Below, in pieces: positions 1-64,000 of a stretch of 64,000 nt of DNA. The stretch is from positions 1 to 64,000 of the forward strand of contig PGYO01000001.1 of assembly GCA_002839705.1 (NCBI GenBank), read 5' to 3'. A program made the translations under genes and the position numbers. The stretch is from Methanobacteriales archaeon HGW-Methanobacteriales-1 (GTDB lineage Archaea; Methanobacteriota; Methanobacteria; Methanobacteriales; Methanobacteriaceae). Numbering within the stretch: the first letter of the stretch is position 1; every line of letters starts with the position of its first letter. The notes below the pieces were generated by a model, which saw only the letters and a list, made by a program, of their open reading frames with translations, made no database searches and was not told the origin of the DNA.

Positions 1-108
<108 letters not shown>

Positions 109-287
109 TTTCATATTTACTTTAAAAATTAACTAATTATAGTTGAATTCTTTATTTTCGCTTTTTTTCATTATTTTCTTATTAAAATACTAAAAATTAT
201 TAATATTATTTATTAAATTTAAAAATAAAGATTTTTTTGATTTATAACTTTTTGCAATATTATTATTCAATATTCTGATTTATTTTT

Positions 288-539
288 TTAATATCCTCTT
301 TTTGATAAAACTTTACCATATTTAGCTTTTTTTTGTAGATGATCTGAAGTATATTCATAGTAAATTAAGTTATTCTTTAGGAATATACGATGGGCTGGAA
401 GGTTATCTTCCCCTCTTTTTAATCCGATAGTAATCTTATTTTCACTAATTCGTATTGATTCTGCATTAGGGCGGCCTTTAATGCTGTAAGTATAGTTTTT
501 ACCTAAGATATCCTTTATTTTGACCCATTCGACGGTCAT
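288..539 (-). CDS. Small hypothetical protein, 83 aa
   Basis: I do not recognise this protein. It is basic (many Lys/Arg) and predicted soluble, with alternating hydrophobic residues suggesting beta strands in the first 60 residues; there is no signal peptide, membrane segment or Cys pair. The start is well supported: AAGGTGATT lies just upstream of the ATG, a good archaeal Shine-Dalgarno site. It is transcribed away from the ArsR gene, so the two share a 137-bp divergent intergenic region. The segment from 109 to 287, between 5S rRNA and this gene's stop, is very AT-rich and shows no other feature. Confidence 0.6.
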   Translation of the reverse strand: MTVEWVKIKDILGKNYTYSIKGRPNAESIRISENKITIGLKRGEDNLPAHRIFLKNNLIYYEYTSDHLQKKAKYGKVLSKRGY

Positions 540-635
540 GTAATCACCTTATTTATCAATTTATATTTCTGATAATAAGTCCGTTATCATTTCGGGATTT
601 AAATGTTCTTATATTATTACAAAATTTTTAATATG

Positions 636-651
636 TATAAAAACTTTTATA
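636..651. promoter_or_regulatory. Dyad upstream of ArsR gene (candidate operator)
   Basis: TATAAAA and TTTTATA form perfect 7-base arms around a 2-base centre, 25 bases upstream of the ArsR-family start codon and inside the divergent intergenic region. The dyad overlaps a TATA-like sequence. ArsR-type repressors bind AT-rich dyads at their own promoters, so autoregulation is a reasonable inference. The AT-rich background weakens the case. Confidence 0.35.
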
Positions 652-676
652 GGTATTTAAAAGGAAATAGATTGGT

Positions 677-1030
677 ATGAATGAAGGGTCGTGTGAAATT
701 CAGGAAGCCAATGAATCAGTGGTTAATGAAGTTAAATCACAGATGATTAATGAGGATATGATTGGCACTATAACTAATCTTTTTAAGGCGGTGGGAGATC
801 CTACGCGTCTAAAGATATTATATGCTCTTTCTAAGAAACCTCTTTGTGTTTGTGAACTGGCAGCATTATTGGAAATGGAACACTCTGCAATATCACATCA
901 ACTCAGAGTTTTAAGAGATAAAAATTTGGTTAAATTCAAAAAAGAAGGTAAAATGGCCAGATATTATCTTAAAGATGACCATATTGTTATATTGATTAAA
1001 ATGGCTGTAGAACATGCTGAAGAAAAATAA
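677..1030 (+). CDS. ArsR/SmtB-family metal-sensing repressor
   Basis: A 117-aa winged-helix regulator of the ArsR family. The DNA-reading helix region is AISHQLRVLRDKNLV (about 71-85). Both classical metal sites are visible: a CVC motif at Cys57/Cys59 (alpha-3 type) and a complete alpha-5 site, Asp100-x-His102-x10-His113-x2-Glu116, which binds Zn or a similar ion in SmtB/CzrA-type proteins. A zinc- or heavy-metal-responsive repressor is therefore likely. No metal exporter lies next door, so its target is unknown; an AT-rich dyad directly upstream suggests autoregulation. The ATG is preceded by only a weak ribosome site. Confidence 0.9.
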   Translation: MNEGSCEIQEANESVVNEVKSQMINEDMIGTITNLFKAVGDPTRLKILYALSKKPLCVCELAALLEMEHSAISHQLRVLRDKNLVKFKKEGKMARYYLKDDHIVILIKMAVEHAEEK

Positions 1031-1267
1031 TATAAATATAATCATCACATTTTCTTTCATTTAATTAATTATTATTTCATTTAAATTAATCTAATCAATT
1101 TTCCTAGGGATTTTTATTTTCTTTTATTTTCATTAACAAATTTTATCAAGTAATTATTGATTAAATTTATTTTCCATAATTTAATATATAATATTTTACA
1201 TAGAATAAATATGAATATTTCTAATTTAAATTAGAATTATAATACCTCTGTTGATGGAGATGAGATT

Positions 1268-1771
1268 ATGAAAGCAAGTGAATTTATTGGGAAGACTGTA
1301 ATTGATAAGAAGGGTCAGGAAATTGGAAAAATTGCGGACATAATTTTAAAACCTTCTGATTGTTTAATTGATAAAATACTAGTTTCTGATGGAGCTGTTT
1401 TAAATAAAAAATACTTCACAATCACTGAAAGTGAAATTGAGGCTATTGGTGATTATGTAATATTAAAAATATCAATAACTGATGTTGAAGAGAGAATTAG
1501 TCAGGAAGAAGCTGATTCTCTTAAAAAAATTGAATTAAACTTCAAAAAAATTGTCGGAAAAACTGTTATCACCAGCAATGGTGTGAAACTGGGAACTGTA
1601 GAGGATATAATGATCCAACCGCATGAATGTTTAATGGAAAGTATAATTGTAAAAACCAAATCAGATCTAGGAAAAAAGAGTTTCATGCTAGAAAATAATG
1701 AAATTAAAGATATAAAAGATTATTTAATAACTAATATGGATTTTGACAGTATTGAAGATAGAATTGTTTAA
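1268..1771 (+). CDS. PRC-barrel domain protein with two tandem repeats
   Basis: 167 aa made of two homologous PRC-barrel halves. FIGKTVIDKKGQEIGK (6-21) and IVGKTVITSNGVKLGT (from about 95) start equivalent beta barrels, each followed by a DCLIDKILV / ECLMESIIV strand. PRC barrels occur in RimM and photosynthetic reaction-centre H subunits and often mediate RNA or protein contacts; the role of free archaeal PRC proteins is unknown. GGAGATGAG precedes the ATG. A second, single-domain PRC protein lies at 53829-54062. Confidence 0.8.
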   Translation: MKASEFIGKTVIDKKGQEIGKIADIILKPSDCLIDKILVSDGAVLNKKYFTITESEIEAIGDYVILKISITDVEERISQEEADSLKKIELNFKKIVGKTVITSNGVKLGTVEDIMIQPHECLMESIIVKTKSDLGKKSFMLENNEIKDIKDYLITNMDFDSIEDRIV

Positions 1772-1813
1772 TAAAATAGATATGTGCTCTTATTTAGAAA
1801 AATAAAATAAAAA

Positions 1814-1837
1814 AAGGATAAATTAATTTATCCTTTA
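1814..1837. terminator. Bidirectional terminator palindrome
   Basis: A perfect 24-base palindrome, with arm AAAGGATAAAT repeated in reverse complement, sits between the convergent genes ending at 1771 and 1851. It is flanked by an A-run on the left and T/A-rich DNA on the right, so either strand would give a hairpin near a U-rich tract. The convergent position supports a shared transcription end. Confidence 0.6.
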
Positions 1838-1850
1838 AAACAAATTAATT

Positions 1851-2300
1851 TTAGATTTTAGTTAGTAATTTTGCTTTTAAGGCAACTTTTTTGCTTAAAA
1901 TGTACTGTTTAAACGCAAAATTTTTTATAACTATATTAGCTCTTTTATTAAGAACCTTTCCATGGTATTTAGGAGGGTGAGCCTTAAAATAGTTAATTTG
2001 CTTGTTTAATTTCTTAGCTTGTTTTTTGTATTGAGCTAAAGCAGCTAATAATCCTTTGGCTTTGGTATTATTTTTATAAGTTGTCGTTAAGTTGTCAATT
2101 TTAACTATCAGAGCATTTAACTTTGTTTGGGTTGAATTCAACTTAGTCAACTGAGTATTAGTTAAGTTTGTTGTGGCTTTATGATTTTTATTTAATATTG
2201 TTGTGTTATTTCCATTGGAAGCGGCATCTGTTGCAAATGCAGGCACAATTGCGGCTACCATAATTATGGAACATAATAATGCAAATACTCTTTTTTGCAA
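1851..2300 (-). CDS. Small secreted Lys/Asn/Thr-rich protein
   Basis: 149 aa with a clear signal peptide: a basic start (MQKR), a hydrophobic core of about 16 residues, then a probable cleavage after AFA near residue 23. The mature part is rich in Lys, Asn, Thr and Leu and is probably helical, with heptad-like stretches (LTNTQLTKLNSTQTKLNAL); there is no Cys, transmembrane anchor or known domain. Translation starts at TTG, chosen because AGAGGTG lies 5-6 bases upstream and no ATG is suitably placed. Probably an exported or wall-associated protein of unknown function. Confidence 0.65.
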   Translation of the reverse strand: MQKRVFALLCSIIMVAAIVPAFATDAASNGNNTTILNKNHKATTNLTNTQLTKLNSTQTKLNALIVKIDNLTTTYKNNTKAKGLLAALAQYKKQAKKLNKQINYFKAHPPKYHGKVLNKRANIVIKNFAFKQYILSKKVALKAKLLTKI

Positions 2301-2737
2301 ATTTTCACCTCTTGAATGTAAATTATAAATATTCTTTTTTTCTTATTTAAAGGCTTTGTATAACCTATTTTTAAAAATAAGTCAATTTAAATCTTTTTAA
2401 GTCCGGCTTTATTGTTGGACCTTAACAATATTCTCTTGGTTTAAAGTTCAATCATATAAAACTATTTTTTAAGCTTTTAATTAGATTTAAGCCTGTTTCA
2501 AATGTTTTTAAAAATAAGGGGGCATTATTGAAATTAATAATTTTTCGTTATTTATTGGTAAAGATGGATATATTATTAATAATTAATATACCTGAAAATA
2601 AAATTATACCATGGTAATCGTTAATAAAATGTGGAATTAGGTTAATTAGATTAATTATATTTGATTCTCTGTTTGATTTTTTTAATTCACAGTGGATTAA
2701 TATTTCACAAAATAAAAAATTATCAGGGTGATTAAAA
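2301..2737. other. Intergenic region without gene
   Basis: A 437-bp divergent spacer between the secreted protein and the cyclase-family gene. It is AT-rich with several TATA-like stretches that could serve either promoter. I see no open frame with a ribosome site and no tRNA-like or strongly structured element. Confidence 0.6.
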
Positions 2738-3457
2738 ATGAAATATATTTATCTTTCATATAGCTTAGATGAAGATTCACCGGTTTATAAGGGCCTAAAA
2801 AAACCATCAATAGATCATAAAAGCACTATTCCTGAAGATGGTTACAATACCTATTTACTTTGTGTAGAAAATCATTCCGGAACTCATGTAGATGCTCCAG
2901 GTCATTTTTTAGAAGATGGAAAATCTATTTCTGATTATGATGTGGAAAAGTTGATTTTTAATAATGTGTTAATTTTAGAAATTCATCAAGCTCCAGATAG
3001 TGAAATAAGCCTTCAAGATTTTCAAAACATCCTTGAAAACCATGAAAATTTGAATTCTAAAGATAAAACTAAATATAACTGGAAATCTGTTGACTTTATT
3101 TTAATAATAACTGGTTTTTTTAAATACCGGCAAAAAAATTTAGAGAAATATTTGACAGAAAACCCGGGCATAAATACTGAGGTAATAAACTTTTTAAGAG
3201 AAAATTTTCCATCAATCAGAGGGATTGGAATAGATTCGGTTTCTATATCCTGTTTTAGTAATCCAGATAATGCAACTGAGGCACACAAAACAGCATTTAT
3301 TAAAAAAAACAATTATGGAGAACCTCTTTTACTGGTTGAAGATATGGATTTAAGTTCTTTATCTGCAAAAGATAATATAAAACAGTTATTTCTGATTCCG
3401 TGGCAATTTAAGGGTATTGACAGTGCACCATGTACTGTAATAGTTCAATTACATTAA
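2738..3457 (+). CDS. Cyclase-family (kynurenine formamidase-like) metal hydrolase
   Basis: 239 aa. The signature H-x-GTH-x-D-x-P-x-H is present (His46, His50, Asp52, His56 in NHSGTHVDAPGHF), which in this family binds the catalytic metal. A downstream FPSIRGIGIDSVSIS segment matches the conserved region after the active site. Characterised members are bacterial arylformamidases and related amide or lactone hydrolases; the substrate here is unknown. AGGGTGATT precedes the ATG. TrmO follows on the same strand after 82 bp. Confidence 0.85.
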   Translation: MKYIYLSYSLDEDSPVYKGLKKPSIDHKSTIPEDGYNTYLLCVENHSGTHVDAPGHFLEDGKSISDYDVEKLIFNNVLILEIHQAPDSEISLQDFQNILENHENLNSKDKTKYNWKSVDFILIITGFFKYRQKNLEKYLTENPGINTEVINFLRENFPSIRGIGIDSVSISCFSNPDNATEAHKTAFIKKNNYGEPLLLVEDMDLSSLSAKDNIKQLFLIPWQFKGIDSAPCTVIVQLH

Positions 3458-3539
3458 TTCATAAATAAACCATAAATAGCCAATATATATCAAATGAATA
3501 TAAATTTAATTAAAATTCAAAAATTAGCAAGGTGCAGCT

Positions 3540-3944
3540 ATGCAGATGTTATTAAAACCAGTGGGCATAATTCATTCTCCTTTTAAAGAAAGAAAGGATT
3601 CACCACACCAGGGGAGATATGGGGATCAAACCAGTGAGATACATATCTTTGATGAATATGTGGATGCCTTGGAAGGAATTGAAAAATATAAAAATCTTAT
3701 CATACTTTACTGGTTTGATAAAGCTGAAAGAGAATTGCTTAAAGTAATTCCTTTTGGGAAATTCAAAAAAAGAGGAGTTTTCTCTACTAGAGCTCCTAGC
3801 AGACCTAACCCTATTTCTTTTTCATTAGTTGATCTATTAAACGTAAAACAAAATAAACTGACCGTTAAAGGATTAGAAGCCCTTGATGGATCTCTTGTTG
3901 TGGATATTAAACCATACTGGAAAGACATTGATTGTGTGGAGTAA
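3540..3944 (+). CDS. trmO: tRNA (t6A37) N6-methyltransferase TrmO-like
   Basis: 134 aa, the full length of the single-domain TsaA/TrmO family. Family marks are the N-terminal VGIIHSPFKERKDSPHQG, the central KRGVFSTRAPSRPNPIS block that builds the SAM pocket, and the C-terminal GLEALDGSLVVDIKPYW. Bacterial TrmO methylates N6-threonylcarbamoyladenosine at position 37 of some tRNAs; the same activity in methanogens is inferred. AAGGTG lies 5 bases before the ATG. A nested inverted repeat follows the stop. Confidence 0.88.
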   Translation: MQMLLKPVGIIHSPFKERKDSPHQGRYGDQTSEIHIFDEYVDALEGIEKYKNLIILYWFDKAERELLKVIPFGKFKKRGVFSTRAPSRPNPISFSLVDLLNVKQNKLTVKGLEALDGSLVVDIKPYWKDIDCVE

Positions 3945-4001
3945 TTTTGAATTTAATTTTATAATTATTAATTATAATTTATTATTTTATAAAATTCAAA
4001 A
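3945..4001. terminator. Nested inverted repeat between convergent genes
   Basis: TTTTGAATTT (3945-3954) pairs with AAATTCAAAA (3992-4001). Inside the loop is a second dyad, TTATAATTA-T-TAATTATAA (3959-3977). The element fills the gap between the convergent trmO and flavodoxin genes, so it probably ends transcription from both sides. The inner AT palindrome recurs in similar form at 18218-18233. Confidence 0.5.
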
Positions 4002-4015
4002 AATACTAAATGTAT

Positions 4016-4486
4016 TTAATCTCCTAAATCTCTCACAAAAGGATCAATTTTACAATCACAAGCTTTATTTTTTATTTCATCAACTTTAATTCCTAATTTT
4101 TGCACAGGCTCTTTTCCTGATGCTTCTACCATAGTTCTAACAGTTTTTGGGAATCCAGATCCACCATAAGTTGCAAAAAAGGCCACGTCTTTAAACTTAT
4201 CTTTATTTTCAAGGAGATAAGTCTTCACCGGAACTGCTGGAAATCCGGCCCATATTGGTGTACCTACAATTACTAGATCATAGTTTGAAGGATCTTTCTC
4301 TAACGGTTTAATGGTAGTTAATTTACCACGGTTGGCTTGATAGGCGGATTTTATCCATCCAATGATTCCAGAACGTTTTTGGGTGTCATATATCTCTTCT
4401 ATATCACATTGCATTTCCTGGGCAATGGACTGGGCAACTTCTCTGGTGTTCCCGCTTCTTGAATAATAAACTACTAGTGCTTTCAT
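4016..4486 (-). CDS. Flavodoxin-family protein
   Basis: 156 aa with a flavodoxin fold. YYSRSGNTREVAQ (8-20) is the FMN phosphate loop, followed by VIVGTPIWAGFPAVPVKTYL and FFATYGGSGFPKT, which contact the isoalloxazine ring. It is probably a low-potential electron carrier or a flavodoxin-like reductase. The ATG has no Shine-Dalgarno site; TATAAATG begins 30 bases upstream, so the mRNA may be leaderless. The C-terminal CDCKID contains two Cys residues of unknown role. Confidence 0.85.
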   Translation of the reverse strand: MKALVVYYSRSGNTREVAQSIAQEMQCDIEEIYDTQKRSGIIGWIKSAYQANRGKLTTIKPLEKDPSNYDLVIVGTPIWAGFPAVPVKTYLLENKDKFKDVAFFATYGGSGFPKTVRTMVEASGKEPVQKLGIKVDEIKNKACDCKIDPFVRDLGD

Positions 4487-4636
4487 GTGGATATATTAGT
4501 TTAAATAACATTTATAATTAGCATTTGTAGATACAGTTGCAATAACAATATGATTTAATTATAATAACTTAGTTATAATATAATTAATTACCTAGAATTG
4601 ACAATAATCATAATATATCATTAATGGAGTGAAAAA

Positions 4637-5503
4637 ATGGCTCATGAAAGTTCCTTTCCTCAATCTGAATGGCAAAATGAATATTTAACGGCTTATCTTA
4701 AAGTCATGAAACTTTGGAAAGTAGAACATCAATCTTATGAAGTGGAAACCAGCTTTGGAACTACTCATATGAACATATGTGGTCCTGAAAATGCACCTAC
4801 TTTAATACTATTACATGCAGCTTCTGTAGGTTCTTCGGAGTGGTATGCTAATGTAGCTTCATGGTGTAAAGATTTTAGAATTCTGGCCATTGATACCATT
4901 GGTGATTGTGGATGGAGCAAAGCCACTAAAAAGATGGAAAAAAGGGAAGATTATAATGAATGGCTTCTGGAAATAATGGATAATTTTGATCTTGATAAAG
5001 CCAGCTTTATTGGCCACTCTTATGGTGGATGGCTAGCTATGAATATGGCCATTTTTAATCCAGATAAAGTGGATAAACTTGTTTTATTAGCTCCTGCTGC
5101 TTCAATACAATCATTTAAATTTTTAATAAAACTAGGATTAAAAATGCCCAAACTTCCAGTGAATATTTCTGCAGAAAAAATTCTTAAAATGATGGCTGCT
5201 GGAGATTTTCAGCCTAAAGCGGAGTTCATAGATTTAATGGATGTGGTTAATCGGAATTGCAGACCAGAAATGGTTTTTCCTACTGTTTACTCTGATAATG
5301 AACTCAAAAGTATTACCAACCCCACATTACTTTTATTAGGCGATCAAGAATCTATTTATTCTCCTTTAAAAGCTGTTAAAAGAGCCAGAAAATTCATTCC
5401 TAATATTAAATCAGATATTATTCTTCACGCGGGTCATTTATTAAATATGGAACAAGCTGAAAAAGTCAACTATAAGGTTTTGAAGTTCCTAAATTCAGAT
5501 TAA
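4637..5503 (+). CDS. Alpha/beta-fold hydrolase
   Basis: 288 aa. The catalytic triad is readable: nucleophile Ser128 in GHSYGG, Asp236 in LLGDQESIYS, and His267 in HAGHLLNMEQ. The oxyanion region is LLHAASVGSSEW after the first core strand. The substrate cannot be deduced; the layout resembles small carboxylesterases and lipolytic enzymes. GGAGTGAAAAA precedes the ATG. The TPR gene starts 19 bases after the stop, so the two are probably co-transcribed. Confidence 0.85.
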   Translation: MAHESSFPQSEWQNEYLTAYLKVMKLWKVEHQSYEVETSFGTTHMNICGPENAPTLILLHAASVGSSEWYANVASWCKDFRILAIDTIGDCGWSKATKKMEKREDYNEWLLEIMDNFDLDKASFIGHSYGGWLAMNMAIFNPDKVDKLVLLAPAASIQSFKFLIKLGLKMPKLPVNISAEKILKMMAAGDFQPKAEFIDLMDVVNRNCRPEMVFPTVYSDNELKSITNPTLLLLGDQESIYSPLKAVKRARKFIPNIKSDIILHAGHLLNMEQAEKVNYKVLKFLNSD

Positions 5504-5522
5504 GATATATTTTGGTGTAAAA

Positions 5523-6167
5523 ATGCAGGATTCTGATTTTAAAACTAATAAAGATAAAATCAATGAAGAGGCAATGCCTTGGCTTGAAAAAGGAAATGAT
5601 TATTTCATGGCTGGAGAATTCAAGGAAGCTCTTTTATCTTATGATAAAGCACTGGAATTTGATCCTGAAAACAGTAAAATATGGGATAATAGGGGAGTTG
5701 TTTTGGCGGACTTGGGATGGCATGTAGAAGCAATAGAGTCATTTGAAATTGCTCTGGATCTGGAACCTGATAATTCAAAAGCCTGGTCTAATATGGGAGT
5801 TTCTTTAGGAGCATCCAATAGATTCGAAGAGGCTATAAACTGTTTTGATATGGCGATAGAACTCGACCCAGAAGATGATGATGCCTGGAGTAACAAAGGC
5901 ACGGCTTATTTTAGTATGGCCCAGTATGAAAAATCACTTGAAAGTTTTAATAATGCCTTAGATATAAATTCTAATAATCCTGGTGCACTAGCGGGTAAAG
6001 GATCAGCATTACGTTTTTTAAGGAGATATGAAGAAGCAGCAGTAGCATTGGAAAAATTCATGAAAAAGGCTCCTGAAGATTTATTACATATGCGAGAAGA
6101 AGCCTGGGCGATTTTACTGGAGATAAAACTTATTATGGAACGTGAAAATCAGGAAAATGGAAATTAA
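5523..6167 (+). CDS. Tetratricopeptide repeat protein
   Basis: 214 aa containing about four to five TPR units between residues 20 and 185, for example AIESFEIALDLEPDNSKAWSNMG and AINCFDMAIELDPEDDDAWSNKG patterns (shown in part). These form a superhelical protein-binding surface. No signal peptide or membrane anchor, so cytoplasmic. It follows the hydrolase gene by 19 bases and is likely in its operon. The binding partner is unknown. Confidence 0.88.
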   Translation: MQDSDFKTNKDKINEEAMPWLEKGNDYFMAGEFKEALLSYDKALEFDPENSKIWDNRGVVLADLGWHVEAIESFEIALDLEPDNSKAWSNMGVSLGASNRFEEAINCFDMAIELDPEDDDAWSNKGTAYFSMAQYEKSLESFNNALDINSNNPGALAGKGSALRFLRRYEEAAVALEKFMKKAPEDLLHMREEAWAILLEIKLIMERENQENGN

Positions 6168-6233
6168 ATTTTCAAAAATAATATTATGTGGGTTTATAAT
6201 GCCCAAAACGAGTTATAAAACTACTAATGATTG

Positions 6234-6316
6234 AAAAGCTTCCAGAGATAGAAATAAAAAGGGGTTGTTAGGAGTGAAAATAGGGAGGTGCTATCTCTGG
6301 AAGCATTTTGTTTTTG
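6234..6316 (+). ncRNA. Candidate small RNA with perfect 14-bp stem
   Basis: GCTTCCAGAGATAG (6238-6251) and CTATCTCTGGAAGC (6291-6304) are perfect complements around a 39-base purine-rich loop; the stem continues past a single bulge into AAAA/TTTT. A TATA-like box, GTTATAAAAC (6212-6221), lies about 25 bases before the stem and a T-run (6306-6315) follows it. The loop contains GGAGGTG (6284-6290), a perfect complement of the archaeal 16S 3' end. Promoter, stem and T-run together suggest an independent small RNA; it could also be a structured terminator of the TPR gene. Confidence 0.5.
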
Positions 6317-6345
6317 ACCCATCAACAAAAATAATAACTTAAAGT

Positions 6346-6409
6346 TGAGGGCTACAAATAGGGGGTGATGTGTGTTCACTACACACAATTGGTTATGTAC
6401 TAGCCATCA
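6346..6409 (+). other. Second structured element before methyltransferase
   Basis: TGAGGGCTA (6346-6354) pairs with TAGCCATCA (6401-6409), with one mismatch. Inside it is a perfect hairpin, TGTGTGT-tcact-ACACACA, at about 6370-6388. This makes a two-tier stem-loop directly upstream of a promoter-like TATATAA. It could be part of a longer RNA starting near 6235, or a DNA-level regulatory structure. No known riboswitch family is recognised. Confidence 0.35.
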
Positions 6410-6432
6410 TATATAAATCTATCGGATAGATT
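6408..6432 (+). promoter_or_regulatory. TATA box with adjoining 17-bp palindrome
   Basis: CATATATAA (about 6408-6416) is a good archaeal TATA box. It abuts AATCTATC-G-GATAGATT (6416-6432), a perfect dyad with a single central base. A repressor bound there would cover the space between TATA and the expected start site near 6440, controlling the methyltransferase gene at 6496. Confidence 0.5.
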
Positions 6433-6495
6433 AGGTAATTTGAATCATTTATATTCTTTTGATTTTTTAAAATATTAATTAAGGAGATTCAATAT

Positions 6496-7182
6496 ATGGA
6501 TTCACCATTTAAAATTGAAGGACCAATATTTATAGGTCGTAGCTGGGATGAATATTTAAAAATGTTTGATTTAGACTTGGAAAAATTAAATAAGAATAAA
6601 ATTTTAGACTGTGCAGCTGGTGCCAGTTCATTTACCTATTTTTTATCAAAAAATGGTATTGATGCATCTGCAGTTGACATATTATATGATAAGGATCCCG
6701 AATTTCTAAAAAAAAGGTGTAAAGAACATTTAATTGCACTGGTTGAATCCTTAGGAAAAATGGAATATGAATTTGTCTGGAGTTTTTTTAAAAATCTTGA
6801 TGATCTAAAGAGTCATCGCATGCAATCTTGCCAGGATTTTAACAGTGATTATGAACTTAATCGAGAAAAAAAATATATTAAAGCAGATTTGACTCAATTA
6901 CCCTTTGAAGATAATAGTTTTGATATAGTGTTGTGTGCACACCTTTTGTTTATCTATGATCATCGGTTGGATTGGAATTTCCATCTGAGCGCAGTTGAGG
7001 AAATGATTCGAGTATCATCTAATGAAGTTAGAATTTATCCACTGGTGAAAAATAAAGGAAAAAAATCTATTTTTGTGGATAAATTAATTAAAAACTTACC
7101 TGAAGGTCTGAAAACTGAAATAGTAGAAGTAGATTACCAGTTTCGAAGGGGAGGAAATGAAATGCTAAGGATAGTTAAATGA
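6496..7182 (+). CDS. Class I SAM-dependent methyltransferase
   Basis: 228 aa. Motif I is ILDCAAGASSFTYFL (from about 37), followed by an acidic end of strand 2 (SAVDILYD) and a motif-IV-like ADLTQLPFEDNSFDIVLCAH segment. This is the SAM-binding Rossmann fold; the substrate domain is not distinctive. The ATG follows AAGGAGATT. The upstream palindrome at the TATA box suggests specific repression, and two RNA-like stems lie before it. Similar proteins are annotated only as class I methyltransferases. Confidence 0.82.
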   Translation: MDSPFKIEGPIFIGRSWDEYLKMFDLDLEKLNKNKILDCAAGASSFTYFLSKNGIDASAVDILYDKDPEFLKKRCKEHLIALVESLGKMEYEFVWSFFKNLDDLKSHRMQSCQDFNSDYELNREKKYIKADLTQLPFEDNSFDIVLCAHLLFIYDHRLDWNFHLSAVEEMIRVSSNEVRIYPLVKNKGKKSIFVDKLIKNLPEGLKTEIVEVDYQFRRGGNEMLRIVK

Positions 7183-7296
7183 TAGGCGTAATTTTTAATT
7201 ATTAATTAGATATTTAACCATACCTATTATCATTAATCATGCTTCTATAGTACTCCTTCTTTTTCAAAATACATAACCAGCATCTAAAATATATAA

Positions 7297-9885
7297 TCAG
7301 CCACCAATCTCTTTTATAATAGCCTGATGCATGCGCTTTATGAATTCTATTCTTTCTTCATATTTTAAAACGTCTAAGTATCCCTGTGCAACAAGATTAA
7401 ATGCAAAAGGAGATGGTATTTTAGTATTTATCTGCTTTATTTCCATCTGCCCACTTTCTATCCATTGCAAGACTCTTTCTGCATTTTTAACATCCATGTA
7501 ATCTTCAATTACTTCCCGGCGAGCTTCTTTTAAAATGGAAAAATCATCGTCCAAATCCTGCACAAATTTAAGTAATATCTTTCCTTTGACTTGTTGCCGG
7601 CCCACGGACTTTTCTTGGCCTTTATATCTTCTTAAAATCATTAAAGACCTTCCAGCGCAGTGTCGGAATCTGCTGGCAAGAGTTTCTGTTTTATTGATGG
7701 CTTTAATAAGAATTTCCACTAAATTTTCTGAATTCAGATCTTTAAATCCTTCTAAACCACTAATTTTCCCTTCAGAACTTAGATAAAACCCATTATCTGA
7801 AACAGAAATCATCACGTCTCTTTTGTATTTTTTGGCAATTACATAAGCCACCGCTCGAGATAGGGCATCATTAACTCTTCTACCAAACAAACTGTGGAAA
7901 ACCACGAATTTTCGCCCACCAAAACCAGTGTAAAATTCTACCAGAAGTCTTTTATTGCTGGGAATGCCTACATAAAGGTATTGTTCTCTGAAATAGTGAT
8001 AAATAGAATTGGCAGCATTATAATCAACATAGAGATAATCGTGTATAAATTCCATAATCTCCTCTTTGCTTCGTCCATAATAGAATTTACCTTCCATTAT
8101 TGCTCTAAAACGTTGAATATCTAGAGCAAGATCAAAGGACAATGGCAACTGTTCTGAAAACCATGAAGGAATAGTGGGCGGTCCTGATGATGGACTAACA
8201 TTAATACTCATTCCTCTAGCGTAGTTAAAACGGTAAATATTTCCTCCCAAAACAAAAGTATCGCCCTTTTGAAGCTTTTCCATGAAGTCTTCTTCTACCC
8301 GACCTACAACCTGACCGGCACATTTCACCACGGCGGCAGTGCGATCGGGTATGGTTCCAATGTTGGTGGAATAAAGCATTCTAGCCAGCTTTCCTCTTTT
8401 ACCAAACTGATTTTGATCGTAATCCACCCAAATTTTAGCATAAACATATCTTTCTTCTAAACTGGTATATTCCCCAGCCATGTAACTTAAAACACTGAAA
8501 TAATCCTTTTCTGAAAGATTTTTATAACAGTAACTCTTTTTGATGACTTCGTAGGCATAATCGATATCCCACTTGTTTTCAATGGCCATTCCATAGATGT
8601 GCTGGGACAAAACGTCTAGGCAATTGGTGGGTATATTTATAGAGTCTATTTTTCCTTCCACCGCATTTTTAAGAATTAAAGAGCACTCCACCAGATCGTC
8701 ACGGTCCACCACCACTATTCTACCTTTAGATTTATCGTGTAATCGGTGACCACTTCTTCCAATTCTTTGAAGAGCCCGGGAAACAGATTTAGGAGAACTT
8801 ACCAATATTACCAGGTCAATGTAACCTATATCAATTCCCAGTTCCAGTGATGTGGAAGATACCACCACTTTGAGCTTCCCATCTTTCAGATTGTTTTCAG
8901 CTTCTAATCGAATCTCTTTAGAAAGCGAGGAATGGTGGGCCATTATGTTTTTACCATGGTAACTTTCTGAAAAACGTTTTTTGAGGTTGAATACAACGCT
9001 TTCCGTACCACTACGAGTGTTGGTGAAAATTAAAGTGGTTTTGTGTTGACTAATTAGATTATCCAGCAGATCGTACATGGCACTATTCATTTCTTCTGGA
9101 TCAGCAGCTATTATATCATCTACCGGACATATAACTTCCATATCTAGCTGTTTCAAATAATTAATGTCCACCACCAGACAATCTCTTACCACTCCGTATT
9201 CATAACCAACCAGGAAGCTGGCCACTTTTTCTAAGGGATAAACTGTTGCCGATAGTCCGATTCGAGTATAATTTCCAATTAAATGCTGTAGTCTTTCCAA
9301 ACTCAAAGAAAGATGCACTCCTCTTTTATTCTCCGCCAAGGAGTGTATTTCGTCTATGATAACGTATTTAACATGGGAAAGCTTTTCTCTAAACTTGGGA
9401 GCTACCAGTAGGATGGAAAGAGTTTCTGGAGTGGTTATTAAAATATGTGGGGGTATTTTTAGCATTTTAGAGCGTTGGTATGGTGTTGTATCTCCAGTAC
9501 GCACCGCTTTTCTGATCCCCAAATTTTTACCATGTTTTTGGGCTAGTTCTTCAATTTCATTTAATGGTTCTTCTAGATTCTTTTCAATATCGTTATCTAG
9601 GGCCTTTAATGGTGATATATAGATACAGTAAACTTTATCTTCTAACTGGTTTTTATCAGCCAGGGTGGTGAGTTCACTAATTATAGATAGAAAAGCAGTA
9701 AGTGTTTTACCCGAACCAGTAGGGGATGATATAAGAACATTTTTTTTTTGGTGAATGTCCATTATAGCATATTTCTGGGCAGGGGTAAAAGAATCAAACT
9801 TACCCTTAAACCACTCACTAACCCAGGGGTGTAAATTTTTATAAATCTCTTTTTCAGAGTATATTTTGTCCTGTTTGCTTATCAT
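7297..9885 (-). CDS. lhr: Lhr-type superfamily 2 DNA helicase
   Basis: 862 aa, the size of archaeal Lhr-core helicases. Visible SF2 motifs: Q-motif FTPAQKYA (about 33-40), Walker [10 protein letters not shown] (53-61), motif II DEIH in [15 protein letters not shown], motif III LSATV, motif [12 protein letters not shown] and [13 protein letters not shown], and motif [13 protein letters not shown] long C-terminal region follows, as in Lhr winged-helix and beta-barrel modules. Lhr proteins are 3'-5' DNA/RNA:DNA helicases linked to repair. The gene lies 84 bases downstream of a metallophosphoesterase on the same strand, an association known from other genomes. Confidence 0.9.
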
Positions 9886-9969
9886 GGTATCTTATTTTAA
9901 GTAATTGGCATTATTATTGAATAATTCCATTAAAATATTGCATTGCCTTTAAATCAATTTAAATTCAAA

Positions 9970-10713
9970 TTAAATAAATTTCTGACTAGCTTTGATTATG
10001 TCCTTTATTTTTCCAAAGGTGAATACTTCAAAATTTTCAACACCATAGGCCTCAAAATCATCAATTGGTCTATTTTTTAGAAACGGTGAGAGCAGTTTTT
10101 CATGTAAAATGTCTGAACCTTCACTTACAAAGTTAAATGAAGGCATAACAATTATATTTTTACCTTTAAATTCTCCTTTAATGAAACATTTTATTTTTTC
10201 AACTCGTTCTCCGTTTCTGAGGCCAATACATGGATGTTCATGACCTATAATCAGTGTATCTTCGTTTTTATCTTCTAAATTTTCTGGTATTTTATGTCCA
10301 TGTAGTATTAGAAAATTTTCAATGCTAAAGGTTTCTTTTACCTGTAGATCCAGCTTATTTGCGATGTAGGGAATAAAATTATCATGATTTCCTTTAATTA
10401 AAATTACTTCTTCAAAATTATCTTGTAAATACAATAAAAAATCATTCACCTCTTTCCATTCCTGACGGGTGATTTTTCCAAATTCGTGCTTTAGATCCCC
10501 ATTGATTATAATTTTTTTGGAAGGAGATTTATTGTTTATTTCTTCTAAACGCTTTAATATTTTCTCAAACTGAAACTTAGGGATCATTAATCCTTCATTA
10601 TTAAGAGAGTGCTCATATCCTAAATGCAAATCTGAAATTATTAGATAATCATCTACTTTAAGAGCCAAATCTATTATCTGAACATTATTGATTATAGGGG
10701 TATTAGGATTCAA
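9970..10713 (-). CDS. Metallophosphoesterase (Lhr-associated)
   Basis: 247 aa with the calcineurin-like motif series: SDLHLGYEH (about 28-36), [21 protein letters not shown] and IIGHEHPC. These bind two metals and cleave phosphoesters. Proteins of this type are commonly encoded next to Lhr helicases, and the gene here precedes lhr in the same direction, so a joint nucleic-acid repair role is inferred. The start is TTG, chosen because GGAG lies 8 bases upstream. An (AAT)9 run is located just 33 bases upstream of the start codon. Confidence 0.85.
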
Positions 10714-10745
10714 ATTTATTTTCTCCGTTTTTAAGGCCTAAAATA

Positions 10746-10772
10746 AATAATAATAATAATAATAATAATAAT
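10746..10772. repeat. (AAT)9 microsatellite in promoter region
   Basis: Nine uninterrupted AAT units. It lies upstream of the metallophosphoesterase-lhr operon (start codon at 10713, minus strand), in the position expected for its promoter or 5' leader. Unit number could vary by slippage and alter promoter spacing, but no variation can be seen in one sequence. 10714-11002 otherwise holds only AT-rich promoter DNA. Confidence 0.85.
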
Positions 10773-11002
10773 ATCGAAACTTTGATTTAGTTTATTTTAT
10801 ATGATAAATTTTTATTTTAACCAAAGTGATTTTTGAATAGGTACTTAGATTAAGAAATATTTCTTGATACTATATATGATAAGAATAAATAATTAATTTA
10901 ACCATTCTAGCTACTATTAATAAATGAATCATATAAATTAATTATAATATAATTGTATAATTAACTAATAAAAATAATAAATATAATTTAATTGGTGATT
11001 TT

Positions 11003-11590
11003 ATGGCAGATTCTAAAATTGAAATTAACGATCTTATAAAACAACTACAGGATGAAGACCCGGAACTAAGAAAACAGGCCGCTGACAGTCTGGCTGAAAT
11101 ATCCAATGATGAATCTAATAATGAAATTATTGAACCATTAATTACAGCACTTAAGGATGAAAATCCTCAGGTAAGATTTAAATCAGCACAGGCCCTTGGA
11201 AATATAGGTGAATCTGCAGTAGAGCCTTTAATAAATATGATTAATGAAGAGGAGGGTGAAATCCGAAGATATGCCACATTTGCACTAAAGAAAATTGGGA
11301 GCTCCTCTGCAGTGGAATATTTTATCAATGCTCTTCAAGATGAGGATTGGGGAGTTAGAAAAGTTGCTGCAAGATCTTTAGGTGAATTGGGAGATAAAAA
11401 AGCTTTGGAAGCACTGATTAAATCTTTGGATGATGAAGATTGGGGTGTAAAATTATCAGTGATTCGTTCTTTAGGAGATTTAGGTGATGATGGAGCTATT
11501 GATCCTATTAAAAAAGCCCGTAGAAAAGAAAAGGATAAGGACTTTAAAAAAGCGGCCAATAAAGCTTTAAAGAAAATACAGAGTTCTTAA
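11003..11590 (+). CDS. HEAT-repeat protein
   Basis: 195 aa built of about five to six HEAT (PBS-lyase type) repeats of roughly 31 residues, e.g. PLITALKDENPQVRFKSAQA, PLINMINEEEGEIRRYATFA, and DEDWGVRKVAARSLGELGDK followed by DEDWGVKLSVIRSLGDLGDD. It forms an alpha solenoid for protein binding and has no catalytic residues. The ATG has GGTGATT upstream. There is no operon partner: the next gene is convergent. Confidence 0.88.
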   Translation: MADSKIEINDLIKQLQDEDPELRKQAADSLAEISNDESNNEIIEPLITALKDENPQVRFKSAQALGNIGESAVEPLINMINEEEGEIRRYATFALKKIGSSSAVEYFINALQDEDWGVRKVAARSLGELGDKKALEALIKSLDDEDWGVKLSVIRSLGDLGDDGAIDPIKKARRKEKDKDFKKAANKALKKIQSS

Positions 11591-11931
11591 ATTTTTTTTA
11601 TTTTTATTTTAATTCATATCTATTTTATTTTTCAAGATGCATGGTATTTTTGCAATTAGTAACAATCTTAAATTTGAGTTTTTAAGTTGAATATCTTCCA
11701 CAATATCTAATGATTAATGACCTTTAGAAATCTACCTATTTAATTGAAAATACTCCCCACTAAATTGAAAGTAAAATTTCAATACTCATTTTAATGATAT
11801 GTACTAGGTGATATTATCCTACTTGTTCTGGCAATTGATAGAACAACTAAATTAAGTATAGATTAACTGCTATCAAATACTATAACTTAACAATAAAACG
11901 GTAAAAAAAATCTTTTTAAATCAATTTAGTT
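11591..11931. other. Convergent intergenic region
   Basis: 341 bp between the HEAT gene and the nitrilase gene, which converge here. A T-rich tract immediately after the HEAT stop can act as an archaeal terminator. TTGTTCT (11823-11829) and AGAACAA (11840-11846) form a small dyad. No open frame with a ribosome site was found. Confidence 0.5.
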
Positions 11932-12765
11932 TCATTTATTCCAGTTTAAATGGTAAATGTCGGTTCTACGATTTTTTAAAAGTGGAAGTTCTTCACGAAT
12001 ATTATTTACCATATTTTGATCCAATTCTGCATAAATAATGCTCTCTTCAAAATTTCCTTTACTTATAATCTTTCCCCAGGGATTGCAAACCATGGAATGA
12101 CCATAAGCCACATAACTGGAACTCTTATTACTTGCTGGAGATGCAGCTGCAATAAAAACTTGATTATCTATGGCCCGAGTTCTAATTAATGTTTCCCAGT
12201 GGGCAGGCCCAGTAGTAAGATTAAATGCACCAGGGAATACTAGAATATTAGCTCCTTGGAGAGCCATAATTCGAGATAACTCTGGAAACCGAATATCATA
12301 GCAAATACCAATTCCAATTTTTCCAAAGTTTGTTTCCACAACGGTAATTTGCTGGCCGGGCTTTAAAATATCAGATTCTTTAAAAGCAATTCTGCCTGGG
12401 ATGTCTATATCAAATAAGTGCATTTTCCGGTGAAAACCAATTATTTTACCGTGATTATTGAAAATAAAACACGTATTATAAATTCCTTCTTCTGTTTTTT
12501 CGGGAATAGATCCAGCTATAATATGTATTTTGAATTCAGATGCTGCAGAGGATATGGTTTCCAGAGTGGGACTTTCATCAAATGTTTCTGAATATTCTTC
12601 AAATTTGGAATTTTCATAAGGACAATTAAACATCTCAGGAAGAATAACAAGATCTGCACTATTAATGGAACTCTCTTTAATCATTTCCAAGGCATTTTTT
12701 ATATTATGCTCTTTATGGTCAACTACTTTCATCTGGCAAAGAGCTAATTTTATTTTACTATTCAT
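11932..12765 (-). CDS. Carbon-nitrogen hydrolase (Nit2/omega-amidase-like)
   Basis: 277 aa with the nitrilase catalytic triad: Glu44 ([10 protein letters not shown]), Lys114 ([11 protein letters not shown]) and Cys155 ([12 protein letters not shown]). The [12 protein letters not shown] and [11 protein letters not shown] contexts fit the Nit1/Nit2 branch, whose members hydrolyse alpha-ketoglutaramate or deaminated glutathione; other omega-amide substrates are possible. GGAGATAAA directly precedes the ATG. It stands alone, 85 bp downstream of nucS on the same strand. Confidence 0.88.
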
Positions 12766-12850
12766 TTTATCTCCAAATGATTATTCTATAATTTATTCCA
12801 TAATATCTAAATATGTGTTCTAATTCTGATAATTAATAGTTTCTAGAACT

Positions 12851-13600
12851 CTAGAAGAAATCTAAAGTGACTTTTTTATCAATATTTAATTCTCTGGGAG
12901 GCTCTACCGATTTAAATTCAAGGCCTTCTTCTTCCAAAAGTTCCATAGCATCATCAGTAACTGAAGGCGCCACCAATATTCCTCTAATGTTCCCTTTATC
13001 ATCTTCAAAATCTTTTAAGTATCTTTTAAGTTGTTTAACGGCGCTTATCCCAGCTTTTCTACTTTTTAATTCTAATATCATCAAAGAACCATCTTTATCC
13101 TTCCCTAGAATATCTATAAACCCTTTTGAAGTTTGATATTCTTTATCAGTTGGTCTGAAACCTTTTTCAATTATTTCTGGGTATTTCCATATCATTTTTC
13201 CCATGTCTTTTTCATGACCGGCCACTTCCAGATCTTGCGAGTCTTCGGCTAAGTAGTAAGTTACTAAATGGGCCTTTTTAATTTCCACTTCCAGTCGCTC
13301 TTCAGGGGCTCTTCTTATGCTTTCCAGATATACCGACCCATCTTTCATTTTCACTTTTGACCGTGATTTAGGGGGCTGCCAGTTTACAGGGTCAAGTTTG
13401 CGATCTTGATGAATTAGAAAAGCACCATCTGGTTTTAACATAATAACTCGTTCTCCAGATCCCAGACGACTTCTAGCCCTTCCTTCATAGTTTGCTTTAC
13501 AACAAGCAAAAATCATTACCAGTGCTCTTTTTCGCAGTCCATCATCGATTAATTTGAAAGTTTCTGAAGCAGATGGATTTTCAGATGATATGAATTTCAT
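12851..13600 (-). CDS. nucS: Endonuclease NucS (EndoMS)
   Basis: 249 aa, full length for the family. The C-terminal nuclease core shows the RecB-like pattern: Asp163 in KGFIDILG, then Glu177 and Lys179 in [10 protein letters not shown]. NucS/EndoMS cleaves mismatched DNA and replaces MutS-MutL repair in many archaea and actinobacteria. The last residues KKVTLDFF resemble a PCNA-interacting peptide, as known for archaeal NucS. The ATG lacks a Shine-Dalgarno site but has TTAAATTTAT at about -30, consistent with a leaderless mRNA. Confidence 0.93.
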
Positions 13601-13904
13601 ATATTAACTAGGATATTAAAGCAAATAAATTTAAGTAAATTACCTCTTCCAAACTTAAATAACTAAATAAAAAATAGAAATATTACAAAGAATACAGTAA
13701 TTAAACAAATTATATATGCTGGATTTTAAATTATTACAATATTTTAATAATTAGAAAAATTAAAATCTATATATTAATTTAAGAATTAATTATACGAAAA
13801 AAGAATTTTAGAATTCTTTTTTAATTTAAGCTAAATAAAATTATTAAAAAGTGATATAAGATATTTTTAGTTCATTAAATAATAAACTGCTAGGCGAAAT
13901 TTTA
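13601..13904. other. Divergent intergenic region with 11-bp inverted repeat
   Basis: 304 bp of AT-rich DNA between nucS and the M48 protease gene. The one notable element is AAAAAAGAATT (13797-13807) and AATTCTTTTTT (13812-13822), a perfect 11-bp hairpin with a 4-base loop. No gene ends before it on the plus strand, so a regulatory dyad or the end of an unseen RNA is more likely than a gene terminator. Confidence 0.5.
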
Positions 13905-15404
13905 ATGATAAACCCTTTAAATTTCACAATTGAAACCGAAGTTTCACCGGAGTATTATGACTCAATTCTAGATTTTATATATAAATATTACTTATTTCCA
14001 CAACCAGATCGTTTTTCAAGCATAAAAAATAGTTATTCTAAAGGATTATCTTTTGTTTTGGATTCAAACCAATATAATGATAAAACTTCTGATGGCATTT
14101 CAAGTAATTTTAATGATTCAAAAAACCATAAACATAATGAATCATCAAATAATTCTATCAATTCCGGTGTTGTTCATGGTAAAATTGAATCTGGAGAAGA
14201 GATTCATGTTACTTTAATCCCAGAAGGAAATGTTCCTAAAACTGTTTTGGATCAACTAGCAGAAGACATTTTCGTGGCCGTACAGATTTATGAGGAAAAT
14301 ATTCGCCAATCAACTATTTATTTTGCCTGGTCAGAAGGCCAGGAGATTATTCCAGAAAAAATTCCTTCCATTAGAAAAAAAGCTTCTAAAAGTCTTTTTG
14401 GGAGTAGTTTGCTCTTATTTTATGTTTTATTTTTTGGAATTAATATAATTCTTTTTATTTTAATTGGATTTTATGCAGTAATTTTCATACTGCTAATACA
14501 GCTAGTAATTGTCTTACTTTCAGATAAAATTTACATGAGGATGGGAGAATGGAAAATAACTCCTGAAAATCCTAATATTCATATTATACAGTACCAAATG
14601 CCAGATAATGAATCCAAATTTTTCAAGGAAAATTTAGGTGAAAATGCACTAATGAAAGTTAAAAAAGAGATTTATGATGCTAGTCTGGCAATAGGTGAGT
14701 CTCCAACATGCGAAATTAGTGAAAAGGTACTTTCTAAATATGGTTTTCATTGTAGTTCCTCCAGACAGCGTTCAAGAGTAATAAATGTTTATAATATTGT
14801 TAAAGAGGCATCAGATAAATTTGGACTGGATGTCCCTAAAATAATTGTCTCTAATAACATGCTCCCCAATGCAGCAGCCACCGGCCCTAGTCCTAGCAGA
14901 GGGTTAGTGCTTATAACTACGGGTTTACTGGTACAATTAGACGAAAAAGAAATATTAAGTGTCATTGGCCATGAAATGGGTCATTTAGTAGGAAGAGACC
15001 CTATAATTCTACTCAGTTTAGTTTCGGGGGAATTTATTATGCGTCTGACTATTTTACTTCCATTGGTTCTAATATCGCCCATTATTTATATATTGGTGGC
15101 CATGGGCCTTATTTTCTTTGTTGCTAAGTTTTTTGAGGCTCGCGCAGATCTTTTATCGGCCAAAGTCATTGGGAAACCAGAAATATTAGCTGAGGCCCTT
15201 CGAAAAATTGGATACAGCCGATTGAAGTTTGAAAGAATGCCTTATTATAGGATCTCCAGCTGGATTATGTGGGATCCACATCCTCCAATTTATTTCAGAA
15301 TAAGAAGATTGGAAAACCTAAAAAATGCAGATAAAATCGAAAATCCATTAATTAGGTCTGCTAAAGATGTTTTTAAAGGATTTAAGGATTCTTTCAAGGG
15401 TTAA
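13905..15404 (+). CDS. M48-family membrane zinc metalloprotease
   Basis: 499 aa. The HExxH site is His356-Glu357-x2-His360 in VIGHEMGHLVGRDP; Glu411 in FFEARADLLSAK is the likely third zinc ligand. Hydrophobic pairs at about 168-206 and 381-408 are membrane segments, as in HtpX. The N-terminal 150 residues are not typical of HtpX and include an Asn/Ser-rich stretch (55-90) that looks like a disordered linker. Probably a membrane protein quality-control protease. AGGCG precedes the ATG. Confidence 0.85.
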   Translation: MINPLNFTIETEVSPEYYDSILDFIYKYYLFPQPDRFSSIKNSYSKGLSFVLDSNQYNDKTSDGISSNFNDSKNHKHNESSNNSINSGVVHGKIESGEEIHVTLIPEGNVPKTVLDQLAEDIFVAVQIYEENIRQSTIYFAWSEGQEIIPEKIPSIRKKASKSLFGSSLLLFYVLFFGINIILFILIGFYAVIFILLIQLVIVLLSDKIYMRMGEWKITPENPNIHIIQYQMPDNESKFFKENLGENALMKVKKEIYDASLAIGESPTCEISEKVLSKYGFHCSSSRQRSRVINVYNIVKEASDKFGLDVPKIIVSNNMLPNAAATGPSPSRGLVLITTGLLVQLDEKEILSVIGHEMGHLVGRDPIILLSLVSGEFIMRLTILLPLVLISPIIYILVAMGLIFFVAKFFEARADLLSAKVIGKPEILAEALRKIGYSRLKFERMPYYRISSWIMWDPHPPIYFRIRRLENLKNADKIENPLIRSAKDVFKGFKDSFKG

Positions 15405-15427
15405 AATAATTTATTTATTATAATTAT

Positions 15428-15859
15428 TTATTTAGGATAAGATTTTCCTGTTTTTTGTTCTGCAACAGGCAAAGAATAATGCAGTTGGACAATTAGCCAA
15501 ATATCATTTCTTTTTTCAAATACTAATGATAAACGTCCATTTAAATTCAGCTCATTTTCATTTATTTTTATTCTCATATTCATAGTGGTGGTTGTCCAGG
15601 CCACATTACCATTGGCAAAAACTGGTAATTCGCTGAATTCAATATTTATATAATCTGCCTGTTCAAAATCTCTTTCAAATCCTTTCTTAATTTCTTCAAA
15701 TCCCTTTACCCATTCGTCTTGCCCAGTTCCCACAAAGATCACATCATTATCTTTGGGAATGATCTTAATTATGCTATTAATATTTTTTTCAGCATATGCT
15801 TTCTTATATTCGTTCATTAAATCTAAGATTTCACTTTTGGTTTGTTTTTCTGCTTGCAT
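15428..15859 (-). CDS. SnoaL/NTF2-like domain protein
   Basis: 143 aa with the cone-shaped NTF2-like pattern: a long N-terminal helix (ILDLMNEYKKAYAEKNINSI), then strands VIFVGTGQDEWVKG, IEFSELPVFANGNVAWTTTTMNMRI, and a C-terminal RLSLVFEKRNDIWLIVQLHYS. These folds bind small molecules or act as ketosteroid isomerase-like enzymes; no catalytic set can be assigned. GGAGTTAAATC precedes the ATG. It converges on the M48 gene with a 23-bp gap. Confidence 0.75.
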   Translation of the reverse strand: MQAEKQTKSEILDLMNEYKKAYAEKNINSIIKIIPKDNDVIFVGTGQDEWVKGFEEIKKGFERDFEQADYINIEFSELPVFANGNVAWTTTTMNMRIKINENELNLNGRLSLVFEKRNDIWLIVQLHYSLPVAEQKTGKSYPK

Positions 15860-16010
15860 GATTTAACTCCTTCCATTTTTTGTCTTGAAAATATTTTTCC
15901 AGAATATATTTGTAGTATTTATATATTTCAATTAATTATTATTTTAAATTAAAATATTAAATTCTGAATGAAATTAATATGCAACCTAAATAACGCAAAA
16001 ATATTATAAT

Positions 16011-16397
16011 TTATTCTATAAGTTCCATCAAAGCACTAATATCTAGTTTTTCAATTTCTTCGCAGTCTTTTAATTGATATTTCACATATAATGAGTCTGG
16101 ATTATTTTTAAATAGTATATATTGAAATTCATTATCAAAATCGTCGGGATCATAATCTTCTTTAAAATTTGGAGGTAATATTTCTTCTAATTCTAATATA
16201 GATTCCTTTAACATGTCTTCAGCATCTTCCAGTTCCACAATTTCCTTTACCATAGGATTACTGCTCAGATCGCGAGAAGGAATCTGATCTTCCATTCCTG
16301 AGAAGTAGAATTTATTAAACATCCTTTTTTGTGAAATATATTTGTAAATAATAATTAATTTTTCTTGTAATTCTATAACTTCTTCAATTTTTAGCAT
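16011..16397 (-). CDS. Acidic hypothetical protein, 128 aa
   Basis: Not recognised. The start is placed at the ATG of MLKIEEVIELQEKL because GGGAGAT lies 6 bases upstream; an upstream in-frame ATG would add 20 residues that include this ribosome site and is unlikely to be used. The protein is acidic and helical, beginning with a coiled-coil-like stretch, and contains an Asp/Glu-rich centre (FKEDYDPDDFDNEF). It is divergent from the ferredoxin gene and shares its 99-bp promoter region. Confidence 0.65.
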   Translation of the reverse strand: MLKIEEVIELQEKLIIIYKYISQKRMFNKFYFSGMEDQIPSRDLSSNPMVKEIVELEDAEDMLKESILELEEILPPNFKEDYDPDDFDNEFQYILFKNNPDSLYVKYQLKDCEEIEKLDISALMELIE

Positions 16398-16496
16398 AAA
16401 CTTATCTCCCATATTAATTGTTTTATTTGAGGTATTTATAAATAATTGAAACTTCAATCTATTTTATAAGACTAATAATGTAATAAAGGTGAATAT

Positions 16497-16736
16497 ATGG
16501 CAAATTATAGAGTTGAAATGGACCGTACAATGTGTATATCTTGTGGGAACTGTATTGAGGCCTGCCCGGGTCTTTGGAAATTTGAAGATGATGGAATATC
16601 TTCTTTAATTGATTCCAAAATGGAAGGGGACATACAAATTAGAGAACTGGATGATCTTGGTTGCAGTGTTGATGCTGCAGGTAAATGCCCGGTTATTTGT
16701 ATTCATGTCTATGACGGGGACATTGAATTGGTCTAA
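16497..16736 (+). CDS. Ferredoxin, single [4Fe-4S] type
   Basis: 79 aa. Cys13, Cys16, Cys19 (CISCGNC) and Cys64 before Pro are the expected cluster ligands; Cys23 and Cys56 occupy the positions that form a disulfide in Thermotoga/Pyrococcus-type ferredoxins, and Cys68 is extra. The DDLGCSVDAAGKCPVICI segment matches this monocluster class. It is a low-potential electron carrier. AAGGTG precedes the ATG. Confidence 0.9.
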   Translation: MANYRVEMDRTMCISCGNCIEACPGLWKFEDDGISSLIDSKMEGDIQIRELDDLGCSVDAAGKCPVICIHVYDGDIELV

Positions 16737-16828
16737 ATCATTTATCATAAACTTATTCTAATACCTACTTTTAATATATAACTTTAATTTCTAATTATTA
16801 ATTAATTAACTAAAAAAAGGTTTTTAAC

Positions 16829-17824
16829 TTGTCTTGGAATATAAAAAAGGAAATGAGCAGTCCAAAAAATTATAATATTGATGAATTTACTTTTGAATCA
16901 GGAGATTCACTGGATAATCTAAATGTGGAATATGTTACACTGGGAACTCCTGAACTGGACTCAGAGAATAATTTAGTAAATGGAGTACTTTATTTGCATG
17001 GTTGGGGGGGTAGCTGTACTTCAATGAAACGTTTAGATCCTATAACTGGGCCTGAAAAGCAATTAGATCCAGAAGAAGTTTTTATAATTTCTCCCACGGC
17101 ACTAGGATCTCCAGGGTCTTCTGCACCGTCCACCACATCACTAGGGGCCAATTTTCCAAAATACACTATAAATGATATGGTCAATTTTCATTATGAGTTT
17201 CTGAAGGAAAAATTTAGTATTAAACACCTCAAAGGAGTCATTGGGACATCTATGGGGGGCTTTCAGGCTCTCAACTGGGCAGTAAATTATGCTGATTATA
17301 TGGATTTTTTAATACCCTTGGTAACTAGCTACCAGGTTAAAGGCCTTAATTTTGCCAATTTCTATTTCATGAATTCTTTAATTGAAAAGGACCCTGAATA
17401 TAATGGTGGATATTATGGAAAAAACCCGGAAAGAGTCACTAGGCTTGTTTCAGAGTTTATGTACATGTTTGGTCTTTCTAAAGATTATTATCGCTATGAA
17501 TTGGAAAATAAAGACATATTGAAATACATGAATCAAATGGGCATTGAAAGAAGCTTTACCGATGCTAATGATATAATCTGGCGAAATAATGCAGCGATGG
17601 GTTTTGATTTAGAGAATGAACTTTCAAAGATAACTGCAAAAACGCTTATTCTAGCCATTAATCAGGATCAGTATTTTTTACCTTCACAGGATGCCATACC
17701 TATGTCTAAAATGATTAAAAATTCTAAAATTGCATTGTTTGATTCAATATGTGGCCATATTGGCACCAAAGATCTTTATAAAGTTGAAAATGATATAATT
17801 ACCTTTTTGAAGGAATTTTTTTAG
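16829..17824 (+). CDS. MetX-like alpha/beta hydrolase (homoserine acyltransferase family)
   Basis: 331 aa. The triad fits the MetX fold: Ser141 in GTSMGG, Asp280 in INQDQYFLPSQ and His310 in CGHIGT. The LHGWGGSCTSM oxyanion segment and ALGSPGSSAPSTTS loop also follow the homoserine O-acetyltransferase family. However, several family members in archaea are plain hydrolases, so transferase activity and substrate are not proven. TTG start, with AAAAAGG about 8 bases upstream and no ATG nearby. The next small gene begins 12 bases after the stop, preceded by GGAGGG. Confidence 0.75.
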   Translation: MSWNIKKEMSSPKNYNIDEFTFESGDSLDNLNVEYVTLGTPELDSENNLVNGVLYLHGWGGSCTSMKRLDPITGPEKQLDPEEVFIISPTALGSPGSSAPSTTSLGANFPKYTINDMVNFHYEFLKEKFSIKHLKGVIGTSMGGFQALNWAVNYADYMDFLIPLVTSYQVKGLNFANFYFMNSLIEKDPEYNGGYYGKNPERVTRLVSEFMYMFGLSKDYYRYELENKDILKYMNQMGIERSFTDANDIIWRNNAAMGFDLENELSKITAKTLILAINQDQYFLPSQDAIPMSKMIKNSKIALFDSICGHIGTKDLYKVENDIITFLKEFF

Positions 17825-17836
17825 GAGGGTTTTAAT

Positions 17837-18130
17837 ATGCTGGTAAAAGTAGTTGATTATGGCAAAAAAAAATCTGATTACGAAAATTTAGAAGATCTAA
17901 ATTACGTAAAATATAAAGTCAGTGGATTGGATGAGGATTCTCAGAATAAATTGATTGATAATCTGGATGAAGAAACAGAGATAGTTTCTGGATATTTAAT
18001 GGTTACAGTATACTATAAAAAAGAATATTTTCCCTTCGGATCTAATGATGCAGCTATTAAACCAGAAGACTTTATTGCAAGGGATGAAATTGAAATGACC
18101 ATTTTTTTGTCAGCAGTTCTTGAAGAATAA
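17837..18130 (+). CDS. Small acidic archaeal protein, 97 aa
   Basis: Compact alpha/beta protein, not recognised with confidence; it may belong to the archaeal DUF749 type. The segment EEDTEIVSGYLMVTVYY-like strand (about 47-61) and a conserved-looking YFPFGSNDAAIKPEDF suggest a small folded domain. A strong GGAGGG site lies 7 bases before the ATG and the upstream MetX-like gene ends 12 bases away, so the two form an operon. Confidence 0.65.
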   Translation: MLVKVVDYGKKKSDYENLEDLNYVKYKVSGLDEDSQNKLIDNLDEETEIVSGYLMVTVYYKKEYFPFGSNDAAIKPEDFIARDEIEMTIFLSAVLEE

Positions 18131-18217
18131 TTTGAAATCTATTCCTGATTTATTAATTCTATTGTTCAATTATCAATTCTTTTTATTAATTTTTTTATTT
18201 AATTTTCGTATGTTTTA

Positions 18218-18233
18218 TTATAATTAATTATAA
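18218..18233. terminator. AT palindrome at convergent gene ends
   Basis: TTATAATTAATTATAA is a perfect 16-base palindrome overlapping the stop of the MFS gene (minus strand) and 88 bases after the convergent gene's stop. T-rich tracts precede it on the plus strand. Its position fits transcription termination, but AT-rich palindromes are common in this DNA. Confidence 0.35.
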
Positions 18234-19621
18234 GCTGTTTCCCTGTCTTTTTTTAAAACCAGTAAAAAGATTAAAAAAGTTCCTATAATGCTTAGAATAA
18301 AGAATATAGAAAATGTAATCTTTTGACTGGATATAAATGCTGCAAATTGGGAAGGAACAACTTCTAATCCTCCCAAAGTTCCTGAAAATACTAAAAGCAA
18401 AATACCTAAACTTAAAAGCTGACCAGTAAAAATCACAGTGGACATTACCGCAGATGCAGAACCATAAAACTCCCGATCAATGGAACTCATAAAAATATTG
18501 GTGTTAGGGGAAGAGAATAGTGCATTTCCCAGGCCTAAAATCACTGCTAAAACAATTATATAAATTATACTGGTCCCAAACCCAATAAAAATTGAAAATA
18601 ATAGGCCAATACTTGATAATATTATTCCAACTAATGCAATAGGGGCACCATATATTCTATCCGAAAGTTTGCCTGCAAATGGTGATAATAGAGCCACGGT
18701 AAGTGGTTGGATGGCTAGTAATATTCCTACAAACACAGGGCTTAAAGATTGGATGTATTGTAGATAAAGGCTTATTAAAGTCCAGATAGCGGAAGTGGAA
18801 CTTATCATTAAAAGAGTTGATGCACTGGAAATAGCCGGAACAAGTTTTTTAAATATTCTAGGATTTATAATTGGTTTAGGTGTTTTTAACTCTAAAATTA
18901 TAAATCCTACTAACAATAAAAGCCCTAAAATTACTAATAACTGCCCATATATGCTAAATACATTGGTAAAACCATATAAAAGAATTATTATGGCTGGTAC
19001 ATAAACTAATGTTCCCTTTAAATCGAAATTTTCTCCTTTGGAACCTATCCAATCGGTTTTTACTTTTAAAAAGATTAAAATAAGGATTATTAAACCAATA
19101 GGTATGTTAAATAAAAATATACTTCTCCAACCAAAATTTTGGGTTAAAAAACCACCTAATAATGGCCCGGCTAGAAGTCCAATATACACTGAGGTCACAT
19201 AAATTCCAAAATACTCTCCACGGGATCCTAGAGGAAATACTGAACTTAGTATGGCTACTCCAGTACCAAATATCATGGAACAACCCACCCCTTGCAGGAA
19301 ACTAAATACAATCAAATAAGTTGCTGATGGGGAGAAAAAAGCCATAAATGAGGAAAATGTAAATAAACTAATACCTGCGGTGAAAATCTTTTTCCGTCCA
19401 TATATATCACCTAAACGCCCAAATGGCAATATTAGTGCGGCATTGGCTAATATGAATGATGTTGGTATCCATCCTAATATGACCAGATCTAATGAGAATT
19501 CTCGGCCAATGGAGGGGAGTGAAACATTTAATGCTGCACCCATATATGGTATTAAGAAAGCACCCATCACAACCACTGTTAAGACATAGAAAGAGCTTTT
19601 TTGGTCAAGTATTTTCGCCAT
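18224..19621 (-). CDS. MFS transporter (drug:H+ antiporter, DHA2-like)
   Basis: 465 aa with 12-14 hydrophobic helices. The loop 2-3 signature is GRLGDIYGRKKIF, followed by motif C-like VYIGLLAGPLLGGFLTQNFGWRSIF after helix 5, typical of EmrB/QacA-type exporters. The protein sits in the membrane and probably exports lipophilic compounds in exchange for protons or sodium. Substrate unknown. The ATG has no clear ribosome site. Confidence 0.85.
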   Translation of the reverse strand: MAKILDQKSSFYVLTVVVMGAFLIPYMGAALNVSLPSIGREFSLDLVILGWIPTSFILANAALILPFGRLGDIYGRKKIFTAGISLFTFSSFMAFFSPSATYLIVFSFLQGVGCSMIFGTGVAILSSVFPLGSRGEYFGIYVTSVYIGLLAGPLLGGFLTQNFGWRSIFLFNIPIGLIILILIFLKVKTDWIGSKGENFDLKGTLVYVPAIIILLYGFTNVFSIYGQLLVILGLLLLVGFIILELKTPKPIINPRIFKKLVPAISSASTLLMISSTSAIWTLISLYLQYIQSLSPVFVGILLAIQPLTVALLSPFAGKLSDRIYGAPIALVGIILSSIGLLFSIFIGFGTSIIYIIVLAVILGLGNALFSSPNTNIFMSSIDREFYGSASAVMSTVIFTGQLLSLGILLLVFSGTLGGLEVVPSQFAAFISSQKITFSIFFILSIIGTFLIFLLVLKKDRETAYN

Positions 19622-19743
19622 AACAACACTTTTAGATATTTTTTAATAATTCATTAATTATTATTTATTGGGGTTAATATGAAATTCAGATCAGCCCGGT
19701 TTATCATATCTCCGGATAATAATACTTATTAAATATAATTGTA

Positions 19744-20523
19744 TCATATTTTCTGTTTATTTGAGCAGTAATAGGTGGTACGGCCTCCAACTTTTATTAT
19801 ATCTAATTTTCCACCTTTAGGACATTCCCCTCCAGGGTATCGATGGGCCAATAGGAAATTTTCAGGAAAATTGCGGGGACTATCATTGAATTCTATGGCC
19901 TTTTTTAGAACCCAGACCATATTATCATATAAATTATCCAGTTCATCATTTTTAATCTGATCTGCCTTTCTTAAAGGGTGAATTCCGCTTTGGAATAATA
20001 TTTCATCAGCATATAGGTTCCCTAACCCGGCTAAAAATTGTTGATTCATTAAAAGAGGTTTTATATGTCCTTTTCTTTTTAGGAACAATTTTTTAAAGGA
20101 TGATAAATCTATTTCCAATGCATCCGGCCCTAAATGTTTTTTATTTATAAAATCAGGGATATTTTCGCTAATACTAATTTTTCCGAATTTTCTTGAATCA
20201 TCAAAATCTAAAACATTCCCATTTTTAAATAAAAATGAAATTCTGCTATGGGGACTGATTCCTTCATCTTTTGGATGATATTTAAAAAAACCAGTCATAC
20301 CAAAATGAAAAACTAGAAATTTATTTTCAGAACTTGATGCAAAAAGATATTTTCCATATCTTGAACTGGAAACAAAATATCTATTTAAGAATTCTTTTAA
20401 ATCATTTCCAGTTATATCTACGATTATTTCGGGATTATGAATATTAATTTCTTTTATTTTCTGATGCAGGGATGTAGAATCAAAATATTGCTTGAATATT
20501 TCTAAACTCGGGAGTTCTGGCAT
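19744..20523 (-). CDS. Fpg/Nei-family DNA glycosylase with degenerate zinc finger
   Basis: 259 aa. The protein must begin MPELPSLEIF, since the catalytic Pro2 and Glu3 follow the initiator; the ATG at 20523 does this and has GAGG upstream, so the longer TTG start is rejected. RYGKYLF carries the conserved Lys. Helix-two-turn-helix GLGNLYADEILF is intact. The C-terminal zinc finger keeps only two of four Cys (ECPKGGK and YYCSNK), so it is zincless or altered. It probably removes oxidised bases. A ferritin-like gene lies just upstream on the same strand. Confidence 0.88.
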   Translation of the reverse strand: MPELPSLEIFKQYFDSTSLHQKIKEINIHNPEIIVDITGNDLKEFLNRYFVSSSRYGKYLFASSSENKFLVFHFGMTGFFKYHPKDEGISPHSRISFLFKNGNVLDFDDSRKFGKISISENIPDFINKKHLGPDALEIDLSSFKKLFLKRKGHIKPLLMNQQFLAGLGNLYADEILFQSGIHPLRKADQIKNDELDNLYDNMVWVLKKAIEFNDSPRNFPENFLLAHRYPGGECPKGGKLDIIKVGGRTTYYCSNKQKI

Positions 20524-20573
20524 AATTGGCCTCAAAAATTGATAAAGGTAAAAGAGAAAATTAAGGAATGAAA

Positions 20574-20981
20574 TTAACTTATATTCTTCAAATGTTCATT
20601 GAATTCTTTTCGGTGCCGTTTTTCTTCGTCTATGATATGTTTTAAAACACCAACAACTTCTTCATTATCAATAATTTCAATTTGCCTTTGATATTCATCG
20701 ATGCCTTCGGTTTCTTTTTGAATTTGAAGCTTTAACTGCCCTATCAAATCATCTGAACTGAAATCCAATTCTTTATGTTCCATAGTTGGTTTGCCTCCTC
20801 TTTTGACTATTAAATCGGCTAACCACCACATATGTCTCATTTCATCTACAGATATGGCTTCTGTAAGTCTGCTAACTTCACAATCTTTAATAATAAATGA
20901 ATTATATGCATAAATCATGGTAGCTTCCAGCTCATGAACAAAATCAATGTTTAGGAGCCTTATTATTTCTTCATTGTCCAT
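20574..20981 (-). CDS. Ferritin-like diiron protein
   Basis: 135 aa, four-helix bundle. Diiron ligands are in place: Glu17/Glu19 (FVHELEAT), Glu47 and His50 (DEMRH), Glu90 (QKETEGIDEYQ), and Glu120 with His123 (EEKRH). This fits the bacterioferritin/rubrerythrin-like group without a rubredoxin domain. It probably stores iron or removes peroxide. GGAGG precedes the ATG. The Fpg/Nei gene starts 50 bases downstream, so iron/oxidative stress protection and base repair may be co-expressed. Confidence 0.85.
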   Translation of the reverse strand: MDNEEIIRLLNIDFVHELEATMIYAYNSFIIKDCEVSRLTEAISVDEMRHMWWLADLIVKRGGKPTMEHKELDFSSDDLIGQLKLQIQKETEGIDEYQRQIEIIDNEEVVGVLKHIIDEEKRHRKEFNEHLKNIS

Positions 20982-21122
20982 TAAATTTCCTCCATAGTAG
21001 TTATAAATTGTATTTTTAACGTATTTTCAATTATTAGTCAATTAAAATAATTTAATAATATGATTAAAATTATTCACTAAGTTATGCATTTACTATTAAT
21101 ACTCAATTTAATTAATCTATCA

Positions 21123-21887
21123 TTAAATTTTATAAATGCGTAAAAATTCTTCTAAATCTTCAACTTCTCCGAATTTAAGCGTATTCATGGTCTTTTGGCA
21201 TATCTTTATATTTTCCATATCGTCACTGTTTAAAATATTTCGCTCATGGAGTAGATTAATTAAAAAATCAAGTGTATTATCATTTTTGATCAAATCCTTT
21301 TTAAGAGCTTCTAATTCTGGATTAATGGGGGAATGACTTTTAAATTTATCATAAATATCTTCATAGAGCAATAATGCACATTTAACTACATCTTCCTTTC
21401 GGGACCATATAATTCTCTCAAACCGCATATTCTTTTTTTCTTTAGAAATACCGATTCTAATAACCTTAAAATATCCAGTTTGATGGTATAATTCTTGAAT
21501 TTTTTCCCAGAAATCTAGTTTTAATTCAACTATGGCTTTTATAATTAGCGAATCACCTTTTGAACTATTTATTTCTTCATAATATTCATATGGTTTGATA
21601 TTTAATTCATTTAATTCCAGATAATCTATTTTAAGATTTTCTACTTCTTCTATTTCTAGCATATATCGAATTACAGGATTTCCTTCAGTATAATAATATG
21701 ATGAATTTTTAACTATCCACTGCTGTCTGTTTTCTTTGGAAAAAATTGTTTCTGGAACTTTCTTTTGATTATAAACTTGGAAATGTATTTTGAGTTTTTC
21801 AAGTGTCCTTCCAGTATGTTTTGATTTAATTTCTTGCTTTTTTTCCACTTCTGCATTAACTTCATGTTTTCCAATCATGAAAAGCAT
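21123..21887 (-). CDS. Hypothetical protein, 254 aa
   Basis: Not recognised. The start is set at the ATG of MLFMIGKHEVNAEV because AGGGGG lies 6 bases upstream; an in-frame ATG 12 codons earlier lacks this. The sequence is alpha/beta with mixed charge, no membrane segments and no Cys cluster. The first 130 residues alternate strands (KLKIHFQVYNQKKVPETIF, VEEVENLKIDYLELNELNI), the remainder is helical. No operon partner. Confidence 0.6.
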   Translation of the reverse strand: MLFMIGKHEVNAEVEKKQEIKSKHTGRTLEKLKIHFQVYNQKKVPETIFSKENRQQWIVKNSSYYYTEGNPVIRYMLEIEEVENLKIDYLELNELNIKPYEYYEEINSSKGDSLIIKAIVELKLDFWEKIQELYHQTGYFKVIRIGISKEKKNMRFERIIWSRKEDVVKCALLLYEDIYDKFKSHSPINPELEALKKDLIKNDNTLDFLINLLHERNILNSDDMENIKICQKTMNTLKFGEVEDLEEFLRIYKI

Positions 21888-22060
21888 TAAAAACCCCCTA
21901 ACCATAAATACCGAATTAAACAATATAAGTACTATTTTATTTTTTAAGACAAATAAATTTTATTAGAAACATTAGAAATTCACTTGAAATTGTTTATTAA
22001 AGCCAGATTTCTAATTATTAAATTTATTAATCGAATATCAACCAAACTTTAACGCTAAAA

Positions 22061-22636
22061 ATGATTCAAATGAGTGAAAATATTTTTATTGAGGATATAG
22101 AGATAGAATATAGCATTATTCGTAGAAAAATTAAAAATCCGCGCATGGAATTTAAAACCGGAAGACTAGTTTTAATTTTACCAAATAACTACAAAAATCA
22201 CAAAAAACTTATTGAAAAGCATAAAAACTGGATTTATAATAAGTTAGACGTGGTTGAAAAGTCAAAAAACTGTTATCTAAACATAAATCGGAGTAAAAAT
22301 GAGCTAAGGGCGGAAATTCATCATTTGGTAGAATTTTATTCTAGCAGCATGCAATTAACTCCAGGAAATATTTCTTTTCGCCAAATGAAAAAAAGATGGG
22401 GAAGCTGTGATAGTGAAGGAAACCTCAAATTTAATACTAGATTGAGGTATCTCCCTGAAGATCTTATAGATTATGTTGTTTTCCATGAACTAGCCCATTT
22501 GCTTGAATTTGCCCACAATAGGGATTTTTGGCAAATAATCCGTCTGAAGTTTCCTGATTACAAGAAAAAAGACCAGGAACTTTCTATTTACTGGTTCGCA
22601 ATAATGGAAAAAACAAATAATTTCCAAGATCCTTAA
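22061..22636 (+). CDS. YgjP-like zinc metallopeptidase (DUF45)
   Basis: 191 aa. The zinc site is His142-Glu143-x2-His146 in VVFHELAHLLEFAHN, with His152 before the FW pair as third ligand. The preceding RQMKKRWGSCDSEGNL is the family signature. In bacteria such genes are often tied to restriction systems or are free-standing; the role here is unknown. Two ATGs are close together (22061 and 22070) and neither has a clear ribosome site, so the exact start is uncertain. Confidence 0.85.
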   Translation: MIQMSENIFIEDIEIEYSIIRRKIKNPRMEFKTGRLVLILPNNYKNHKKLIEKHKNWIYNKLDVVEKSKNCYLNINRSKNELRAEIHHLVEFYSSSMQLTPGNISFRQMKKRWGSCDSEGNLKFNTRLRYLPEDLIDYVVFHELAHLLEFAHNRDFWQIIRLKFPDYKKKDQELSIYWFAIMEKTNNFQDP

Positions 22637-22645
22637 AAAATCTTA

Positions 22646-22665
22646 AAGAATTCTTAATTTTTTTT
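22646..22665 (+). terminator. AAGAATTCTT hairpin with T-run
   Basis: A 10-base palindrome (22646-22655) followed within 2 bases by eight Ts, ten bases after the stop of the YgjP-like gene. The form matches a T-run terminator; the convergent nadA gene ends at 22750. Confidence 0.55.
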
Positions 22666-22749
22666 ATTAATTTCAATTTTACTTAAATTATAAAAATAAA
22701 TTAAATTTGAATAAATTAAAGAAATAATTTAACTTAATTCTTCAATATA

Positions 22750-23667
22750 TCAGCCAGAGATTTCTAACATCTTTTGCACGGCCTTCAAAGCCTTAGAAGC
22801 AATGTCTTCTGGAACACTAACTATAAATTCTTCATTTAAAAGAGAATTTTTTACTTTTTCAAGAGTATGAAGCTTCATATTTTCACAAATGGCCTCGTCA
22901 AAAGCAGGTATTGGGTTCTTTTCCGGGTTTTCTCTTTTGATCCGAGTGCTCATATCTATTTCCGTTCCGATTATAAATGTGTCATTTGGAGATTCTTGAA
23001 CCTGTTTTAACATCCCACCGGTACTTAAAACATGGTCTCCAACTTCTTGAACTTCTGGATCGCACTCTGGATGCACAAGAACTTCAGCATCAGGATATTT
23101 TTCTTTCATGATTATGATATCTGCTGGATTGAACATTTTGTGGACGTAACAATGCCCCTTTTTGGGTATGGGGATTATTTCTTTATCTGTGTGCTGAGAT
23201 ACAAACCAAGCCAGATTTCTATCTGGTCCAAATAAAATGGTGTCTTCTTTTAGACTTTCCACCACTTTAATTGCATTGGCGGATGTACAAAGAACATCGG
23301 CTTCGGCTTTAGATTCTGCCAGTGTATTAACATATAAAACAACTGCAGCATCGGGATAAACTTTTTTAGCTTTCCTAATTTCTTCTGCAGGGAGCATATG
23401 GGCCATGGGGCATTCTGCATCTGCATCGGGTATCACAATTTTTTTATCTGGGTTCAGAATAAATGCAGTTTCTGCCATAAAATCTACTCCACAGAAAACC
23501 ACGAGGTCTTTATCTTTTATTTGGGATGCCTTTATACAAAGTTCCAGGGAATCACCAATAAAATCAGCAATTTCTTGTATTTCACCTGGCTGGTAATTGT
23601 GGGATAATATGATTGCGTTCTTTTCTTTTTTAAGTTTTATAATCTCTTTCTGTAGTTGATTAAGCAT
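22750..23667 (-). CDS. nadA: Quinolinate synthase NadA
   Basis: 305 aa. The enzyme condenses iminoaspartate with dihydroxyacetone phosphate to quinolinate in de novo NAD synthesis. The three Cys that hold the catalytic [4Fe-4S] cluster are at 86 (AECPMAHML), 173 (KGHCYVHKMF) and 261 (EAICENMKLHT). Three pseudo-repeated domains are evident. The ATG is preceded by AGGA within a small dyad. NadC, the next enzyme, is encoded 4.5 kb away on the other strand, so the pathway is split. Confidence 0.96.
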   Translation of the reverse strand: MLNQLQKEIIKLKKEKNAIILSHNYQPGEIQEIADFIGDSLELCIKASQIKDKDLVVFCGVDFMAETAFILNPDKKIVIPDADAECPMAHMLPAEEIRKAKKVYPDAAVVLYVNTLAESKAEADVLCTSANAIKVVESLKEDTILFGPDRNLAWFVSQHTDKEIIPIPKKGHCYVHKMFNPADIIIMKEKYPDAEVLVHPECDPEVQEVGDHVLSTGGMLKQVQESPNDTFIIGTEIDMSTRIKRENPEKNPIPAFDEAICENMKLHTLEKVKNSLLNEEFIVSVPEDIASKALKAVQKMLEISG

Positions 23668-23670
23668 TTT

Positions 23671-23685
23671 ATCGTCCTATACGAT
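23671..23685. promoter_or_regulatory. ATCGT-N5-ACGAT dyad at nadA start
   Basis: ATCGT (23671-23675) and ACGAT (23681-23685) are inverted repeats ending three bases upstream of the nadA start codon and covering its ribosome site. A regulator bound there, or an mRNA hairpin, could modulate NAD synthesis. No similar dyad occurs ahead of nadC. The arms are short, so chance is possible. Confidence 0.35.
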
Positions 23686-24073
23686 TTGAAAGATAATAAG
23701 ATCAGTATTAATGCGTTGAAGATAAATTAACAGCGTATTTAAGATTTATACATTCAGAATAATTATTAACGATACCAATATAAAAATTGTCAAGATCTTC
23801 TAAAATCATTTAATAATTGTGGATTATTGATTTATAATAGTATTAGGTCATTAATAATTTCAATTTATATTAATATAGATTAACTAATGATTTTATTATA
23901 ATTAGGCTAGAACACCTATAAAAATCTTTCAAGTTTTTTTATTTTTTATTGGGCTAATTAGATTAATAAATTATATTAAAAGTAAAATAAAAATATTATA
24001 ATAATTTTAATTTAAAGAATTATTAAACATATTATAAAAACATGAAAATTATTTCTTATTTTGAGGAAATAAT
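23686..24073. other. Intergenic region
   Basis: About 390 bp between nadA and the roadblock-domain gene's end. It contains the nadA promoter (TATA-like stretches) and a long T-run near 23936-23948 that could terminate minus-strand or plus-strand transcripts. No gene or structured RNA was seen. Confidence 0.55.
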
Positions 24074-25360
24074 TCAAGAAACTAAAAGCTTTCTAAGCTC
24101 AGGATGTATTTTTTCTTTTATTCCCAACTCTTCCATGGCAGGGCCAAATGAATCATATATCTTTTTGAATTCTGGCCTAATCATTCCCCTAAATGCATCA
24201 TATCCCATTACTCTACCATATTTGTCGGTAATGGCTGATATTATAATGGTGAAATCATCAATTGTTTTTTCAGTTCTTTCTTCTAATGGGAATTTTTCGA
24301 GGTTTTTCCGGATTACATCGAACTGCAGTGCCGAATTACTTCTCACATCCACACCATCTAATAATTCAGGACAATCATCATAGGGAATTGAATTTTTAAG
24401 CATTCCTCTGGCGGGTGCAGTTCCCATAATTTTACTGGCCCCAATGGACATAGCCAGAAGCACGGATTCATAAATATCAGTAATTAATCTGGATTTTTCT
24501 TCTAGATTTTCAGGAATAGAGACACTTTCAGGCAGTGGTGGGAATGATAATGGCGGCCTTATAACTGGTATTTCCATTTTAGGGGTTTTTAAATCCTCTG
24601 ATTCCTTAGATAGGCATTTAATATCTAATTCTTCAACAACATCTATTTCTTCAGCTTTTTTAATTTCTTCAGATGATTCAACTGGTTTTGCTGGCTGAAT
24701 TTCCTCTTTTAGCTGTTCATTTTCATCAGTCAAAGATTTTTGTGAGGTAGGTATGTCTATTTCCGCTTTATATTTTAAATAATCCTCTGAAACCTTTGAA
24801 GGACCTTCGGATATCTTAGATTCATTACTAGATTCAATAATCTCATGTTCTAGTTTTTTAACTGGCGGGACTTTTTCATCTTCTTTCAGCTTTAATTCTG
24901 CAGAAGATTCTGCTTTTGTTTGTAAACCGACTTTAACCTCAGCAACAAGCTCTTGTGTTGGCTCAAGTTCTATATAGTCCTGTATTTCCTTTATTTCTTT
25001 CATTTCTTTTATCAAATTAGCTGATTTTTTAGAAGAAAGAATAACCATCCCAATATTTGCTTTAATATTAGTTAAAACTACTAAATGTGCTTTTTCAAGG
25101 CTTAAAAAAAGTGCTTTCCCTCTAACAGATTCAACGAGAACTCTTTCAATTTGCCCTTCTTTACTTAAATCGAGTAGTTTTTCTGAGGAACTGCTTATGA
25201 TATTGGCCATAGATCCAAAAAGATCCACATCCTTGTATGAAAGGTTGCTGTATAAAATCTCTCCTTGATTGTCTACAACTAATGTCCCATCTACTCCAGT
25301 GATATTATTTACACTAGCTAAGGCTTTTTCTAACTTTGATTTGAGTTCGGAATCTTTCAT
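24074..25360 (-). CDS. Roadblock/LC7-domain protein with long linker and C-terminal domain
   Basis: 428 aa in three parts. Residues 1-115 form a roadblock/LC7 domain (VDGTLVVDNQGEIL, VLVESVRGKALFLSL, IGMVILSSKKSANLI), close to the 115-aa protein at 31859-32206. Residues about 130-275 are a Glu/Lys/Pro/Ser-rich, probably disordered linker. Residues about 285-428 form a conserved-looking domain (ALQFDVIRKNLEKFP, IIISAITDKYGRVMGYDAFRGMI) that I do not recognise. Roadblock proteins often partner small GTPases or ATPases; no GTPase lies beside it. Function unknown. Confidence 0.75.
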   Translation of the reverse strand: MKDSELKSKLEKALASVNNITGVDGTLVVDNQGEILYSNLSYKDVDLFGSMANIISSSSEKLLDLSKEGQIERVLVESVRGKALFLSLEKAHLVVLTNIKANIGMVILSSKKSANLIKEMKEIKEIQDYIELEPTQELVAEVKVGLQTKAESSAELKLKEDEKVPPVKKLEHEIIESSNESKISEGPSKVSEDYLKYKAEIDIPTSQKSLTDENEQLKEEIQPAKPVESSEEIKKAEEIDVVEELDIKCLSKESEDLKTPKMEIPVIRPPLSFPPLPESVSIPENLEEKSRLITDIYESVLLAMSIGASKIMGTAPARGMLKNSIPYDDCPELLDGVDVRSNSALQFDVIRKNLEKFPLEERTEKTIDDFTIIISAITDKYGRVMGYDAFRGMIRPEFKKIYDSFGPAMEELGIKEKIHPELRKLLVS

Positions 25361-25609
25361 GAGGGATACCTGCCCTTTAATAATCCTTTATAATAATTTT
25401 AAGACATAATCTTTATATTAATTAGCTAATTCCTAACATTAATTGATATATTTATTCTCTTAACTTATAGTATAATAAATATTTATCCTTGCTTAAATTT
25501 TTATAATAAATTTTTATCAATATTTTTTTTTAAAATATATTTATTATGGCTATTTTATTATAGAGAAATTATAATAAGATTGATTTAAAATAAAAAATAG
25601 ATATTTTAC

Positions 25610-26209
25610 TTAGATATTCTCTGTTGAAACGAGTTTGCAATGTGTAATCCATGCTGCACTCTTTCTTCCAGGAGGATAACAAGTAATTAACATTAAACTG
25701 GCTTCTCCGCTTTGGGCAAATTTTATGGGGTTTGTTTTATAATCCCATCGAATATCCTTTCCATTAGAACTTACTTTATAAATATATTTTTTTGAAAGAA
25801 TCAAATCTTCTATTATAACTTGATCTCCTACTTTTAAAGTCCCTAATTTTTTGAATGGACCAGAATATGTAGTTCTATGTCCTAATAGTCCACATTCGCC
25901 GGGTTTTCCAGGGGAAACACTTTCACTATAATGATAAACCGAGTTATATGCATTTACCGTATCAGAACGAATCCAACAATTTAGGCCTATTTTAGGAATA
26001 ATTAATTTTGCAGTGTTCGAAGCATAAACACTGTTCGTGGGGCTAGCATCGGGGTTTAAAAGGTTTTTAGGCGCGGTTTTATAATGCTCTAAAACGGCCT
26101 GAGAATCTTTCATTTTCTGAAATTCATAATATCCAATTATTCCAATACCTAAAGAAATAATAATACAAACCGCAATTATTGCTATTGAATAAGTTTTATA
26201 TTTATTCAT
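25610..26209 (-). CDS. Membrane-anchored sortase
   Basis: 199 aa. An N-terminal membrane anchor (residues 9-28) precedes the sortase barrel. Catalytic residues: His111 in LLGHRTTYSGPF, Cys177 in MLITCYPPG, and Arg182 in GRKSAAW as the candidate activating Arg. The layout is closest to class D/E sortases. Sortases attach surface proteins to the wall by transpeptidation; in Methanobacteriales the wall is pseudomurein. It is the last gene of an overlapping tRNase Z - MscS - sortase operon. No sortase-signal substrate was found in the window. Confidence 0.85.
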   Translation of the reverse strand: MNKYKTYSIAIIAVCIIISLGIGIIGYYEFQKMKDSQAVLEHYKTAPKNLLNPDASPTNSVYASNTAKLIIPKIGLNCWIRSDTVNAYNSVYHYSESVSPGKPGECGLLGHRTTYSGPFKKLGTLKVGDQVIIEDLILSKKYIYKVSSNGKDIRWDYKTNPIKFAQSGEASLMLITCYPPGRKSAAWITHCKLVSTENI

Positions 26210-26942
26210 TTTCCATGACCAAGATTTTTTTAAGTTCTTCAGCCATTAATGATCTGTAATGGGCTACTTGTTTTGGATTAGATGTCCATGCAGTAATTTT
26301 TGCTTTAACACCCACATCTGAAAGTTCTAATAACATTACTTTGGGTTTAGGTCTCTTATTTACCCATTCAAATTCGTCCAGGATTTTTTCAATATCAATA
26401 GTTAATTCTTCTAAATCAAATGTGTAGGGGATTGTAATTCCTAAATCGACTCTTCTCCGATCCATATATGTATAATTGGAGTATGGGCTGGTTGAAAAAG
26501 CTGAATTAGGTATAGTAATCACACTGTTATCTGGAGTAGTTATGGTGGTCACTCTAAAACCCACTTTGGTAACCTTTCCCTTTTGATTGGAAACGGCAAT
26601 TGTATCTCCTACTTTAAAACTCTTATCTGCTAGTATAAACATTCCTGATATGAAATTGGCAATTATGTCTCTGGCAGCAAACCCAACGGCCACACCAACT
26701 ATTCCTAAACTGACAGCAATACCAGTAATATCTATTCCCAGCTCTTTTAATATTAAACTAATGGCAATGATGTAAATACTGTAGTTTATAATTTCTTGAA
26801 GAACTTGAATTACAGTAATATCAATATCCCATCTTTGGAATGTTTTTTTAAGCAAGTAACTTACCCATTTAGTTATTATAATCGTGACTATGATTGTAAT
26901 GAGAATCATAACTATATCTTTAAGGTAGGGATTAATTTCCAT
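26202..26942 (-). CDS. MscS-family mechanosensitive ion channel
   Basis: 246 aa. Three N-terminal membrane helices (about 10-33, 48-68 and 74-98) lead into the conserved pore-helix and beta domain: SLGIVGVAVGFAARDIIANFISG and FKVGDTIAVSNQKGKVTKVGFRVT (shown in part). This channel relieves osmotic pressure by opening under membrane tension. The stop overlaps the sortase start by 8 bases and its start overlaps the tRNase Z end by 11 bases, so the three genes are translationally coupled. Confidence 0.9.
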   Translation of the reverse strand: MEINPYLKDIVMILITIIVTIIITKWVSYLLKKTFQRWDIDITVIQVLQEIINYSIYIIAISLILKELGIDITGIAVSLGIVGVAVGFAARDIIANFISGMFILADKSFKVGDTIAVSNQKGKVTKVGFRVTTITTPDNSVITIPNSAFSTSPYSNYTYMDRRRVDLGITIPYTFDLEELTIDIEKILDEFEWVNKRPKPKVMLLELSDVGVKAKITAWTSNPKQVAHYRSLMAEELKKILVMENE

Positions 26943-27840
26943 GGGAGTTCACCTTTAATACCATAAAATCTTTGGATATAATTGTATTTTCAAATATTTT
27001 TTGAGCAGTTTTTTTAAGATGATTGGATTGTTTATATCTGGTGCTTATATGGGTTAAAATTAATTTTTTTGCTTCAGATTTTTTTGCTACTTCAGCGGCT
27101 TCTTTGGCGGTAGAATGCCAGTTTTCAATAGCTTTGTTTTGATCTTCATCTCCAAATGTGGATTCATGGATTAAAATATCCGCACCTTTGGCAAGCTCAA
27201 CTAAAGCATCGCAGGGCCTTGTATCTCCAGAATATACAATTTTAATACCACTTCTGCTTTTTCCCAGCACTTGCTCAGGATTAATGGTTTTATTTCCTAT
27301 TTTTACTGGAATTCCATCATGTAATTTGCTAAAATCGGGCCCGGGTTCAATTCCTAACTCAATAGCTTTATCTTTTAAGAATTTAGGCTTCTTTTTTTCA
27401 ATAATGGAATAAGAAAAATTAGGAACATTATGTTGAGTTTGAATGCATTCAATTTTATATTCTCTATGGTCTATTACAATTCCATCTTCCACCTCATTAA
27501 ACGTTATTTCAAAGTTCAGGGAGAAATAACCAAAGTTCATAATAGCTTCTTTTATATTTTGAATTCCTGGAGGCCCATAAATATCCAGTGGTTCCGTCCT
27601 ACCTCTAAATCCCATTGATTGAATAATTCCTGGAAGCCCTAAGATATGATCGCCGTGTAAATGGCTGATAAATATTTTTTTTATTTTCATAGGACTTAAT
27701 TTGAGATGGGCCATTTGGCGCTGTGTTCCCTCACCACAGTCAAATAATAAAATTTCACCAAATGCTTTTAAGGCTATAGAAGCATGATTTCGATGTTTAG
27801 TTGGTATTGCTGATGATGTGCCCAAAAAGATGAGTTCCAT
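26932..27840 (-). CDS. rnz: Ribonuclease Z (tRNase Z)
   Basis: 302 aa from the ATG of MELIFLGTSSAIPT; a GTG three codons earlier is less likely. The metallo-beta-lactamase motif FISHLHGDHILGLPG holds two Zn ions, supported by further His/Asp residues in YSGDTRPC, HESTF and LTHISTRY. It removes 3' trailers from precursor tRNA. First gene of the operon with mscS and the sortase. Confidence 0.95.
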   Translation of the reverse strand: MELIFLGTSSAIPTKHRNHASIALKAFGEILLFDCGEGTQRQMAHLKLSPMKIKKIFISHLHGDHILGLPGIIQSMGFRGRTEPLDIYGPPGIQNIKEAIMNFGYFSLNFEITFNEVEDGIVIDHREYKIECIQTQHNVPNFSYSIIEKKKPKFLKDKAIELGIEPGPDFSKLHDGIPVKIGNKTINPEQVLGKSRSGIKIVYSGDTRPCDALVELAKGADILIHESTFGDEDQNKAIENWHSTAKEAAEVAKKSEAKKLILTHISTRYKQSNHLKKTAQKIFENTIISKDFMVLKVNSHGN

Positions 27841-28132
27841 TTGTATCACTGATTATTAAAATTATTTAATTAATTGATTTGAATCTTATTTTACTATCTG
27901 TTTTTTTAAAAACATAAATTTTCCAAAACATAAAAATATTAGATTTAATAAAATTATTATGTATATTGTAATGATTTTTAATGAAAATATTAAACTTATA
28001 TTTAGTAAATTAATATATCTAGTATTATAATCGTTTTGTAATTGATTTATAGTATTTATAAATAATTCTTTTATAATAAATTTTATTTATCTTATTTGTT
28101 CATTATTATTAATATAATTCCAGGTGATGCAT

Positions 28133-28975
28133 ATGAAGAATGCCTTAAGGCATATAATAAAAGAAGATATTGGTTTTGAAGATATTACCACTAATGCTCT
28201 TATTAGTCCGGAACTTGATGCTCGTGCTGAAATTGTTTCTCGAGTGGGGGGAATAATTGCTGGGGTTGATGTTGCTGAAACCATTTTTAATGAATTCGGG
28301 TTAAAATATTCCACCTACAAGTCTGATGGTAATTTAATACATTCTGGTGATGTAATAATGTTAATTGAAGGAAATGCTCGTGTTCTTTTGAGTGTAGAGC
28401 GCACGGTACTAAATTTAATGATGAGGATGAGTGGAATTGCCACTTTAACTGCAAAAATGGTTGCAAGAGCAACGGCAGTTAATAAAAATATTATTATTGC
28501 TGGAACTAGAAAAACAACTCCGGGTATTCAGTTTTTTGAGAAATCTGCCGTTAAATTTGGTGGGGGCGATCCACACCGTTTTAGATTGGATGATTGTGCC
28601 ATGATAAAGGACAATCACCGGGCTATGGTAGGAGATATTACTCAGGCCATTAAAATAGTTCGAAAAAATGTTAGTTTTACTAAAAAAATTGAAGTTGAAG
28701 TTGAAACCCTGGAAGATGCGATACTAGCTTCTAAGGCTGGCGCAGATATTATCATGCTGGATAATATGAAAACTCAAGAAATTGAAATTATCCTAGATGA
28801 ATTGAATAAACTGGAGCTGCGTGAAAATGTAATCATAGAAGCTTCTGGTGGGATAAACCCAGATAACATATCTCAATACGCAAGTACGGGGGTAGATGTA
28901 ATTTCAATGGGTTTTATTACTCATTCAGCACCTTCTATTGATTTAAGTTTGGAAATCACATATAATGATTTATGA
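28133..28975 (+). CDS. nadC: Nicotinate-nucleotide pyrophosphorylase NadC
   Basis: 280 aa. It converts quinolinate and PRPP to nicotinate mononucleotide. Visible blocks: EDIGFEDITTNAL, the RTVLNLMMRMSGIAT helix, AGTRKTTPG (PRPP contact), KFGGGDPHRFRLDD, and the C-terminal IEASGGINPDNI. The ATG at 28133 is chosen because AGGTGAT lies directly upstream; GTG and ATG codons slightly earlier overlap that site. The NadA partner lies at 22750-23667. Confidence 0.95.
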   Translation: MKNALRHIIKEDIGFEDITTNALISPELDARAEIVSRVGGIIAGVDVAETIFNEFGLKYSTYKSDGNLIHSGDVIMLIEGNARVLLSVERTVLNLMMRMSGIATLTAKMVARATAVNKNIIIAGTRKTTPGIQFFEKSAVKFGGGDPHRFRLDDCAMIKDNHRAMVGDITQAIKIVRKNVSFTKKIEVEVETLEDAILASKAGADIIMLDNMKTQEIEIILDELNKLELRENVIIEASGGINPDNISQYASTGVDVISMGFITHSAPSIDLSLEITYNDL

Positions 28976-29324
28976 TATGACTATGATGAACTAATGGCTT
29001 CAATAATTAATTTTATTAGTGTTCAAATTATTACTTTATATAATTTTTTAGAAAATTTTTTCTTAGAAAATAATGTAAAATGATTTTGTTTCATTCATTA
29101 TAATGCTTTTTCACACAATCTTTTAATAGATATGGGATGGGAGTATTAAAAAAATTCAAGCTAACTTGTTAAATTTGGAATACATTTATATAGTTTGGGA
29201 TTTATATTTAATATTGATACTTATAGTAATAACAAAGCAGATTTTATTGAATTTAGATTCAATTAAATTGTTTTAATTGGATCGAATTTAATGAATTCTA
29301 ATTTATTTTTTGGAGAGAAATAAT
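28976..29324 (+). promoter_or_regulatory. Promoter and structured leader of histone-fold-like gene
   Basis: 349 bp without an open frame. ATTTATATAG (29184-29193) is a good TATA box, placing a start site near 29215. The predicted 110-base leader contains GATTCAATTAAA (29256-29267) pairing with TTTAATTGGATC (29272-29283): a 12-bp stem with one G-U wobble and a 4-base loop. GGAGAG follows about 30 bases later at the ribosome site. The hairpin could affect translation of the downstream acidic protein. Confidence 0.5.
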
Positions 29325-29894
29325 ATGATTGATGAGATGAATAATATGTTAGATCAAGAGTATGATATGGATGAACTAGAAGAAGAGGAAAATGAGGATT
29401 TTGAAAATCCTTCAGAAAATTCTGAGGAAAAATCTCAAGATTCAGAAGTAACCTCTGATGATAAAGAATCCAATGATGAATTGGATGAAGAATCTGATGA
29501 ATCTGTCGAGGGGTCCGAAGATGAATTGGATGAAGACTCAGAGGGCCTACCTTTTGCTAAAGCCGAAGTTGTTCGTCTCATGAAACAGCATTTGGACAAC
29601 GACAAAATGATTCGTGAAAGGGTAAAGGTTGAAATGAACCGATTCTTAGGTGAAGTCCTAGAACGAGTTTGTGCTCAATTAAATGAATATCCTTACACTA
29701 CTGTTGAGTACGAAATGTTAAAAGAGTCCATTTATCCTTATCAAAATATTTCTAGAATAAATCAGGAAAAAGAAAGGATTTTAATGCACTTGGATGCTAT
29801 TAAAGCTGATTGTGATGCTCTGAGTATGGATGTTAGAAGTACTCTAAAACTAAAAGATGTTAATGAAGAAGATGAACATTTTAATCGGGTTTAA
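29325..29894 (+). CDS. Acidic-tailed protein, candidate histone fold plus coiled coil
   Basis: 189 aa from the ATG after GGAGAGA. Residues 1-75 are extremely acidic (Glu/Asp/Ser). Then [14 protein letters not shown], a long amphipathic helix ([20 protein letters not shown]) and [15 protein letters not shown] match, by eye, the short helix - long helix - TT-loop - helix plan of archaeal histones. A C-terminal heptad-like helix ([20 protein letters not shown]) follows. The Arg/Lys DNA-contact residues of canonical histones are not obviously present. It may be a divergent histone variant or an acidic chaperone; this is inference. Confidence 0.5.
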
Positions 29895-29990
29895 TTAATT
29901 ATTAATCTTTTTTCTTCCTTAATTTTATTTAACTTTTAAATATTAATTTTTAATATTATTTTTATAATTAAAAAATAGTTTAGGGATTAT

Positions 29991-30569
29991 TTAATCTACT
30001 TCGCTCTGTTCAAAAGTGGCAAATCCCGTCTTTAGCTCTTTTATTTCTTCTGGTTTCAATTCTCTTTTTGAAGCATTGGGGTGTGCGATGAAACTCTGAC
30101 CAAAAGGATCTTCTAGGATTATTTCAACTATTTTATCTCCGGATCGAACTTTTTCCAAATTTTTAAGTATTAATTTGGCGTTTTTTTGAGATTCTTCCTC
30201 ATCATCAAAAAGATTGAGGGCTGTTTTAACTGCTCCTTGGAACCGTTCTATAACGCCTTCCACGTTTGAGACATATCCTAAAGATTTAGGTCCAGGTTCT
30301 ACCTTTAGTCCCAGTTCCGGAATACTTAAAGTTGCAGATTGAGATTTAACAACTCGGGCATTCATGCTGTCCTTTTTAACTTCTATAGAATATCGAACGG
30401 GATCCTTTTGATCCAGACATATTATGTCTGCATGGCGATAACCACATGATCCACATAATACTACTGATTCCATTATTTCTCCAAAATAAGGTATTTCTTC
30501 TGTCCGACTAGTTACTTCCATGCATTTTTCAGCATAGCATACTGGACAGTCAACTTTCATTTTTTCCAA
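29991..30569 (-). CDS. ZPR1 zinc-finger domain protein
   Basis: 192 aa. The zinc ribbon is CPVC (about 9-12) with [11 protein letters not shown] (about 39-49), followed by the ZPR1 beta domain ([27 protein letters not shown]). Eukaryotic ZPR1 chaperones elongation factor 1A; archaeal homologues have one copy of the module and may do the same. The TTG start is chosen for GGAGAG about 9 bases upstream. Confidence 0.88.
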
Positions 30570-30664
30570 TATTCTTCTCTCCTTTAGAACTTAATAGATA
30601 ATTTTAAGGGGGTTATTAATTAATTCAAGATTTATTGATATTTTTTAATTTTTTATATTAAAAA

Positions 30665-31660
30665 TTAGGCATTGGTGTTATTTTCATCAACACCATCTTC
30701 ATAGTCTTTTTGCTGTTTAAATAGTAGTCCACTTTTATCTAAATCATCAACCATTTTTCCTAAGGTCTCTATATCTGGCGCACATATTCTGTGGCTGTGA
30801 ACATTGTTAGATAGCTCATAAAGCTTTTCTAGGTCTTTCTTACGTTTTGGATTTTGATTTAGCTGATCAACAAATCTTTTTGCTTCCCTAGGATCATAAA
30901 CATTTACTTTCCTTTTTAAAGGCTCTCCAAAACCCGGAAGGAAATAAGAAACATCCACTATTCTTCCACCATATTTGTTTAAGACAATATTAATCTCTTC
31001 GCTTAGATCATTTACAGAATGTTTCAGAATCATTTCTTTACAAATCTCTCTTATAATGGATAACATCCTTTTAAGTGTGCATTCAATGCTTTGATTGTTA
31101 ATTACTGGAACACCATGTTCATTGGCCTGTTCTACAAGGTAATCATGGATGATTCTGTTTTCTTTGAAATATTCCAAGTGTTTTCCGCCACGTTTTATTT
31201 TCATGGCTCTTTTTACGAATCTTTCTTTATGAACATCTTCATCAGCAGATAAAATGAAAAAATGTATAGATGCATCATTCTTGAACTTTTCAGTATTTAC
31301 TAATCCTGGAACCAGGTGAACTCCTTCAATCACAACATCGTCAAAATCATCCACTGCTCTTTTTATAACTTTTTCAATTGCAGGAATTACCAAGGAGGCA
31401 TGTGCTTCAAAACCGGCCTCAATCAAATCTTTTTTACTTTCTTTGAATTTTTCTTTATCTCTAATAGTAGTATATGCATCAAAAGAAGATTTGTGCAGTG
31501 CCGGTGCATATTCAGGTCCAATAATTCCTCTGACAATTTCTCTAATAAAGTCGGTTTCAATAAGGTGTTTTATGCCTAATTCTTTGGCCAACTCAGAAGC
31601 TACAGTAGATTTTCCGATTCCAGAAGCACTTCCAATCAAGATTACATAGGGCTTTTTCAA
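30665..31660 (-). CDS. 2-phosphoglycerate kinase
   Basis: 331 aa from the TTG that has GGGGAG 7 bases upstream. The P-loop is [10 protein letters not shown] (near residue 10), followed by [11 protein letters not shown] and HKSSFDAY, and a lid-like [10 protein letters not shown] strand. The enzyme makes 2,3-diphosphoglycerate, the precursor of cyclic 2,3-diphosphoglycerate that Methanobacteriales accumulate. The cyclising synthetase is not in the window. The C-terminal ~110 residues form an extra domain of unclear function. Confidence 0.85.
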
Positions 31661-31858
31661 ATTATTACTCCCCAAACTTTGATAAAATTATTTAGTATTA
31701 AATAAATAATTATTTATTACAATTACTTTAAACTTTATAATTAGTATAATTAACGATTAAAAAATCAAATAAAATGAAAAATTAGCAATAAAAAAGATTC
31801 AATTAAAATAACAAATATAATGATTTAAAATAATATATTTATTAAATAATATTTGTTA

Positions 31859-32206
31859 TTAGGTTAATAGATCTCTTACTCTCTCGGCACTTCTCCTCAT
31901 TTCAATTCGGATAAGTCCCAGATTAATATCGACGTCAGTAATAAGAACCAAAATTCCTTCACCCGAATCGATCATCAAGGTTTTTCCTCTAGTCCCTTCG
32001 ATCATTACTTGCTCTAGGGGTTCGTGTTTCATTTCTTCTGCAGACCGCTCTGCTGTACCAAAAACTGCAGATGACATCGCTGCAACTAATTCAGAATCTA
32101 TATCTGAAGGCACCTCAGTTTCAATAATCAGACCGTCTTTTCCTACAACCAAAGAACCATTTACCCCGTTGATCCTACCTAAATCTTTAAGTATCCTCGC
32201 TATCAT
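31859..32206 (-). CDS. Roadblock/LC7-domain protein
   Basis: 115 aa, a single roadblock domain with [18 protein letters not shown], a helix ([20 protein letters not shown]) and [13 protein letters not shown] / [19 protein letters not shown] strands. It matches the N-terminal part of the 428-aa protein at 24074-25360. MglB-like proteins of this fold regulate small GTPases or polarity. It lies divergently beside the DUF1611-sepF genes. GGAGG is 7 bases before the ATG. Confidence 0.85.
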
Positions 32207-32339
32207 TCTAATGCCTCCATCACTAAATAGATTATTTTCCTTAAAGTATATATGCTTTAATCATTTATTAATATAAATAAGATATAATAAGTAATTAAAC
32301 TTTCTATTTGATTTCACTAAATATCTAAGGAGTGATTCT

Positions 32340-33395
32340 TTGTACATAGTATCTTCTGTGGAAGAACTTCAAAATCTTAATCCATTCATTGTCATAGGCT
32401 GTGGAGGTGGAGGCGAAAAATTTGCTAATTTTGAAGGTGTGGAGGCCGTTGGATTTGTAGATGACAATCCTTACAAGCAGGGAAAACCTTTCTGTGGATT
32501 TCCAGTCTCTTCTGACTTAATTGACTTATTAAAAGAAACAGATGCCAAAAGTGTGGCCATAATGTTACCTATAGGTGCTGAGGGCTCTGCATTAAAATAT
32601 GCTGTTCAAGCAATTGATGAAGGGAAAAATGTGGTTACTTCGTTCCGTTCTTTGTCTGTAGCTGAAAATACATCTCTTTTGAAGTTTGCCAAGCAAAAAA
32701 ACGTGTTAATTAAGGAAATAAGTCCTAGATTAGATACTATAGATAAATTATTTGGTATTGCACCAGCCAAATGTTGTGAAGTTTTACCTAAGATTAATTA
32801 TCAACATAAAACTCCTGTGGTATATGTGGGTGGAACCTCACAGGAATGTGGTAAAAGAACTACGACTCGTTTGCTTGGAAAAGCTGCTATGGATTCTGGT
32901 ATGGAAGTTGGTGTAATTTCAACGGATGAAATGGGATTAGAAAAACCAGTAGATCTTAATTTCCGTGCAGGTAGTTTATCAGTGATGGATATTGCTTCTT
33001 CAATCATGGGTTCTATTAAATTTTTGGAAGAGCAAAAAGATCTAGATATTATTTTTGTTGAAAGCCAATCAAGCTTGACTGAGTTGGGTAATCCACACCC
33101 TAGGGGGTTATCGGCTTCTATTTTAATAGGTTCTTCACCAGAGGTTTCAGTTTTGTGTCACCGGCCAAACCACCCTTATCGACAACCTAGGGGTGTCTTG
33201 GATGAGATAAGAGCTATTGAATCTGTAGAGCCCACAAAAGTTGTTGGAATTTCTCTTAATTTAAGGAATGTGGATGCAAAAGGACAAATTGAGAAATATG
33301 AATCGAAATATGGGCTTCCAACAGTTGATGTAAAAAATGGTGGCTCTTCACAGTTATTAAATGTAATTATGGATTTTTTAGGGGAGATTAAATGA
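32340..33395 (+). CDS. DUF1611 P-loop protein coupled to SepF
   Basis: 351 aa. Residues 1-145 look like a Rossmann domain ([11 protein letters not shown] at 18-28, VGFVDDN). From about 158 a P-loop domain begins: [12 protein letters not shown] (164-175) with later [18 protein letters not shown]. This matches DUF1611, whose bacterial member DgcN is described as acting on D-glutamate. Pseudomurein contains glutamate, so a wall-precursor role is possible but not shown. TTG start with GGAGTGA upstream. Its stop overlaps the sepF ATG (ATGA), so the two are translationally coupled. Confidence 0.75.
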
Positions 33396-33751
33396 AGGAT
33401 ATGATGGATTTTGTTAAGAAAAACCTGGGCCTAGATGAGGATGAAAAAGAAAAAGAAGATCCTGAAACAATAATTGTTCCCGAGCATTCATTTTATGAGA
33501 TTATATTAATGAAAGCCAAGAACATGGATGATATTGACTACGCTATAAACCAGATATCTGAAGAAAAGAACCCTATAATTTTAGATATGAGTTATTTGGA
33601 AAATGAGCTTCCTGAAGATTTTCAGTTAGCTGGTGAAAAACTCAATGATCTACGTAAAAGAATTGGTGTAGAAGTTATACTTCTTTGTAAAAATGGAAAA
33701 AATGTTTTAATTATTACTCCTCCTGAAATAAAACTTATACGGAAAGATTAA
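33392..33751 (+). CDS. sepF: Archaeal cell-division protein SepF
   Basis: 119 aa. An N-terminal amphipathic helix ([14 protein letters not shown]) is the membrane-targeting segment, then a charged linker, then the SepF core ([56 protein letters not shown]). In archaea with FtsZ, SepF anchors the ring to the membrane. FtsZ itself is not in this window. The start is within the stop of the DUF1611 gene. Confidence 0.92.
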
Positions 33752-33763
33752 AACATATGTGAC

Positions 33764-33785
33764 TTTGAATGTTTTAACATTCAAA
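33764..33785. promoter_or_regulatory. 10-bp inverted repeat between sepF and next gene
   Basis: TTTGAATGTT and AACATTCAAA flank a 2-base centre, 12 bases after the sepF stop and 74 bases before the next gene. There is no T-run directly after it, so it is more like an operator or RNA-processing hairpin than a classical terminator; termination is still possible. Confidence 0.45.
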
Positions 33786-33858
33786 CTAATGATTTAAATT
33801 CTTAATGGGGGGATTTATATTATTTATTTAATTCTCTCCATATATATGGGGTAGAGAA

Positions 33859-34904
33859 ATGGAATTACCAATTACTAAACCTTCTCAGGTTTCTTATGCA
33901 GATGAGCTTGAATTTTCAGATCTTATGGAAAAAATGTATGAAAAAAGTTATGATGGCTTTATTCGTATTACGCATGGTTCTGAAGAGGGTTACATTCTTT
34001 TTGAAGATGGGAACATTGTTGCAGCTTCCTATGATCGTTTTTTAAAAAATGAAGCTGTGGATAAAATAAAAAAAGCTATGGACAAAAGCGATAGTTTAAT
34101 TGAAGTTTTTGATTTGAAACCATCTCAAATAATCTATTTGTTGGACTTAAATAAGGCCTATAAAATTGAAAAAGAACAATCTAGTCCAAATTTATCATCT
34201 TCTGGAATAGAAAATGTGGCTAATCAAGATGATGGGGATTATGGATATGATGATGGATTATTCAACCCTAAAGAGGCTAGTTATCGTCAGCCAATTGCTA
34301 AAATTGAAGCAGAGGAAAGGGAGGAATATGATCGAAAACAAGAATTTGCTAAAAAACCTGTAGTTGAGTCTGTGGTTGAGCCGGAGGTTGTTAAGGAGCC
34401 TGTTGTTGAGTCTGTGGTTGAGCCGGAGGTTGTTAAGGAGCCTGTTGTTGAGTCTGTGGTTATGTTGATGAAATTGAAGAAGAAGCAATTCCTATTGATC
34501 GTGAAGAACTCATGAAAAAATATGGGTTAAAAGATATTCAGGAAGAAGAGGTGGATAAGGTTCTAGATACCTACAAAGGTGGTACTGTCAGCAGTGGTGA
34601 CTTGGAAAAGATTGAACTAACTTTAATGAATAGAATAAAACAATCTGTCATGGCAGTACCTAAAATTAAGGGCACTGAAGTCATGGTATTCTTAGAGAAC
34701 ACTCGTGAATTAGGTGGTAAAATAAAAATAATATCTGAATATGAAGGAAAAGGTCTTTTTTCTCGAATAATGGGTGAATCTAAAGTTATAGAAAATCTAA
34801 AATTTCAAGTTTTGGATATTGTGGAAATGGAGATTCGTAAAAGTTTTAGAGAGTATCCACAAATTGTAGAGAATTTTGATATTAATATTGAAATTGTTCA
34901 CTAA
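33859..34904 (+). pseudogene. Frameshifted gene with tandem repeats (possibly DUF2226)
   Basis: Two reading frames (33859-34515 and 34512-34904) form one protein if a single base is added near 34452-34461; the second frame upstream of its ATG reads YVDEIEEEAIPIDREEL, joining smoothly. The restored protein would be about 348 aa: an N-terminal domain with YILFEDGNIVAASYDRF (possibly DUF2226), an acidic repeat linker, and a C-terminal MVFLENTRELGGKIKIISEY domain. It lies between sepF and minD. Sequencing error in the repeat or a true mutation are both possible; I see no slippery heptamer for programmed shifting. Confidence 0.7.
34357..34461 (+). repeat. 42-bp in-frame tandem repeat, 2.5 copies
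   Basis: Units begin at 34357, 34399 and 34441 and encode PVVESVVEPEVVKE twice plus half a copy. Units 2 and 3 are identical over their shared length; unit 1 differs by one base. Copy-number changes keep the frame because 42 is divisible by three, so the nearby frameshift is a separate event. Confidence 0.9.
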
Positions 34905-35146
34905 ATATCTGATTAATTTAAAAGATTTTATTCTATTATTTTTACATTTTAGATGATTATTTTGAATTTTGGTATTATATGCATTGATTTTTTTGCTTTT
35001 GCATCGTTTATTTCTAACCAATGGCCGAATTTATAGATGACTATTTAAGTATTGAAATATCAATAAATTAATTATAATATATTATAATGATTTCAAAGTT
35101 ATTTGAATTCACAAATATTATGAAGAGTAATTTCAGGAGGTATTAA

Positions 35147-35926
35147 ATGACCAGGGTTATTACTGTTGCTTCAGGTAAAGGAGGGGTTGGAAAAACAACC
35201 ATCACTGCCAACCTGGGAGTTTCACTATCTACTTTTGGGGAAAGTGTAGTGGTTTTAGATGCAGATATCGCAATGGCGAATCTGGAACTTATTTTAGGTA
35301 TGGAAGGAAAATCAGTAACTTTACATGAGGTACTGGCTGGTGAAGCTTCAATAGAAGATGCTATTTATGATGGACCTAGTGGGGTTAGAGTTGTACCTGC
35401 AGGTATATCTTTAGAGGGCCTTCGAAATGTTAAATTAGACCGTTTAGAAGATGCATTATCTAGATTAATGGAAGGTACTGATATTTTATTAATTGATGCT
35501 CCTGCGGGATTGGAAAAAGATGCACTTGCAGCATTGGCTGCTGCAGACGAGCTTATATTAGTCACTACTCCGGAAGTACCGTCTATAAGTGACGCACTTA
35601 AAACTAAAATTATTGCCACAAAGCTTGGTGTGAATATCATTGGTGTTGTAATCAATCGGGAACAGCATGATAAGACCTTTTTGACTGTTGATGAGGTTGA
35701 GACAATTCTAGAAGTTCCAGTAATTGCTGTAGTTCCAGATGATCATGAAGTTAGTAGGGCTGCGGCTTTTGGTGAACCAATTGTTCTTAAAAATCCAAAA
35801 TCTCCTACATCTAATGCTATAATGAAATTAGCAGCAGACTTGATTGGAGAACATTACCACCCAATAGAACCAGATAAAAAAGGTGTTATTATCAAGTTAA
35901 TTGATGGTTTAATGGGCAGAAGATAA
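35147..35926 (+). CDS. minD: MinD/ParA-family ATPase
   Basis: 259 aa. Deviant Walker [10 protein letters not shown] (10-18), switch [14 protein letters not shown], and Walker [16 protein letters not shown] identify MinD. The C-terminal [14 protein letters not shown] is an amphipathic helix that fits the membrane-targeting sequence. Archaeal MinD-like proteins position cellular structures such as the division site or archaellum/chemotaxis arrays. Located 242 bp after the frameshifted gene and 1.4 kb from sepF. AGGAGGT precedes the ATG. Confidence 0.9.
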
Positions 35927-35999
35927 TTTTAAATCATTTTCTTTTATTTCTTTTTATTTTGAGATTGTTTTTTTATTTAATTAGTTTTCAGGTGTAACT

Positions 36000-36845
36000 T
36001 TGAAATTAGACGTTGTTTCTGTAGGCACATGCAATATGGATTTTATTTTAAAAGTTCCACAATTTGTTGAACTTGATGGAGAAATGTATATTGAAGAAGT
36101 TAAAAAGATTCCTGGGGGTTCCGCCTTAAATTTCGCCATGAAAACCTCTTTAAATGGATTAAATTCAGGAATAATTGCTAAAATTGGAAATGACCATCAT
36201 GGTGAAATCATACTTGATAAACTCTCTAAAAGATGCATTGAGACTTCCAGGATAGAAAAAATAGATGATTCTACGGGCATGGCTTTTATTAGTGTTGATG
36301 GCAATGGTAAAAGATCTATTTATTCATTCATGGGAGCAAATGAAGAATTAAATCTTTCTAAAGAGGATTTTGAGTATATAACTTCTGCTGAAATTACTCA
36401 CTTAAGCGGGACTTATTGGGAAGTTGCTTATGCTGCAGCTAAACATGTAAATACACTATCTTTTGCGCCGGGTGCCTTGCTTTCTACTTTTGGATTAGAT
36501 AAATTAGAGCCAGTTTTATCTAATACAGACATATTATTCTTAAATGAAAAAGAGGTTAAAATATTAACTGGTTTGGAATTAAATAAGGGAATAGATCTTT
36601 TAATTGAGAATGGCATCCCCTTAGTGGTAATAACACTGGGTGATAAAGGATCTATTTTACGCAATCAAAAAGAGATGATTAAATTCCCTGCTAAAAGTGT
36701 TCAGGTAGTAGATACTACTGGTGCGGGCGATACTTTTGCAGCGGGTTTTATATCACAATGGTTTAAGAAAAAATCCCTAAATTCATGCTTAAAACTTGCC
36801 ACTTCATCTGCAGCTGATTGTATTTGTAAATTGGGAGGCATATAA
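36000..36845 (+). CDS. PfkB-family carbohydrate kinase
   Basis: 281 aa. The N-terminal VGTCNMDFIL and GGSALNFAMKTSLNGL (substrate site), and the C-terminal DTTGAGDTFAAGF motif (anion hole and catalytic Asp) identify the ribokinase/PfkB family. The sugar or nucleoside substrate is unknown. TTG start with AGGTG 6 bases upstream. Transcribed from its own promoter region after minD (73 bp gap). Confidence 0.9.
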   Translation: MKLDVVSVGTCNMDFILKVPQFVELDGEMYIEEVKKIPGGSALNFAMKTSLNGLNSGIIAKIGNDHHGEIILDKLSKRCIETSRIEKIDDSTGMAFISVDGNGKRSIYSFMGANEELNLSKEDFEYITSAEITHLSGTYWEVAYAAAKHVNTLSFAPGALLSTFGLDKLEPVLSNTDILFLNEKEVKILTGLELNKGIDLLIENGIPLVVITLGDKGSILRNQKEMIKFPAKSVQVVDTTGAGDTFAAGFISQWFKKKSLNSCLKLATSSAADCICKLGGI

Positions 36846-36970
36846 AAAATTTTTAGTTGAATTTCGGATTACTCATTTTAAATTTATTTTTTTATATTCA
36901 AATAACATAATTCTGGTTTAATAATAAAAAATATATGCATTGCATTATTTTTTATAATTATTCTTTTTGA

Positions 36971-37726
36971 TTAAATATTAAAAAAGGCCGAAGCATTTTT
37001 TTCAGATACTTTTGCAATATCTTTTTCTTTAAAATCAGCTAATCTCATTTGATGAACGGTCTTTGGAACAGAAAGTGGATCTGAAGGTGAAGAACTTATG
37101 TCACTATTTAAAACAAATTTATCAGTTCCATAATTTTTTAATAGATTCACTGCTTCTTGATGAGTCATTTTTCTGGGTTGAACTGTAAGGCCCAGGGTGA
37201 ATTCTTGATCAACGAGGTCCTCTACTATATTAAAATCTACATGGTCAATTATAACGAGTTTAGGATCGATATTCTCTAAAATAATCTTTTTAGTGATTTT
37301 TGTTACTTCTTTTTTGTTTGTTCGGGGGGTATGTACAATTACTTTAGCTTTTAAATCGTCTGCAATTTTCAACTGTTTGATGAAAACATTTATTTCTTCA
37401 TTAGAAGTTGTTTCAAGCCCAATTTCTCCAATAGCAACCATTAAATTATTTTGAAGTAGGTTTGGTAAAGCTTGAATTATAATATCATAGTTTTTGGAGA
37501 TGCTTCGGGGGTGTAAACCCAGGGCAACATACAACTTTAATCCATTTTCACCAGCCCTTTTAATATCATTACTTACAAGTCTATGGAAATGATCAAGTAC
37601 TACCTCGGATGTTGTCATTCTTAGAGGATCATGGGCGCAAGTTATAGCTTTATCTATTCCGGATATTGCCATTTTTTCAAAATCTTCATAAGGTCGTGTA
37701 TCTGCATGTATATGTGCATCTATCAT
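36971..37726 (-). CDS. TatD-like metal-dependent hydrolase
   Basis: 251 aa. Metal ligands: DAHIHAD (3-9), YVALGLHPRS, GEIGLE, VIVHTPRTN, VIIDHVD and LNSDISSSPSDP. The series fits the TatD/amidohydrolase group, which includes DNases and other phosphodiesterases; a substrate cannot be assigned. GGTGATACC precedes the ATG. Convergent with the PfkB gene, divergent from the FilR1-type regulators. Confidence 0.85.
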   Translation of the reverse strand: MIDAHIHADTRPYEDFEKMAISGIDKAITCAHDPLRMTTSEVVLDHFHRLVSNDIKRAGENGLKLYVALGLHPRSISKNYDIIIQALPNLLQNNLMVAIGEIGLETTSNEEINVFIKQLKIADDLKAKVIVHTPRTNKKEVTKITKKIILENIDPKLVIIDHVDFNIVEDLVDQEFTLGLTVQPRKMTHQEAVNLLKNYGTDKFVLNSDISSSPSDPLSVPKTVHQMRLADFKEKDIAKVSEKNASAFFNI

Positions 37727-37834
37727 GGTATCACCATCTTAAGTTAATGAAATATATTAAACTGTTAATTTTCTACTAATCTTTTTAAGTAAGTAACATA
37801 CAAATATAGTTATTCTAATAGGGGGAACAGTCCG

Positions 37835-38674
37835 ATGAGAAATCTTTTTGAGTTACACGATTATATTCAAGACGACTTGAAATTCATGGTTAAATCTAAA
37901 ATTAGGTTGCAAATCATGTTTAGTCTTTTAGAAGGCCCTAAATCTATGAAAGAAATAAATGAGACGCGCAATTTAAGTTTTGCAACCCTTTCTAATAATA
38001 TGAAACTCCTACTTCAAGCAAATTTAGTGCGGAAAGTGACTACTACATTTGAACTAACACATTTTGGTAAGTTAAAGTTGGATTCTATTATTGATTTCCA
38101 ACAATCAACTATTTTTTCAAATAGGTTTGAAGATTTATTATTAAATCATGATATTAGTGGTATTCCTGATTTTCTAATTCAAGATATGGGTGTATTTTCT
38201 GATTCAGAACTTGTTCAATCAACTCCTGCTGATATTTATAAAACTCATAATACTTTTAAACATCTTTTAACTGAATCAAAAGAAATATTTGGTGTTTCTC
38301 CTATTTCACATCCGGATTATACAGAATTATTTCAAGAACTACTCAAATCAAATGTAAAAGCCCACTTAATTCTTACAGATGATATAATTAAGAGAACAGC
38401 CACTACAGCTGATTTGAAAACATTAACCGGTTCTATTACTAATAGAAATCTCGAACTTTGGCAATATTCTGGTGAATTAAAAATAGCATTTACTGTGGCG
38501 GATAATTTTGTTTCATTAGGTTTTTTTAGTGATGATGGAACGTATGATCAAAATCGAGATTTAGTAAGTAAAAAAAAAGATGCAATTGACTGGACAAAAA
38601 GATTATTTGATTATTATTATCAAAGGTCAGAAAAAGTAGGAATTACTAATCTGGCAAAGATTATGGTTTCATAG
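37835..38674 (+). CDS. FilR1-type transcription regulator (DUF1724), copy 1
   Basis: 279 aa. Winged-helix N terminus (SMKEINETRNLSFATLSNNMKLLLQANLVRK, shown in part), then the middle/C-terminal domain typical of methanogen FilR1/DUF1724 proteins with LELWQYSGELKIAFTVADNFVSLGFFSDDGTYD. FilR1 of Methanosaeta controls growth form and methanogenesis with filaments; other members have unknown targets. GGGGG lies 9 bases before the ATG. The second copy follows after 6 bases. Confidence 0.85.
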   Translation: MRNLFELHDYIQDDLKFMVKSKIRLQIMFSLLEGPKSMKEINETRNLSFATLSNNMKLLLQANLVRKVTTTFELTHFGKLKLDSIIDFQQSTIFSNRFEDLLLNHDISGIPDFLIQDMGVFSDSELVQSTPADIYKTHNTFKHLLTESKEIFGVSPISHPDYTELFQELLKSNVKAHLILTDDIIKRTATTADLKTLTGSITNRNLELWQYSGELKIAFTVADNFVSLGFFSDDGTYDQNRDLVSKKKDAIDWTKRLFDYYYQRSEKVGITNLAKIMVS

Positions 38675-38680
38675 GGGGAA

Positions 38681-39538
38681 ATGCACTTGTTGATAGATGC
38701 TTATCATTATTTAGAAAATCAACCTGATGATATAAAGTTCTTGGCAGTATCGAATGTCAGAACGAAAATTTTGCTTAGCTTGTATGATGGTCCTAAAAAA
38801 TTGGCATATTTAAGAGAAAAGACGGGGATTGCTTCTTCTACAATAATTCATGGTTTAGGACAACTTGAAAATAAGAATTGGATCAGTCGTAGGGGAGATA
38901 ATTCTTACTTAACTTCCAAGGGAAAAATTATTTTAGTAAATCTGATAAAACTTATGGAAAAATTAGAAACCATAAATAAGCAACATATTTTCTGGAAAAA
39001 CCATAATTTAGATGGAATACCTCTAAAATTACAAAAAGATATTCATGTGCTTAATGAATCTTATTTAGTTCAAGTGAAGCTGGATAATTTAGAAGAACCA
39101 TTTACCAGATATTTGGAAATGTTATCCCATGCAAATAATATATGTGCTGTTTTACCAGTTTGTTTTTCAAGACATAATGATGCCATTCAAAGAATTTTAG
39201 TGAATGGTGGATTTGTAAAATTAATTCTTGATAAAGATATCTTAAAACAGTTTATAGAACAATTTAATAGTTTTGATGTGATAAAATTTGTTAAAATGGG
39301 CAGTTTAGAAATATGGGTAGTTCCGGATAATTTGGAAGTTGCTTGTGTGGTATCTGAAAATTTCACTTCTTTAGGATTATTTTTTGAAAATGGTGTCTAT
39401 GACACTTCTTGTCTACTAATGGGCTATAATAAACCTGCTTTAGATTGGGGAAATAATCTTTTTCACCATTACCAAAATATTGCTGAAAAGATTGATAAAA
39501 ATGATATAAAACAGATAGAATCCTGGATTAAAATTTAA
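38681..39538 (+). CDS. FilR1-type transcription regulator (DUF1724), copy 2
   Basis: 285 aa, paralogue of the preceding gene: KFLAVSNVRTKILLSLYDGPK matches KFMVKSKIRLQIMFSLLEGPK, and MGSLEIWVVPDNLEVACVV matches the equivalent strand. The two differ throughout, so this is an old tandem duplication. The ATG is only two bases from GGGGG; TTG codons at 38687 or 38690 would have better spacing, so the true start may be slightly later. Probably co-transcribed with copy 1. Confidence 0.82.
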   Translation: MHLLIDAYHYLENQPDDIKFLAVSNVRTKILLSLYDGPKKLAYLREKTGIASSTIIHGLGQLENKNWISRRGDNSYLTSKGKIILVNLIKLMEKLETINKQHIFWKNHNLDGIPLKLQKDIHVLNESYLVQVKLDNLEEPFTRYLEMLSHANNICAVLPVCFSRHNDAIQRILVNGGFVKLILDKDILKQFIEQFNSFDVIKFVKMGSLEIWVVPDNLEVACVVSENFTSLGLFFENGVYDTSCLLMGYNKPALDWGNNLFHHYQNIAEKIDKNDIKQIESWIKI

Positions 39539-39649
39539 TAGAATTTGAATCTATAAAATTCAAATTAAACTAATAAATGGTAAATTAAACAATTATTTAT
39601 AATAAAGTAGATAAGTAAAAATTAAAATAAAATTTTAAAGAGCTTAAAT

Positions 39650-41380
39650 TCATAATAGCTCTTTAAATTCTTTTTTTGAAGTTAAAAGATCTGAAACAAT
39701 CTCTGGAACAATTTTTAGAGGAATTCTATATTGTTTGGAATCATCTCTATTTCTAATAGTAACTGTTTCATCTTCCAATGATTCATGATCCACGGTTATG
39801 GCAAATGGAACACCAATTTCATCGGACCTAGCATATCTCCGTCCAATAGTTCCTGAGGAGTCATATTCAGCTATGAAACCATTAGATCTCAAATTATCTT
39901 TTATCTCTAAGGCGATTTTTGCCATTCCTTCTTTATTTACCAGTGGAAAAACACTTACTTCTACAGGAGCAATGTCTTTGGCCAGTTTGAAGTAAGATCT
40001 ATCCTCTTCTTCCTGGAATGAGTGCAGTAAAAGTGAATAGACAATTCTATCTATGCCAAAAGATGGCTCAATTACATGAGGGAATATCTTTTCTCCTCTA
40101 ATTACTTCATCAATTTCCTCAAAATTCACGTGTTCTGGCAGTATTTCGTAAGTAGAATTGAGTTCTACATTGAAGCTAGAGTGTTCCTGGAATGATTTTC
40201 GAATTTCTTCTGCATCTGACTCTTGTAAGACTTTTATTAATTTAGGAGCAGCTCCTTTAAAGGTCGGGCCAAATACACTCATATTAGGCTTAGCAATTGT
40301 CTTTTTGACGGGTTTTGGTTCATCATATTCAATGAAAACCCGCAAATCTTCATTGCTGTGTTCACTGTGTGATTTCAAATCATAATCCGTCCTATCAGCA
40401 ATACCAATTATTTCCACCCAACCATAATTATCGGTTTGAACCTCCACATCCCAACAATCGATTGCATAGTGGGCCATTTCACTTGGAAGGTGCTGTCTGA
40501 ATCTTAAAGCTTCATCTGGTATTCCTATTTCCCTTAAAAATTTCTGAGCCAGATAAAGCTGGTATATTAACATTTCACTGGAAACAATTTTATCATCCCG
40601 TGCTTCCTGAGTTGTGATCTTTAATGGTTCTTCAGTGGCTAACTGACAGTCTGAAGAATATAAACTCAGTTTTTCAGACTTTATTTGGGAAAATTTAGGG
40701 TGAGTTTTGTCCTCAGGATTTACAAAGATCTCTGCCTCGGCCTGTGTAAATTCCCTTAGCCTAATAACACCCTGCCGTGGAGAAATTTCATTTCGATAGG
40801 CTTTACCCAGTTGAACTACGCCAAATGGTAATTTATTTCTGAAAAACCTTAAAAGTCTTTTAAATGGAATGAAAATTCCCTGAGCTGTTTCAGGCCGCAT
40901 ATAACCTGTTTTTTTGCCCTTTGCCCCAATTAATGTTTGGAACATTAGATTGTAACTCCAAACATGAGTAAGATGGCCACCACACTTGGGACACCTTATT
41001 TCATTTTCAGAGATAATTTCGGTAATTTTTTGATTTTCCAGGCCTTCTACTTCTTGTCCAATGGCTTCTTTTACTATATGGTCTGCCCGATAAACATCCA
41101 TACATTCTTTACATTCAGTCATAGGGTCTGTGAAGTGATCAACGTGTCCAGATGCTTTTAAAGCCTCTTCAGGCATGATGGTGGGGGATTCAATTTCATA
41201 AAAACCTTCCCCGACTACATAATAGTCTCTCCATTTTTGCATTACATTATTTTTTAAAACTGCACCTAATGGGCCGTAATCAACAAAACCGGATACACCT
41301 GAGTATATTTCGAATGATGACCATAAAAATCCTCTCTTTTTGGCTACATTCATGACATTTTCATGTTTTATACTAATCAT
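39650..41380 (-). CDS. glyS: Glycyl-tRNA synthetase
   Basis: 576 aa, the homodimeric archaeal/eukaryotic form. Class II motifs: FGVVQLGKAYRNEISPRQGVIRLREFTQAEAE (motif 2, shown in part), HVIEPSFGIDRIVYSLLLHS (motif 3), and ETAQGIF. A CKEC ... CPKCGGHLTHV zinc site is inserted near residues 85-145. The C-terminal anticodon-binding domain starts at APVEVSVFPLVNKEG. AGGAGATGATT precedes the ATG. Confidence 0.96.
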   Translation of the reverse strand: MISIKHENVMNVAKKRGFLWSSFEIYSGVSGFVDYGPLGAVLKNNVMQKWRDYYVVGEGFYEIESPTIMPEEALKASGHVDHFTDPMTECKECMDVYRADHIVKEAIGQEVEGLENQKITEIISENEIRCPKCGGHLTHVWSYNLMFQTLIGAKGKKTGYMRPETAQGIFIPFKRLLRFFRNKLPFGVVQLGKAYRNEISPRQGVIRLREFTQAEAEIFVNPEDKTHPKFSQIKSEKLSLYSSDCQLATEEPLKITTQEARDDKIVSSEMLIYQLYLAQKFLREIGIPDEALRFRQHLPSEMAHYAIDCWDVEVQTDNYGWVEIIGIADRTDYDLKSHSEHSNEDLRVFIEYDEPKPVKKTIAKPNMSVFGPTFKGAAPKLIKVLQESDAEEIRKSFQEHSSFNVELNSTYEILPEHVNFEEIDEVIRGEKIFPHVIEPSFGIDRIVYSLLLHSFQEEEDRSYFKLAKDIAPVEVSVFPLVNKEGMAKIALEIKDNLRSNGFIAEYDSSGTIGRRYARSDEIGVPFAITVDHESLEDETVTIRNRDDSKQYRIPLKIVPEIVSDLLTSKKEFKELL

Positions 41381-41488
41381 CTCCTAATGAATTTGATAAA
41401 TTAAAATTTTTATTTTAATAAATAATTATTTAGTATTTTTAGCCCTTAATTTTCCTAAATTGGATTATTTATGATAATCATATCGTAA

Positions 41489-42085
41489 TCAGAGCTTATT
41501 ATTCTTTAATTCATAATCGTGCTTTATTCTACTTGATTCTGGTCGTGTTTGACCCATATACTTACTATCTCTATCTGGATGCCCATAAGGTTTGTTTGCT
41601 GGTGAGGTCATAGTTTCAAAGACTATCTGACACACTCTCTGACCAGGGTACAGCGCTACTGGCATTTTACCAATGTTGGATATCTCTAAAGTAATTTTAC
41701 CGTGAAAACCAGGATCTATATAACCTGCAGTTACATGCATGGTTATCCCTAATCGTCCCATGGAAGAACGACCCTCTACACGGGCCACCAGATTGTCTGG
41801 TAAATGGACAGTTTCAAAAGTCGTGGCCAGTGCAAATTCTCCAGGATGTATAATAAATGGTTCGTTTTCATCAATATGGAATGATTCCATGTAAGAATCC
41901 ATGTCGGACTTATCTTTAGGATCTATAAATGGCTTTCTAATTATTTTAAACCCCTTAAACTCACTTCCAATTCTTAAATCAACAGAAGAAGGTTGAATCT
42001 GTCTTTCAGGGTCTTCCAATGGATCAATTAATATTAAATCATCTTCTAAATACTTTCTTATATCACTGTCACTTAGAATTGCCAT
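41489..42085 (-). CDS. dcd: dCTP deaminase (possibly bifunctional with dUTPase)
   Basis: 198 aa. Catalytic segment RSSMGRLGITMHVTAGYIDPGFHGKIT (shown in part) contains the Ser-Ser-x-Arg and the loop with the general base; ALATTFETVHLPDNLVARVEG precedes it. Methanogen Dcd proteins often convert dCTP directly to dUMP, but the sequence alone does not separate mono- and bifunctional forms. GAGGGCG precedes the ATG. Confidence 0.92.
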   Translation of the reverse strand: MAILSDSDIRKYLEDDLILIDPLEDPERQIQPSSVDLRIGSEFKGFKIIRKPFIDPKDKSDMDSYMESFHIDENEPFIIHPGEFALATTFETVHLPDNLVARVEGRSSMGRLGITMHVTAGYIDPGFHGKITLEISNIGKMPVALYPGQRVCQIVFETMTSPANKPYGHPDRDSKYMGQTRPESSRIKHDYELKNNKL

Positions 42086-42414
42086 TTTTCGCCCTCTTGT
42101 CTTTTTATGTTACTAATCCTTTTATTTGAGTTTAAATAGTTCAATTTATAATAATTCAATAATAGTTTAACTATTCAATTTATTGTATTGAATTTAAGAT
42201 TAGATATTTCAATTTCATATGTTTTATATTTTTAAATAGTGAAATTTTTATAAATAAATTCGGTGTAAATTTTTATATTTGAAAAATAATTAGCTAAAAT
42301 CAATAACATATCTCAATTTAAACAATATTTATTAATCTCTTATTTTTCATCGGATTTATGGTTAAAAATTATTTACTTATCTTTATTTATTTGTTTTCAG
42401 CTTTTTTTTAAATA
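42086..42414. other. Intergenic region
   Basis: 329 bp of AT-rich DNA between dcd and the DUF1512 gene's end. ATTCAAT and ATTGAAT near 42173-42196 form a weak dyad. It holds the dcd promoter region; no gene, tRNA or strong structure was seen. Confidence 0.5.
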
Positions 42415-43557
42415 TTAGGATTTACCAGGCTTTTTAAATTCAATTTCAGAAATATCACTAACGATGTTAGGGATTCCAGAGCTATTACCCACTCCAATTA
42501 TTAATATATTTGATCCTTTTGGTGAACGTAGAATTGATTTTTTAAGGATATTTATTGCCATTTGGGAGCTTTCTGCAATTTCTTCACTCATTTGACTCAT
42601 GGCCTCTTCAGGGCTCATTTTTATTACAATGGCGTCAATTTTAATATCATTTGAAGTTGCTTTTTCTTCTATTAACCATTTTTCTATGCCTAAACCACCT
42701 ATAACTACTCCAATTCCTTCTGCTAGTCTTCCAGTCTTTTCCCCTTCAAGCTTGGTCGTCGCATCTAAACTGATAATTCGATTTATATTATTTTTTTCAA
42801 TAATTTCAGTCGCTATTTTTCCCACAGGACCCACTCTTGCGCCGGGCCCTTTAGCTCTAAGAATAGTTAATTCACGACCTTTAAATTTGTGATTTGAAGA
42901 AATCATATCTCCTAAATCATCTAAATCACTCTCATGATTACTGGAATTAAGATTATCAATGAATCTTCCAGCAATCAGGGGCCCAATTCCATCTCCAATG
43001 GGTATACCTTCTGAAAATGATTTAGTACCTTCAAATTGGGCTTTAACTAGTCTCATAAGTATGGGAAGACTCATTTGGAGAGATAACATAAGTTGGAGGT
43101 TTCCTGTTTTCCGGGCCAATTCCATATTATGTTTAACCAATTTGCTTACAGCATTAAGGCCAATAGTAGCTTTTATAACCATAATTATATTTGATTTAGT
43201 TTCCTCATCGACTTCAGGAGCAATTTCATAGGCCATATCTTTAAAACGGTCTTCCCCTAACTCTAAAATTTTATCAAACTTTTTTACCAGGCCTTGCGGA
43301 TCTAAATTCATCGGGGGGACTATAAAAAATTCAATAAATCTATCTACAGAGTCCTCTGGATCTTTCAGTGGGGTTTCCTGTTCTTTGGAAATTTTTACCA
43401 AGATACTCTTTGCTTCTTTCACTATGGATTCCAATTCATTAACAGTTCTATTTATGGATGAAATCATTCTTAGTCGCATAATTTTAGGTAAAAAGAATAA
43501 TATGATTACAAATGCCAATATTCCTGCTAATTCTAATGGCCCTAGTCCAAATATCAT
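42415..43557 (-). CDS. DUF1512 membrane-anchored protein
   Basis: 380 aa. A single N-terminal membrane helix (LGPLELAGILAFVIILFFLP) anchors a large soluble domain with conserved-looking LRAKGPGARVGPVGKIATEI and GVVIGGLGIEKWLIEEKA blocks. It matches the archaeal DUF1512 family. The function is unknown; the second half recalls nucleotide-binding folds but no motif is definite. GAGGATAAAA precedes the ATG. Confidence 0.82.
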   Translation of the reverse strand: MIFGLGPLELAGILAFVIILFFLPKIMRLRMISSINRTVNELESIVKEAKSILVKISKEQETPLKDPEDSVDRFIEFFIVPPMNLDPQGLVKKFDKILELGEDRFKDMAYEIAPEVDEETKSNIIMVIKATIGLNAVSKLVKHNMELARKTGNLQLMLSLQMSLPILMRLVKAQFEGTKSFSEGIPIGDGIGPLIAGRFIDNLNSSNHESDLDDLGDMISSNHKFKGRELTILRAKGPGARVGPVGKIATEIIEKNNINRIISLDATTKLEGEKTGRLAEGIGVVIGGLGIEKWLIEEKATSNDIKIDAIVIKMSPEEAMSQMSEEIAESSQMAINILKKSILRSPKGSNILIIGVGNSSGIPNIVSDISEIEFKKPGKS

Positions 43558-43726
43558 TTTTATCCTCTTAATTTTAGAATATTTTTAGAATATGCAATTT
43601 TGATAATGTTTTAATCTTTTTTATTCAAAATTAAATTCAATAATTAAATTTATTATTTATCTAATTAATTTATTAATACAGTTGTATTAGCTTGAATAAA
43701 ATTTAGAATAAGATTTTATAATAAAA

Positions 43727-44449
43727 TCATTCCATTTTACCATTTATTCTTCTAAAAATACCTTTAAGGGTATGGGCTTCTCTTCCAGTAATAAAAGCAC
43801 GGCCTAAAATGTTTTTAAAAGTTTTAGTACCATTTTTCTTTTTGTGCGGAGGAATATCTAATTTTTCTACAACTTCTTCCATTTCTTCTATTAAATATTC
43901 TTTTTCGCTTAGAGAGGCCTCTTCTAGGCCTTCTACATTAAATTCATTTCTATTTTTGAATATTTCATAGAAAATAATGGCCGCAGCATGGGTTATATTC
44001 ATAATGGGATAAATTTCGTCTGTGGGAATGCTCACTACTGCATCACAAATTTCTATTTCATCATTATATAATCCATCACCTTCTCTTCCAAATAAAAATG
44101 CTATTTTACCTTCTGTACGTATGGATTCGGCGAGTTGCTGTGGTTTTAGGGGAATACGTGATAATTTGTAACTTCCACCAGGAGTTCCAGTAGTACCGAT
44201 TATGAAATCTATCTGTTTTGCTTCAAGTAAATTTGTAATAGATTTGTGAATTTCAGCGTGTTCTACCAGTTCACGTGCGTGCATTGCCTGAAAATAAGCT
44301 TCTTTTTTTAGTTCGCATGGATTTACAAGAATTAAATTATAAAGACCAAAATTTTTCATAGTTCTGGCTAAAAAACCAATATTTCCTGGAGATTCTGGCT
44401 CTACAAATACCACGTAGATGTTATCTTTTAAAAAATCTTTTTTTTCCAT
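43727..44449 (-). CDS. TrmJ-type SPOUT tRNA/rRNA methyltransferase
   Basis: 240 aa from the ATG with GGAG 6 bases upstream; a TTG four codons earlier overlaps this site and is rejected. SPOUT motifs are ESPGNIGFLARTMKNFG (motif 1), FLFGREGDGLYNDEIEICD (motif 2) and IPTDEIYPIMNITHAAAI (motif 3), which form the SAM knot. TrmJ methylates ribose at position 32 of tRNA; the exact archaeal target is inferred. The C-terminal helical extension is typical. Confidence 0.85.
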   Translation of the reverse strand: MEKKDFLKDNIYVVFVEPESPGNIGFLARTMKNFGLYNLILVNPCELKKEAYFQAMHARELVEHAEIHKSITNLLEAKQIDFIIGTTGTPGGSYKLSRIPLKPQQLAESIRTEGKIAFLFGREGDGLYNDEIEICDAVVSIPTDEIYPIMNITHAAAIIFYEIFKNRNEFNVEGLEEASLSEKEYLIEEMEEVVEKLDIPPHKKKNGTKTFKNILGRAFITGREAHTLKGIFRRINGKME

Positions 44450-44583
44450 TTTAATCTCCAACAGATTAATAAGTTTTATTCAAGATCACTTTTTTAAAAT
44501 AAGTTAATAGATGAAAATAGGAAATCATCTATGAATTTAATGAACTAATGATATAGTACTCATTGCAACATTATTGTAATAAT

Positions 44584-46119
44584 TCAATTGGAATAGGCCA
44601 TATCAAGGAGTTCTAGGATATTCATGACTTTTACATTTCCTAATCCTTCTTTTTCCAGAGAATCTTTTATATGCATCTGACAGAACGGACAAATGGTAAT
44701 TACCGCATCTACATCCAGATTTCCAATCATTTCTGCTTTTCTTTTACCTAAAGCAGCTGCTATTTCAGGTTTACCTGATTTTACTCCTCCACCAGAACCA
44801 CAGCACTGATTTGGTTCTTCCATTTCAACGAATTCCAAGCCTTTTATTTTCTTTAATATTTCTCGAGGTTGCAATCGTATTCCTTGGCTCCGAGAGAGAT
44901 GGCAGGGGTCATGGTACGTTACTTTCATATTCACGGGTTTTGTATTGCTCATATCCAGATTATCAGCTAGAAATTCGCTTATATCCATAACATTAAGATC
45001 AACACCGAATTTGGGATAATCTTTTTTTAAGGTGGCCCCACATCCTGCACAAACGGTGATTATAGTGTCATAATCTTGCAGTGCTTTCTTATTTTGCTCT
45101 ACCAGCTTTTCAAGTGCATCCACTTGCCCGGTTCTAATCAAAGGGGAGCCACAGCAAACCTGATTGATGGGAACATCCACTTGAATTCCATTATTTTCCA
45201 GAACTTTTAAAAGAGCGAAACCAATATCTGGCATCCTGTAATCAACCAGACAACCAGTAAAGAATGCTACTTTTTGGTTGTTTTCCTTTTGAGATTCAGT
45301 TTCAGATGGATAATGCTGGGATGAATCTTGTAGGGCCTTTATTAAACTTTTTTCAAGGGGTTCCACAGACCTTCCAGTTTCCACAATGGACTGCTTAAGT
45401 TTCTTTTGAGGTTCAAGTGGTCCTACATCTTCCCTACATGCAATAGCTCTTAATTTTTCAATGGCATCTCCAGGAATGCTAATTTCCTTAGGACAAACTT
45501 CTGCACACTTTCCACAAGTGGTGCAACAATACAAACCTTCATCAAACCCTTCAAGAGCTCTATCGCCACTGTCTCTAGGATCTAAAGCAAATTTAGATAA
45601 AGATCTCATGAAATATGGTCCTGCATATTCTGAGCTCTCTTTTATTACGGGACATGCAGATAAACAGGAGAAACATTCAATACAACTCCTTAGTTTTTTG
45701 GAGTCAACACATTTCTCAGCAGGAATGATGTCTGGACATGTTCGAGGTGAATCACTGCTTAATGATTTGACTTCACATTTTTCTAGAAACAGCCTCATTT
45801 TTTCAGCTTTTTCTTCTATTTCCGTCCGATCAACAATAAGATCCTTCATAACAGGAAAATCTAAAGGTTCTATGATAGAATCTGGCTGAATTTCGGCTTT
45901 ACATGCCAAGACAATATTCCCATCCATTTTTAAAGCACATGAACCGCATTGGCCAGCTCTGCAAGAGCTTCTAAATGCAAGATTGGCATTATGGCGGTCA
46001 TTTATAAAATTGAGGGCGTCCAGTACCTTCATCTTTTCTTTTTCTTCTATTTCATAAGTTTCCAGATGGGAATCAGAATCTACTCCCGGATCAAATCTTA
46101 AAACCTTGATTTTTATCAT
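44584..46119 (-). CDS. tfrB: CoM/CoB-fumarate reductase subunit B (TfrB)
   Basis: 511 aa. N-terminal plant-type [2Fe-2S] domain (SSCRAGQCGSC), two 4Fe-4S motifs (CIECFSCLSACP and CCTTCGKCAEVCP), and two CCG domains like HdrB (GSPLIRTGQ after VCCG, and YHDPCHLSRSQG ... QCCGSGGG). TfrB oxidises coenzymes M and B to the heterodisulfide while TfrA reduces fumarate. TfrA is not adjacent, as in other Methanobacteriales. It feeds succinate synthesis. GGAGATAAAA precedes the ATG. Confidence 0.93.
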   Translation of the reverse strand: MIKIKVLRFDPGVDSDSHLETYEIEEKEKMKVLDALNFINDRHNANLAFRSSCRAGQCGSCALKMDGNIVLACKAEIQPDSIIEPLDFPVMKDLIVDRTEIEEKAEKMRLFLEKCEVKSLSSDSPRTCPDIIPAEKCVDSKKLRSCIECFSCLSACPVIKESSEYAGPYFMRSLSKFALDPRDSGDRALEGFDEGLYCCTTCGKCAEVCPKEISIPGDAIEKLRAIACREDVGPLEPQKKLKQSIVETGRSVEPLEKSLIKALQDSSQHYPSETESQKENNQKVAFFTGCLVDYRMPDIGFALLKVLENNGIQVDVPINQVCCGSPLIRTGQVDALEKLVEQNKKALQDYDTIITVCAGCGATLKKDYPKFGVDLNVMDISEFLADNLDMSNTKPVNMKVTYHDPCHLSRSQGIRLQPREILKKIKGLEFVEMEEPNQCCGSGGGVKSGKPEIAAALGKRKAEMIGNLDVDAVITICPFCQMHIKDSLEKEGLGNVKVMNILELLDMAYSN

Positions 46120-46732
46120 TTTTATCTCCAGTTATTGCTATAAATTAAATTTAAACTTCATATGCTATTTTTTTTTAAATTATTGATATTTAGGATAATT
46201 TGTATTTAATTGCCTATTTGTAATTAAATCGTAAAAACAGCAATATCTGATATTTATAATTAATTTCCATATCTATTTCCCAATATTTATTTCAATTAAT
46301 TAATATTCTATAACTTCATTTCTTTTAAATTATTTAATATTAAAATAATATTGTGCCATATATAATATAAGATTTTTGAAACTGGAAAAAATTGAAATAA
46401 ATCTAATTTTTAATAATCTATGGGATAACTAAATGTAAGTAGAATTAATCTTAATGAAATAGAATATAATCAAATTTTTGAAGTTATTAGATTGTAGATT
46501 TAATAGCATTATTTAATAGCATTTATATTTTAAGAAGTATAATTTTAGAAATAACCTATTAATCTGAATATGCACTCAATGATTTTAAATTTATACTTGC
46601 AAGACTTTAAAATTAATGTTCAATAATTGTGAGATATGCGTTTTTTCCATAAATTAATCGATTAATAAATTAAATTACAAAAATTACAGATTATAAACTA
46701 TATTTTAACTTAAAAATGATTAAGGTGATTTA
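46120..46732. other. Long divergent intergenic region, tfrB-iorA
   Basis: 613 bp, strongly AT-rich, carrying the promoters of tfrB (leftward) and iorAB (rightward). ATTAATCGATTAAT (46653-46666) is a perfect 14-base palindrome 67 bases before iorA, and TTATAAACTA (about 46692-46701) is the likely iorA TATA box, so the palindrome sits just upstream of it and may be an operator. No open frame or tRNA was seen. Confidence 0.5.
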
Positions 46733-48742
46733 ATGAATCTCAAAGAGATCGTCCAAGGTAAATCAGGAGAAAAACTGTTTTTATTGGGTAATGAAGCAGC
46801 TGTAAGGGGTGCATTAGAGGCAGGAATTTCAGTAGCTGCCACTTATCCAGGTACTCCTTCTTCTGAAATTGGGGACGTATTTTCAAAAATAGCAAATGAT
46901 GCTGGTGTTTACTTTGAATTTTCTATCAATGAAAAAGTGGCCATGGAAGTTGCTGCGGCTGCCGCAGCTTCAGGTGTCCGTTCATTTACTTTTATGAAGC
47001 ATGTTGGTCTAAATGTGGCCTCTGACTCATTTATGAGTGTGGTCTATACTGGGGTTCGGGGAGGAATGATTATTCTCTCTGCAGATGATCCTTCAATGTT
47101 TTCATCTCAAAATGAACAGGATAATCGTCACTATGCGCGACTGGCTAATTTGCCTGTTTTGGAGCCTTCTAATCCTCAGGAAGTCAAAGACTTTATGAAA
47201 CACGGTTATCAAATTTCAGAAGAGTTCTCAATTCCTATTTTGCTAAGGACTACTACTAGGGTTTCCCATATGAGGGGAATTGTGGAATTAGAAGATATTC
47301 CACAATCTAACAGAAAGAATAATGAAACTAAGGAATCGAATAATCCTAATTCTAATCCTACTAATAATCCTAAAGGATTCTTCCATAAAAATCCATCACA
47401 GTTCGTACCTGTCCCAGCAACGGCCAGAATCATGCACAAAGAATTAGTGGAGAAGATGGAAAACCTTTTAGAAGTTTCTAATAATTCTGATTTAAATATA
47501 ATTTATTATCATGGACAAGAAATTAGTAAAGACCCTGATTTTGATTTTGGAGGAGCTAATTTAGGTATAATTGCTAGTGGCAGTGCATTCAATTATGCTT
47601 TTGATGTAGTTGAAGAAATGGGCCTTAATATTCCTTTATTAAAACTCGGATTTACGTACCCATTTCCTAAAGAAATAATCTTAAAATTTGCTCAGAACTT
47701 GGATAAATTGCTGGTTGTTGAAGAAGTCGATCCTATAATGGAAAATGAAATATTAAAGATTTTAGGAAGCGAAGGACTTTGTAGAGAAGTTCATGGGAAG
47801 TTGGATGGGTCATTACCAGTTATTTATGAATTTAATCAAGATATTGTCAAAGATGCACTAAATAGCGTTTTAAATTTGACTGAAGGCCAAAGTGAAGCTC
47901 AAGATTCTAATTTAAAATCCACTGAAAATAAACTTTCAAATGATTTAGCACTTCCTAATAGGCCACCTACGCTCTGCCCAGGGTGTCCGCATCGGGCTGT
48001 TTATTATTCTATAAAAAAGGCCCGTGAAAATCTTGATATAAATGAGGAAGATTTAATTTTCCCTACAGATATCGGATGCTACACTTTAGGAATAGAATCT
48101 CCTTACGAAGCGGCGGATTACCTTTTAGCCATGGGTTCCAGTATTGGTACTAGCTGTGGATTTTCAAAGGCCACTAATCAGAATATTGTCTGTTTTATTG
48201 GTGATTCTACCTTTTTCCATTCTGGAATCCCGCCGCTCATTAATGCGGTTCATAATAAGCACAATTTTGTGCTGACTGTTCTGGATAATCGTACTACGGC
48301 CATGACGGGTGGTCAACCTAATCCTGGTCTTCCTATTGATGGAATGGGTGATGTTGCACCAGAAATTTCCATAGAAAACATGGTCAAGGCTACTGGAGCT
48401 GAATTTGTAGAGACTATTAATCCTTTGAGTATTAAAAAGACGGTGGATACCTTTGAGCGAGCATTAAACTATGATGGGGTGGCAGTGGTCATTTCCAGAT
48501 ATCCCTGTGTATTAATTAAAAATAAGGAAACTTCTAAAAAGGAAAGTAAAAAAGCAGTAATGGCTGTTGATTCTGAAAAATGCATTCAATGCATGGAATG
48601 TATTTCTAAAATGGCCTGTCCTGCTATTTATGAAACTGATGATTCTGGTGAACAATCTATTGAAATAGATCCACAAGCCTGTAAGGGATGCACGGTTTGT
48701 GTTCAAATGTGTCCAGAAAAAGCTATTAGGGTTCGGAAGTGA
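46733..48742 (+). CDS. iorA: Indolepyruvate:ferredoxin oxidoreductase alpha subunit
   Basis: 669 aa. N-terminal pyrimidine domain ([16 protein letters not shown]), TPP-binding C-terminal half ([37 protein letters not shown]), and a terminal dicluster ferredoxin domain ([26 protein letters not shown]). The enzyme interconverts aryl pyruvates and aryl-CoA with ferredoxin. Asn/Ser-rich insertions lie at about 191-214 and 382-405. AAGGTGATT precedes the ATG. iorB follows with the stop and next start almost overlapping. Confidence 0.95.
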
Positions 48743-48747
48743 TTTAC

Positions 48748-49503
48748 ATGGAAGAATGTAACTGTAATAATAAGTTAAACAGTGTTCAGTGTGGCAAATC
48801 CGAGTTTAAAAATGATAATATTAATAACTCCCTCAATTACAAATCCCTCAATAAATTCCGGGATTCAAAGGGTATATTAAACTCTTCAACTTATGAATCA
48901 CCATATAATATTTATATTTGTGGAGTAGGTGGCCAAGGGATTATAAAAACATCAATGATCATTGGTGAGGCAGCTATTTCTGGAGAAAATGGAGTGGTAA
49001 TGAGTGAAATCCATGGAATGGCCCAGAGAGGAGGAGTTGTTTCCACAGAACTTAAAATTGGCAATTCAAAAAGTTCTATCATTGAAGAAGGCAAAGCTGA
49101 TCTTTTGCTGGCCTTTGAACCACTAGAAGCGGTTCGTGCAGCACCTAAAGCTAATAAAAATACGGCCATAATTTTTAATACATCTTCTATAATGCCTTTT
49201 AATATTTCGGCCAGTGAAAATCCTTATCCTGAACTTTCGGATATAATTGAGAACTTGGAGTCTAAATCAAATCATGTTTTTGCCATTGATGCAGAAAAGA
49301 TTGCTAAGAACGCAGGTCATATTCTTTCTTTGAATATGGTGATGTTAGGAGCGGCCACGGCAGTGCATGGGTTTCCTCTAAAAAAAGAATTGATATTAGA
49401 ATCTATGCGAAATAATCTGCCTGAAAAGAGTATTCCAATTAATATGAAAGCCTTTGAAGATGGATTTGAATTTGTTAAGTCTAATATTGGTGGAATTAAC
49501 TAA
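48748..49503 (+). CDS. iorB: Indolepyruvate:ferredoxin oxidoreductase beta subunit, N-terminally extended
   Basis: 251 aa from the ATG after GGAAGTGATTT; a GTG at 48739 would overlap the iorA stop. The IorB core starts at about residue 54 ([20 protein letters not shown]) and includes [16 protein letters not shown]. The first ~50 residues are an Asn/Ser/Lys-rich extension with several Cys (ECNCNNK, VQCGKSE) not seen in typical ~200-aa IorB proteins. Pairs with IorA to use ferredoxin in aryl acid metabolism. Confidence 0.92.
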
Positions 49504-49642
49504 ATCAGCATTAATTAAAATCTAAATTAATATTCCTCATCAATTGATTCAAATGTTTTTATTTTTTATTCTTATTTATTTATTTTAAAAGTAGAAAACA
49601 GAAAAAAATTAGCAAAGAAAAAATAGAATTAAAAAATAAATA

Positions 49643-50074
49643 TTAAAGTTTGTTAACGTCTTCGGCAGACATTATTTTAATGTTTGACTCTTCTAAAGCA
49701 GCAATACCTTCATCTATATTCTCTGTTTTTATTACTACAATGGCCTTGTCTTCATTTTTTTCTACAAAGGCGTAAAGATATTCTACATTAATCTGAGAAC
49801 CGTATAAAATGCTTAATATGCTGTCCAGGCCTCCTGGCTGGTCAGGAACTTCCACAGCAATTACTTCGTTGACTTTAACCACAAAATTATTTTCTTCCAG
49901 TTTTTTCTGAGCTTTTTCTGGTTCAGGAACTATTAATCGGAGAATACCGAATTCAGATGTGTCTGCTATGGAAAGGGCCCTTATATTGGTATTGGCCTGG
50001 GAAAGAATGCTTATAGCTTTTTTTAATCTCCCTTCTTTATTTTCAAGAAATATAGAAATCTGTTTTAATTTCAT
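49643..50074 (-). CDS. Double ACT-domain protein
   Basis: 143 aa with two ACT domains: [19 protein letters not shown] (about 6-24) and [18 protein letters not shown] (from about 73). ACT domains bind amino acids for allosteric control. This protein is a regular neighbour of phenylacetate-CoA ligase and IorAB in archaea, so it may sense an aromatic amino acid. It follows the ligase gene by 33 bases on the same strand. GAGGGGATT precedes the ATG. Confidence 0.88.
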
Positions 50075-50107
50075 TTAATCCCCTCGTATTTTCATATTAA
50101 CTAAATT

Positions 50108-51409
50108 TTAATCAAAATTTCGCTTATCTATAACTCTTACTGCTTTTCCTTCACTTCTAGGTAAACTTTCTGGTTCTACTAGAGTAACATTAACTCTTAG
50201 GCCAATTTCACTGTGTATATAAGACTCTATCATCTTTTTTACTTCTTCTATATGTTTCACTTCATCAGAAAATAGAGCTGGTGAAGCTTCTACCTGAACT
50301 TCTAATTCATCTAAGTGTTTTGGTCTAGTCACAATGATTTGATATTGGGGGTGTAATCCTTCTATTTTGAGTAAAGCCTTTTCGATTTGTGATGGGAATA
50401 CAATAACGCCCCTAATTTTTAGCATGTCATCTGTACGGCCAGTAATTCGGTCCATTCTTACTTGAGTACGACCACAATCACATTTTTCCTTTCGCAATCC
50501 AGTTATGTCTTTTGTTCTAAAACGAAGAATAGGCATACCGTCTCTGGTGAGTGTAGTTAAAACCAATTCTCCTTTTTCACCTTCACCCAGAGTTTCTTGA
50601 GTTTTAGGATCTATTATTTCCGGATAAAAGTGATCTTCAAAAATATGCAATCCATTTTTTGCTTCACATTCCTGGGCCACTCCAGGGCCGATAATTTCGG
50701 TAAGACCATAAATATTCAAAGCGCTGAGGCCTAAACGATCTTCTATAGCATTTCTCATTTCTTCAGTCCACATTTCTGCACCAAAGACTCCGGCCTTTAA
50801 ATTGAGATCCTTGATATCCACTCCATTTTTTTCCAGAACTTCGGCCAGATACAGTGCATAAGAAGGTGTGCAGGTTATTATACTGGTTTGAAAGTCCTGC
50901 ATAATTTCTATCTGCCTTTGGGTATTTCCCGCAGATATAGGGATAACTGTGGCTCCTATAGTTTGGGTTCCATAGTGAACACCTAATCCTCCAGTAAAAA
51001 GCCCATAACCATAACAATTTTGTATTTTATCTTTCTTACCAGCTCCAGCCATAGTAAGTGCTCTTCCCATAACTTCTCCCCAGATTTCCAAGTCTTTTTG
51101 AGTATATCCTGATACTGTTGGCTTACCAGTTGTTCCTGAGGAGGTATGGACCTCTATTATTTCTTCTTCTGGAACGGCAAACATTCCAAAAGGATAAGCA
51201 TCCCTTAAATCAGTTTTAGTGGTAAATGGTAGCTTTTTGATGTCTTTTAAAGTTTGAATATCTTCTGGTTTAATATTCAATTTATCAAAACGATTTTTAT
51301 AATAAGGAACATTTTCATAGGCCCTTTTAACCACTTCTTTTAATAATTTTAGTTGTAATTCTTCTTTTTCTTCATTGGACATGCATTCGGCTTTTTTGTT
51401 CCATATCAT
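50108..51409 (-). CDS. paaK: Phenylacetate-CoA ligase
   Basis: 433 aa. AMP-binding motif [17 protein letters not shown] (about 102-118), then [12 protein letters not shown] and the [20 protein letters not shown] hinge. It activates aryl acetates to CoA esters. With IorAB and the ACT protein it forms the methanogen route that salvages aryl acids to aromatic amino acids. Transcribed divergently from the symporter genes and convergently with iorAB. Confidence 0.92.
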
Positions 51410-51784
51410 GTTATCACTGTTTTAATTTGATTTTTGCATTGACTTTTCCTATTACTAAAAATGCAGATTAACAATTAGTTTAATAATTTAATTTGTTTAT
51501 ATTTAATTCGTTATAATTTTACTATTGAATTCTCCATTAATGAAAATATTATTTTTCTAAGAATTATTGTTCATTTCTTTTTATTTTACTTTTTTGATTT
51601 GAATTTGAACAAAAATGAATTTTTGATTAATAATTTAGATTTTTTATATATTAATACGGTTCACTTTGAAAGGTTCATTTTAAGAATTATTTGGGAATTT
51701 TTAAATAAGATAATCTGTTTAATAGTAATGATTAAATATTAAAGATCATATTTTGGTGATATGAATAAAGTCGGAGGTGAAAGT
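51410..51784 (+). promoter_or_regulatory. Divergent promoter region with GGTTCA direct repeats
   Basis: 375 bp between paaK and the symporter accessory gene. TTTTTATATATTAAT (about 51640-51654) is a strong TATA box for rightward transcription. Just downstream, GGTTCA occurs at 51658-51663 and 51672-51677, a 14-base-spaced direct repeat near the expected start site. No open frame was found other than the accessory gene. Confidence 0.4.
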
Positions 51785-51979
51785 ATGGAAATTTTGGGCA
51801 TACCAGACCCCTGGGTTTGGGGAGCTTACATTTCATGCATTCTGGTGACTATTCTCTGCATTGTTTACGGTGTTTTAAACTGGAACAAGGGTGATGAAGA
51901 TGAAGAAGACCAGATAAAAGAAGAATTAGAATGGGAAAAAGAAGAACTAGAAATGGAAGAAAAAGAATTAGGTTTCTGA
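51785..51979 (+). CDS. Symporter small accessory membrane protein
   Basis: 64 aa. One membrane helix (about 11-31, YISCILVTILCIVYGVLNW) precedes an acidic tail (Glu/Asp/Lys) of about 28 residues. The ATG after GGAGGTGAAAGT is chosen; an earlier in-frame ATG lacks a ribosome site. Small proteins of this type are encoded next to sodium:solute symporters and are thought to be subunits or regulators. The symporter starts 112 bases downstream. Confidence 0.8.
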   Translation: MEILGIPDPWVWGAYISCILVTILCIVYGVLNWNKGDEDEEDQIKEELEWEKEELEMEEKELGF

Positions 51980-52091
51980 TTAAAATCTGATAAATTTTCT
52001 TAAATATGAGTTTATAAGCTTTAAATTATAATTTTAAGTGCCGATTTTAATTATAATAAAATCATTAGAAATAAAATAGGATTGTGATCAT

Positions 52092-53678
52092 ATGGATGTA
52101 CTATTGTTATCAATTATCGTGTTAGCATACATCATTATAATAGGTTACACCGGATACGTGGCGTGGAAGCGGACTAACACCGCAGAAGACTTCATGGTAG
52201 CTGGTCGTACAACCCATCCCTACATCATGGCCATGAGTTACGGTGCCACATTTATTAGTACCGCAGCTATTGTTGGTTTTGGAGGAATGGCGGGTGTTTA
52301 TGGAATGGGCCTTCTTTGGCTCACTGTTTTGAATATTTTAGTGGGAATATTCATTGCATTTGTCTTCTTTGGAAAGAAAACCAGGAAAATGGGACACAAT
52401 TTAAAGGCCCTAACCTTTCCTGAGCTTTTATCCCGAAGATTTGATAGTAAATTCATACAGTACTTTAGTGGGCTGGTTATATTCTTGGGAATGCCATTAT
52501 ATGCGGCAGCAGTACTTATTGGTATGGCCCGTTTTGTAGAAACCACTTTGAACATCGACTACTCCATAGCTCTTGTGGGATTGGCTTTAATTGTAGCTCT
52601 TTATGTGATATTCGGAGGAATTAAAGGTGTTATGTACACCGATGCAGTTCAAGGAACTATCATGTTTTTTGGAATGATTTTCCTCTTATTTGGGATTTAC
52701 TACTTGTTAGGTGGAGTTACTGAAGCTAATCAGGCCTTAACTAACATGTCTCATTTGTTGCCTCAAGCTGCGGCAGCCACAGGGGCAACGGGATGGACAT
52801 CTATTCCATCGTTTGGAAGTCCATTCTGGTGGACATTGGTATCTACTCTAATTTTAGGGGTTGGAATCGGTGTTTTATCTCAACCACAGCTCATTGTTCG
52901 TTTCATGACTGTTAAATCAAACAAGGAATTAAACAGGGCCGTATTAATTGGTGGTGTATTCATTGCATTAATGACTGGAACTGCATTCATTGTAGGAGCA
53001 TTATCTAATGTGTACTTCTATCAACAAACGGGCCAAATAGCTATTGCTGCAGCATTAGGAAATGCAGATAAAATAATTCCATTATTCATAGCTACGGCTA
53101 TGCCTTTATGGTTTGCCTACATTTTCATGATTACTCTGATCTCTGCAGCAATGTCCACACTTTCTGCTCAATTCCACGTTCAAGGAACTGCTTTAGGTAG
53201 GGATGTATATGAAACTCTCTCTAAAAAGACGGGTGGAGCTTCTACAGTAGTTATAGCTCGAGGAGGAATTGTAATCGCTGTTATTTTAGCAGTAATTCTT
53301 GGATTCACCCTTCCCGCAAATATTGTTGCGGTAGGAACTGCACTTTGGTTCTCACTCACTGCTGGAGCATTCTTAAGTATGTATGTTTGCGCAGTATACT
53401 GGAAAAGAGCCACAACCACTGGTGTAATTTCTGGAATGGTTGTTGGAACTATTGTAAGCGTATTCTGGCTACTATTTGTTTACAAAAAATCTGCAGTAGC
53501 TCTTGGATTGTGTAATTTCTTGTTTGGAAAAGTTACACTGATTACTGGAATGCCATGGAATGCCATGGATCCTATTGTAGTGGGACTCCCTATAGCAGCT
53601 ATTATTACAGTAGCAGTAACATTATTAACCAAACCTATGGCTAAAGAACATATAGACAAGTGTTTTGAAGGAATGTAA
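52092..53678 (+). CDS. Sodium:solute symporter (SSS family)
   Basis: 528 aa with about 13 membrane helices. Family marks: TAEDFMVAGRTTHPYIMAMSYGATFISTAAIVG (helix 1-2, shown in part), IVALYVIFGGIKGVMYTDAVQG, and GIGVLSQPQLIVRFMTVKS. The fold is LeuT-like with sodium coupling. The substrate may be a carboxylate or amino acid; nearby aryl acid genes suggest aromatic acids, but this is inference. Expressed with the small accessory protein. Confidence 0.9.
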   Translation: MDVLLLSIIVLAYIIIIGYTGYVAWKRTNTAEDFMVAGRTTHPYIMAMSYGATFISTAAIVGFGGMAGVYGMGLLWLTVLNILVGIFIAFVFFGKKTRKMGHNLKALTFPELLSRRFDSKFIQYFSGLVIFLGMPLYAAAVLIGMARFVETTLNIDYSIALVGLALIVALYVIFGGIKGVMYTDAVQGTIMFFGMIFLLFGIYYLLGGVTEANQALTNMSHLLPQAAAATGATGWTSIPSFGSPFWWTLVSTLILGVGIGVLSQPQLIVRFMTVKSNKELNRAVLIGGVFIALMTGTAFIVGALSNVYFYQQTGQIAIAAALGNADKIIPLFIATAMPLWFAYIFMITLISAAMSTLSAQFHVQGTALGRDVYETLSKKTGGASTVVIARGGIVIAVILAVILGFTLPANIVAVGTALWFSLTAGAFLSMYVCAVYWKRATTTGVISGMVVGTIVSVFWLLFVYKKSAVALGLCNFLFGKVTLITGMPWNAMDPIVVGLPIAAIITVAVTLLTKPMAKEHIDKCFEGM

Positions 53679-53828
53679 CCCTTCAATTCATTTATTTTTT
53701 TAATTTATTTTTAATTTATAATAAAACTTAATATTATTTTTTAATAACGAAATTTCAATTTTTTTTCTGGGAGAATAAATTAAATATATTTAAATAATTT
53801 GCCATACAAATAAGCTAATGGTGATAAT

Positions 53829-54062
53829 ATGAGGATTGTGGAAGAAATTGTTGGTAAAGAGGTCTTGGACAGTTCTGCAGCGATTATTGGTAAAGTAAAA
53901 GACGTAGAAACAGATCCAGAGACCAGAAAAATCGAAGCACTTGTTTTAAGCAAGGGCGGAATTTCAGAAGGACTGGGATTGTCTAAAGGGGAAACCATTG
54001 TTCCTTTTGATATGGTAAAAAAAATTGGAGATAAAGTTCTACTTAAAAGTGGAGTGGAATAA
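53829..54062 (+). CDS. Single PRC-barrel protein
   Basis: 77 aa, one PRC-barrel: EIVGKEVLDSSAAIIGKVKDVE then KIEALVLSKGG and ETIVPFDMVKKIGDKVLLK (partly shown). It is the short counterpart of the two-domain protein at 1268-1771. Probably a small binding module of unknown function. GGTGATAAT precedes the ATG. Confidence 0.85.
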   Translation: MRIVEEIVGKEVLDSSAAIIGKVKDVETDPETRKIEALVLSKGGISEGLGLSKGETIVPFDMVKKIGDKVLLKSGVE

Positions 54063-54239
54063 TATCCATAAATTTTCCAATTATTCTTTATTTCATTTAA
54101 TTAGTTTATTAATTAGTAAAACTTGAATATTTTGTGTTAATAGTGATTATTATAATTAAATTATTAATATTCTAGTTTTTTTATTTTACATTTTTTAATT
54201 ATTTTCCGTATTCAAATTATATCTGCAGGGGTGTTTTTG

Positions 54240-54392
54240 GTGCAAGTAGTTGGAATATGTAGTTTATGTGGCAAAGCCGGAAGAATGAATACTTGCTCTC
54301 TTTGTGGAGCAATAGTATGTTCGGATTGTTATTATACGCCGAAAGGAGTCTGTAAATCATGCAAGAACAAAGTAAGCAGAAAAGTCATTTAA
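54240..54392 (+). CDS. Eight-cysteine zinc-finger mini-protein
   Basis: A 50-aa frame starting at GTG, 6 bases after AGGGGTG. It has four CxxC pairs (Cys7/10, 19/22, 27/30, 38/41) with spacing 8-4-7, resembling a two-zinc cross-brace or treble-clef finger; the rest is basic. It overlaps the start of pyrE by 34 bases, so translation is probably coupled. Short and easily missed, it is supported by the regular CxxC pattern and by a good ribosome site. Confidence 0.7.
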
Positions 54393-54901
54393 TGGACTTG
54401 CTGGAGAAAAATCAGGTAATAAAATTTGGGAAGTTCATTTTATCCTCTGGAAAAGAGAGTGATTACTATGTGGATATGAAAAAGGCCATCACTGATCCAG
54501 AAATTCTCCAAACCATTGCAGAAATTATAACTTCTAAAATTGAAAAGGATAATATTGATAAAATAGCAGGGCCTGCTTTAGGTGCGGTTCCTATAGCTAC
54601 AGCCATATCTTTACATTCTAAAATCCCTCTTCTTATGATTAGAAAAGAGAAAAAGGGTTATGGAACTTCAAAGTTAATTGAAGGTGACTTGAGGGAAAAC
54701 GACAATGTTATTGTTGTGGAAGATGTCACTACCACTGGAAACTCGCTTTTAAAGGCCATAGATGTCATTGAAGATAATAATGGATTTGTAAAAAGAGCTT
54801 TTGTTGTTGTTGACCGGTGTGAAGGTGCTCAGGATAATTTCAATAAAAAAGGAACTAAATTGGAACCTTTAATTTCTATTGAAGAGTTTATGAAAAAATA
54901 A
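54359..54901 (+). CDS. pyrE: Orotate phosphoribosyltransferase
   Basis: 180 aa. The PRPP motif is [18 protein letters not shown] (about 119-136); [20 protein letters not shown] and [16 protein letters not shown] are the other family blocks. The enzyme forms OMP from orotate in pyrimidine synthesis. The ATG at 54359 has AAAGGAG ten bases upstream; a second in-frame ATG at 54392 overlaps the mini-protein stop as TAATG and is an alternative start. Confidence 0.93.
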
Positions 54902-54974
54902 TCTGCAGTAATCTAATTTTTTAAATTTTTAAAATTAAATTATTTTATTTTTTAATTTTTATTTCCTATTATTT

Positions 54975-55505
54975 TTATTCTTTTAAATGCCGAGCTAGAT
55001 GTCCTAATTCATTAAAAATTATATTAATACCTAATTTAACAGCATTTGGCGATCCAGGCATTGCAATTATAATTGAATTTTTATAAATTCCTGCAGTGGC
55101 CCGGCTAAGTATGGCTCCAGCACCCAGTTCTTTATAGGACTCTGCTCTAAAAATTTCACCAAAACCATTAAGTTCTTTTTCAAATATTGCTGTTAGAGTT
55201 TCTACAGTTATGTCGCGACTTCCAATACCAGTACCACCGGTGGTAATAATCACATCAACATTTTTTGTTTGTATCATATCTTCAATGGTGTCTAAAAGCA
55301 TTTTTGAATCGTCAGAAATTATGGAATAATCAACTAAATTATATTTGGTCTCTAATTTTTTTACTAGCAACTGGCCAGACAAATCAGTGCTACTGTTCTC
55401 GTTTTTTTGATAATCCTCGAACTTAGAATCACTAAGGGTTATAACTCCACATTTAATTTCACTAGGGACATTTTTCCGGTGACTTTCCATGCTTTGGCTT
55501 TTCAT
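54975..55505 (-). CDS. moaB: Molybdenum cofactor protein MoaB/Mog family
   Basis: 176 aa. The MPT-binding pattern VDVIITTGGTGIGSRDITVET (partly shown) and AMPGSPNAVKLGI identify MoaB/MogA, which adenylylates molybdopterin. The molybdenum/tungsten cofactor is needed for formylmethanofuran dehydrogenase. An N-terminal 20-residue extension precedes the core. AGGACG precedes the ATG. Convergent with pyrE. Confidence 0.92.
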   Translation of the reverse strand: MKSQSMESHRKNVPSEIKCGVITLSDSKFEDYQKNENSSTDLSGQLLVKKLETKYNLVDYSIISDDSKMLLDTIEDMIQTKNVDVIITTGGTGIGSRDITVETLTAIFEKELNGFGEIFRAESYKELGAGAILSRATAGIYKNSIIIAMPGSPNAVKLGINIIFNELGHLARHLKE

Positions 55506-56108
55506 AATAATCGTCCTGGGTTTAAGAATTAATTAAGAATAAGGCATATATATTATTTAAATTATTTCTAAGTATCAATTAATTACTTATTAATTTTAAT
55601 GATATAGTAATAGACTATAAATCGAACTAATAATTAATTATCAATATATTAATTAAATATCAATCCTGATTATTATAAAAAACATTAAAAATAGACTTTA
55701 AAATAAGAGTTTAAATAAATTATCTTTAAAATATCTTAATAATACAGACAACTTTATAATAAAATTTTTCCTTAAAATCAAATAAAAAGTTTTATATCAT
55801 CCTTATATTTCACAAAAAAGCAAGTAATAAAAATTTATATCATAATAGTAGGGTAGGGAGTAAAATTGGATTGGAGGCGGTTCTAATCCTAATTTTAGCA
55901 ACTATAATGAGTTTGAGAGTCCATTACCCTACCCTTGAATAACATATGTTTCTCAACACTTAAAAAGTTTTTGCTTAAATGCAATACGATATTTAGGGCA
56001 GTTTAATCCATTAAAAAATCAAAAAAGAGGGTTTTTTCCATAAATAACTAGTTTTAAAGTGTTTTTATAATAATGGTTTTAATACTTTTAATGATTATGA
56101 GGGGTACC
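55506..56108. other. Intergenic region around structured RNA
   Basis: About 600 bp between moaB and nob1. Apart from the candidate RNA at 55850-55935, which has its own promoter-like boxes, it is plain AT-rich DNA. TTTTT tracts after the RNA (about 55968-55972) could end it. No ORF with a ribosome site was found. Confidence 0.5.
55850..55935 (+). ncRNA. Candidate structured RNA, three-stem junction
   Basis: AGGGTAGGG (55850-55858) pairs perfectly with CCCTACCCT (55927-55935). Inside, TAAAATTGGATT (from 55861) pairs with AATCCTAATTTTA apart from one bulged T, leaving loop GGAGGCGGTTCT; a weaker third stem may form from CAACT and AGTTTG. TATA-like boxes (TTTTATAT near 55793 and TTTATAT near 55834) lie upstream. 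GC-rich arms stand out in the AT-rich region. No known RNA family is recognised. Confidence 0.55.
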
Positions 56109-56618
56109 ATGAGAGAAAATTTTAAAGTTTTAGATGCTTCTGCATTTATTGGGGGCTACCAGCCCACAGATAAAAATAATTTCACTATTTCTGAGGTTAC
56201 AGAAGAACTAAAAGATATTCAGTCAAAAATGATCATGAAAAATGCCCTAAAAGATGAACTACTAAAGATAGTTGAGCCTGACCCGGAATCTATGAATACT
56301 GTGGAAACCACTATTAAACAATCTGGAGATATTTTAAGACTTTCTAAAACGGATAAAAAGCTTTTAGCGTTAGCTATCCATATAAAAAATGCCTATGGTG
56401 GTGTTATTTTAATCACTGATGATTATTCTATTCAAAATGTTTCCAAACTTCTTGAAATTCCCTTTAAAACTGTTTTAACGCCAGGAATTCAAAAAATATA
56501 TGGCTGGAAAAAGGTTTGTAAGGGATGCAAAAAAGAATACGCTGATAACTATTCCTTTGAGGATTGTGAAATCTGTGGCTCTCCAATTTTTAAAAAAAGG
56601 CTTAAGAAAAGGAATTAA
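56109..56618 (+). CDS. nob1: rRNA maturation endonuclease Nob1
   Basis: 169 aa from the ATG of MRENFKVLDASAF, selected because GAGGGGT lies 3 bases upstream; in-frame ATGs earlier lack it. The PIN domain has Asp8 (VLDASAFIGG), Glu residues in VTEELKDI, and LITDDYSIQNVSK near 110. The C-terminal zinc ribbon is CKGC ... CEICG. Nob1 cuts the 3' end of 16S rRNA precursor. Confidence 0.92.
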   Translation: MRENFKVLDASAFIGGYQPTDKNNFTISEVTEELKDIQSKMIMKNALKDELLKIVEPDPESMNTVETTIKQSGDILRLSKTDKKLLALAIHIKNAYGGVILITDDYSIQNVSKLLEIPFKTVLTPGIQKIYGWKKVCKGCKKEYADNYSFEDCEICGSPIFKKRLKKRN

Positions 56619-56664
56619 ATGTTTCTTTCTTTGGTATTTTATAAATATTTTAGATGGTTACATA

Positions 56665-57311
56665 TTAGGGATTTTTAGCAAATCTAACTCCCATATCAAA
56701 GGCCTTCTCTAAATCCTGAGGAAATACTTCTTCTCTCCTTTTTGCTTTTTCTTCTGCATTAAAACGTGTGGCCAGAACCTTAGAATAATCTTTGAATTGA
56801 TAGGTATCACAGCTTAGAAGCGATTCTCCTGATCCAAATAACATTTTTAGATAATGTTCGTTAGTTGTAATTTGTACATTGTATCCATATTCTACTATAT
56901 CCTCTTCGGGGATGTTCATGGTGTAAATAAATCCTGCATTAATTTTATTTAGGAAAAGTGATTCTGGAGGGTTGGTATAAGTGAGATATGGGAAGAACAA
57001 GCGCTCCATGAAAGATCTCATTTCTCCAGTAACTGATCCAAAATAAATAGGAGAACCGAGTATAATGGCCTGAGATTCTTTAATCTTTTCTAAAACTGGA
57101 GTTAAGTTGTCTTGAATTAAACATTTTCGTAGATTTTATTACCAATTGCTTTACATGAAAAACAACTTTCACATCCTTTATATTCTAAATCATATAAATT
57201 TACTAATTCTATTTCAGCTTCCTGGGATTCAGCTCCTTCTAATACTTTATTTAGAAGCTTTGCTGTATTCCATTTCTTCCGAGGGCTACCATTAATGGCT
57301 ATAACTTTCAT
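56665..57311 (-). pseudogene. Frameshifted NADPH-dependent flavin reductase
   Basis: Two frames form one flavodoxin-like reductase of about 215 aa if one base is added near 57124-57130: MKVIAINGSPRKKWNTAKLL ... CESCFSCKAIGNKIY(G)KCLIQDN continues into ILGSPIYFGSVTGEMRSFMERL. The N-terminal FMN loop, the Cys cluster typical of iron-sulfur flavoproteins and the GSPIYFGS flavin loop are all preserved. A run GAAAA at the break suggests a lost G, by mutation or sequencing error. Confidence 0.75.
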
Positions 57312-57366
57312 TTTATTCACTTTAAATTCCGTTTTTATTATTCATTTTTTTAATCTATTTTTCATA

Positions 57367-57918
57367 TTATTTGATGTAATTTACTACATCTCTGTTTCTT
57401 TCAGGTGTATTTGGATTAGATAATGCTTTGTAACCAAAAGATACGGAATAATGAGGTTCATAACCTTCAGGAATGTTTAATTTCTTCAAATTTTCCGGAT
57501 TTTCATAGAAAAATCGGGCCAGGCCTATCCAGCAGGATCCAATATCAATGCTTTCTGCGGCCAGTAACATGTTCTGAATGGCGGCACAGCAATCAGCAAA
57601 GGGAGAAGTAGCGTCTTTTTTTCCAGAAACAACTATCACAGTAGGTGCATTGTAAAAAATGTGTAAATTTTCGGATCTGCCCATTTTAGCTATCCAATCA
57701 ATTGGTAAATTGACCATGGCTTTTTTACATTTTATATTCATTTCATCAATTAATTCTTTATTCTGTATTACTGTAAAATGCCATGGCTGGTCATTGTGGC
57801 CAGTAGGTGCATATATCGCTGCTTCAAGCATAGTCTGTAGCTCTTCATCTTTAATTTGCTCTGGAAGATATTTCCTGGTACTTCTTCTGCTTTTTATATT
57901 TTCTAGCACGTGATTCAT
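57367..57918 (-). CDS. Nitroreductase-family flavoprotein
   Basis: 183 aa. FMN-binding RRSTRKYLPEQIKDEEL at the N terminus, APTGHNDQPWHFTVI, and GSCWIGLARFF fit the family, which reduces nitro groups and other acceptors or removes halogens. It lies beside the broken flavin reductase on the same strand. GGAGTAATAAAAA precedes the ATG. Confidence 0.88.
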   Translation of the reverse strand: MNHVLENIKSRRSTRKYLPEQIKDEELQTMLEAAIYAPTGHNDQPWHFTVIQNKELIDEMNIKCKKAMVNLPIDWIAKMGRSENLHIFYNAPTVIVVSGKKDATSPFADCCAAIQNMLLAAESIDIGSCWIGLARFFYENPENLKKLNIPEGYEPHYSVSFGYKALSNPNTPERNRDVVNYIK

Positions 57919-58086
57919 TTTTTATTACTCCTTCAGATTTCGGATTGATTTTCTTGTTTTTAGAATTATCACTTCAGATGTAAATTTACCTTTATAGTAG
58001 CTTTTAGATTTTTTTTATTGTATTAAAAACTGAGTTATAATAAAAAAAATAATTATTAAAATTAAATAAAAAAAATGAAAAGATGC

Positions 58087-58227
58087 TTATTCACAGCATC
58101 CTTTTTTAACATCTTTGCAAATTTCTTTTCCTTCTTCAGTGCACTTTATTTCCATTCCTTTTTCAGTTTTTTCAATGGTTGCTACAGTTTTATCTCCACA
58201 AACGATTTTGCATTCTTTATTTTCCAT
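58087..58227 (-). CDS. Cys-rich small protein divergent from PadR gene
   Basis: A 46-aa protein starting at ATG with GGAGGT upstream. It contains six Cys (6, 10, 29, 37, 44, 45) and ends GCCE; the core alternates charge and strand residues (CKIVCGDKTVATIEKTEKGM). It is likely a metal-binding or redox-active protein. It is transcribed divergently from the PadR regulator, and a TATA box (ATTATAAATA on the minus strand, about 58276-58285) lies between two operator copies. Confidence 0.78.
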   Translation of the reverse strand: MENKECKIVCGDKTVATIEKTEKGMEIKCTEEGKEICKDVKKGCCE

Positions 58228-58256
58228 ATTTTTAACCTCCACTTGTCTTTCGACAG

Positions 58257-58302
58257 TATCGGTTATGCGATAATACTATTTATAATTATCGGTTATACGA
58301 TA
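58257..58302. promoter_or_regulatory. Two TATCG-N6-CGATA operators in a divergent promoter
   Basis: TATCGGTTATGCGATA (58257-58272) and TATCGGTTATACGATA (58287-58302) are 15/16 identical dyads set 30 bases apart. They flank the minus-strand TATA box of the Cys-rich protein and lie upstream of the PadR TATA (TATTTTAATA, about 58329-58338). Two near-perfect copies in such a position make a regulator site very probable. Confidence 0.75.
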
Positions 58303-58360
58303 TTGGATATCAGATAGTAGATAACAAATATTTTAATAAGGTTTTTCCATATCATCTAAT

Positions 58361-58657
58361 ATGAAATGTTGTGAGATGAAGGGATATTTGACCTATTTAA
58401 TTTTATGGATATTAAGTAAAAATTCAATGAATGGGGCCCAAATTAGCAGGGAACTGGAAAAAAGAAGAGGAACCAAGCCTAGTCCGGGAACTATTTATCC
58501 TGCATTAAAGGAACTTAGAAAGAATGGCCTAATCAAAGTTGATGATAATAAAAATTATTCTTTAACTCCTGCTGGTGAGGAAGAACTTAAAGTGGCCTGT
58601 AAATCATTCTGCGATATATTTTATGATATGGACGATATGCTTGATTTTAAGAAATAA
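58361..58657 (+). CDS. PadR-family transcription regulator
   Basis: 98 aa. The winged helix covers GYLTYLILWILSKNSMNGAQISREL and SPGTIYPALKELRKNGLIKV (partly shown), with an Asp-rich C-terminal helix for dimer contacts. Cys3 and Cys4 (MKCCEMKG) and a Cys in the C-terminal helix suggest metal or thiol sensing, matching the adjacent Cys-rich protein. No ribosome site is visible; the TATA box about 30 bases upstream suggests a leaderless mRNA. Probably binds the paired operators upstream. Confidence 0.85.
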   Translation: MKCCEMKGYLTYLILWILSKNSMNGAQISRELEKRRGTKPSPGTIYPALKELRKNGLIKVDDNKNYSLTPAGEEELKVACKSFCDIFYDMDDMLDFKK

Positions 58658-58800
58658 TTCAAATTATATTTTTTTCATTAATTAACACGGCTTTAATTGC
58701 ATGTTTTTTAAACCATCTTCAAAAAATAAGTATTAAATCATAAAAAACCGTTTTCACCGTAACAACAAATTATAAGATAGTATCTGTTCAACAGTATCTT

Positions 58801-59943
58801 ATGAAAATTGGTGTGGTGGTGCATGGGCCATTTATTGTTGATTCAGGTTATGCCTTAAAAATAATTGATTTTTTAAAGGAATATGGTGAGGTCCGTGCTC
58901 GTCTGGGTGGAACCATGGGGCGTACTGCAGTCCATGATGCTCATTTAGAAGATTTAATTGATATTTCTACCAAAAGACTTCCCAGTGAATCCATTGATAA
59001 ATTTCAAGAGGAAGGTTCTGAAATTATTTTTTTAATAAACTCTGGAAAATCAGATGTAACTGGTCATGCCTTTGGCTACAAAGTTTTTAAAAAATCAAAA
59101 TCTAAACCTAAGCTTATCCAAATTGAAAGGCCAGGTGAAGTTGATGGTTGTGTGATACCCTGGAGAAAATCGCTCAGGCCATTGGCGGGGAAAATTGCAA
59201 CTAAGATGGGCCTCCAAGTTGTCACACCCAATGTGGTAATGAAAGAGATATTTTTTAATGGAATTGATTGCAACCACAAAAACTCCATAAAAGGTTCCAA
59301 AACTTATCGTAAATTAGTGGGAGTATCCAAGGATGAAAATATTTTTCTCAATGGTATTGTAATTGGAAGATCAACTCAAGAAGAGGTTATTTTAGTTGCT
59401 GAAGATGGTATAATAAATCAAATCATGGGTGGGGAACTAAAAACTCATGGTGTGGAAAAACTGGGCAAAATTGACTTAAATAAGGCTATTGTAAAGACCG
59501 GACTTTTAAGAAGATCTGCAGTTGATCCCAGAATAGTTAAGTCTCGGGAATTGAATGAGAAATTTAAAATTGCTTTTTTAAATCACGCTGCCGAAGATAT
59601 TTATCGTCTTAAAGACGCGGATTTAGTGGTTACCATAGGTGATGATACTACTCTAGTGGCTGCAGATATTTTATACCGCTTTGAAGTACCTATTATTGGT
59701 ATTACGGATGGTGATGTGGATCAAGTAGTGGAAAGTGGATTTAAAAGTTCCGGATCCATGATTGTAGAGTTAGAAAGTGGTTGGGATGATATAATCGGTG
59801 AGATAATCTTTTCTGAACTATTTAATGGCTTAGAATTCATAGAAATTGATGACATAGAAACTTTTAAAAAGGAATTACTACAACTTATAGATAATACGGC
59901 TGCTCAATATTATATAAAAGAAACAGAGATTGTTGAGGTGTAG
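58801..59943 (+). CDS. DUF2117 protein
   Basis: 380 aa, matching the methanogen DUF2117 family. The N-terminal [19 protein letters not shown] and [22 protein letters not shown], and a later [17 protein letters not shown] block (about 278-294), are visible. Function is unknown. TATAAG begins 30 bases before the ATG and no ribosome site is present, so the mRNA may be leaderless. Marker 2 starts two bases after the stop, so the two are co-expressed. Confidence 0.82.
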
Positions 59944-59945
59944 AT

Positions 59946-60935
59946 TTGGATTTAGACGCTCTTGTTGATTCTCTCAAAAATTTTGAAGGAGTCACCCGAA
60001 AAAAACCAATTAGAGAAATAACAAATATTCTAAAAGACGTTTACAATGTTGCAGGCAATACTGTGCTTAATTTTGGCGACGATGCATCAGCTATAGATAT
60101 TGGTGATGGAAAGCTCCTTTTATTAGCTGCCGACGGAATTTGGGGCAAATTAATGACTGCTGATCCTTACTGGGCAGGATACTGTTCTGTTCTGGTAAAT
60201 GTTAATGATATTGCGGCCATGGGTGGCAAACCTATGGGTATGGTTAATGTCCTTTCAGTTAATGATGAAGAGTCTTGTTATGCAGTCATGGAAGGAATAA
60301 AAGACGGAGCCCGGAAATTTGGCGTACCTATGGTTGGTGGACATGTTCATCCAGATACGCCCTATGATGCCCTTGACGTTTCTATTTCTGGTATTGTGCC
60401 CAAGAATGCATTAATAACTAGTTGCGATGCCCAAGTAGGTGACCAGGTAATTGTGGCCATTGATTTAGATGGAAGACAGCACCCTAAATTTGCCTTAAAT
60501 TGGGATACCACCACTCATAAAAAACCATCTCTGGTTCAGGCCCAAATTGATGTCATGGGCAAGATCGGGGCTCAAAAGCTGGTTACTGCTGGAAAAGACA
60601 TAAGTAATCCTGGAACTTTAGGTACACTGGGAATGCTTTTAGAATCATCAGGAGTAGGTGCGGAGGTTGAATTAAATAAAATTCCACGCAATGAATCGGT
60701 AAGCTGGGACGAATGGCTTAAATCATATCCTGGATCTGGATTTGTTCTAACATGCAAACCTTCAACTGTTGATAGATGCTTAGAGCTTTTAAAAGAGGTT
60801 AGCATAACTGGGGCGGTTGTAGGAGAAATAATTGCTGATGAAAAACTGTATCTAGAACATGAAGACCAAAAAAGAGTTCTTTTTGATTTAAAAACAAATG
60901 GAATAATGGGAGTAAGAGAGGAAAAGTCAAATTAA
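59946..60935 (+). CDS. Methanogenesis marker protein 2
   Basis: 329 aa with the AIR synthase (PurM-like) fold: [15 protein letters not shown] (about 42-56), [17 protein letters not shown], and [23 protein letters not shown]. Members occur only in methanogens and relatives; the reaction is unknown but the fold suggests ATP-dependent chemistry. TTG start after GAGGTG. Coupled to DUF2117. Confidence 0.9.
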
Positions 60936-61253
60936 TTTAGATGATTTCAACTTATTTTAATTCATTATTCTTTAAATTACTTCTTTTCAATTAATTATTA
61001 GATATTATCCTTTTATTTTGTCTTAGATTTGTTTATTGCCCCACTAGTTTTATAATATAAATCTAATTATCAAAAATTGTAAAATTTAAATAACTAGTTC
61101 TTTAAAAATAGGTATTAAATAGGATTTTAAATACAGAATTAATCCATATTTCATTAAATAATATATTTAATAAAAAATTCCTAATTAATTCATATCTAAA
61201 TTAATTAATTAATTAATAAAATTCTCGATACTTCAATTTAAAGAGGGAATCCA
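60936..61253. other. Intergenic region before marker operon
   Basis: 318 bp with an AATT tetranucleotide run near 61200-61218 and a dyad ATTAAATA-ata-TATTTAAT at about 61154-61172. It carries the promoter for the marker 3 operon. No gene or structured RNA was seen. Confidence 0.5.
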
Positions 61254-62795
61254 ATGCTGGTAAAGGTCAATGGCCGGAAAGTAGAGCTTCCAAATGGCGC
61301 TACTATAAAAGACGCTATTCAAGCTACTAATGCTCCTTATAAAGAAGGCTGTGTTTTAGGGGTTATTAAGGGCAAAGAAGAGTTTGAAAAACATATTAAC
61401 AAATATAAAATCAAGACCAACCATGGTAGCATAATTATCGAAATGGTTGAAGATGATGATGCTCAAGAGATAGTTAATGTATGGAAAAAGAATTACAAAC
61501 TATTTGAAAATCTCCATGTCCGATGGACAACCTCTGATGAGGCGGCCATAGGCCCTATTAAGACTGATTTGGAATCAACCCGGGATGAATTTTTTTATGA
61601 AGAAGGAGAAGTTGTTTTAAGTCTTTCAGGGTTCACCTCTGATTCCACCCACATAATTTTGGTTAGGGATGATCATTCTGCGGTTTATGGTGTTCCTAAG
61701 GGCAATCGTGGGGTTTTTGCCAGAATTGCTGGTGGTAGAAGAACAGTTCTAAATTTGGAGGATAGGGATACTATTCTCAGTGTCGAACCGGTTATTGAGC
61801 GTAAGAGTATTATAAAAAGTGCAGCTGTAACTGACATTGGAACTCTTCTAGAAGAAGGAAATCAGATATTTACTTATGTGCTGGTGAAACCTTCTGGTGA
61901 TTCTCCACAATCCACAGAACATCTTTATGCACTGGCAAAAGATGGAAAAATCACGGTTGATTATGAATCAAATACATTTGTAGGTTTTTATGCCCTGCAG
62001 GGATTGAAAAAAGATCCGGAAGCGGCGGGAGAACGAAAAAGAGGCACAGTTACTTTTAGAAACACCGGAAAAGGTGTGGGCAAAGTTTATATTTACCGTG
62101 AGGATAGGGTTGCCACTCCATCACATAATATTATTGGAAATGTTGAGCAAGGCATACAACTTATGGATATAGCCAAAAAAGACGATGAAGTCACTTTTAA
62201 AATTGAACCAGAACGTATTATGGCTCTGGCCATGACTCAAAAAGAAGCAGAGGCCTTCCTAAAGATGAGAGGAATTGAACATATTCGTGATGGGTTAACT
62301 GATGATGATGCATTGGTAGTTAGTCAGGAACCTCAATTTACCATGGATATTGTTAAAGAAAAGAAAGTAAAAACTTTAGGAATTAATAAAAATAATTTAA
62401 TAGAAGTTGAATTCAATAAAGAAGCTCCACGTTCTACATGGTACTTTAAAAAGATTTCTGGTTTGATTGATGCTCCTTTAGGATCTATAAAAGTGCATTT
62501 TGCTTTTCCTGGAATGAAGGTAATAATGTTTAAAGGTGATTCTAAAGAAGCAAAAGGATTGATTCCCGAGAGTAACCCTCAAAAATGTGTTCATAAGGGA
62601 GAATTGGGAATAACCAACATGTCCAGAAGGCATATTGGTATAATTGGGGTTAGATTTGAAGATAATGACGAATTTGGCCCGACAGGAGAACCATTTAATG
62701 GTACTAATATTATTGGATCAATAACTAAAGGCTTAGAAAATTTAGAGAAATTTAAAGAGGGGGATTTAGTATATGTCGCCGAAAGAAAGTCCTGA
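61254..62795 (+). CDS. Methanogenesis marker protein 3
   Basis: 513 aa. Strong family features are the N-terminal ubiquitin-like [18 protein letters not shown], and two cyclophilin-like halves such as [23 protein letters not shown] and the C-terminal [26 protein letters not shown] (partly shown). Marker 3 was found in the complex that activates methyl-coenzyme M reductase together with McrC and markers 7 and 17. First gene of the operon with markers 6, DUF2111 and 5. GAGGG precedes the ATG. Confidence 0.93.
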
Positions 62796-63264
62796 AGTTT
62801 GTAAAGATGACCATACTCGAACCAGAATGATTATTCTTGGTCCTGGAGCCACGATTAGTCAGAGTGAGTTGACCCAAAATTTGCACATGATGGAACTTCC
62901 TTTGACCATAAAATCAACCTGTTATGGGGCCATGGTTTATGGAGATCAGGAATATGTCGATCAGGCTGTTGAAAGAGCTAGAAAACTGGATCCATATAAT
63001 ATATTTACCAAAGATCGTGGTTTCCCACCAGGTGACCCCAGGAGATGCAGGGGCCATAGGGGGGCTGCAAGAGAAGGTTATCATCAACTGGAAAAGGAAT
63101 TTAAATTACTGGGCTTTGTTGGTGAAGCTTTAAAAAAGCCGCAAAAAGTTGAAATTGAGGAACCAGAAAAAGTTTCGGTGGATGATTTCCGCAAAATAGT
63201 TGAAAATTCCTATTCCAAATCTAAATCATCAGATAAATCATCAAAAATTCAAGATGAGGGCTAA
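62773..63264 (+). CDS. Methanogenesis marker protein 6
   Basis: 163 aa. [36 protein letters not shown] (partly shown) and [17 protein letters not shown] are the conserved parts; the C-terminal 40 residues are Ser/Lys-rich and probably disordered. Function unknown but methanogen-specific. Its start overlaps the marker 3 end by 23 bases, so it is translationally coupled. GAGGGGG precedes the ATG. Confidence 0.88.
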
Positions 63265-63266
63265 AA

Positions 63267-63650
63267 ATGAAAATTACTCCATCATCAACTGGAAAAGATA
63301 TTGAAAGCATGGCACTGGCCATTCACGAACTGATTAATAACCTGCCCCTTACTATGCGAACTAAAAATTCAAAAGGAGTACGCATAGAAGAAGGTGAAGT
63401 TATTGATTACGAATATACTGGTCCTGTTTTAGAAAAAGTTTTAGAAACTGGACAAACCATACATGGGGAGCCTGAATCTGGACCTTATCAGGGAATGCCA
63501 CTGGTAGTTGTCCCTATAAAAGAAAATAATGAAACTATTGCTGCTATTGGTATAGTTGACATTACCAAAGGCCTTTTCAGTGATATGATTGAGATTTCTC
63601 GCCGACCAGAACCTATTAAAAATGAACCTTCCAAGGGGGAATTCTATTGA
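63267..63650 (+). CDS. DUF2111 protein of the marker operon
   Basis: 127 aa. A small alpha/beta domain with [42 protein letters not shown] and [20 protein letters not shown]. It resembles the methanogen DUF2111 group, whose PAS/sensor-like fold is suggested by the beta strands. It starts two bases after the marker 6 stop, with GAGGG upstream. Function unknown. Confidence 0.78.
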
Positions 63651-64000
63651 AAGTAGCTATATTTCCACCAAATTCACTCATACTCGCAGACTTAATCGAA
63701 AGAAGAGGCCATAAGGCTTTAGTCTTACAAAATGAAATAAGAAAAAAAGTTAAAGACCCAGAAATTGACTCACCACCTTTCAACCTCACTGAAGAAGATC
63801 CTATTAAAGGCCTTAAATACGCGGCTATTGAGGTCCCATCTGGTGTCAGAGGAAGGATGTCCATTTTTGGGCCATTAATAGAAGAGGCAGAAGCTGCCAT
63901 TATTATGGATGAGGCTCCTTTTGGATTTGGATGTATTGGATGTGCCAGAACCAATGAATTATGTGTATTCTATCTTAGAAAAAGAGGAATACCTACTTTG
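63647..64000 (+). CDS. Methanogenesis marker protein 5, 3'-truncated by window
   Basis: The first 118 codons are present; the 3' end lies beyond the window. It begins at TTG overlapping the stop of the DUF2111 gene by 3 bases, with AAGGGGG 8 bases upstream. [24 protein letters not shown] at the N terminus and [19 protein letters not shown] (Cys pair) fit methanogenesis marker 5 (identification from memory, medium certainty). Role unknown. Confidence 0.75.

Follow-up and report, generated by a model that had tools for sequence, protein, structure and literature searches.

A PadR regulator and a divergent cysteine-rich mini-protein with shared operators: a probable thiol-stress switch in archaea

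The window analyzed here, a stretch of 64,000 nucleotides from a Methanobacteriales archaeon, contains a small PadR regulator and a six-Cys mini-protein that are divergently oriented around a shared pair of operator dyads (Table 1). Comparison among genomes indicates that this module of regulator, operator and divergent gene is conserved. The regulator and its site recur beside Cys-rich mini-proteins, arsenic-detoxifying enzymes and flavin oxidoreductases, which makes a widespread and so far undescribed thiol-stress switch of archaea the probable explanation. A first-pass annotation had claimed a divergent 46-residue six-Cys protein and a PadR with an N-terminal CysCys, together with two TATCG-N6-CGATA dyads flanking a TATA box. 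Both genes are present where it placed them, and both dyads are exact. We call regulators of this type CC-PadRs. In this analysis, their clade is defined by a terminal Cys-Cys pair, one or more upstream TATYGN6CRATA operators, and a divergent gene that is Cys-rich or arsM; the window has all three.

Table 1. Features of the module and its neighborhood in the window
Feature	Coordinates	Strand	Evidence
Nitroreductase-family flavoenzyme, downstream of the mini-protein on the same strand	57367..57918	-	PF00881, E 1e-33
Type-A mini-protein, 46 aa, six Cys, C-terminal Cys-Cys	58090..58227	-	ORF and Shine-Dalgarno
Shine-Dalgarno of the mini-protein, GGAGGT (+ strand ACCTCC)	58235..58240	-	Sequence
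Operator dyad O1, TATCGGTTATGCGATA, exact TATCG-N6-CGATA	58257..58272		Sequence; conserved across clade
TATA-box-like element TTTATAAT, between O1 and O2	58279..58286		Sequence
Operator dyad O2, TATCGGTTATACGATA, exact TATCG-N6-CGATA	58287..58302		Sequence; conserved across clade
Weaker operator-like third copy, TATTGGATATCAGATA, 2 mismatches, overlaps O2	58301..58316		Sequence
CC-PadR regulator, 98 aa, PadR-s2 type, Cys 3, 4, 80, 84	58361..58657	+	PF03551

The CC-PadR regulator

PadR proteins of subfamily 2 (PadR-s2) are about 110 aa long and have one C-terminal helix for dimerization (PMC3506622). The 98-aa regulator of the window has this size and a single helix of this kind. In a profile search it scores 48.7 bits against the PF03551 cut-off of 27 (E 7e-13). 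Its model (pLDDT 89) has an ordinary PadR-s2 fold, with a predicted helix at 70-86 followed by a short helix at 90-94, and matches the folds of 4esf, 6abt and 5zi8 with a probability of 1.0. The N-terminal tail is flexible in the model, residues 1-6 being below pLDDT 50.

A Cys-Cys pair is found in 41 of 45 aligned members of the clade: 31 carry it N-terminally, 10 carry it C-terminally, and none has it at both ends. The DNA-binding core is poor in Cys, as is the whole segment from residue 8 to 84 (0.7%), and a Cys recurs at position 84 or shortly beyond. Cys80 and Cys84 do not occur in every CC-PadR, and some members have two Cys only. Because the C-terminal helix forms the dimer in PadR-s2 proteins (PMC3506622), the two subunits could plausibly share a thiol site at their interface. 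That the Cys pair senses a thiol-reactive agent is moderately probable. PadRs of the branch linked to arsenite methyltransferase (L018, L086-L090, L123-L125) mostly carry an extra Cys or Cys-Cys before the conserved pair, as in the N-terminus MSDCCPELPNCCDMRG, which suggests that their sensor tail is tuned to the target.

The six-Cys mini-protein

The mini-protein, MENKECKIVCGDKTVATIEKTEKGMEIKCTEEGKEICKDVKKGCCE, runs on the - strand from an ATG at 58227..58225 to a final codon at 58090; the mechanically called ORF begins at a GTG five codons before this ATG. Its Cys are C6, C10, C29, C37, C44 and C45. The frame is uninterrupted in four Methanobacteriaceae genomes, and all six Cys are kept in G001, G002 and G010. 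Two close relatives show 9 and 7 base differences, of which 7 and 5, respectively, are at third codon positions. We take the mini-ORF as coding because its six Cys are conserved and its differences from close relatives lie mostly at third codon positions, and the same two observations make a non-coding ORF unlikely.

A profile search gave the mini-protein no match in Pfam or NCBIfam, and no metallothionein family was matched. Its predicted structure is beta-beta-beta-alpha (pLDDT 83), with neither a sequence relative nor a fold relative in the PDB. An identity as a C(P)XCG zinc-finger micro-protein was rejected, as the Cys spacing differs and there is no Pfam match. The likeliest role for the mini-protein, judging from its composition and context, is that of a thiol or metal(loid) scavenger. 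It had been proposed as a linked partner of the PadR, and comparison with relatives bears this out, the pairing being conserved.

Distribution and phylogeny

Among the 61 relatives searched, strong matches to the mini-protein (E <= 1e-16) occur in G000, G001, G002 and G010. Of 152 genomes of the phylum, only the same four have the PadR. In another phylum, of which 236 genomes were sampled, all three strong type-A matches are divergent from a CC-PadR. A contig scan placed close relatives of the PadR in the distant Woesearchaeota and Bathyarchaeota, with many more from both phyla, and further clade members occur in two more archaeal groups. The tree separates the CC-PadR clade from 11 of 12 outgroup PadRs with support of 99/98, the exception being L051, which has a very long branch. 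The methanogen PadRs are nearest to those of G639 and G652, with weak support, and these two genomes also carry the type-A mini-protein. The patchy occurrence in Methanobacteriaceae suggests transfer. A phage origin is unsupported, as viral contigs contained no CC-PadR relative.

A divergent type-A homolog, MCGECKIVCKGKEIGTIEDNGSEIIIKRTKEGKNCFKGNCICNEK, was seen in G686 (L173:997-1134, - strand). The stretch retrieved contains no PadR or operator, and the homolog lies near ORFs named by eye as ferritin-like and iron-sulfur-like.

Operator dyads in the window and across the clade

O1 and O2 are spaced 30 bp, and the TATA-box-like element between them could serve one or both divergent promoters. 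The local composition of the intergenic region predicts about 9e-5 such sites. With two seen and no other exact copy genome-wide, a chance origin is unlikely. A search for further copies found O1 and O2 to be the only exact dyads in the 2.57-Mb genome, while the dyad recurs upstream of related PadRs. A regulon spread over the rest of the window's genome is thus rejected as far as exact sites are concerned. The earlier description of the switch as self-contained fits the window's module because its genome has no other exact operator, but it is too narrow for the clade, which probably controls other genes elsewhere. Tandem copies in the same 14-bp register as O2 and the weaker third copy are also found in L002, L004, L101, L113 and others. 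The canonical PadR-s2 operator is an ATGT/ACAT inverted repeat with a spacer of 8-10 nt (PMC3506622). A scan of the window's intergenic region with the 8-nt spacer found no ATGT-N8-ACAT.

Across 51 loci, the exact core ATCGN6CGAT has 54 sites in the 200 bp that precede each PadR start (10.2 kb in total) and 7 in the remaining 521 kb, an enrichment of about 390-fold, in a set with related sequences whose counts are not independent events. The degenerate form TATYGN6CRATA, with one mismatch allowed, has a site in 45 of the 51 loci and two or more in 38, 76-fold over background. Exact dyads are absent upstream of the outgroup PadRs (0 in 12 loci). In the arsM-linked branch the operator mostly has the form TATTGG...CCAATA. 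The spacing of the outer copies is mostly 30-32 or 40-44 bp, corresponding to three or four helical turns, and in most relatives an A/T-rich, TATA-like stretch separates the paired operators. Such spacing would be the geometry expected of an autorepressor covering the promoter core of a divergent pair. Co-occurrence across phyla supports the view that the PadR and the dyads belong together, and binding of the dyads by the PadR, with repression of both promoters, is very likely.

Further operators are found at a distance from the PadR. They lie ahead of nitroreductase genes (L155, L156); in G573 an operator is 20 bp before a nitroreductase start, and in G664 an operator pair precedes a nitroreductase. 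Three genomes of 2.8-3.4 Mb from the phylum of the Bathyarchaeota match (G379, G490, G518) have a second operator pair before another type-B mini-protein (L161, L166, L167). In G490 and G518, a single exact operator stands directly before a gene for a Rieske [2Fe-2S] protein (L158, L168). These trans operators are an independent link of the dyad with nitroreductases as well as with mini-proteins.

Divergent partners and neighboring genes

Three classes of gene are found opposite the PadR. Type-A mini-proteins occupy this position in the window and in G001, G002, G010, G639, G652, G712 and G885. Type-B mini-proteins, in which a Cys cluster is followed by RSFLTKEEK...LKEYKE..., do so at 24 loci. 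The two types are unrelated families, and both have Cys-Cys. An arsenite methyltransferase is divergent at 8 loci of one branch, and the protein tested scores 345 against the NF008823 cut-off of 263. The three classes need only 3 changes on the tree, and the remaining partners are single cases. An assignment of type B to DUF5320 (PF17253) was rejected at 17 bits against a cut-off of 27. In L086, upstream of the PadR at 6123, a possible 25-aa peptide that ends in ASCCSCCS replaces arsM, with a TTG start and a Shine-Dalgarno sequence. Read by eye, this peptide may represent a third type of Cys mini-peptide.

The nitroreductase is found at the same place in G002 and G010, and is absent at the G001 locus. 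The window copy has no exact operator of its own and is a probable co-member of the response. Of 34 genomes, 10 have a nitroreductase gene no more than 2 kb from the PadR, against at most 0.37 expected (~27x). If Methanobacteriaceae are counted once, 8 cases remain (Poisson P ~6e-9, other relatedness being uncorrected). Flavin reductases and one zinc-type/quinone-like dehydrogenase are further neighbors of CC-PadRs. Linkage to ars genes is seen in 8 relatives of one branch; the window's neighbors are instead the nitroreductase and an FMN reductase.

Other features of the neighborhood were noted. Beyond the nitroreductase, the NADPH-dependent FMN reductase gene of the window (56665-57320, - strand) is frameshifted near 57117 into parts of 67 and 118 aa. 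The G002 copy (L164) is frameshifted too, elsewhere in the gene, and the G001 locus has neither FMN reductase nor nitroreductase. At 54231-54392 (+ strand), a small Cys-rich ORF of 53 aa with several CxxC pairs is zinc-finger-like and lies just upstream of a 180-aa orotate phosphoribosyltransferase-like ORF.

Proposed mechanism and alternatives

We favor, as a somewhat better than even prospect, a module built on an autoregulated thiol-based repressor whose release induces a Cys-rich scavenger and detoxifying flavoenzymes. A CC-PadR dimer would bind the two TATCGN6CGATA operators, which flank the TATA box at a spacing of three helical turns. Bound PadR would block TBP/TFB and keep both divergent promoters silent, as clade-wide co-conservation suggests. 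Sensing would fall to the Cys-Cys pair, together with Cys84 or another Cys close to the C-terminal helix. These thiols may be modified or bridged by an oxidant, by an electrophile, or by a soft metal or metalloid such as As(III), and the DNA would then be released. Derepression would supply the six-Cys mini-protein as a sacrificial thiol or metal(loid) scavenger or chaperone, the PadR itself and, in the window, probably the adjacent nitroreductase too. At some sites the PadR could be an activator.

The arsM branch and the flavoenzyme neighbors point to a thiol-reactive stress in general, with arsenite as one plausible inducer. Since the window PadR lacks the extra N-terminal Cys of most arsM-branch PadRs, any sensing of arsenite by that branch may not be shared by it. 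The thiol-based repressor has points against it. The neighbors pull in two directions, the arsenite methyltransferase suggesting a metalloid and the nitroreductase, flavin reductase and quinone-reductase-like genes suggesting redox or electrophile stress. Moreover, the mini-protein has no characterized relative, and Cys80/Cys84 are not universal. A broader version, which taken as a whole falls somewhat short of probable, is an archaeal stress regulon with Cys-switch PadRs in methanogens, Bathyarchaeota, Woesearchaeota and possibly ammonia oxidizers. The Cys-Cys sensor would have moved between termini, with dedicated, interchangeable Cys-Cys mini-proteins serving as protein-encoded thiol or metalloid sinks. 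Recruitment to the same operator would have brought in arsenite methyltransferase and nitroreductases.

The enrichment of nitroreductases near CC-PadRs, the nitroreductase genes of G573 and G664, each with an operator of its own, and the flavin reductase and zinc-type/quinone-like dehydrogenase neighbors also favor a narrower, tentative alternative, namely a redox or electrophile switch like YodB or MsvR that works by disulfide formation or S-alkylation of the Cys pair. On this reading the nitroreductase would remove quinones or nitro compounds, and the mini-protein would serve as a redox carrier or sacrificial thiol. This leaves the arsM branch unexplained, and the same neighbor family is missing at some loci.

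A specific sensor of arsenite, as a soft metalloid, is unlikely, although several observations fit it. As(III) would bridge the Cys pair and a third thiol, and the mini-protein would buffer As(III). The divergent arsenite methyltransferase at 8 loci, the additional Cys or Cys-Cys upstream of the CC in most PadRs of that branch, and the Cys-Cys of both mini-protein families are in its favor. However, most members, including that of the window, adjoin no recognized ars gene and are often beside flavin oxidoreductases, and the window PadR lacks the extra Cys.

It is improbable that the module is a switch for Zn, Cu, Ni or Cd homeostasis of the YqjI or Rv3488 kind, with the mini-protein as a metallochaperone or metallothionein. 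The six Cys would suit such a role, metal-responsive PadRs such as YqjI are known, and Rv3488 structures are among the PadR matches. Yet no transporter or metalloenzyme gene consistently adjoins the module, His is scarce, and the PadR has no conserved His-Cys cluster. In the genomes sampled, type A is strictly paired with CC-PadR, and Cys-Cys chemistry is common to both; these points would also be consistent with a mini-protein that is no effector but a partner of the PadR, as a co-repressor, anti-repressor or thiol relay. We consider this quite improbable, since two unrelated mini-protein families and arsM fill the same position, a second mini-protein copy has its own operator in G379, G490 and G518, and the L173 homolog has no PadR on the stretch retrieved. 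Lastly, the departure of the dyad from the canonical PadR ATGT-N8-ACAT might mean that another regulator uses it and the PadR is a bystander, which is very improbable given that the dyad precedes almost every CC-PadR gene across phyla, is missing ahead of the outgroup PadRs, and has no further exact copy in the window's genome.

Implications

If the thiol-stress switch is true, two families of Cys-rich mini-proteins that otherwise lack annotation acquire a role open to testing, and a predicted regulator can be named for the methylation of arsenite in Bathyarchaeota. The specificity of the operator, with two exact sites per genome here, would allow regulons to be found in uncultured lineages and reporters to be built.

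Comparison with known systems

YqjI is a metal-responsive E. coli PadR that has a metal-binding N-terminal element and is divergent from its target. It is set beside the window PadR by description only. The two are alike in their divergence from the target, whereas YqjI has a long His/Cys-rich extension, the window PadR has Cys-Cys only, and the targets differ. The YodB/HxlR-type quinone-electrophile repressors are Cys-based and control nitroreductases. They are likened to CC-PadR by description only and belong to a different family and a different domain of life.

The archaeal C(P)XCG zinc-finger micro-proteins are likewise very small and Cys-rich (PMC11241148, PMC10716476). In contrast, the mini-protein of the window has no CPXCG or CXXC, and instead has a CX3C, single Cys and a terminal CC. 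We found no published description of CC-PadR, its operator or the mini-proteins in a search that covered few subscription journals. In the literature searched, nothing relevant connected PadR with arsenite methyltransferase, with nitroreductase in archaea or with thiol/electrophile sensing, and the titles and abstracts found on arsM in archaea included no PadR paper.

The solved PadR-s2 relatives are the best sequence and fold matches of the window PadR. LmrR, bcPadR1/2 and Rv3488 have the same size and the same winged helix with one C-terminal helix. The window clade differs from them in its vicinal Cys at either terminus and in its TATCGN6CGATA operator, as opposed to ATGT-N8/10-ACAT (PMC3506622). 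Its profile match, size and fold place the regulator in PadR-s2, but its operator departs from the canonical one.

The archaeal thiol switches given in PMC9426492 are MsvR and SurR of the ArsR family and OxsR of the TrmB family, with no PadR among them. MsvR represses itself and the adjacent operon, and oxidation releases it (PMC9426492). Like the window PadR, these three are archaeal regulators of small size that have a winged helix and Cys at key positions (PMC9426492), although they belong to different protein families. If the proposal is true, a PadR switch with an operator conserved across archaeal phyla would be a third kind beside those of the ArsR and TrmB families (PMC9426492).
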